From positions 1 to 27,171 of IMG/VR virus record IMGVR_UViG_3300042565_000868: a DNA stretch of 27,171 nt. One strand, 5' to 3'. The DNA is from a virus. The position numbers and the translations under genes are program-made. Numbering within the stretch: position 1 is the first letter of the stretch; every line of letters begins with the position of its first letter. A model generated the notes under the pieces. It was given only the letters and a program-made list of their open reading frames with translations. It made no database searches and was not told where the DNA came from. Of the stretch, positions 1 through 27,171 are shown one piece after another.

Positions 1-54
1 GACGAGTGCAATCTAGCTACTCGTTTTGGGACCGCCTTAGTAAAGGTCTCGTAA
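1..54 (+). CDS. 3' end of an unidentified rightward gene (partial)
   Basis: The first reading frame is open from the window edge and stops with TAA at 52-54. It gives 17 residues (DECNLATRFGTALVKVS). The stop lies 18 bases before the next start, and the next gene's Shine-Dalgarno GGAGG (62-66) sits in the gap, which is the expected spacing for the end of an upstream operon gene. Too little is visible to name a product. A competing frame starting at base 3 is also open but runs into the next gene, which makes it less likely. Confidence 0.35.
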   Translation, partial: DECNLATRFGTALVKVS

Positions 55-72
55 ACACCACGGAGGTATCCG

Positions 73-297
73 ATGCTGAGTAAAGCACTAACCTGGTTCC
101 TGACTACCTCCACCATTGTTGGCGTACCTGTAACAATTGCGATCCTACTGATTGGTATCGAACGGTCTGTGGCAACGCTGACTTGTGAGACTGCGCGAGT
201 ACATTGTAGTCGCTCTTTTACTCAATCTGTTGATTATATTGCAGAACAAGTAACCGACGAGACTGATGTAGTAATAACACCTAAAAAACGGAGATAG
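73..297 (+). CDS. small single-pass membrane protein, unknown function
   Basis: This 74-residue protein starts with ATG preceded by GGAGG at 62-66, which decides the start. Residues about 6-29 form one hydrophobic segment (LTWFLTTSTIVGVPVTIAIL and on), followed by a hydrophilic part with two cysteines and a basic tail (KKRR). This predicts a single inner-membrane span with a short soluble domain. It leads a run of short rightward genes ending in the ERF recombinase, and the following gene starts 4 bases after its stop. I do not recognise the family. It could be a membrane-acting early phage protein, but nothing in the sequence shows which process it affects. Confidence 0.75.
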   Translation: MLSKALTWFLTTSTIVGVPVTIAILLIGIERSVATLTCETARVHCSRSFTQSVDYIAEQVTDETDVVITPKKRR

Positions 298-301
298 ACC
301 A

Positions 302-571
302 ATGACTAATAAAGTGACTGAAAAAGCTATGGAGTTCTTCTGGCATGACGACGAGGCTCAAAAAATGCTTAACGAGCTGCTAGAGAGTGGCAAACCGGCG
401 AGCGTGATAGCTAACGCGCTTCAGGAATACATGAACCAGCTAAATCGTTTTGAGCTTGTTGGGATATATCACCAGCTGCAAGTTCACGTGATTGAGGCCA
501 CAGACTGGGACGAAGTAGCCAACCGAGCACTCTGCGATTGGTACGGAGCTCATACGGATAACAACTGCTAA
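302..571 (+). CDS. small acidic hypothetical protein
   Basis: The 89-residue product is acidic and looks largely helical, with no membrane segment, signal peptide or recognisable motif. Its Shine-Dalgarno GGAG (289-292) lies within the last codons of the preceding gene, whose TAG ends 4 bases before this ATG, so the two are probably translationally coupled. The next gene (ERF) begins 21 bases after its TAA with its own AAGGAG. Position between a membrane protein and a recombination gene suggests an early, host- or DNA-related accessory role, but this is only context. Function unknown. Confidence 0.75.
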   Translation: MTNKVTEKAMEFFWHDDEAQKMLNELLESGKPASVIANALQEYMNQLNRFELVGIYHQLQVHVIEATDWDEVANRALCDWYGAHTDNNC

Positions 572-592
572 CCATATAAGGAGATTAAGATT

Positions 593-1255
593 ATGATTAT
601 TAATGACAAGATTTATCAAGCATTTATCGCCGCACAAAAAGCTTTTGGACCGGCTCTTAAAAGCTCTACGAACCCTCATTTTAGATCACGATATGCGGAT
701 CTGAGTGCATGTGTTGAGGCTGTAATCGATGCGCTCAACGCCAACGGTTTAGGACTCATTCAAAAAACGCACCCAAGCGAGCATGGTGTAACGGTAGAGA
801 CAATCTTGGTGCATGAATCAGGTGCTACAATGTCAAGCGGTCTGCTTCACGTGCCAGCCAGCAAGCAAGATGCTCAAGGCTACGGATCAGCACTTACATA
901 CGCCAGACGTTATAGCCTTATGGCAATCTGTGGAATTGCTCCAGAGGACGACGATGGCAACCGTGCTTCCAAGCCTATAGAAATTAAGGCTAAGGATATA
1001 AAAGTTGAGCGTGTTTCGGTAGTTAGTAAGGTTACTGGTGAAGTTACTGAGATGCTTTCAGCCAAGAAGTCCCGGATTGAGAAAACGATCTACGACATTC
1101 GAACGCTGTCAGAAGAGCAGCAAGCACCAGCAGCCGAGTACCTAAAGCAGCACGCGTGCGAGTACAATGAGTCACTGGGAGTGTGGACCTGCCCTATCAA
1201 GCTCCAACGGCTACAATCTTGCATTGTTGAAAAGGTAGGAAATGAAAAGGCTTAG
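593..1255 (+). CDS. erf: ERF-family single-strand annealing protein
   Basis: This 220-residue protein matches the ERF recombinase family, named for P22 Erf, which anneals complementary single strands during phage recombination and genome circularisation. Visible signatures are NPHFRSRYADL (residues 27-37), the glycine/arginine block GSALTYARRYSL (98-109) and the acidic run EDDDGN (118-123), spaced as in the family core. Length is usual for ERF proteins, with a divergent C-terminal tail (about 130-220) containing two cysteines. AAGGAG at 578-583, nine bases before ATG 593, fixes the start. An SSB-like protein and a VRR-NUC nuclease lie downstream on the same strand, so it probably acts in a phage recombination set. 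Family assignment is by motif; annealing activity is inferred. Confidence 0.93.
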   Translation: MIINDKIYQAFIAAQKAFGPALKSSTNPHFRSRYADLSACVEAVIDALNANGLGLIQKTHPSEHGVTVETILVHESGATMSSGLLHVPASKQDAQGYGSALTYARRYSLMAICGIAPEDDDGNRASKPIEIKAKDIKVERVSVVSKVTGEVTEMLSAKKSRIEKTIYDIRTLSEEQQAPAAEYLKQHACEYNESLGVWTCPIKLQRLQSCIVEKVGNEKA

Positions 1256-1457
1256 GACTGAAACGGCGAAAGCTAAAAAGCCTCTGCGGAAACGTGACGC
1301 GCCACGACCTGGCTATAAACGTTGGACTACGCAAGTTAGAATCGACCTTTTTGATGATTTTATGAAGGTTGCAGCTAACGAGGACAAGGTGCTGATCGAC
1401 GCTGTTGAAGAAGCATTAGAAAACTGGACCTATCACGATGGAGATATACATGAATAA
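1242..1457 (+). CDS. small basic protein, possible ribbon-helix-helix DNA-binding protein
   Basis: The 71-residue product starts inside the end of the ERF gene (14-base overlap), with AGGA just upstream. The first 25 residues are strongly basic. From about residue 28, RWTTQVRIDLF reads like a beta strand, and the following segment through VEEALENW reads like two helices. That layout is typical of ribbon-helix-helix (Arc/MetJ-type) proteins. If so, it could be a DNA-binding regulator or an architectural partner of the recombination genes. The fold assignment rests on pattern only. The next gene starts within its last codons, so it belongs to the same transcript. Confidence 0.75.
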   Translation: MKRLRTETAKAKKPLRKRDAPRPGYKRWTTQVRIDLFDDFMKVAANEDKVLIDAVEEALENWTYHDGDIHE

Positions 1458-1695
1458 GTTAATTAACTCAGAGGCTCTAGGATACGTTATAAGCAAAGAT
1501 CGCTACCTGGGCGATGGAAGGATAGCCATGAGGGAGAAAAAGGCTTACACGGCTGGTATAGAGGCTATAAGAGGCATCTTAGCTGGTAGGTTGGATAGAC
1601 TTTTGTGGAAAGCTGAGAAAAGTAACACAGATTACGACCGTGCAAGGTTGGATGGTGCTTTGTGGTTATATCAAGTGTTAGAGGATGAGGATTAG
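1450..1695 (+). CDS. small hypothetical protein
   Basis: I chose the ATG at 1450 over the in-frame ATG at 1438. GGAG at 1440-1443 sits six bases before 1450 and has no equivalent before 1438. This gives 81 residues beginning MNKLINSEALGY. The protein is mixed alpha-helical in appearance, rich in Arg, Leu and acidic residues, and without membrane segments or known motifs. It overlaps the preceding RHH-like gene by 8 bases and is the last protein gene before the tRNA, whose 5' end lies 7 bases after its TAG. Function unknown. Confidence 0.75.
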   Translation: MNKLINSEALGYVISKDRYLGDGRIAMREKKAYTAGIEAIRGILAGRLDRLLWKAEKSNTDYDRARLDGALWLYQVLEDED

Positions 1696-1702
1696 TTAAT
1701 TC

Positions 1703-1777
1703 TGGCTAGTAGCACAATGGCAGTGCGCAGAACTGTTAATTCTGTGGTTGTAGGTTCGAGTCCTACCTAGCCAGCCA
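1703..1777 (+). tRNA. tRNA-Asn (anticodon GTT), CCA encoded
   Basis: A full cloverleaf can be folded. Acceptor stem TGGCTAG (1703-1709) pairs with CTAGCCA (1767-1773). D stem GCAC/GTGC (1712-1715, 1723-1726) encloses a 7-base loop with the GG pair. Anticodon stem CAGAA/TTCTG (1728-1732, 1740-1744) holds loop CTGTTAA with anticodon GTT at 1735-1737. T stem GTAGG/CCTAC (1750-1754, 1762-1766) encloses loop TTCGAGT. The discriminator is G1774 and CCA is encoded at 1775-1777. The terminal U1, G73 and GTT anticodon are all typical of bacterial tRNA-Asn. It lies 7 bases after an upstream stop codon, so it is probably cut out of the early polycistronic transcript. Confidence 0.96.
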
Positions 1778-1843
1778 AAAAAATACCCTGCATTGGAATT
1801 AGATCACATGACGCACCGCGTCACTCTAACTACAGTGCAGGGT
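1777..1843 (-). terminator. probable intrinsic terminator for leftward transcription, next to the tRNA 3' end
   Basis: ACCCTGCA (1785-1792) and TGCAGGGT (1836-1843) form a perfect 8-bp outer stem. Inside it TTAGA/TCTAA (1799-1803, 1825-1829) and TGACGC/GCGTCA (1809-1814, 1818-1823) with an ACC loop form nested stems. Read on the minus strand, the hairpin is followed after one base by seven T residues (complement of A1777-1783), the layout of an intrinsic terminator. Read on the plus strand there is no U-tract after it. It would stop leftward late transcripts that run through the convergent junction at 4.3 kb before they enter the tRNA. A structured small RNA element is the alternative. Confidence 0.6.
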
Positions 1844-1844
1844 T

Positions 1845-1869
1845 AAAATTCAGGGACTAGCTGAATTTT
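1845..1869. terminator. AT-rich symmetric hairpin, weak or bidirectional terminator candidate
   Basis: AAAATTCAG (1845-1853) pairs perfectly with CTGAATTTT (1861-1869) around a 7-base loop. The stem ends in AAAA on one side and TTTT on the other, so it could act weakly in both directions. It directly follows the large hairpin after the tRNA and precedes the possible small ORF at 1872. The stem is poor in GC and the T run is part of the stem, so terminator activity is uncertain. It could instead be an RNA-processing or stability element. Confidence 0.4.
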
Positions 1870-1871
1870 GA

Positions 1872-2006
1872 ATGGAGACATGGAAAGACCATGACTCAAT
1901 CAAGTTACCAGCTAAAAAATTGGGGATCAACTTTGAAAAAAAGTTGGTGTTTTACAAAGAAAGAATCAAAGAAATAGTTAATGGGAGGGAGTTGGGAGAT
2001 ATATAA
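1872..2006 (+). CDS. possible 44-residue small protein
   Basis: An ATG at 1872 opens a 44-codon frame ending with TAA at 2004-2006. The translation begins METWKDHDSIKLPAKKLG and is Lys/Glu-rich, with a plausible helix around VFYKERIKEIVNGRELGDI. Composition looks like a real small soluble protein, and it fills most of an otherwise empty 420-base stretch. Against it, no clear Shine-Dalgarno precedes the ATG (the bases before it are the arm of a hairpin), and its last third runs through a purine-rich GGG tract that might exist for another reason. Confidence 0.35.
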   Translation: METWKDHDSIKLPAKKLGINFEKKLVFYKERIKEIVNGRELGDI

Positions 2007-2021
2007 GAGGGAAGAGGGAGG
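1983..2021 (+). other. G-run tract with G-quadruplex potential
   Basis: Six GGG runs lie on one strand within 39 bases: 1983-1985, 1987-1989, 1994-1996, 2009-2011, 2015-2017 and 2019-2021. The linkers are 1, 4, 12, 3 and 1 bases. The tract is almost purely purine and stands out from the AT-rich sequence after it. At least four runs with mostly short loops is the usual requirement for a G-quadruplex in DNA or RNA, although two-tetrad variants are equally possible. It overlaps the end of the possible small ORF and lies about 100 bases upstream of the SSB-like gene. Confidence 0.5.
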
Positions 2022-2118
2022 GTAAGTCAATAGGTTACGTGATAAGTTTCTAAAAATAAGTCTAAAAGCTACTAAAAAATATACTATAAACTACAAAAGC
2101 ACTGGAGATATTGAATAT
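2022..2118 (+). promoter_or_regulatory. AT-rich leader, possible promoter for the SSB-like gene
   Basis: These 97 bases contain no convincing ORF and are very AT-rich, with repeated CTAAAA words (for example around 2050 and 2062). TATACT at 2080-2085 and the adjoining TATAAA resemble a sigma-70 -10 box, but I find no good -35 box 16-18 bases upstream. GGAG at 2104-2107 is the likely ribosome site for the ATG at 2119, with an 11-base spacer. A new transcript starting here would make sense after the hairpins between 1777 and 1869, but the promoter call is weak. Confidence 0.3.
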
Positions 2119-2427
2119 ATGGCACGACCATTGCAGACCTGGAAGAACAAAGGCATCGACGTTGCAGCCTGGCCGACCAAAAACGGTGGCATCAGCTTCA
2201 CAATTCGCAAGACGTTTAAACCCAAAGATAGCAACGAGTGGCTTGAGTCTAAGAGCTACTTCCCGAACGAGCTCGCCATGCTTGCCGATTTAATTAAGCA
2301 GGCTACTACCTGGGCACATGAGGAATTCGGCGAACCTGTATCATCATTTGACACACGTCCCGTCCATCCAAAGGTTGCCGCTGTTGTTAAGGCAGTAGTT
2401 GAAGACGACGACCAAATTCCTTTTTAG
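2119..2427 (+). CDS. putative single-stranded-DNA-binding protein with SSB-like acidic tail
   Basis: The 102-residue protein has a compact N-terminal core with alternating strands (WPTKNGGISFTIRKTF, residues 18-33) and a helix (about 50-67). This resembles small PC4/ssDNA-binding phage proteins. The C terminus ends EDDDQIPF, an acidic run closing in Pro-Phe like the DDDIPF tip of bacterial SSB, which docks recombination and repair enzymes. ATG 2119 is preceded by GGAG at 2104-2107. Neighbours are a nuclease-like protein and VRR-NUC, with ERF upstream, which fits a role coating single strands for annealing. The core fold is only suggested; the tail is clear. An unrelated small acidic-tail protein is the alternative. 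Confidence 0.85.
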   Translation: MARPLQTWKNKGIDVAAWPTKNGGISFTIRKTFKPKDSNEWLESKSYFPNELAMLADLIKQATTWAHEEFGEPVSSFDTRPVHPKVAAVVKAVVEDDDQIPF

Positions 2428-2442
2428 CCTTTAGGAGGGACT

Positions 2443-2928
2443 GTGACGCAATTTAGACTGGAACATGGGGAAGCCTTCAATGCCGCAATTGCGGGGTTAC
2501 AAAGGCAGTTTCGAGCCATACAGCGCAACGCAAAGGATAATCAAGGCGATATTACCAAGGATGAGTTTTCGACCAATATCCATGGTGCTATTGCCGAGGC
2601 TACGGTGGCGAAGGCTCTTAACCTATACTGCAATCTGGCAAGTGCTGATCGCGCTGTGGCTGATGTGGGCAGCAACGTGGAAGTTCGCAGCAGTCCAAAC
2701 CTCAAGGCAAAGATGCCAATACGCAAGAAAGACCGTGATAATGTTAAATATTATTTTGTGGTTGGCACATATCCTGACACTAAAATTGTTGGTTGGTTGT
2801 ACGGTAGGGACTGCAAAAAGGACTGCTATTGGATAGCCAATGATAGGGACGGCAAGCCTTTGGATCGGCCTTACTGGGCAGTTCCACAGTCCGATTTAAA
2901 CCCTGAGCTTATTGAGGTGACATTATGA
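2443..2928 (+). CDS. putative PD-(D/E)XK-like nuclease or phage DNA metabolism protein
   Basis: This 161-residue protein starts with GTG at 2443, and a full AGGAGG at 2433-2438 decides that start. An early helix carries GAIAEATVAKAL (48-59, with Glu52). It is followed by DVGSNVEVRSS (74-84) and then a beta-rich part (KYYFVVGTY, IVGWLYGRD). A helical Glu, then a DxG turn, then a strand with ExR is reminiscent of small PD-(D/E)XK nucleases, although Arg stands where Lys is usual. The tail WAVPQSDLNP resembles the ends of other phage nucleases. Its place between an SSB-like protein and a VRR-NUC gene supports DNA processing. The nuclease assignment is tentative. Confidence 0.88.
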   Translation: MTQFRLEHGEAFNAAIAGLQRQFRAIQRNAKDNQGDITKDEFSTNIHGAIAEATVAKALNLYCNLASADRAVADVGSNVEVRSSPNLKAKMPIRKKDRDNVKYYFVVGTYPDTKIVGWLYGRDCKKDCYWIANDRDGKPLDRPYWAVPQSDLNPELIEVTL

Positions 2929-3167
2929 GAGTTTACAGCGTACACACAATTACAGACGGGAAATGGTCTGTGAGATTAACTATCCGCGAAAACGACGATT
3001 TTAAGCACCAATATGAGTCTCGACCTGACCTTCGTGCGTTAGTTGATACGCACTACAACGCCGACCCAGAACAGCTTGCAAAGGTCATTCTGGATAACGT
3101 CATGGCTTGCGAAGCAGTGGAGGTTAATCTGCTTTGTGGTCCTGGCATTTACATGGAGCGGTCATGA
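2925..3167 (+). CDS. small hypothetical protein
   Basis: The 80-residue product starts at the ATG of an ATGA overlap with the preceding stop, so translation is probably coupled. It begins with a likely beta-hairpin (VYSVHTITDGKWSVRLTI), followed by a helical region rich in Asp and Leu. No signal peptide, membrane segment or known motif is visible. It is one of four tiny genes packed between the nuclease-like gene and VRR-NUC. Function unknown. Confidence 0.78.
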   Translation: MRVYSVHTITDGKWSVRLTIRENDDFKHQYESRPDLRALVDTHYNADPEQLAKVILDNVMACEAVEVNLLCGPGIYMERS

Positions 3168-3337
3168 AATCGGCTGAGGATTTGGCTAAAGAGTATATTG
3201 AATCGATGCCGCTAGGCACTTATGGCAACGAGTATGATGCATTTATAGCGGGGTATATCGCTTGCCTAAACAGTTGGATGTGGCCAACAATAAGCTCAAC
3301 CACATCTTTTGAGGACGATTCAGATGCCATTGAATAA
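3164..3337 (+). CDS. small hypothetical protein
   Basis: I place the start at ATG 3164, which overlaps the previous stop as ATGA and is preceded by GGAG (3155-3158). A longer frame from a TTG at 3134 would overlap the previous gene without a ribosome site. The result is 57 residues with an amphipathic helix (SAEDLAKEYIESM), an aromatic, hydrophobic stretch (DAFIAGYIACLNSWMW) and an acidic tail. A short membrane-associated segment is possible but not clear. Function unknown. Confidence 0.7.
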   Translation: MKSAEDLAKEYIESMPLGTYGNEYDAFIAGYIACLNSWMWPTISSTTSFEDDSDAIE

Positions 3338-3461
3338 AAAGGGTCTTAAAATTCGCGCAGCCATGGAAAAATTCTACGGTAAAAAGCAGGGTGACGAAGT
3401 GTTCTACGCCAGCGAAAACAAAGGTACCATCAAAGGCGTGACTAAGAAGAAGAAAAAGTGA
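3324..3461 (+). CDS. small lysine-rich phage protein, 45 residues
   Basis: This 45-residue protein starts at ATG 3324 after GAGG (3311-3314) and ends KKKKK. Its pattern, an N-terminal PLNKKGLKIRAAMEKFYGKK followed by VFYASENKGTIKGV, is one I recognise from many unrelated phages as a conserved short basic protein of unknown role. It overlaps the preceding gene by 14 bases and its stop overlaps the GTG start of the VRR-NUC nuclease as GTGA, so expression of the two is coupled. A nucleic-acid-binding or nuclease-partner role is inferred from charge and context only. Confidence 0.8.
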   Translation: MPLNKKGLKIRAAMEKFYGKKQGDEVFYASENKGTIKGVTKKKKK

Positions 3462-3820
3462 GACGACCAGAAGAACAGCAACAGACGGCTTTCTTCGACT
3501 ACTGCCGCGCAATGGCTCATGTGCATAAAGGCTATGAGCTAGCATTTGCCATTCCAAACGAGCGGAAAGCCTCTATACCGCGCCGTGTGGCAATGAAACG
3601 GGCAGGGCTAACCAAGGGCATCCCTGACATTTGCGTACCCGTAGGAAACGATAAGTACAACGCTCTGTACATAGAGATGAAGGTTAAACCCAACCGCGCC
3701 AGCTCCGAGCAAATGGATATTCTCAAAAAACTTAACGCAGCAGGTAACTACGCGGTCATCTGCTGGTCGGCTGATGAGGCAATCGAGATCATAAGCAAGT
3801 ACCTCGCAAACGGGTTATGA
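3458..3820 (+). CDS. VRR-NUC domain nuclease
   Basis: The 120-residue protein is a stand-alone VRR-NUC domain, a PD-(D/E)XK-type nuclease module also found in FAN1 and many phages. Visible core: an N-terminal EQQQTAFFDYC helix, IPNERKAS (32-39), the catalytic strand GIPDICVP with Asp57, and YIEMKVK with Glu73 and Lys75. A conserved Gln85 (SSEQMDIL) and the closing ICWSADEAIEII helix follow. It starts with GTG inside the previous stop (GTGA), and the next gene starts inside its own stop (ATGA). With ERF and the SSB-like protein on the same strand it probably trims branched or flapped DNA during phage recombination; the exact substrate is not shown by the sequence. Confidence 0.94.
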   Translation: MRRPEEQQQTAFFDYCRAMAHVHKGYELAFAIPNERKASIPRRVAMKRAGLTKGIPDICVPVGNDKYNALYIEMKVKPNRASSEQMDILKKLNAAGNYAVICWSADEAIEIISKYLANGL

Positions 3821-4302
3821 AAAGAGATATGCCAACATTTGATGAAGAATCAATCTCTCATGAAACACCTGAGCGCAATTTATGGTTTGCTGTAATAGAA
3901 CGAGCACTTAAAGATTATTGTTTCTTTTTTGACAAGCTAATACATAGCGGAACGGGACAGCTCATTACTTATGAGAGCCTTAATTTTGACAATAAGAACA
4001 ATTTTCAGATTAAAGCTATTTATGAGTTCAACCGATTAAGATGGTTTCTATTCGATAAAGAACCAGCACAATTCAATCTGGCATACCTAGCTGATCAATT
4101 ATACGAAGACGGAGATGGTGCCGCTTCAAGCATACGCAAGGAAGCATCTAGGCAGTTTAAGCTTCATTTTAATCAGGCTGAGGAGCGTGGCCACTTCATG
4201 GCTGTGATTCATTACATTAAAGAGAACACTAACGTAATGATAGCGGAAGCTGCTGATAAGCAGAGCGCATTGAGAAACAAAAGACACCGCTTAGGTGGCT
4301 AG
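3817..4302 (+). CDS. conserved-type phage hypothetical protein, last gene of the rightward arm
   Basis: The 161-residue product begins at the ATGA overlap with VRR-NUC. ERNLWFAVIERALKDYCFFF (19-38), followed by an acidic stretch and EFNRLRWFLFD (about 69-79), resembles a group of phage proteins of similar length that sit late in the early region. Some of those have been suggested to be regulatory, but I cannot assign a function. It is mostly helical with a basic tail (RNKRHRLGG). Its TAG (4300-4302) overlaps the stop of the converging holin-like gene, leaving no room for a dedicated terminator. Confidence 0.88.
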   Translation: MKRDMPTFDEESISHETPERNLWFAVIERALKDYCFFFDKLIHSGTGQLITYESLNFDNKNNFQIKAIYEFNRLRWFLFDKEPAQFNLAYLADQLYEDGDGAASSIRKEASRQFKLHFNQAEERGHFMAVIHYIKENTNVMIAEAADKQSALRNKRHRLGG

Positions 4303-4484
4303 CGTTTCTTCTTATCTTTAAGCGACCAGACCTGGGATGCACCGTACAACACAGCACCAGCCACTACAGGCTCAGCAGCGGCTGCAAGGTTATGAGCATC
4401 AGCATCGCTAACGCCAATGGTAAGCAAGCTACCAGCAACCAATGTCAGCAAGTGTCGAACTATCGAGAAGATAACAAGTTCCAT
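4299..4484 (-). CDS. putative holin, Pam3-gp28-like
   Basis: This 61-residue protein has two hydrophobic segments (about residues 6-24 and 33-52) joined by a short polar loop (GVSDADAHN), and a basic tail (KDKKKR). Size, topology and the IVRHLLTLVAGSLLTIGV opening match the Pam3-gp28 family of putative phage holins, which form the inner-membrane holes that start lysis. An AGGAAG element lies just upstream of the ATG, inside the end of the secreted-protein gene it overlaps by 25 bases. It is the last gene of the leftward late transcript and sits with three other lysis-type genes. Lethal hole formation is inferred. Confidence 0.82.
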   Translation of the reverse strand: MELVIFSIVRHLLTLVAGSLLTIGVSDADAHNLAAAAEPVVAGAVLYGASQVWSLKDKKKR

Positions 4485-5281
4485 GCAATTCTTCCTGCCT
4501 TGGCAAGTTTATAAATAGAATGATTGCAATCCCTGCTGGATGGGGTTTGCCAGCTTCCAGAATTGCAATTCATCCATGCCGTCCAGTAGAACCGAACGTC
4601 ACATTGTTTAGTGTTATTGTAGAATGTTTCTAAGTCAACAATAGAATTAGCCTCTGCACCATCCATGTCTGCTATGCACGGCTGTTTAAGAGAAGGATTA
4701 AATCCGTGTCGCTCACAGACGGTTCCTGCAATACAGGACGCTCTGAGAGGATTATCCACAATGACACAGCCAGGCAAAACAGCAGATACAGCACTAATGA
4801 GAGCTTTTCTAGCAGGTACATTAAGATCGCACTCCAAACAAGGTGAAACGTAGCAAGTGAGCTGCCCTTTTGACTGCTCAAGTCGCTGTTTCAATCTTTT
4901 GGCCAAAACGTCTAGCCGTCTTCTTAGTCGTGAATTTGATATTTTTGCCGCTCTGTTAGCTGAAGCTATCGTGTATCCATAGAAGACGTCATGCGGCTCA
5001 CAACGATTATTTCTAAGGCAAGGACCGTTGGCTAAATGTACTCTAATGGTCTTAGGTTTATCCTGTTTTAGTATTGTATTGGCGCACTCACACGCACTTC
5101 CGAATGAGTCCTCTAACCATCCAACGTTTATAGGCTTTCCACGCCATGTAGCGAGCGTTTTGTCGCAGGGCCAAGACTTACTGCATAGTCCAATATAGCT
5201 TGTTGCTTGAGCTGCTGTGTGGCTTGGTATCAATATCAATATTATTAGTATCGATATTCTGACCACACTAAGCCAAGTCAT
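4460..5281 (-). CDS. secreted cysteine-containing protein of the lysis region, unknown activity
   Basis: The 273-residue protein has a clear Sec signal: MTW..VVR then a hydrophobic core (ISILIILILIP) and a likely cleavage after AQA near residue 26. The mature part has more than a dozen Cys, expected to pair in the periplasm. Recurrent motifs are IRVHLANGPC (about 79-88), SPCLECDLN (about 146-154) and VDNPLRASC. I recognise this pattern from signal-peptide proteins placed beside holins in other phages, but no biochemical role is known to me. It could act on the cell wall or outer membrane. Its ATG overlaps the upstream stop (ATGA). Retention in the periplasm is likely; the enzymatic role is unknown. 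Confidence 0.88.
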   Translation of the reverse strand: MTWLSVVRISILIILILIPSHTAAQATSYIGLCSKSWPCDKTLATWRGKPINVGWLEDSFGSACECANTILKQDKPKTIRVHLANGPCLRNNRCEPHDVFYGYTIASANRAAKISNSRLRRRLDVLAKRLKQRLEQSKGQLTCYVSPCLECDLNVPARKALISAVSAVLPGCVIVDNPLRASCIAGTVCERHGFNPSLKQPCIADMDGAEANSIVDLETFYNNTKQCDVRFYWTAWMNCNSGSWQTPSSRDCNHSIYKLAKAGRIAWNLLSSR

Positions 5282-5520
5282 TTGTCTAGTATCCTATCAA
5301 TTTTCTGTTCCATACGTTGCAGTCGGTCCTTAATACCAACCATTTCATGCTGCATGACCTCAACGTGCATAGTAAGTTGATATTTGCTCTGCTCTAACTC
5401 TTTTAATGAGTTCTTTACCTGTCGGTAATCCATGCCAACAAGTGAAATGACAATGCCTATTGCTCCTTTAATCAACAGGTCTAGCCAGTAGCGTAATTCT
5501 GTTACATCACCAACCGTCAT
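5278..5520 (-). CDS. membrane-anchored coiled-coil protein, holin/spanin-type candidate
   Basis: The 80-residue protein has one membrane segment (about residues 10-29, YWLDLLIKGAIGIVISLVG) followed by a heptad-patterned coiled coil (VKNSLKELEQ through MEQKIDRILDK). This type is common in phage lysis cassettes and is often annotated as a holin or holin-associated protein; a membrane-anchored spanin subunit is another option. It overlaps the DUF5675 gene by 14 bases and the secreted protein by the ATGA, making a four-gene lysis-type block. One span rather than two or three argues against a classical class I holin. Confidence 0.85.
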   Translation of the reverse strand: MTVGDVTELRYWLDLLIKGAIGIVISLVGMDYRQVKNSLKELEQSKYQLTMHVEVMQHEMVGIKDRLQRMEQKIDRILDK

Positions 5521-5905
5521 GGATCTCTAGCTCCGCTTCATCAGTTCCTATCATTGCCGTCATGAAATTAGCGAGAGCTGCGCGGCTTGAAAGAATCGCC
5601 GTCTGTGTTCCTATCGTTCCATACATAAGACCAAGCAAGATGCATCCATGCGTATCTTCCTTGGTATTGCCAGCGTGAATCAATATATGGGTACGATCAG
5701 GCACATCACACACCTGAAATACCCTGCCAAATTTTGGCGAGTTGTGAATCTTAATCTTATACTTACCAGCAGGGATGCAACTAATCTGTCTTTCGTTATC
5801 AAACCAACGATCCTCAAGGGTAACAAACATAGGACGAGCATCAAGACACAAAACACCAAGTGTGGCATCTTTGTATTCTGATACTCGTACTAGCTTCAGT
5901 TTCAT
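5507..5905 (-). CDS. DUF5675 family protein
   Basis: I start this gene at ATG 5905 (MKLKLVRVSEYKD), where the DUF5675 domain begins and 7 bases after the tail-fibre stop. Upstream in-frame ATGs at 5953 and 5965 would overlap the fibre gene; the one at 5953 has a GAGG before it and cannot be excluded. The 132 residues follow the family pattern: FVTLEDRW, IPAGKYKI, NSPKFGRVFQV, then LIHAGNTKEDTHGCILLG. A His and a Cys in HAGN..THGC recall the YkuD L,D-transpeptidase signature. DUF5675 has no established function; its place in the lysis block suggests, without proof, a cell-wall role. Confidence 0.88.
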   Translation of the reverse strand: MKLKLVRVSEYKDATLGVLCLDARPMFVTLEDRWFDNERQISCIPAGKYKIKIHNSPKFGRVFQVCDVPDRTHILIHAGNTKEDTHGCILLGLMYGTIGTQTAILSSRAALANFMTAMIGTDEAELEIHDGW

Positions 5906-5912
5906 TACATTT

Positions 5913-7391
5913 CTAGCCGCAATAAAGCACTGTTGGTACGCAGTAACTTCCATCCACACCCTCATGACTTCGATGCGTTGAAGTTACTTTGCCAATCGTT
6001 GAAGATTTTATCTCAGTTTCAACCTGAACTCTTGCAGTGCCGTCGCCGTTAGACTCAAGTAGATCGCCTATTGCTACGGTAACACCAGCACCGACACGGC
6101 AAACAAACGCACCAAGAGAAGTCACATAGAGATCGTTAGTTTCATCCCAGCAATTATCCCAGGCACTAAACACGCCATACACCGCAGGAGATGCAACAGT
6201 GTCAGAAATCTTAACCTTTGGAAGCACTTCCTCTACTTCGTTAGGCCATTCACACATCTCACCAATCGACTCTAAAACAGTGCCAATTAATATCTCTGGT
6301 CGACTACCGTCTTCAAGTTGACTCCAATGGCTTCCTGAAAATGCATTATAGCTAACAGTGCCAGAGGCTACGGAAATTGAGCCCACAGTCGTAACGCCAC
6401 GAATAAATTCAACCATTGTGCCGTCGTCAGTGCGTCGATTTACTCTCAGACCAACACCACCACCACCCGTACCTGCGCGGCTTGCTTCAATTAGTCCGTC
6501 AGTACGAACAACCGCTCCAGTAACGTTATTACTCGCTGGTGCGTCATTGGTTGTACCAACGCAAAAGTGGCCATCGGTGGCACTAAACCTAGCTCGTTCA
6601 GTTGCATTGTTGGTAAAGATGATAGGGTTAGCACCAGCTTTCTGCATTCGCAAATAAGTAGTGTCGCTTTCAATCCGACCAATTTCGGTACCTGCATTTT
6701 CAGTCCACAGCAAAATACCAAGGTTATCGGATGCGCGTCCTCTTAAACTCATGGTAATTCCGCTGGTAAGTGCCGCAACGTCTACTCGACCATTGGTAAC
6801 GCTACCACCAACCGCTAAACGACCAGTGCCGTCTAATATCATGCGGCTTGCACCATCCACCACAAAGTCAATATTAGAACCAGCAGCAACATCATTCAAA
6901 TCAGCTTGCAAGGTTAAACTGCCACCAGTGCTATTTCCACTGATAGAGGCAATGGCTCCACCACCATCAGTGTCTTCTAGTCGTATCCGCGGCGCACTTG
7001 ATTTCAAGTGAAGCAATTCGGCTGGAGCATTAGTTCCTATTCCCACATTGCCAGTGCTATCAATGCGCAGTTTTTCACTGCCATTAGTAGAAACTGCCCA
7101 AGTATCAGCAGCTGGTCCAAAAACTCCAGTATTAACATCAGCGCCAACACAAAGAGCTGGAGCAGCAGCAGAACCTGCTGCGATGTTTGTTAAGATGTTG
7201 CCACCAAGATTGAGGTTGCCAGTTGCAGCATTAGAACCATCCTTGTTTAGGCACTGGTTAATACCGTTCATGAAGTCATCATCTTGCGTATCATGACGAC
7301 CAGCCTCAATGCCAATACCTAGCGACGCATCGCCAGTCCAACCATTGGTGCTATAGTTTCCTTTGCGATATGTTCCACCTGACCAAGCCAT
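5913..7391 (-). CDS. tail fibre or spike-type protein
   Basis: This 492-residue protein opens with MAWSGGTYRKGNYSTNGW and a segment (DDFMNGINQCLNKDGSNAAT, about 38-57) typical of the virion-binding end of podovirus fibres. Asn/Gly-rich beta-repeat sequence follows, including GNVGIGTNAPAELLHLKSS as in many fibre and S74-type proteins. The C-terminal part (about 350-492) has GDLLESNGDGTARVQ and TIGKVTS..., then DGSYCVPTVLYCG, a closing domain I recognise from other phage fibres and which may aid trimerisation or maturation. It starts one base after the upstream stop and sits between ejection and lysis genes. It probably contacts the host surface. No enzymatic motif is evident. Confidence 0.9.
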   Translation of the reverse strand: MAWSGGTYRKGNYSTNGWTGDASLGIGIEAGRHDTQDDDFMNGINQCLNKDGSNAATGNLNLGGNILTNIAAGSAAAPALCVGADVNTGVFGPAADTWAVSTNGSEKLRIDSTGNVGIGTNAPAELLHLKSSAPRIRLEDTDGGGAIASISGNSTGGSLTLQADLNDVAAGSNIDFVVDGASRMILDGTGRLAVGGSVTNGRVDVAALTSGITMSLRGRASDNLGILLWTENAGTEIGRIESDTTYLRMQKAGANPIIFTNNATERARFSATDGHFCVGTTNDAPASNNVTGAVVRTDGLIEASRAGTGGGGVGLRVNRRTDDGTMVEFIRGVTTVGSISVASGTVSYNAFSGSHWSQLEDGSRPEILIGTVLESIGEMCEWPNEVEEVLPKVKISDTVASPAVYGVFSAWDNCWDETNDLYVTSLGAFVCRVGAGVTVAIGDLLESNGDGTARVQVETEIKSSTIGKVTSTHRSHEGVDGSYCVPTVLYCG

Positions 7392-7392
7392 T

Positions 7393-10089
7393 TTATGCCT
7401 CTAATTGGTTACGCTTCGTAATTACTTTGCTTACATATTTCCGCGTTTCTGCTGGAACGTATGCAACCTCTAAAATGTTTTCCCAAGTTGGTTTAAGTCC
7501 TTCTTTCTTAACTCTTGCAATAGCTCTTTGGAGATTGCCTGGTCCCCAATTATAAGCAGCGAGTGCTAATTTCTCATCCTTAAACTTATTTAGCATCTGG
7601 TTAATATAGCGTGTGCCACCTTCAATGTTTTGCGCTGGATCTGTTGGGTCAACACCAAGTTCCTTAGCTGTGCCAGGCATTAACTGCATTAAACCTTTAG
7701 CTCCTTTTTTGCTAACTGCTTCAGGCTTGCCAGCGGATTCAGCAGAGATAATTGCTCTGATTAAAGTTGGCTGTTCAGAAATTAACGTACCTACATCTTT
7801 CTTTATTGCGGGAGATTCTGCTTCTGGTGCTTGCATGGTATCAATCACACCAGAATTAATCTCTGCCATAAGTTTATCAATCTCTGGAATGCCAGTTCCA
7901 AGACCAATACCACCAACAGCCATAGCTGATTTGCTTGGTCCTTTGCTTGGCATTAACTCTGATTCAGTCCTTCCAGCAATCTTACGTCCTGCACGTTCTG
8001 CCACTGCTCCCGTAACCTCTCCAGCTGCTTGCGATGCCTGAAGTGCTCTTACTAATGGAGTCAATCCAGTCAACGTTTCACCAGCGCGAGGGTTAAAGTA
8101 TATGCTTGCTAGGTCCTCATAAAACTTTGCTTCTGGCTGGTTAAGAAGAGCCTTAGAAAGCAATCCAAGAAACTTACCAGTAACACCTTCTTTCTTAGCT
8201 ATCTCTTGAGCAGTTCCAGCGACACCACCCAACTCCTCCTCTGCCGCTAACTGCGCACGAGTCGTGGAACCTCCAAGATATTCGCGCTTTCCAGCCGAAA
8301 TCTTTTGTTCGATCTCAAGTGACTTAATCACACGTTCAGCTTTATCGCCTAACGCTGCCTCTAGTCGCCGTTTCATCACTGGGGTTGTAAACTGACTGGC
8401 TAGGTCAAACCCTTCGCGTTTAGCTTCAAGGCTCTTCTGCATGAAGCCACGGATACCAGCCTCAAAGTCTGATAGCTTGCCAGCATCAGCAAACGACTTG
8501 CGAAGTTCTGCAATCTGCTCTGGCTCATACCTGAAGATGGTCCCAATCTTTTGGGTATCCTCTGGATCTATATCCATGAGCATCTTGAATTTTGTTTTTT
8601 CTAGCTCATTCAAGCCAGAACTTGCTGATTCAAACGCAGCTCTTGCCTCTTTATAAGTTGGCGAGGCTTTATCAAGTTGAGAAACCAACTCATCCTTAGT
8701 ATTTTGCAGTAATCGTGCCTTGTTTGTAGCACCAGCCTTTCTAGCCTCTGCAATCTTATCATCAAGAATGCGCTTTGCTTGGTCTAAAACATCAAGCGAT
8801 GTTGTAGCTTTGTCGGCATTAGCACCAAACGACTTAACTTCTTTAATGGCAGAAGATAAGTTTTTATCTTTAGCAATAAGATTGCTTAGAGCCTCATTTG
8901 TAATCTCTGGAGCTTCTTCTCTAGCCTGGTCATACAACGGCTTTGCTAATGCTGCCCGCTCGCTTTTTAGACCTTCCACAATATTCTGCGCAGCACTAGC
9001 CATACGCAAACCACCGCGATACGGACTGACCTCTGGGCTAACTTCATTGAATACGCCGCTAAGACGATCCAGTTGTTCGGCTGCTCTGCCTTCTATCGCT
9101 CTCTTTGCAACATCAATAGACTCAGGACGTTGAGCAACGATTTGTGCGCTTTGTCTAATGCCACCAGTTCCAACAGCTTCAGGAAGGAATAACGGAAGTT
9201 TAAGCCGCGCAGCCTCAGCTGCAATATCTTGAGCAGCTTGCAACTCTTCAGGACGTACATTGCGCATCTGTCGCGCTGCTTCAAACGCAGCTGCACTAGG
9301 CTTGTCAAATGTAATTTTTACGTCTGGAGCCCACTGCGGAGGAATATCACCAACAGCGCCACGCTCTGAACTAAGAAACTGAACGAGTTTAGAGCCAAGA
9401 GCCGGAATGTCTATGCCTTGTCTAGCAGCGAGATCCCCAATGCCTTGCACTGCTGCTTTGCCGCCAAAGTATAAACCTGGAGTAAGTGTAGCTCCAGCAA
9501 GACCGCCAATAGTTGCGCCAGTTAAACGATTTTCAAGACCAGCCTCAGCACTACCAGCACCTTGCAAAGCTCCCGTTGCTGCTCCAGCTCTAATAAGATT
9601 TGGCAAGGTTGTTGCAGATTGAGTCCCTAGCACAGTTGCTGCACCAGGTATTTTTTCAATTAGCTGTAGATATTTGGGAGCTTGTGTTGCCGTCGTTCCA
9701 AGACCAGCACCTAACGCACCACCAAGAATAGAGCCATACTCTCCAACCTTATACGCAGTGGGAGCAGCAGCCTCTGCTTGTCTAAGCATCGCTTGCTCTT
9801 CTTGAATTGCTTGAGAGTAAGGAGTGCCAGTAAACAACGAACGCAATCCAGCAATAGCTTCATCAGAAAATGGATTTAATCCCTGACTAATGCCGCCAGT
9901 TAATCCAGCTAACGTATCAAGTCTATTAACCTGCTCTTGAAGTTGCGCTTGCTTAATTTTACCAGCTGCCATCTCAGCTTGGACAGCGTCGTATTTAGCC
10001 TGTTCTGCTTGCGGCAACGGAAATATAGCAGTGTCTGAAGCAGATGAGCCAATATCAGCAAGTAGCGCAAATGGGTCCAAATCAGCCAT
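7393..10089 (-). CDS. large ejection (internal virion) protein with C-terminal lytic transglycosylase domain
   Basis: The 898-residue protein is mostly helical, with Ala-, Gly- and Glu-rich stretches and coiled-coil-like regions, as in phage ejection proteins. Residues about 763-898 form an SLT lytic transglycosylase domain. Visible elements are AIISAESAGKPEAVSKKG with probable catalytic Glu784, GLMQLMPGTA (about 799-808) and ALAAYNWGPGN (842-852). The enzyme would cut peptidoglycan so the DNA channel can cross the wall. A glycine/alanine-rich region (about 115-215) may insert in membranes. It ends the ejection trio, starting one base after the 402-residue protein. Placement of the enzyme at the C terminus contrasts with T7 gp16, where it is N-terminal. 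Confidence 0.93.
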   Translation of the reverse strand: MADLDPFALLADIGSSASDTAIFPLPQAEQAKYDAVQAEMAAGKIKQAQLQEQVNRLDTLAGLTGGISQGLNPFSDEAIAGLRSLFTGTPYSQAIQEEQAMLRQAEAAAPTAYKVGEYGSILGGALGAGLGTTATQAPKYLQLIEKIPGAATVLGTQSATTLPNLIRAGAATGALQGAGSAEAGLENRLTGATIGGLAGATLTPGLYFGGKAAVQGIGDLAARQGIDIPALGSKLVQFLSSERGAVGDIPPQWAPDVKITFDKPSAAAFEAARQMRNVRPEELQAAQDIAAEAARLKLPLFLPEAVGTGGIRQSAQIVAQRPESIDVAKRAIEGRAAEQLDRLSGVFNEVSPEVSPYRGGLRMASAAQNIVEGLKSERAALAKPLYDQAREEAPEITNEALSNLIAKDKNLSSAIKEVKSFGANADKATTSLDVLDQAKRILDDKIAEARKAGATNKARLLQNTKDELVSQLDKASPTYKEARAAFESASSGLNELEKTKFKMLMDIDPEDTQKIGTIFRYEPEQIAELRKSFADAGKLSDFEAGIRGFMQKSLEAKREGFDLASQFTTPVMKRRLEAALGDKAERVIKSLEIEQKISAGKREYLGGSTTRAQLAAEEELGGVAGTAQEIAKKEGVTGKFLGLLSKALLNQPEAKFYEDLASIYFNPRAGETLTGLTPLVRALQASQAAGEVTGAVAERAGRKIAGRTESELMPSKGPSKSAMAVGGIGLGTGIPEIDKLMAEINSGVIDTMQAPEAESPAIKKDVGTLISEQPTLIRAIISAESAGKPEAVSKKGAKGLMQLMPGTAKELGVDPTDPAQNIEGGTRYINQMLNKFKDEKLALAAYNWGPGNLQRAIARVKKEGLKPTWENILEVAYVPAETRKYVSKVITKRNQLEA

Positions 10090-10090
10090 A

Positions 10091-11299
10091 TTATTTTGCC
10101 TGCGTTGTTCGAGTTAGCTGCCAAACTTTTCCATACTTAGCTGCAAGATTATTAGCTTCAGTGATTAAGTTTTGCCTATCTTGTGGAGTTACATTAGGCG
10201 ACTTTACCTGCTTGCTAATTTCAGCAAGTCTATCAATGGCTCTTTCACTGCCTGTTTTGCCTGGCAATTCAAACGGAAGAACTTTTGTATTTATTTGCGC
10301 ATCAGTTGCATCCAAAAACTTGTTTGCGATAAGCCTATTTTTAGCGAGTTCAGCTTGAGACATATAAGATGATTTAGAAGCATCCGCATATACTTTGAAT
10401 GCTTTCAACAAATCTGATCTAGCTTCGTCGGTAAGCTTAGATCCGCCCTTAATTACTTGTTCAAGTTCTTTTGAATACTGTTGAATAGTTGGCAGAACGC
10501 TGATTCGTGCTTTTGCCTCAGAAGGAGAAACAACAGAGGTCGGATCTCCAATCTTTGTTCCAAGACGAGCAATCTCATTATCTGCTGCCATGCTATCTTG
10601 TGACATTAACTCTTCAATAGAGTCGTACATATTAGAAATTTGAGTAGCGTTTTCACCCTGTTTTGTTAAGGCAGTTCGCTCCTTATCAATAGCATCTTGG
10701 CTGCGCTTTGGTCCTTCAATGATGTTTTGCTCTGCAACCTTTTGCTTTAGTTCCCGCTGCTGCTTTGGATTCAATCCTTCCATGCCAGGTGTGGTTGGCG
10801 TAGCAGTTGGCGCTGTAATTGCTAATGGTTGCAATGCTTCAAACCCTGCCGGAAGGTTTCCAGTCTGTTTAACGTACTCAAGTGCAACGTCTTGCTTTAG
10901 TTTCCTATCCAAGGCTGCCTGCTCTGCCTTAGCTGCAAGCTCATTTTGCAACAGAATAGGATTGATTTCCGTTAATCTGTTCATGACGTTGGTTGGAATA
11001 TCTTGCTGTGCTAACGCATTAAGGAACGCGGTCCTATCGGTTGCTGATTTGTTCAGCATCTGAGTTGCTAAATCACTAGCCTGCAAAGATTCTTCCGTTG
11101 CTTGCTTTCTAGCCTGATAACCAAGCAATCCTGTAAGCAGTGCTTGTCCGAGAGCAATACCAAAATTGCCAGCTGGCTTACCATATGGATTATAGAGATT
11201 TGGAGCTGCTTGGTTAAGAGCAAGCAATCCAATTCCATAAGGATTTTCTGCTCCAGTTATACGCAAACCACTAAGTGCGTCGGCTAATGTAGTTGCCAT
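10091..11299 (-). CDS. putative ejection or internal virion protein
   Basis: The 402-residue product lies between a Gln-rich virion-type protein and the transglycosylase-bearing protein, the usual place for the middle ejection protein of podoviruses. An N-terminal part with a hydrophobic stretch (FGIALGQALLTGLLGYQ, about 46-62) precedes a long helical, Gln/Lys/Glu-rich body. No catalytic motif is seen. Proteins of this type are packaged in the capsid and leave with the DNA. The assignment rests on composition, size and order; sequence similarity to a named family is not something I can show. Spacing to the neighbours is 1 and 9 bases. Confidence 0.85.
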   Translation of the reverse strand: MATTLADALSGLRITGAENPYGIGLLALNQAAPNLYNPYGKPAGNFGIALGQALLTGLLGYQARKQATEESLQASDLATQMLNKSATDRTAFLNALAQQDIPTNVMNRLTEINPILLQNELAAKAEQAALDRKLKQDVALEYVKQTGNLPAGFEALQPLAITAPTATPTTPGMEGLNPKQQRELKQKVAEQNIIEGPKRSQDAIDKERTALTKQGENATQISNMYDSIEELMSQDSMAADNEIARLGTKIGDPTSVVSPSEAKARISVLPTIQQYSKELEQVIKGGSKLTDEARSDLLKAFKVYADASKSSYMSQAELAKNRLIANKFLDATDAQINTKVLPFELPGKTGSERAIDRLAEISKQVKSPNVTPQDRQNLITEANNLAAKYGKVWQLTRTTQAK

Positions 11300-11308
11300 A
11301 ATAGATCC

Positions 11309-12223
11309 TTATCCTAATGCTAATTTAGTGCCAGCAGCTCCAACCCCAGTTCCAACTCCTTGAGCAACGGAACTTCCAATACTAGGCTTTTTAGGCTTAT
11401 CATATTGATTGATATTTTGCTGTGCTGCTACATCACGCGCAGCATCAGCTTGAATTTGCGCAGCTCTTGTTGTTGCACTTCCGCTAGTTCTAGCTGCCGC
11501 AAGTTGTGCTTGCCGATTCTTTTCAGCCTGAATAGCTTCCATCTGTGCGGTATATGGCAGCGTCCACATCTTTTCTGTCGCAGCATATTGCTCAAACGGT
11601 AACTTTTGACTGCCAATGAACTGCTCATATCCTTGCTGTTGATATTGTGAACCAAGTTGGAATGCTTGTGACTGCGCTTGATTGCGAGCGTTGTTTTGAG
11701 ATTCCTTAATGGCTCTAAACTGCGCTTGGTACGCGCCACTATTAGGATCAATGCCTTGCTCTGCCATACGCTGTTGGAACTCAGCATCTTGCCGCTGGAA
11801 TTCTGGAGCCATGGTTCGTTCAAACTCACCCATTACACTCTGCCGCGCAGCTTCTAATTGATCCGTAAATCCTTGTTGTTGTGCATTTGCCCAAGGATTA
11901 TTTGGATCAAACCGCGCAGCACGATTAAGAATATTCATGCCAAACTGACCAGATATATCACCCATTTGATTGCCTTGCTGTTCAGGTGTTTGCTTGGCAA
12001 ATGGTGGAAGTTTCTTAGATTCCTTATTTGGCTCTTCTGTTTTTACAGGACGACCACGACTATCAATTCGCTTGCCGGAAGAATTAGTAAGTTGACCTTC
12101 TGGATTGCGATATATTCCAGGCGATACGCGCTTTAAATCTTTAGCTGCATTATTAGAAGATGGCTTGTTGCTAGGATCATTTTTAAGAGGTCCACCCTTA
12201 TTACCTTTTTTGTTTGTTGCCAT
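11309..12223 (-). CDS. Gln/Ala-rich virion protein, likely first ejection protein
   Basis: The 304-residue protein has a basic, disordered N-terminal part (about 1-85, Lys/Asn/Pro-rich). A long helical segment follows (about 115-265) with a phage-typical pattern: EFERTMAPEFQRQDAEFQQR, then GIDPNSGAYQ, then repeated Gln/Ala helices. A Gly-rich tail (SVAQGVGTGVGAAG) closes it. I have seen this arrangement in structural proteins encoded directly before ejection proteins in environmental podoviruses. It begins 2 bases after the nozzle-like gene. A role in the ejected complex or the tail channel is inferred from order and composition. Confidence 0.85.
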   Translation of the reverse strand: MATNKKGNKGGPLKNDPSNKPSSNNAAKDLKRVSPGIYRNPEGQLTNSSGKRIDSRGRPVKTEEPNKESKKLPPFAKQTPEQQGNQMGDISGQFGMNILNRAARFDPNNPWANAQQQGFTDQLEAARQSVMGEFERTMAPEFQRQDAEFQQRMAEQGIDPNSGAYQAQFRAIKESQNNARNQAQSQAFQLGSQYQQQGYEQFIGSQKLPFEQYAATEKMWTLPYTAQMEAIQAEKNRQAQLAAARTSGSATTRAAQIQADAARDVAAQQNINQYDKPKKPSIGSSVAQGVGTGVGAAGTKLALG

Positions 12224-12225
12224 AG

Positions 12226-13869
12226 TTATACCTGCCCACCTAAATCGTATCTTATTTCGAATCCTAAAAACTGTAACGGTGAATTTTTAATACTGCCGCC
12301 AACTCTAATCGCAGCGCAATGTCCCTGTCCGGCTGTAGCGTAACGATCATAAATATATTCAACTTCTGCCGACCAAGGTTGAAAATATGCAGGAACTGTA
12401 ATTGTCGCTGGAGATGGTGCCACTGGAGGAACATCACCAGGATAAATGAAAGCAGTTCGCGCAACGCCATTACTACCCCATTGAGCACCCCACGGCGTAA
12501 ACGTAGCAGCTGGAGTAGCAGTTTGACTAACCACCGCGCTGCGTTTGAAATCTGTGTCTAAACCAAGATCGAGCGTTATGCCACGTTTGCCTTTAAGCAA
12601 CGGACGTATGTCTTTGAATGCTTTGTAGTTACCTCTAGCGCCATAGAATGAAAACGCTGTACGGCAAGAAAACGCTATTGATTGTGAAGACGTTCCAGTT
12701 ACTGCATCTGCATAGCCAGTCTCGCCCTGATATATAGCTCCAGTATTTGAACCATAAAACGGTAGGTTAAGAAACTTACACGAAGACACCGCGTGTTCAC
12801 CGCTAAACAGCACAAACTGCGTCCAGGATTTAGTATCAAGTGAATACACTAAAAGTGTCGCAGAGGATGCGCTGTCAGGAAGTGTAATATAAACGCGGCG
12901 ACCTTGTGGCCAGAAGAATCCACCCCATAACTCTGCTGAGGATGCCTGGGTTGCGTATTGCGTTATGAGCGGATTAATCTTCAAACTGACTATATTGAGT
13001 GCTTGCTCTGGATCTATTTCAAACAGTGCAGATACTGGAATGATTCCTTGCTGCGTAATGATCCAGATATCTTGATTCACTCTTACAAATGCCTTACGAC
13101 CAAGAGGCTTTCCGATAACGAAATGCGCAACTAATGTCCATGCAGCATCATCTGGAGACGTACCGCTATAAAGTACGATCTCACCTTCAGATGAAACCGC
13201 CATGAATAAATCTTGAGTGCTTACGCCTTTGATGTTTGTGAAAGAACCTATGAACGAAAGAAACCCACCGCGACGGAATACGTATTGGAAATCATACGAA
13301 TCCATTACAGGAGAACCAGCAGTAAAAGTGGTCTTTACTGTTTTGTGATACCACATCATCGCTGTATTTTTCTGCGCAAAGTATAGCCGTTCTCTATACG
13401 ATGCCACCTGCGCTAACGATGTATTGCCTCCAGTTACTCCAGATGCTGTGATATTGGTTGCTTGTCCCGTACCTGTGTATACCTGCGGCTCGTTTGTTCC
13501 ATTGCAGAGATATATATTTCCAGCAAATAACTCTTTGTTCCAATTTCCTGCACTATATGCGCCAGCTGCACGAGTTATATCTGTGACTACTCCCAGAGAT
13601 GAAAGAGAGTATAGCTTTGTATCAGTTGCTGCTATTAATTGCGCAGTTCCATCTTTCAATGGATATTCGTGCATGAAACGAATTGGTGTGTTTGGAATAG
13701 TTGCTCCACCAGTTGTGAAGGTTGTATATCCAAGCCTTACCGTTGGAGCGCCAGCTCCTGGGAAGATGTTTGTAAGCTCAAGTGCTGATGCTGGATCCAT
13801 GTTGTCGATTGGACTCGTTAGGTCCAAACCGAGCGATGGAGGTGGCATTGTATAACCTTGAAAGCTCAT
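12226..13869 (-). CDS. tail nozzle or packaged-DNA stabilisation protein (P22 gp10-like, tentative)
   Basis: This 547-residue, beta-rich protein starts MSFQGYTMPPPSLGLDLTSP with NMDPASALELTNIFPG, then repeated short blades such as LIAATDTKLYSLSS and RVYITLPDS. This is the pattern of propeller-like podovirus nozzle/stabilisation proteins, which close the tail below the adaptor. The closing part, with IRVGGSIKNSPLQFLGFEIR, also fits. In P22 the order is coat, gp4 adaptor, gp10; here adaptor and this protein are separated by two low-complexity proteins. The start overlaps the previous stop as TAATG. Identification is by overall pattern and position, so the exact family remains open. Confidence 0.88.
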   Translation of the reverse strand: MSFQGYTMPPPSLGLDLTSPIDNMDPASALELTNIFPGAGAPTVRLGYTTFTTGGATIPNTPIRFMHEYPLKDGTAQLIAATDTKLYSLSSLGVVTDITRAAGAYSAGNWNKELFAGNIYLCNGTNEPQVYTGTGQATNITASGVTGGNTSLAQVASYRERLYFAQKNTAMMWYHKTVKTTFTAGSPVMDSYDFQYVFRRGGFLSFIGSFTNIKGVSTQDLFMAVSSEGEIVLYSGTSPDDAAWTLVAHFVIGKPLGRKAFVRVNQDIWIITQQGIIPVSALFEIDPEQALNIVSLKINPLITQYATQASSAELWGGFFWPQGRRVYITLPDSASSATLLVYSLDTKSWTQFVLFSGEHAVSSCKFLNLPFYGSNTGAIYQGETGYADAVTGTSSQSIAFSCRTAFSFYGARGNYKAFKDIRPLLKGKRGITLDLGLDTDFKRSAVVSQTATPAATFTPWGAQWGSNGVARTAFIYPGDVPPVAPSPATITVPAYFQPWSAEVEYIYDRYATAGQGHCAAIRVGGSIKNSPLQFLGFEIRYDLGGQV

Positions 13870-14369
13870 TACCTATTCCGTTGAAGCATTCCTGATATAG
13901 TTTGCGGCTGCTGTCTCTGCTGCTGTGGTTGTTGCTGCATCTGCTGTTGTGGCTGCTGTTGTGGCTGCCCTTGTTGAAACCTATACATTGGATTTTGAAA
14001 CTGTCTTTGCTGTCTTGGAGCAGCTGGAAGATAACCTGGCTGCATTTCTTGTGGCATTTGGTTAAATTGTTGCTGTGCTGCCATTGATGATTGAGTAATG
14101 GCAGTTAAGTTTGGATCGTACTGTTCACTCATATCGCTAGAGTTTGAAAAACCGTTAGCGTAATTCATGTTTTGCTGTTGCGGAAATTGATACGGTTTAG
14201 CACCAAAATTAGCGCCAATATTTTGAGCGACTCCACCCATTGCCGGATCATTAGTCCTAAACATTTGTTGTTGCTGAGGCTGGGAAATTGACATTGAAGG
14301 ACGTTGGAATCGCTGTCCTCCTCCCTTTGGTCCTGCTGCAAGAGCTCCTCTAAGTGCTGATCCTTTCAT
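13869..14369 (-). CDS. Gln-rich low-complexity virion-associated protein
   Basis: The 166-residue protein is about one quarter Gln, with runs such as QPQQQPQQQMQQQPQQQ near the C terminus, and few hydrophobic residues, so it is probably disordered. It begins with a basic Gly/Ala-rich segment (KGSALRGALAAGPKGGGQRF). It is coupled to the nozzle-like gene by a TAATG overlap. In this position it may be a flexible linker or a packaging or assembly accessory. No family recognised. The CAG/CAA mix in the repeat argues that selection is on the protein rather than on simple DNA slippage. Confidence 0.8.
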   Translation of the reverse strand: MKGSALRGALAAGPKGGGQRFQRPSMSISQPQQQQMFRTNDPAMGGVAQNIGANFGAKPYQFPQQQNMNYANGFSNSSDMSEQYDPNLTAITQSSMAAQQQFNQMPQEMQPGYLPAAPRQQRQFQNPMYRFQQGQPQQQPQQQMQQQPQQQRQQPQTISGMLQRNR

Positions 14370-14380
14370 AGTGTTCCTTA

Positions 14381-15559
14381 TTAATTCATGTAACTGCGAA
14401 GCAGGTCTCCGATTGACATTTTTTTCGCTTCTCCTTGTGGCGCATTTTGTCCAGATGGGGGAGGCGTTAATTGAGGAGGTGGCGAAGATAATTGCGCTGG
14501 TCGTGTGGATATTGTTGCGCCAGAACCTTTATCAAGCCCAGATTTGCCAAGCATAGCGTTAATATTTGCTTCAACATCCTTTTCTGTTTTTGCGTTGCTA
14601 GTAGCAGCATTTACAAGCATTCCAACGTATTGCTCAACAGGAATTCCAGCTTCGGCAGCTTCTTTTGTATAAACGCTCCTTACTCTAGGATCTAGCTTAT
14701 CCACAGCGTATTTGGCGAGCGGATTATCCCAGTCAACGTCCCATGTTCGACGAGTCGTTTTACCGTCAATGTTAGTCAACTTAGCTTTGCCATCTTTTCC
14801 AATGTCGTACTTATCGCCATTAGCTAAAGTGATTTTATAATCTTTGTCGGCAACGCCAGTTTCTTGCAGCTTGCCTCTGAAATCGTCGCGAAGTGACTGT
14901 GCTTCTGATTTGCCAGATGTCACCATTTTACCAATGGAAGGTTTCCCCATTAGTCGCAACGCCATATTAGGAAGACCACCTCCCAAAACATTTACGCCTT
15001 GGTTGATCCAATCTTCTCTAGTACCACGACCACGAAGAATGTCCTTCATGCCTGTTTCCCACATGTTATTTAATGCGAGACCTACTGCTGCAACTGGTAA
15101 AGCCACTGCTCCTATAGAGCCTAGCGTAGTTCCTCCAGCACCTGCACCAGCAGCACCTGCACCGGCAGTGCCAGCCGCGGCAGTGCCAGCGCCAGCGGCT
15201 CCAGCTCCTGCTCCTGCTGCGCCAGCACCGGCACCTGCTGCTCCTGCACCCGCAGCACCAGCGCCAGCGGCACCAGCACCGGCACCGGCAGCACCTGCTC
15301 CTGCCGCGCCAGCACCAAGCTGACCAGCAATGTAATTAGTTCCCACCGCACCCAATATGGTCCCGCCAGTTTGAGCTAAGGCAGCGTTTTGTTCCGCTGA
15401 TGCCATTTCTTCAGCTTGTTGCTGTGGAGACTTTGGAGGTCCAAATGCGGCTTGCACTTGCTGATACGCATCATAAGGACGCATGCCCTGGCTGATTAGT
15501 TGGTTATAATAATCCCTTGGTTGCATTCCTTTTGCGGGTGGAGCTATTTGTGGTGCCAT
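14381..15559 (-). CDS. virion-type protein with a long Gly-Ala repeat
   Basis: I start at ATG 15559 (MAPQIAPPAKGMQPRDYYNQ), one base after the adaptor stop, rather than at the longer in-frame start at 15625 lying within the adaptor gene. The 392-residue protein has an N-terminal helical part, a Gly-Ala run (residues about 82-143), a hydrophobic segment (SIGAVALPVAAVGLALNNMW, about 148-167) and a soluble C-terminal half. It ends in a Pro-rich linker and the helix KMSIGDLLRSYMN. A membrane-active or ejected virion protein would fit the repeat and the hydrophobic segment, but no family is recognised. It follows the adaptor and precedes the Gln-rich gene. Confidence 0.85.
   Translation of the reverse strand: MAPQIAPPAKGMQPRDYYNQLISQGMRPYDAYQQVQAAFGPPKSPQQQAEEMASAEQNAALAQTGGTILGAVGTNYIAGQLGAGAAGAGAAGAGAGAAGAGAAGAGAAGAGAGAAGAGAGAAGAGTAAAGTAGAGAAGAGAGGTTLGSIGAVALPVAAVGLALNNMWETGMKDILRGRGTREDWINQGVNVLGGGLPNMALRLMGKPSIGKMVTSGKSEAQSLRDDFRGKLQETGVADKDYKITLANGDKYDIGKDGKAKLTNIDGKTTRRTWDVDWDNPLAKYAVDKLDPRVRSVYTKEAAEAGIPVEQYVGMLVNAATSNAKTEKDVEANINAMLGKSGLDKGSGATISTRPAQLSSPPPQLTPPPSGQNAPQGEAKKMSIGDLLRSYMN
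15131..15316 (-). repeat. coding Gly-Ala tandem repeat
   Basis: About 62 codons consist almost only of Gly and Ala in units GAGAA and GAGAGAA, broken by a few Thr. The DNA uses mixed synonymous codons (GCA, GCT, GCC, GCG and GGT, GGA, GGC), so the units are similar but not identical. It is therefore an old or selected protein repeat, not a fresh slippage product. It lies between the N-terminal helical part and a hydrophobic segment of the host gene. Confidence 0.85.
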
Positions 15560-15560
15560 A

Positions 15561-16424
15561 TTATGTCCATGTTCCAAATACTGCGGTGCCAGCACGAGCA
15601 AACAGCTCTGCCCGTGTGTGACCACCAGCGTAAATTATTTTACTTACTTGTTGCCTTGAATAATCTTCATTCATCTGAGTTTGGAATCTTGGTTGAACCG
15701 TATCAAGTCCATGAATCTCAGCAAATCGCTCAAGCATACCCTGCTCAAGAGTCTTTTGATTGAAGACAGTCTCATCGCTATCAGCTAGAAAGTCGCTGTA
15801 TGCGCCATTGTAATACGTCCAAGTAACCCCACCATCAGAGACTGATCCGCTTGTATGAACTGGAGCATTGGCACCAGAAGTGCCTCCTGCTGTAGTTTGA
15901 TAGTAATTGCCATTATAAAACGTATATGCACCAGCAGCATAAACGGTATTAGTGACCCAAGTTGCAGGACGTACGCAACGATCCGCAATGTATTCAAAAA
16001 TGATTATATTTCCGTTCTGTGATGCGGTAGGAGTTGGCGAGATAAGCAACTCATTGTTGCTGAGTCCTCTAACCTGGAAACGCTGGTAAACGGTCGTGTT
16101 CAACCCATAGCCGCGGATCTCTGCATACTCCTGGGGTGACATAGGTCCCAAGATTCGCCAGCGTGTAGAGCTATTCCAGAAGGTTTCATAGTGATACCAC
16201 GAAAAAGCAGAGGGCAGCGGATAACTAGCCTGCCCTGCTACCAACGTGATTGAACCAGACGCATACAACTTAGGCCAGGGAAACGCATCAGCGATCTCCC
16301 TGTTAATACGTTGCGCCATAACGCGCAGTTGCTTTGTAGTTACCTCGGTTGAAGCTATAACGCCACTTTCGACGGTATAACCTGCCTCATTAGCTACATT
16401 TTGAACTGCGGTCAATAAGCTCAT
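15561..16424 (-). CDS. head-to-tail adaptor protein with inserted carbohydrate-binding-like module
   Basis: The 287-residue protein follows the podovirus adaptor pattern (gp4-like). It has an N-terminal helical part (LLTAVQNVANEAGY; MAQRINREIADAFPWPKL), a beta part with SYPLPSAFSWYHYETFWNSS, GPMSPQEYAEIRGYG, then RFQVRGLSNNELLISPTP and FEYIADRC. A C-terminal helical part begins DFLADSDETVFNQKTLEQG. It would join the portal ring to the tail. Residues about 154-207 (TWVTNTVYAAGAYTFYNGNY, GTSGANAPVHTSG, then DGGVTWTYY) form an inserted module like those often compared with CBM5/12 carbohydrate-binding domains in phage virions. Its ATG overlaps the upstream stop (ATGA). Confidence 0.9.
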   Translation of the reverse strand: MSLLTAVQNVANEAGYTVESGVIASTEVTTKQLRVMAQRINREIADAFPWPKLYASGSITLVAGQASYPLPSAFSWYHYETFWNSSTRWRILGPMSPQEYAEIRGYGLNTTVYQRFQVRGLSNNELLISPTPTASQNGNIIIFEYIADRCVRPATWVTNTVYAAGAYTFYNGNYYQTTAGGTSGANAPVHTSGSVSDGGVTWTYYNGAYSDFLADSDETVFNQKTLEQGMLERFAEIHGLDTVQPRFQTQMNEDYSRQQVSKIIYAGGHTRAELFARAGTAVFGTWT

Positions 16425-17119
16425 ACTTTCCTTGGTCTGCCTCTGCGTTTTGGTGCTTCCACTTCCTCAAGAACCTCATCCTGGCTACCCTCTTCAAGTA
16501 GCTCATCCTCAACCTCGATAGAACGGATCACCTCCTTTCGACGTGGACGAAGGTCAGTTCCCTCGTTACCTTCTACTCGTTGCAGTAACAACTCTACCTG
16601 TTCCTCTAGCTTAGCAGTCCTCTTCTGTTCGCGCTCAAGTTGCTGTTTAAGAGCAACTACGTTGAACTGAGAGGAGTTTGCAGCATCAAGCCAATCCTTA
16701 GCCATCTTAATGAAACGACCAGTTGGACCAAGTTTTCGCTTGAGTTCATCATGCGCATCAGCGAGCTGCTCAACCGTCCTAAATCCAAGGTGCTGCAACT
16801 CACGAAGGGTTGACCCGTTCATGAGTGGCCACTCAGCAAGAGGCGTCCCGCTAACTGATACTTCACTGCCAGCCTTAAAAGCTGCGTAAAGCTCTGGATA
16901 GTCAGCCACGTCCTGCGGCTCAATCTTGCGAACCGTCTCATCTCCGCCAGGATACTGAATAGAGATGGATGGGATTTCGTCAAAGATTGCTCTGCCAGCT
17001 TGAAAGCTCTTTTCTTTGTTTTCGTTGTAGGAATTGAAAAAGCGGACATTTGCGCCATGAAATCGCTTGCGCTGTTGCGCTTGTCCGTTCATCAAAGTGT
17101 TCCAGTCTATTTGTGCCAT
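16421..17119 (-). CDS. virion-operon protein with coiled coil and AT-hook-like tail
   Basis: The 232-residue protein has a beta-containing N-terminal domain (RFFNSYNENKEKSFQAGRAI, FDEIPSISIQYPGGDETV). A central part (GTPLAEWPLMNGSTLRELQH, LGFRTVEQLADAHDELKRKL) recurs in other phages at this position. A coiled coil follows (about 155-185), then an acidic region and a C-terminal KRRGRPRKV. The last is the AT-hook core (RGRP flanked by basic residues), which binds the minor groove of AT-rich DNA. It lies between the decoration-type genes and the adaptor. A role in head completion or DNA packaging is possible, but the family is of unknown function to me. AGGAG (17124-17128) next to a hairpin is its ribosome site. 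Confidence 0.85.
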   Translation of the reverse strand: MAQIDWNTLMNGQAQQRKRFHGANVRFFNSYNENKEKSFQAGRAIFDEIPSISIQYPGGDETVRKIEPQDVADYPELYAAFKAGSEVSVSGTPLAEWPLMNGSTLRELQHLGFRTVEQLADAHDELKRKLGPTGRFIKMAKDWLDAANSSQFNVVALKQQLEREQKRTAKLEEQVELLLQRVEGNEGTDLRPRRKEVIRSIEVEDELLEEGSQDEVLEEVEAPKRRGRPRKV

Positions 17120-17128
17120 AGTTCTCCT

Positions 17129-17155
17129 GTTAAATAGGCTTATTGCCTATTTAAC
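17129..17155 (-). promoter_or_regulatory. perfect 11-bp hairpin directly before a ribosome-binding site
   Basis: GTTAAATAGGC (17129-17139) and GCCTATTTAAC (17145-17155) pair without mismatch around a 5-base loop. On the transcript the hairpin ends directly at the AGGAG Shine-Dalgarno of the downstream gene and has no U-tract, so it is not a standard terminator. It could be an RNase III-type processing site, an mRNA 5'-end stabiliser or a palindromic protein-binding site. Confidence 0.6.
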
Positions 17156-17163
17156 TTATAGCA

Positions 17164-17481
17164 CTACCCTTCAATAACCGTAACAGTGTTAATCGGACTA
17201 CCACTTGTCTGATACGCTGTTATCGCTCCTGCAGGAATAAAACCATTATCAAACCTAACTACATTAGAGCCAGCGGTGCTTGGGAGCACATAGCAAAGGT
17301 TTGTAGATGTTGGGGTAATTCCGGTAAGAGTAGCTCCGTTAAAGCTAATAGCTACGTTTGCTGCTGAATTGTTTTGAATAAGCAGGAAGTTACGGAATGG
17401 CTTTGCAGTCGCAATAGTGACGCTGGTAGCCGTTGCCATGGTTGGGGTGGTGGTTGTTGTATTTCCAGCGAAGCTTGTCAT
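17164..17481 (-). CDS. small virion/decoration-type protein
   Basis: The 105-residue protein has a Thr-rich N terminus (GNTTTTTPTMATATSVTIAT), then a beta-sandwich-like pattern: FRNFLLIQNNSAANVAISFN, CYVLPSTAGSNVVRFD, GAITAYQTSGSPI. I have seen this RNxLxIQNxSxxxVxxxF layout in small phage structural proteins. AGGTGA lies just upstream of the ATG, right after an intrinsic terminator. Role in capsid decoration or head completion is inferred from size, Thr/Ser/Gly content and location between capsid and adaptor. Confidence 0.83.
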   Translation of the reverse strand: MTSFAGNTTTTTPTMATATSVTIATAKPFRNFLLIQNNSAANVAISFNGATLTGITPTSTNLCYVLPSTAGSNVVRFDNGFIPAGAITAYQTSGSPINTVTVIEG

Positions 17482-17490
17482 AAATCACCT

Positions 17491-17516
17491 AAAAAGTTGG
17501 GGGGATTGCTCCCCCC
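17491..17516 (-). terminator. intrinsic terminator between decoration-type genes
   Basis: On the minus strand six G and six C (complement of 17511-17516 and 17499-17504) form a perfect GC stem with a 6-base loop, followed after three bases by five T residues (complement of A17491-17495). The genes on both sides are read in the same direction, so this is an internal, probably leaky terminator. Confidence 0.82.
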
Positions 17517-17522
17517 GTTAGC

Positions 17523-17846
17523 TTACGAAGCCTTAGTGAACTTCAGATAAAAGTATGAAGTTCCGTTTGATACCACTACAAAGCAGTTAGTATCAGCATC
17601 AGCATCTTTCACAACACCAACAAATCCACTTCCTACAGAGGCAGGAGTTCCGAACGAAGTCGTAAGCTCTGCTGCTGTTGGGGTGGTGTCGCCAACGTTG
17701 TTGATTGCTTGCCTGGTGCGAATTCCAGCCGCTGTCGCTACTACCTGTCCGGCAGGAGTTACAGTGCCAGGAAATACGCCATCTGAACTTGCCGCAGCAA
17801 GCTCCGCCGGCATACCAAGTCCCATAAGAGTTTGTGCGCTTGCCAT
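17523..17846 (-). CDS. small virion/decoration or head-fibre-type protein
   Basis: AGGAGG (complement of 17851-17856) sets the start at ATG 17846 rather than the longer frame from 17888, giving 107 residues beginning MASAQTLMGLGMPAELAAAS. The N-terminal part, with GLGMPAELAAA and then a Gly/Thr-rich stretch GVFPGTVTPAG, resembles the capsid-anchoring or trimer-forming ends of phage head-fibre and decoration proteins. The C-terminal half alternates short strands (FVGVVKDADADTNCFVVVSN). Intrinsic terminators flank it on both sides, which suggests its dose is separately set. Function inferred from location and composition. Confidence 0.83.
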   Translation of the reverse strand: MASAQTLMGLGMPAELAAASSDGVFPGTVTPAGQVVATAAGIRTRQAINNVGDTTPTAAELTTSFGTPASVGSGFVGVVKDADADTNCFVVVSNGTSYFYLKFTKAS

Positions 17847-17856
17847 AAATCCTCCT

Positions 17857-17884
17857 AAAAAAAAGGGAGCTAAACAAGCCTCCC
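17857..17884 (-). terminator. intrinsic terminator downstream of the capsid/decoration genes
   Basis: On the minus strand GGGAG and CT (complement of 17877-17884, one bulged G) pair with AGCTCCC (complement of 17865-17871). Eight T residues (complement of A17857-17864) follow directly. The T run is itself followed at once by the AGGAGG of the next gene, so the terminator and the next ribosome site are fused end to end. Confidence 0.85.
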
Positions 17885-17892
17885 TCATTCGG

Positions 17893-18381
17893 TTAGTTCA
17901 CCTTGAGGTGCCCGACAGAGCCAAGCTCTACAGCGGCAGCTCCAGTGGTAGCCGCAAGTCCAACAACGTAAGAAATCTTAGTTGTCGAAGCATCGTCAGC
18001 TACACCAGCAGTTGCAGTTGTGAAAAGGTTGTTTTTAGCAACATAGCTTGCAGCTAGTTTGCCCTTAATTCCTTTTCCAACTCCACCGCCGTTAAGTCCA
18101 CCAACCCATACCCAGAGGTATTCGTTATCAGCAGCAGCTACCTGAGCAACACCAACAAGAAGTCCCTGAGAGCCAGCGTTTGTGGTCGTAAGCATGGCGG
18201 CTTGACCGTCTTGCTCAATCTTCACAAAGCCGTACTGGTCAATAGCACCATCAGCTTGAACAAAAACAAACTCACCTTCTGTCGAACTTCCAACGTCACG
18301 AAGCTTTGCTGGAAGAGAAAGGTTATTTGCAGTTGTAAAGGTTGTTTTGTAATTTACTCCAAATGATCCTGACTGTGACAT
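17893..18381 (-). CDS. decoration-type structural protein next to the capsid gene
   Basis: The 162-residue protein is Gly/Ala/Thr/Val-rich with repeated strand-like segments: EGEFVFVQADGAIDQYGFVK, GLLVGVAQVAAADNEYLWVW and SYVVGLAATTGAAAVELG. This resembles small beta-rich capsid decoration or stabilisation proteins encoded directly after the major capsid gene in many environmental podoviruses. AGGAG lies 9 bases before the ATG, within the 19-base gap after the capsid stop. A clear intrinsic terminator follows, so capsid and this gene form the high-expression unit. Decoration role inferred. Confidence 0.86.
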   Translation of the reverse strand: MSQSGSFGVNYKTTFTTANNLSLPAKLRDVGSSTEGEFVFVQADGAIDQYGFVKIEQDGQAAMLTTTNAGSQGLLVGVAQVAAADNEYLWVWVGGLNGGGVGKGIKGKLAASYVAKNNLFTTATAGVADDASTTKISYVVGLAATTGAAAVELGSVGHLKVN

Positions 18382-18400
18382 ATTCTGTTTCTCCTATTCT

Positions 18401-19357
18401 TTAAGCGTAAATAACAGCCTGAAGTGCAGGAGCAGAACAACAGAGATTTCCTTCCACAATGATCACAGTGAAGAAAGCATCCTGATCAACAGGACGATTC
18501 ATCTCTGGAGCGAGTGGCTTGAAGTCTGCGCCGCGAACCATGTCAAACGACCAATACTTAGTATTGAGAAGTCGTACAGAATTCGTCTCAAGCACTGAAG
18601 ATCCGTAACCACCGTCGAATACGAAGTCGCATCCATCGTAGCTCAATGCACGGAATCCAGCGGTAGCTTTCTTGGTAGGAAGCTGAATGCGCTGAATAGC
18701 TGTAAGAGAGCTGTGGAGGAACTTCCAAGCAGTACGGTCACAAAGTGCAAGGTCTGGTTGCTCATCGCCACGAACGATCTGGCTGATTGCATCCGAAACC
18801 TGCTCTTGTACGTTAGCAGCAGAAAGAGTCACGTTTACCGCAAGGTTACGTGCCCAAGTGTTGCTAGTACGGTCGATCTGGCCATACGTTCCCGAAGATG
18901 GTGAAGTCGAAACTGCCTTCTTAATACCGTCAAACTCAAGTCCACCGGAACCAGTTCCATCGCCGCGAAGCGAAGTTGATACGGTATTCTTGAGGCGGGA
19001 AATAGCAGCCTTCATCTTCATCTCAGCGAGATCAAGCAACATAGCTTGGTCACGGTTAGCACGACGATCACGCCCGCTGATTGCTACAGGCTCATAAACC
19101 TGCTTAATAGCGAATCGGAATGCGGTTGCATCATCGATTGCATCAAGGTTGAAAGATGAAAATCCAGAGTAGAAACCACCTACAGCAGCGTCATTATACA
19201 TGATCGGCTTACGGAGCTCATATCCACCGGAGAACTTACGGATAAGACCTTGATCGTCAAGAGACTTCAGAAGAGGATTATGATGCATAATCTCATCTGC
19301 GATCTGATCGCTTTGATCAAACAAGGTCGCTACAATTGCTTCCTCTAAATTTGGCAT
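18401..19357 (-). CDS. major capsid protein (HK97-fold type)
   Basis: The 318-residue protein begins MPNLEEAIVATLFDQSDQIA and follows the order expected of a phage coat. There is an N-terminal helix, a beta part (GLIRKFSGGYELRKPIMYND, GGFYSGFSSFNLDAIDDATA), a long spine-like helix (RDRRANRDQAMLLDLAEMK) and a Gly-rich loop (LRGDGTGSGG). A C-terminal part with FDFVFDGGYGSS-like sequence precedes NTKYWSFDMVRGADFKPL. It sits directly after the scaffold gene and before decoration-type genes, and is shorter than P22 coat (430). The start ATG at 19357 has AGGA eight bases upstream, held inside a hairpin. Assignment rests on pattern and strong context. Confidence 0.9.
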   Translation of the reverse strand: MPNLEEAIVATLFDQSDQIADEIMHHNPLLKSLDDQGLIRKFSGGYELRKPIMYNDAAVGGFYSGFSSFNLDAIDDATAFRFAIKQVYEPVAISGRDRRANRDQAMLLDLAEMKMKAAISRLKNTVSTSLRGDGTGSGGLEFDGIKKAVSTSPSSGTYGQIDRTSNTWARNLAVNVTLSAANVQEQVSDAISQIVRGDEQPDLALCDRTAWKFLHSSLTAIQRIQLPTKKATAGFRALSYDGCDFVFDGGYGSSVLETNSVRLLNTKYWSFDMVRGADFKPLAPEMNRPVDQDAFFTVIIVEGNLCCSAPALQAVIYA

Positions 19358-19361
19358 TTTA

Positions 19362-19392
19362 GTTGTCCTATAAAATTTACTTACAGGACAAC
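19362..19392 (-). promoter_or_regulatory. hairpin enclosing the capsid ribosome-binding site
   Basis: GTTGTCCT (19362-19369) and AGGACAAC (19385-19392) are perfect 8-bp inverted arms with a 15-base loop. On the transcript the 3' arm is AGGACAAC, whose AGGA is the only Shine-Dalgarno candidate for the capsid ATG (19357), 8 bases downstream. The folded form would hide it. There is no U-tract, so termination is unlikely. Confidence 0.6.
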
Positions 19393-19406
19393 CATTAAGC
19401 CTTTAG

Positions 19407-20471
19407 CTAATCGCCGCCAAAACGACGACGAAGGTTATCCCGTAAATCTTTTGATACTACTCTCGGAGCCCCACTACCTGCGGACCCAGAGATTGAGCGA
19501 GAAGCGGATTTAGCCTTTTGGACTACCGCCTGTTTTTGATCCATCACTACCTTTGCAGTCATTGCTGAATTGAGACTGGAAAAGGTCGGGTTACCAGCGA
19601 CTACATAGTTATAAGCAGTTTCCAGTATCTCCTCCGGAGAGCTGTATTTGCCTGTACCTGTAAGCGCACTCACTATTGGAGCCATCTCAGCCTCTAACTG
19701 CGAAGCTGTTTCAGGGTCTCTAAAGAGAGGCTTGGCTGACATGAACGATTCTACAACCCGCTCATTATAATAGGCAACGGCAGATTGTTGCTGCTGCTGT
19801 TGGTAGGATTGAAACTTTTCCTCTGCTATCCGTTCAGCCTCTTCACGTGTCAGATAGTTTTGCTGCTGCGGGGATTCATATCCTTGCTGGAATGCCTGTT
19901 GTTGGCTTGCCGAAAGGTCATCAAGGGTCAACCCATAAGAGTCCAGCCATTCTAACGCCGTTTGAACAGGGTTATTTTGCATGGCGCGGTCCCATGCAAC
20001 CGACCGCTTGGCTATATCGCCGAGGGAAATGCCCTGCTTAGCATAGTCGTTCTCGTACTCTTTGATTGTATCAACGATGCTGGAAGTCTGCTTTTTAAGC
20101 TGCTCAACCTCCACCATATGCCGCTGATGATCGCTTCTAAGCTCATAAGCTCTGCGATTCATATACTGCTGCAAGATATGGGAATTGGCTGGTGTAGGGT
20201 TTAAAAATGCTTCTTTTTCAGCCTTGTTCATATCGGCTGGAGGAACAACAGGTATTCTCTCTACCTGTGGGGCAACCTCAACGACCTCAGGCTCTTCTTC
20301 TGTCTCAGGGTTGTTATGCTCTGGAGCATCATTTACAACCGCATCATCTTCCTTTTTAAATTGCTTAGAAAGAGCTTGCCGAATGCTTACCTTTGCCTCT
20401 TCGCGCTCTGGAACAATCTCAGTATCCTGCGGCGTTAAGTCCTGCTCTACGTCTGTTTCTACACTATCCAT
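19407..20471 (-). CDS. putative scaffolding protein
   Basis: The 354-residue protein is highly charged and Gln/Glu-rich. It has an acidic N terminus, the NPTPANSHILQQYMNRRAYEL helix (about 91-111), a coiled coil (VEVEQLKKQTSSIVDTIKEY), a Gln-rich middle (YQQQQQQSAVAYYNERVVES) and a basic C terminus (KDLRDNLRRRFGGD). In P22 the basic C-terminal helix-turn-helix of the scaffold binds coat protein. Position directly upstream of the major capsid gene, length and composition all fit a scaffold that templates procapsid assembly and then leaves. Its ATG lies inside the end of the preceding gene (8-base overlap). Confidence 0.87.
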   Translation of the reverse strand: MDSVETDVEQDLTPQDTEIVPEREEAKVSIRQALSKQFKKEDDAVVNDAPEHNNPETEEEPEVVEVAPQVERIPVVPPADMNKAEKEAFLNPTPANSHILQQYMNRRAYELRSDHQRHMVEVEQLKKQTSSIVDTIKEYENDYAKQGISLGDIAKRSVAWDRAMQNNPVQTALEWLDSYGLTLDDLSASQQQAFQQGYESPQQQNYLTREEAERIAEEKFQSYQQQQQQSAVAYYNERVVESFMSAKPLFRDPETASQLEAEMAPIVSALTGTGKYSSPEEILETAYNYVVAGNPTFSSLNSAMTAKVVMDQKQAVVQKAKSASRSISGSAGSGAPRVVSKDLRDNLRRRFGGD

Positions 20472-20784
20472 TTAGTCTCTCCTTTACCTGTCTCATAAAA
20501 TTGGCCACAACCTGCTTTTCACGTGCTTCCGCATGGCGTTCAGGGTTGTAACCACGATCAAACTCTGTGCCGACTTCTTCAGCACCAGCAGCTTTATAAG
20601 CCGCCCTTAACTTGCTTTTGCTTGTATAAATCTCTCTGGGATTAAGAGGGTTTCTAGTTGGTGGCATCTCATCGTGGATAAAGTGATGCGCGGCATTGGC
20701 ATGAACTCGCACCATTACCTCTTCTACTGGTACAACTTTCTTTTGTATGTGGCACCACTGAAATAGTTTGTGTTTTTCTGTCAT
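20464..20784 (-). CDS. conserved-type small phage protein of the head operon
   Basis: The 106-residue protein contains FIHDEMPPTRNPLNPREIYT (about 35-54) followed by SKSKLRAAYKAAGAEEVG, a pattern I recognise from many phages between portal and scaffold genes. Its N terminus WCHIQKKVVPVEEV has a single Cys and no clear zinc site. Function is not established, though a virion-assembly or regulatory role is possible. The start shares TAATG with the upstream stop. It is basic and probably soluble. Confidence 0.85.
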   Translation of the reverse strand: MTEKHKLFQWCHIQKKVVPVEEVMVRVHANAAHHFIHDEMPPTRNPLNPREIYTSKSKLRAAYKAAGAEEVGTEFDRGYNPERHAEAREKQVVANFMRQVKERLNG

Positions 20785-21269
20785 TAGTCATCCATTGTGC
20801 TTAATAAGAACAATACTCTTATTTTCTTCGCTTTAATCTTTTGTTTGCGTTTTTGTTCAAGTTTGCGCTGATATTCCTGCTCAAGAACATCTTTTGCCTG
20901 TTGCAGTTTGTTGGCAAACTCTATGACTATTGCTTGAGTTTCTAGCTGAACCTGCCGCTGATATTCAGCCATAACACGAGCAACATCAGCTCGCATTTCT
21001 TCGGTAAATTCAAACTTTGGCTCTTCTGCTATTATTTGCGCAGAAAGCTCTGCTGCAATCTCTACAGTAGTTTTACCAGCCTCTAGCTGTTTCTTTATCT
21101 TCTTCTTAAAAGATAATTGCTTGCGCTTTTCTTGCTGCTTAGCTTGTCTTTCTTTAAGAATCTTTATTGCATAAGCTTCCTCTATTGCAGATGAACGCTT
21201 CTTAAATCCATCTGGATCAAGAAGCTGAACCTGCAAATAGCTTTGAGGCGGCTTAAAGATTAGAAACAT
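20784..21269 (-). CDS. Lys/Glu/Gln-rich coiled-coil protein
   Basis: The 161-residue product starts MFLIFKPPQSYLQVQLLDPD and then becomes almost wholly charged helix (about 28-155) with heptad-like spacing, including KILKERQAKQQEKRKQLSFK and LEQEYQRKLEQKRKQKIKAK. A weak non-helical break lies around GKTTVEIAAE. No enzymatic or membrane motif is seen. It lies one base after the preceding gene, in the head gene block. It may be an assembly or portal-associated protein, but function is unknown. Confidence 0.8.
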   Translation of the reverse strand: MFLIFKPPQSYLQVQLLDPDGFKKRSSAIEEAYAIKILKERQAKQQEKRKQLSFKKKIKKQLEAGKTTVEIAAELSAQIIAEEPKFEFTEEMRADVARVMAEYQRQVQLETQAIVIEFANKLQQAKDVLEQEYQRKLEQKRKQKIKAKKIRVLFLLSTMDD

Positions 21270-21270
21270 A

Positions 21271-21549
21271 TTACTCGGTTATTTCAGCCGTAACCGTATG
21301 CAGTTGGTTATAAGCTAGCAAAATATCCTTAACCTGCTCTGAGCCAGAGAGTCCAAGGTATCCGCTAATGGCGTTAGCAATTATGGCGCTAAACAGCGAC
21401 GATACTTGTGGCTTGCATACGTTTTCGCAAACGTACTTGTTTACTGTTAGCTCTGATCCTTCGCTCCAACCATGAGTTTTAGCGATGATTTGGAGATATG
21501 GCTCAAACCCTTCTGGCAACGGCAATTCAAACTGCACTGAGACTTTCAT
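21271..21549 (-). CDS. small hypothetical protein
   Basis: The 92-residue protein begins MKVSVQFELPLPEGFEPYLQ, a short strand followed by a helical stretch, and has two nearby Cys (VCENVCKPQ, about 40-48) that could form a disulfide or bind a ligand. A more hydrophobic helix (SSLFSAIIANAISGYLG) follows. The ATG overlaps the thioredoxin-fold gene's stop (ATGA), so it is co-translated with that gene. No family recognised. Confidence 0.8.
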   Translation of the reverse strand: MKVSVQFELPLPEGFEPYLQIIAKTHGWSEGSELTVNKYVCENVCKPQVSSLFSAIIANAISGYLGLSGSEQVKDILLAYNQLHTVTAEITE

Positions 21550-22049
21550 TTAAGCACCTCGACTAACTCTGAGTTAATTTTTTGCAACTGAGCAGTTAAT
21601 AGTTCAATGTTGTAAGTAAGCTCACCACGTTGAGCAAACAACTGATATGCCTTTTGCCGTTTCTCTTCAGCGGCTTTTTCCTGCTGCTGTATCTTGCTTG
21701 GGATAACTTGGCCCGTTGCTAACCAGTGCTGAAGCGAATCTGAATAGAGCATCCCGAAATGGCGCTGCTTTAGCTCTCCACGCTCAAACACAAACAAGGC
21801 AGGAACTGAATCTTTAATGACGTCTGACTTATCTTGTCGCATCCATGTGCGTTTAAACTCGGATGGCTGTGGTGTTTTATCCATTGGATGCGAAACTTTC
21901 AGCATCCCTGTTTCATATCCACTCAAATCAATCTTGGGTAATTGTTCGTCAAGTCGTGTGCAGTACGGACAGTTGTCTGCGTATACCTTAACAAGCACCA
22001 ATTCTTGCTTAATAAACTCTTTAACAGTCTCTTCGTTTAATACAATCAT
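21546..22049 (-). CDS. thioredoxin-fold protein with CPYC active site and coiled-coil tail
   Basis: The start is ATG 22049, preceded by a GGGGAG ribosome site and placed 10 bases after the fibre stop; the longer frame to 22193 would lie inside the fibre gene. The 167-residue protein has a strand KVYADNCPYCTRLDE with Cys27-Pro-Tyr-Cys30, the glutaredoxin-type CPYC. A loop and then DSVPALFVFERGEL follow, with cis-Pro83 and a strand, as in thioredoxins. Residues about 117-167 form a Gln/Lys-rich coiled coil. It would catalyse thiol-disulfide exchange in the cytoplasm; no signal peptide is seen. Its neighbour upstream is a fibre with 33 Cys, a likely substrate. Confidence 0.9.
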   Translation of the reverse strand: MIVLNEETVKEFIKQELVLVKVYADNCPYCTRLDEQLPKIDLSGYETGMLKVSHPMDKTPQPSEFKRTWMRQDKSDVIKDSVPALFVFERGELKQRHFGMLYSDSLQHWLATGQVIPSKIQQQEKAAEEKRQKAYQLFAQRGELTYNIELLTAQLQKINSELVEVLK

Positions 22050-22059
22050 TGTCTCCCCA

Positions 22060-24039
22060 TTATTTACCAAAAACATACCAGTTAGACGATACCACATAAT
22101 TACCCGAGCATCCGGAATAATATGTAGCCGCTTCGCACGAAGATTGATCTCCGTAACTGGAACAAGATGCGCCACCTCCGCAAGTCGAGCCATCCCATAC
22201 GCAATTTAAATAGTTCTGCGTACAGCCGCTAGTAGATCCGCAACTGGCTTCGTTTAGCGCACCGCATGATAGGGATCGTATAAACGGACTAATGTGTACC
22301 CAATCTTTAAAATTAGAGAGCGTATAAGAGGTCGTATGGTCGATAGTTTCACTGCCAGCCGGCACGATTATCACGTCTGCGTTCGTACTCGATGCGTTAT
22401 AGATCCAATAGTCTCTGTCGGGACATGATGTAATTGACGGTAGCGTTAGTGAGATGGCTGTTGCCCAGTTGCAGCCAGGCTCATTGTTGCAGTTAGTAGA
22501 ATCGTCGATACCCCCGCACGATGCCGTGCCGCTACAGGCTGCGCCGTATACTCCGGTACAGTTTCCGGTAGCATACGTTCCTTCACAACTATACGAATCG
22601 TAAGTACCTGAGCAACTAACAAACCACGATCCGCCAGTACAAGCACCGGTACCGCTATCATAGCTACAAAAACCACCGCCGTTAGCTGCGTTACACGCTG
22701 TACCATCTCCGCCGCCATCTGAGTAGTTAGAACAGTCGTCAAAGTTCTGCGTACATCCTGTCGTAGATCCACAAGCCGCTTCGTTGAGAGGCGAACAATC
22801 CTGTGGATTGTTATTCCAACTACATCCAGTATAGCTGTTACAAGTTGACTCATCGCCAAAACTTGAGCAGGACGCTTGTTCCCATGTGCATCCAGCCGTG
22901 CCTTCGCAACTTGACTGATCGCCGTTATAAACAGCGCAAGAGTTTCCAGCAAACCATGAACAGCCGCCGTGTGCATCACGAGCTAAACACGTTGCTTCTG
23001 TCGTGTAGCTGCTACACGCATTGGTGGGAGCGCCATTACACGCCGCTGCTGACGGATCTACGATCCATTCCGTCGCTGTGTTGTCCAGTGTTTGATTTGC
23101 GGTGATATATTTGACTTTTAATGCTGTGCCACCTTGCGACATCAAAGTACTGCTTGGACTAGTATTACCGCCCGCGTTTACACCGTTAAGGAAAGCCCCG
23201 TATCCGTAATGCGTGAACGTGCTAGGTATGCTGTAACTAAATAGGCTATTTGTAGCCTTGGTGTAGGTAGCAACACCGTTGCCAGTAGGACCAACGTAGG
23301 TATTGACTTCACCAGATGAGCTAACGCCAATATGTGCCGCATCGGTGTTGTTGAATTTGAAATCGATCCAAGTATGAGAGCCTGTGTTCTCTAAAGAAAT
23401 ATGCCGTGTCGTTCCGGGCGAACTGTTTGATTTAGCAAGCCCCGAAATTGTCGCAACGCCTTGAGTCCCACTACCTTGAACAAGTAGATCGCCAGTAAGC
23501 ATCCGACCACCGCTGAGCACTCTCACGCTTACATCGTCTACAGTAAAACGAGCGCCAATAGCAGTTGGATTGAGAGTTATTCCGCCAGTCGTTGTTGTAA
23601 CCACGCCACGAAACGTAAAGGTTCCGTTTGTTGTTGCCGATCCAACAAAGTTTCCAGCGACTGTGATTGTTACGCCACCTACCGTAACGTTAGAAAGAGT
23701 AAACGTAACTTCGAATCGTTCGCCTAAGCTCATTGATATGGCTTGCGTCAGACCGCCTGTGCCGTTTGTATTGTGACTGACGCTATTCGATGAATATGAC
23801 CATCCGGTCGGAAGAGTCCATCCCGTTGAGCTACCCGTAAACGATCCGTTAGTCACTCGCTCTTGAGACGTTGACGATACTGAAAGCCATTTGTTCGTGT
23901 TGTCCCAGTTCAGATTGCGGCTATCTTGCGTTATCAATCCAGTAGAACCGCCAAACGTAACGCCGCCAGTAACGAGCGTTGGGACTCCCGCGGCTGTGAA
24001 ATCAAAGTTTCCGGTGAATGGATTAAAAACGTATGGCAT
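22060..24039 (-). CDS. cysteine-rich tail fibre or receptor-binding protein
   Basis: The 659-residue protein opens MPYVFNPFTGNFDFTAAG, a virion-anchoring motif of fibres, followed by beta-rich Gly/Ser/Thr/Asn sequence with a jelly-roll-like domain (about 58-175). No Cys occurs before residue 334. From there the usual C-terminal fibre domain (TANQTLDNTATEWIVDPS, SLTLPSITSCPDRDYWIYNA, SETIDHTTSYTLSNF, then SSNWYVFGK) is interrupted twice by Cys-rich loops, about 331-525 and 588-645. Together with Cys539 that makes 33 Cys. It is coupled to the upstream gene by TAATG and followed by a CPYC thioredoxin-fold gene. It probably binds the host surface. Classification as fibre is firm; the role of the Cys modules is inferred. 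Confidence 0.92.
   Translation of the reverse strand: MPYVFNPFTGNFDFTAAGVPTLVTGGVTFGGSTGLITQDSRNLNWDNTNKWLSVSSTSQERVTNGSFTGSSTGWTLPTGWSYSSNSVSHNTNGTGGLTQAISMSLGERFEVTFTLSNVTVGGVTITVAGNFVGSATTNGTFTFRGVVTTTTGGITLNPTAIGARFTVDDVSVRVLSGGRMLTGDLLVQGSGTQGVATISGLAKSNSSPGTTRHISLENTGSHTWIDFKFNNTDAAHIGVSSSGEVNTYVGPTGNGVATYTKATNSLFSYSIPSTFTHYGYGAFLNGVNAGGNTSPSSTLMSQGGTALKVKYITANQTLDNTATEWIVDPSAAACNGAPTNACSSYTTEATCLARDAHGGCSWFAGNSCAVYNGDQSSCEGTAGCTWEQASCSSFGDESTCNSYTGCSWNNNPQDCSPLNEAACGSTTGCTQNFDDCSNYSDGGGDGTACNAANGGGFCSYDSGTGACTGGSWFVSCSGTYDSYSCEGTYATGNCTGVYGAACSGTASCGGIDDSTNCNNEPGCNWATAISLTLPSITSCPDRDYWIYNASSTNADVIIVPAGSETIDHTTSYTLSNFKDWVHISPFIRSLSCGALNEASCGSTSGCTQNYLNCVWDGSTCGGGASCSSYGDQSSCEAATYYSGCSGNYVVSSNWYVFGK
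22108..22266 (-). repeat. second cysteine-rich insertion of the fibre
   Basis: Codons for residues 592-644 contain 9 Cys and sit just before the closing strand SNWYVFGK. The opening CGALNEASCGSTSGCTQN is almost identical to CSPLNEAACGSTTGCTQN (residues 415-432) in the first insertion, showing that the two insertions share an origin. Confidence 0.8.
22465..23040 (-). repeat. first cysteine-rich insertion of the fibre
   Basis: Codons for residues 334-525 contain 23 Cys, with a loose repeated unit of the type C-x(8)-C-x(5)-C-x-W, for example CSSFGDESTCNSYTGCSW and CAVYNGDQSSCEGTAGCTW. Gly, Ser, Thr and Asn dominate between the Cys. The unit varies in length and later parts are more degenerate, so it is a diverged array rather than a fresh tandem repeat. 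Confidence 0.8.
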
Positions 24040-24287
24040 TACGATCTCACGACACTTGTAAGATTTCCGCTTGTGTATCCAAGAGTAAGGGTCGCAACAG
24101 TTACGCCACTAAGTCTATAAATGACTCCAGTCAAATCAGCGCCAGTATATGACAGCGTAATTTGATCATACGGCTGATTGACAAGACCCTGAACTATTTC
24201 CTGATATACGTTGCCATTTCTAACAACAGTAGCAACAGGAATATCAGGATTAACTGCGGTCGCTGAGTTTGATACTGTTGTCGGCAT
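24039..24287 (-). CDS. small virion-type protein between portal and fibre
   Basis: The 82-residue, beta-rich protein (VNPDIPVATVVRNGNVYQEI, SYTGADLTGVIYRLSGVTVA) has Thr/Val/Gly content like small tail or fibre-base proteins. It overlaps the portal stop and the fibre start by TAATG on each side, so the three are tightly coupled. It may be a fibre-attachment or chaperone-like protein, inferred only from its neighbour. No signal or membrane segment is visible. Family not recognised. Confidence 0.83.
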   Translation of the reverse strand: MPTTVSNSATAVNPDIPVATVVRNGNVYQEIVQGLVNQPYDQITLSYTGADLTGVIYRLSGVTVATLTLGYTSGNLTSVVRS

Positions 24288-26854
24288 TAGTCGATCTCCT
24301 CAATGTCGATACCCACTGGGTTGCCTTCGGAATCGCTGATAATAGTTCCTTTGCGCTTTTTACTTCGCGTTGGAGCTTTCTCCACAACCATTGGCTTATC
24401 CGTTTGAATCATGATCGGAGATTGTTGAACAAATTTTTGAGCAGCATCCATGCTTACTCTAATTTGTTCAATCTGTTGTTCCTGTTGCAATCGTCGCTCT
24501 TCCATCAATTTTTCTTGTTGAGAAAGACGGAACTGCATTTGCTTGGCATCAAGCTCCTGAACCTTCAGCAATCCTTGCAAGCGATTGTTTTCAGCAGTTA
24601 TCTCATGCTTCATGTTTTGACCTTCAGTCATCGCCTGAACCTTGAGCATATCAACTTGAACTGAATTGGCTTTAATCTGCAATTCTTGCTGCTTCAATGC
24701 CAACTCTTGCTCTGCCACATACTGATCCAACTGAGCCTTTTGCATCTGGATATTGCCAGATAGTTGTTCGCGTTGCATCTTCATCTGCTGCTCTTGAGCC
24801 GCAAGAATGTTCTTTTCATGACCATCTTGAGCCTGGATTTGAACTGCTTGGATGCGAGCTTGCGATTCCATTTGAGCAATCTGCATTCGTGCTTGCATTT
24901 CCTGCATAACAGGGTCTGGAGGTGGAGGTTGTTTCGCCGCTTCCTCTTTAGCCTGAGCAATTTCACCAATCTGATTAAGTGCCTTGGTAAAGATGCCATC
25001 GAGCTCTTTGCCAGACTTGAATCGCTTGATCACGTTCTGGAACAGCTCGATTGAGAATCCTAATAGTGGAGGGTATTGCTCAATGAGAGAACGCATCTGA
25101 TTGAAGAACTCGCCAGCAGTTGACATGAGTTGCGCACCCTCTTGCTGCTCTTGCGCTTGATCAATGGCAACCATGCTGTCGGAAGCAATCTTGATGCGGT
25201 AACTAATCCTATCGTCATCACGCAAGAACCCAAGGATTTGCTCTTTAACCATAGCAATCTGCTGCTCTGGAGTTGGTCCCATTGGCATTGGAGGTGGCAT
25301 CATTTCCATACCTGGCTCGCCTGGTGGCATACCTTCTGGCATTGGAGGTGCTGGTGGAGGCTCTGGTGGAGGTGGCAACACCGCTGTAATTATGCGGTCG
25401 GCATCGCCAACATCGAAGATTGTCTCTGGGTCAAACTGCTCCGCAATAATCGTGCCAAGTTTTGCAATCGCATCAGAGATAAACTTGCAAAACATATTCT
25501 GTCTTACAACAAGACCAAGGGACGACCATTGCGACTCAAGCCTGTTAGCTGTTGCAGACTTATATTGCTCTGATGTTCCGCGAAGGAGATCAGATACTTT
25601 GAGGGTTTCGTATAGTTGCTGGAGTGCTGATTGCCTAGCTGCTTGAAGCTGTTGAAGCGCATTAACATATGGAGTTATGTCCATAAACTCAACGCCAGAT
25701 TGAAGACCGCCACGGCTCTTATAGGACGGCCAATTCATGACTGGGACCATCTTTAGGTCGCCAATCATAAGTTGCTCAACCTGTAAGCCTAGCGAAGCAT
25801 CATAAAGCGCATTAGTGCGGATGGTCTGAGTTACGGCATGAACGCGAGTTGTAAGCCGCTCAATCTCAAGGATTTGGTCTTTTACATGAGCATAGTCTGA
25901 TACCGGAAGAACGCTATCAGGATCAGCACTCTGAGCGATTACAGAACAAGGGTAGAAGCCTTCAAAGTCTATAGGTGGCTCTGACTCATGAATGATAAAC
26001 TTCTCAGCAGACTTATGACCCCAGTAAACACGCTCTGTTTCTTCACACCAAATCTCGTGTACTTCTGCCTTACCTTCGTACTTATCAGCGTCCTTGTTCC
26101 AATCCTTTGTTGCTTTATCTGGAAACGAATCAAAGTGCATCTTGTCGGCAACTTCAGCACCGAACAGTTCTTCTGCTTGTGGTCGTGTAAGGTATGCACG
26201 GCGTGACCGCCACTCTACTTCTGTTTCGTTACGAGCATCAGAACAGAAATAATCGTTGTATTGAACAACGTCCAAGCAAGCATCATCGCTTTCTTTCTTC
26301 TCAATCTTAACCTTGGCAAGAATTAAGCCACCAGGACCTTCACGTTGTTCGATGATCTCTTGAGTAAATGGTTGTCCCTGGTCGTCCAATAACGTCCCAT
26401 CCGCCGACGGGAAGAGAGCGATTTCCATTTCCTCTTCCTCAATCTCTGCCTCATATCGCGCCCATAGAACAGCACGGCCAGTAAGAAGGAACTGCAACGC
26501 TGCGTTATACCCAACATTATCAAATGGAAACTCACAGTCCATTACATACTGGATATTCCGTTCAAGGATAACTGCGGATAGTTCTTCAAGTGTGCCACCA
26601 GTGCGCTTACGAAGACTTACTTCTGCTTTTGGCGTGGAAGAATAATAAGCAGGTAAGAGAGTATTAACACAATACCACCATACGTTAAGTCTTCGCTCTG
26701 TATCATTTAGAATGCCTACTTGCTTCTGCGCGTTATAAACGCGGATAGATTCCTCGGCCATTTCGATGAACTTTTTGGATCGCTCTTCTGCACGGGTTAT
26801 TTCCGTTTTCCAATAAGTAGAAGAGAATCGTTCAACTAATGGCTTAATCTTCAT
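24287..26854 (-). CDS. portal protein with long coiled-coil C terminus
   Basis: The 855-residue protein has a podovirus portal pattern: ERRLNVWWYCVNTLLPAYYS (about 53-72), YNAALQFLLTGRAVLWARYE, YFCSDARNETEVEW, GFYPCSVIAQSADPDSVLPV and SDLLRGTSEQYKSATANRLE. Residues about 492-532 form a Pro/Met-rich linker. The region about 645-815 is a Gln/Glu/Lys coiled coil, ending in a basic, then acidic tail. Portals form a dodecamer at one capsid vertex through which terminase packs DNA; in P22 a C-terminal coiled-coil barrel extends into the capsid, and the long coil here may do the same. It is larger than P22 gp1 (725). Its start overlaps the terminase stop (ATGA). Confidence 0.94.
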   Translation of the reverse strand: MKIKPLVERFSSTYWKTEITRAEERSKKFIEMAEESIRVYNAQKQVGILNDTERRLNVWWYCVNTLLPAYYSSTPKAEVSLRKRTGGTLEELSAVILERNIQYVMDCEFPFDNVGYNAALQFLLTGRAVLWARYEAEIEEEEMEIALFPSADGTLLDDQGQPFTQEIIEQREGPGGLILAKVKIEKKESDDACLDVVQYNDYFCSDARNETEVEWRSRRAYLTRPQAEELFGAEVADKMHFDSFPDKATKDWNKDADKYEGKAEVHEIWCEETERVYWGHKSAEKFIIHESEPPIDFEGFYPCSVIAQSADPDSVLPVSDYAHVKDQILEIERLTTRVHAVTQTIRTNALYDASLGLQVEQLMIGDLKMVPVMNWPSYKSRGGLQSGVEFMDITPYVNALQQLQAARQSALQQLYETLKVSDLLRGTSEQYKSATANRLESQWSSLGLVVRQNMFCKFISDAIAKLGTIIAEQFDPETIFDVGDADRIITAVLPPPPEPPPAPPMPEGMPPGEPGMEMMPPPMPMGPTPEQQIAMVKEQILGFLRDDDRISYRIKIASDSMVAIDQAQEQQEGAQLMSTAGEFFNQMRSLIEQYPPLLGFSIELFQNVIKRFKSGKELDGIFTKALNQIGEIAQAKEEAAKQPPPPDPVMQEMQARMQIAQMESQARIQAVQIQAQDGHEKNILAAQEQQMKMQREQLSGNIQMQKAQLDQYVAEQELALKQQELQIKANSVQVDMLKVQAMTEGQNMKHEITAENNRLQGLLKVQELDAKQMQFRLSQQEKLMEERRLQQEQQIEQIRVSMDAAQKFVQQSPIMIQTDKPMVVEKAPTRSKKRKGTIISDSEGNPVGIDIEEID

Positions 26855-27171
26855 ATCCTAGCTCTTCCTCTTTGCGATCTCATCTGCGCTATATACGCTT
26901 GCAGCTTAATCACACCCTTGTTGAATACTTCTGCCGGCTGTTCCCACTTACTATCAATTAACCGTTCTTTGCAGAGATACCGCAACGCATCCGGCAAATG
27001 GTCATTGCCTTCTGTATCAACGTCCTCTGGTCTTCGTTTGTCAATCGCCAAACTCGGGAGAGATTCTAATAGTCCTGGGCAGTTGGTGGTAATATACAAC
27101 AGAGCCGGCTTGCTCACCAACCGTTGTCTTATCTGCGACCACCCAGATAGACGATCATTATCGGCTTGCCT
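26851..27171 (-). CDS. terL: terminase large subunit, C-terminal part (partial)
   Basis: The frame is open to the window edge, giving the last 106 residues. It begins RQADNDRLSGWSQIRQRL, then LLYITTNCPGLLESLPSLAI, then the run PEDVDTEGNDHLPDALRYLC (about 54-73). The acidic DxxxDH..DALRY motif is the closing part of the RNase H-like nuclease domain of phage large terminases, which cuts concatemeric DNA during packaging. The ATPase half lies outside the window. Its stop overlaps the portal start (ATGA), the usual order in phages. Confidence 0.92.
   Translation of the reverse strand, partial: RQADNDRLSGWSQIRQRLVSKPALLYITTNCPGLLESLPSLAIDKRRPEDVDTEGNDHLPDALRYLCKERLIDSKWEQPAEVFNKGVIKLQAYIAQMRSQRGRARI

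Follow-up and report, generated by a model that had tools for sequence, protein, structure and literature searches.

A cysteine-rich phage fibre and the thioredoxin-fold protein encoded beside it as a candidate disulfide folding pair

Phage fibres are usually Cys-poor, and proteins that fold in the bacterial cytoplasm are believed seldom to carry stable disulfides. The stretch of viral DNA analysed here (27,171 nt, referred to below as the window) encodes a fibre with a Cys-rich tip and, directly after it, a protein with a thioredoxin fold, and an earlier note on this DNA had raised the possibility that the two form a phage-encoded disulfide folding pair. The question posed by this locus is whether the two genes belong together and whether the second could serve the folding of the first. 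The features concerned, in the direction of reading, are:

24287..26854, minus strand: portal protein, used as context and as tree marker
24039..24287, minus strand: 82-aa gene upstream of the fibre, which also occurs with Cys-poor fibres
22060..24039, minus strand: Cys-rich fibre of 659 aa, with an N-terminal phage fibre part (residues 1–333, Cys-free) and a C-terminal Cys-rich tip (residues 334–659, 33 Cys)
22471..23040, minus strand: first Cys block (residues 334–523, 24 Cys), with repeats C-x8/9-C-x4-G-C-[ST]-W, common to all four fibre lineages
22063..22458, minus strand: beta tip domain (about residues 528–659), like those of T4 gp10, TSP4 and the Pa223 capsid spike, with the second Cys block as an insertion ahead of the final strand
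22108..22266, minus strand: second Cys block (residues 592–644, 8 Cys), missing as a whole in lineage L158
22050..22059, minus strand: 10-nt spacer with ribosome site TGGGGAGACA, separating the fibre stop from the thioredoxin start
21546..22049, minus strand: thioredoxin-fold protein of 167 aa, with CPYC at residues 27–30, Val82-cisPro83, an insertion at about residues 53–80 and a C-terminal helix (residues 119–166) with an LFAQRGEL motif
21271..21549, minus strand: small 92-aa gene (CxxxC) after the thioredoxin gene, found in the window-type cassette only

Recounting the cysteines on the translated fibre gave the uneven distribution claimed earlier, with none in residues 1–333 and all 33 in residues 334–644. 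The fibre label itself is based on architecture, that is, on a phage-type N-terminus, a match to phrog_30593 and a tip domain resembling phage proteins: in a structure search of the PDB, residues 527–659 matched domains of T4 gp10, CBA120 TSP4 and the Pa223 capsid spike at a middling level (Z 5–6 over 65–67 residues). When the Cys-poor fibre of L056 was compared by eye with that of the window, the Cys blocks were placed in loops of the tip domain, which suggests that both are loop insertions of an ordinary beta tip domain; such loops would face outwards, in line with an adhesion surface. The protein may be a tail fibre or a head fibre. The window also holds a second fibre-like gene within its tail module (5913–7391, minus strand, phrog_9942/18345 tail fiber), and the Cys-rich fibre may therefore sit on the head or serve as a second adhesin.

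The Cys domain is modelled as structured (AF2 pLDDT 84, with the repeats mostly over 90), and a PDB search with the whole-domain model returned no match for the Cys repeats, the beta tip alone being matched. No named family was found for this domain in Pfam, NCBIfam or PHROGs, and its relative in UniProt (A0A6J5M4N0, a 198-aa fragment from an uncultured Caudovirales phage, sharing 71% identity with the Cys domain model where the two align) is entered as an uncharacterised protein only. Across 12 aligned relatives 32 of the 33 Cys columns are invariant, compared with 12 of 50 for Ser and 4 of 31 for Ala, so that the Cys richness is not a matter of chance, and all 32 core positions are retained in a fibre as distant as 64% identical over the Cys domain. 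The remaining cysteine, C539, is an extra residue of the main clade outside the core of 24 + 8, and when it is left out the divergent fibres carry 24, 32, 32 and 36 cysteines per domain, always an even number; in L158 the second block drops out as a unit together with its eight cysteines. The core of 24 + 8, being even in total, would allow for up to 16 disulfides, this parity being a prediction of disulfides and not proof of them.

Downstream of the fibre, the thioredoxin gene starts with an ATG at 22049, 10 nt past the fibre stop and with a GGGGAG ribosome site of its own, exactly as had been proposed; a 215-aa open reading frame at this locus was rejected as the true extent of the gene, since it is an in-frame upstream extension into the fibre gene. 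The predicted fold (AlphaFold2, mean pLDDT 85.8) matches thioredoxins of the PDB with Z of about 13 and an rmsd of about 2 A over 98–99 residues, and the residues claimed for the active site are present, with Cys27-Pro28-Tyr29-Cys30 at the start of helix 1 and the cis-proline Pro83 opposite. Among the aligned relatives C27-P28, C30 and P83 are invariant and Y29 differs only in L219. The description of the protein as cytoplasmic-looking holds as well: the fold begins at residue 2 and the first active-site cysteine is residue 27, so that a signal peptide would not fit, and the sequences of every other lineage likewise lack the space for one. Of the coiled-coil tail, what stands is one long helix of 48 residues (119–166) predicted by AF2, the coiled coil itself going back only to the earlier note's own reading of the sequence. 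It could be argued from this long C-terminal helix, which would suit assembly, and from the position of the gene among virion genes, that the thioredoxin-like protein works at the cell surface as a component of the virion or a cofactor of the fibre, engaged for example in thiol exchange with the receptor at attachment; such exchange would leave the retention of all 32 core fibre cysteines unexplained, and we consider this very unlikely.

Whether the two genes travel together was examined by scanning IMG/VR with three queries (thioredoxin, portal and Cys domain) and, in two scans, with a DNA pattern of the Cys repeat; all of the sequences are metagenomic contigs, and these scans reach mainly close relatives, so that unpaired Cys modules may be missed. 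Many matches of the DNA-pattern scans were dropped because they lay antisense or in the wrong frame, or fell in low-complexity, Cys-rich reading frames unrelated to the module. Thioredoxin-bearing contigs numbered 23, the window included, and a Cys-rich fibre lies directly upstream in all 23 (the contigs L001 and L008 cover no more of it than its end), the distance from fibre stop to thioredoxin start being 1–18 nt or, in L219/L206, 244 nt with one 85-aa gene in between. Conversely, in all Cys fibres with readable downstream DNA the thioredoxin is the next gene or the next but one, a count which leaves out L011, L116 and L117, as these end inside the fibre. A case of the same thioredoxin beside a Cys-free fibre, which the earlier note had named as evidence to the contrary, was sought and none was seen among the 23 thioredoxin contigs. 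The long fibre reading frames of L103 and L104 were considered as possible fibre-thioredoxin fusions and rejected, the thioredoxin starting 1 nt after the stop. The 85-aa gene of L219 (10650–10907, minus strand) is Cys-free and coiled-coil-like and might contribute to docking. Bacterial genome contigs gave no relative of the pair, and annotated phage records yielded no relative of the Cys domain and ordinary thioredoxins only.

Records that share the portal family but have Cys-poor fibres, several of them short fragments, gave no thioredoxin match at E up to 1 (0/28), whereas 11 of the 12 Cys-fibre records contain exactly one PF00085 match, the neighbour of the fibre, and the thioredoxin of the twelfth (L115) was recognised by hmmscan (Fisher p 2e-10 for 12 records against 28 controls, relatedness being ignored). 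The co-occurrence predicted for related phages is thus borne out, at 23/23 contigs against 0/28 portal-family controls. These figures also bear on the reading that this is an ordinary metabolic phage thioredoxin, a reductant for ribonucleotide reductase or a polymerase factor, placed here by chance. Such a reading can point to the weak Pfam thioredoxin matches (21.5 bits with PF00085 for the window protein, below the gathering threshold of 23.5, and 24.9 for the L158 relative), but the ordinary phage thioredoxins (those of BRock, LuckySocke and very large phages) have 102–106 aa, lack the tail, lie in tRNA regions or elsewhere and are not flanked by a Cys-rich gene. In the thioredoxin tree all Cys-fibre thioredoxins stand on one side (support 91/92, not starred), L115 forming a very long branch. 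Given also the absence from the 28 control records, chance placement of a metabolic thioredoxin seems to us scarcely credible. Since the tree groups them all together, with that same unstarred support, independent recruitment of each thioredoxin lineage is not claimed.

Co-occurrence of adjacent genes may have a simpler cause, and the window-type cassettes, being both homologous and adjacent, owe part of theirs to co-transfer. A portal tree of 41 phages shows at least 5 trait changes, and both genes change together in 5/5 independent contrasts with no discordant row; five contrast pairs set a floor of 0.06 for the sign test, and co-transfer of adjacent genes would also yield 5/5, so that functional coupling and co-transfer are not told apart by these contrasts. 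The divergent lineages distinguish them better, but number only three. Phage backgrounds with the pair number at least five and pair lineages four; the thioredoxins of these lineages are mutually about 20–34% identical, with active sites that vary (CPNC in L115, CPYC in L158 and CPKC in L219/L206, each in another phage background). Upstream genes and fibre N-termini at the pair differ in L094, L103, L115, L158 and L219, the fibres of L094 and L103 having a collagen-like N-terminus. In L115 the Cys domain is 64% identical to that of the window and the thioredoxin only about 20%, meaning that the partner that is kept is a CPxC thioredoxin fold and not one particular sequence.

That the pair moves between phages is apparent from sequence identities: within the window clade the portal may be 26% identical where the fibre is 82% and the thioredoxin 77% identical, and the nearest portal relatives of the window, up to 94% identical, have other fibres and no thioredoxin. 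The stretch from the portal to the major head protein (19400–24290 in the window, and in L012–L090) is a swapping site, relatives with 80–94% identical portals having wholly different fibre genes or none. It might then be supposed that the thioredoxin is a mere hitch-hiker in a mobile fibre cassette and that the cysteines bind metal or stay as unpaired thiols, and the window-type cassette does move as a block together with the 82-aa and 92-aa genes. Yet the 82-aa gene is also found beside Cys-poor fibres and so is not specific to the pair, and no homologue of the 92-aa gene was found in L115, L158 and L219, which leaves the thioredoxin, always present, as the constant partner; moreover, the same Cys module adjoins very divergent thioredoxins, and the Cys spacing lacks the CxxC pairs of zinc fingers. 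We regard this explanation as highly improbable. The gene link proposed in the earlier note as a disulfide folding pair is thus supported by the adjacency, the empty controls, the unrelated backgrounds and the divergence of the thioredoxins. The gene pair, its conservation, its co-occurrence and the predicted fold of the partner are observed.

Two further Cys-rich proteins were encountered. A different virion-like protein in a 33-kb record (L119, 7008–8558, 516 aa, 31 Cys) occurs in a record with no detectable thioredoxin, from which it follows that the link is specific to the present Cys module and not general. The window itself encodes, near tail and lysis genes, an exported 273-aa protein (4460–5281, minus strand, 16 Cys, with a signal-peptide-like start) that could receive periplasmic disulfides from the host; it is found at 26–75% identity in many phages of the group, with or without a Cys fibre, and was for this reason rejected as a further partner.

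In which direction the thioredoxin would act on fibre cysteines is best approached by comparison with known systems. Like the isomerases DsbC/DsbG and like DsbA, it combines a thioredoxin fold with CxxC and a cis-proline, CPYC being the site of DsbG and Val before the cis-proline being as in DsbA (PMC4960241). Unlike them it is cytoplasmic, lacks both the export signal and the N-terminal dimerisation domain of DsbC/DsbG, carries a C-terminal helical tail and is encoded beside one substrate gene. With glutaredoxins it shares CPYC and a Val-Pro (SVP) ahead of the next strand, and a glutaredoxin profile was weakly matched in L104 and L115; in contrast to them, its fold and profile are nearer to thioredoxins and it has the extra insertion and tail. 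A GG motif, as in a glutathione site, was not seen by eye. As CPYC is also a glutaredoxin motif, glutathione is possible as an electron acceptor. In engineered HP0231 of H. pylori, CPYC together with Val before the cis-proline gives both oxidase and isomerase activity (PMC4960241), and this likeness, taken with the close coupling of the two genes and the missing signal peptide, favours a cytoplasmic, fibre-dedicated isomerase/oxidase-chaperone.

The main rival is that the protein acts as a reductase or holdase, keeping the fibre cysteines reduced and unmixed until lysis releases the fibre into oxic water, where disulfides would form spontaneously. The reducing host cytoplasm, the thioredoxin fold and the lack of a signal peptide all agree with this, it explains the co-occurrence equally well, and in 12 records no phage oxidase was found: Erv1/ALR (PF04777) was matched in 0/12 of these possibly incomplete records, in a search whose Erv1 control was positive in 1/14 genomes, and neither DsbB nor VKOR was seen in the same records. 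The marks of a classical thioredoxin are, on the other hand, absent, the site being NCPYC and not WCGPC (Trp replaced by Asn, Gly-Pro by Pro-Tyr), the buried Asp26 being replaced by an invariant Lys21 and the RGIP loop by DSVP, and as the host has general thioredoxins of its own, the phage would have less need of a dedicated reductase than of an isomerase or oxidase. On balance we consider a reductase or holdase unlikely.

In line with the earlier note, which knew of no described phage system of this kind, the papers searched contained no account of a thioredoxin coupled to a Cys-rich fibre in a phage. Small genes that lie directly downstream of a fibre gene and travel with it are familiar as phage tail-fibre assembly chaperones, T4 gp38/gp57A and Tfa, which are not known to have a thioredoxin fold or a redox site. 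The thioredoxin gene behaves like such a fibre-specific chaperone in being downstream of the fibre in 23/23 contigs (with one gene between in two) and co-inherited in 5/5 contrasts. By function, the nearest analogue is the poxvirus E10R-A2.5L-G4L pathway, which ends in the thioredoxin-like protein G4L and in which a viral thioredoxin-like protein provides virion proteins with disulfides in the reducing cytoplasm (PMC1318495). The present pair differs from it in that no Erv1-like oxidase was found, one thioredoxin adjoins one substrate, the virus is a bacterial phage, and no homology is shown.

Taken together, we consider it likely that the pair consists of a disulfide-rich, receptor-binding-type fibre tip and a dedicated cytoplasmic thiol-disulfide folding partner, that is, an isomerase/oxidase-chaperone. 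Late in infection the newly made fibre tip would find itself in a reducing cytoplasm, where its Cys-rich loops would misfold or stay open; the thioredoxin, translated directly after the fibre, would probably dock via its conserved C-terminal helix/LFAQRGEL region, and Cys-Pro-Tyr-Cys together with Val-cisPro would form and reshuffle the fibre disulfides, with a chaperone function in addition. That the cysteines are disulfide-bonded in the virion, that the two proteins bind each other and that the redox direction is that of an oxidase or isomerase rather than a reductase is what we infer from these comparisons. To the fuller proposal, in which a family of tailed phages would build a receptor-binding tip of some 16 disulfides in the bacterial cytoplasm by means of its own fibre-specific thioredoxin-fold oxidase/isomerase, as a portable two-gene cassette spreading between unrelated phages, we would give roughly even chances.

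If true, a phage-encoded thiol-disulfide partner dedicated to one substrate would be a new way to fold a virion protein, and the pair would provide a two-gene tool for the production of Cys-rich proteins in bacteria as well as a marker for spotting disulfide-rich adhesion modules in metagenomic phages. The pair makes cytoplasmic disulfide formation by a phage directly testable by co-expression in laboratory E. coli, and it suggests that a helper for forming or sorting disulfides inside the host cell is supplied by the virus itself.
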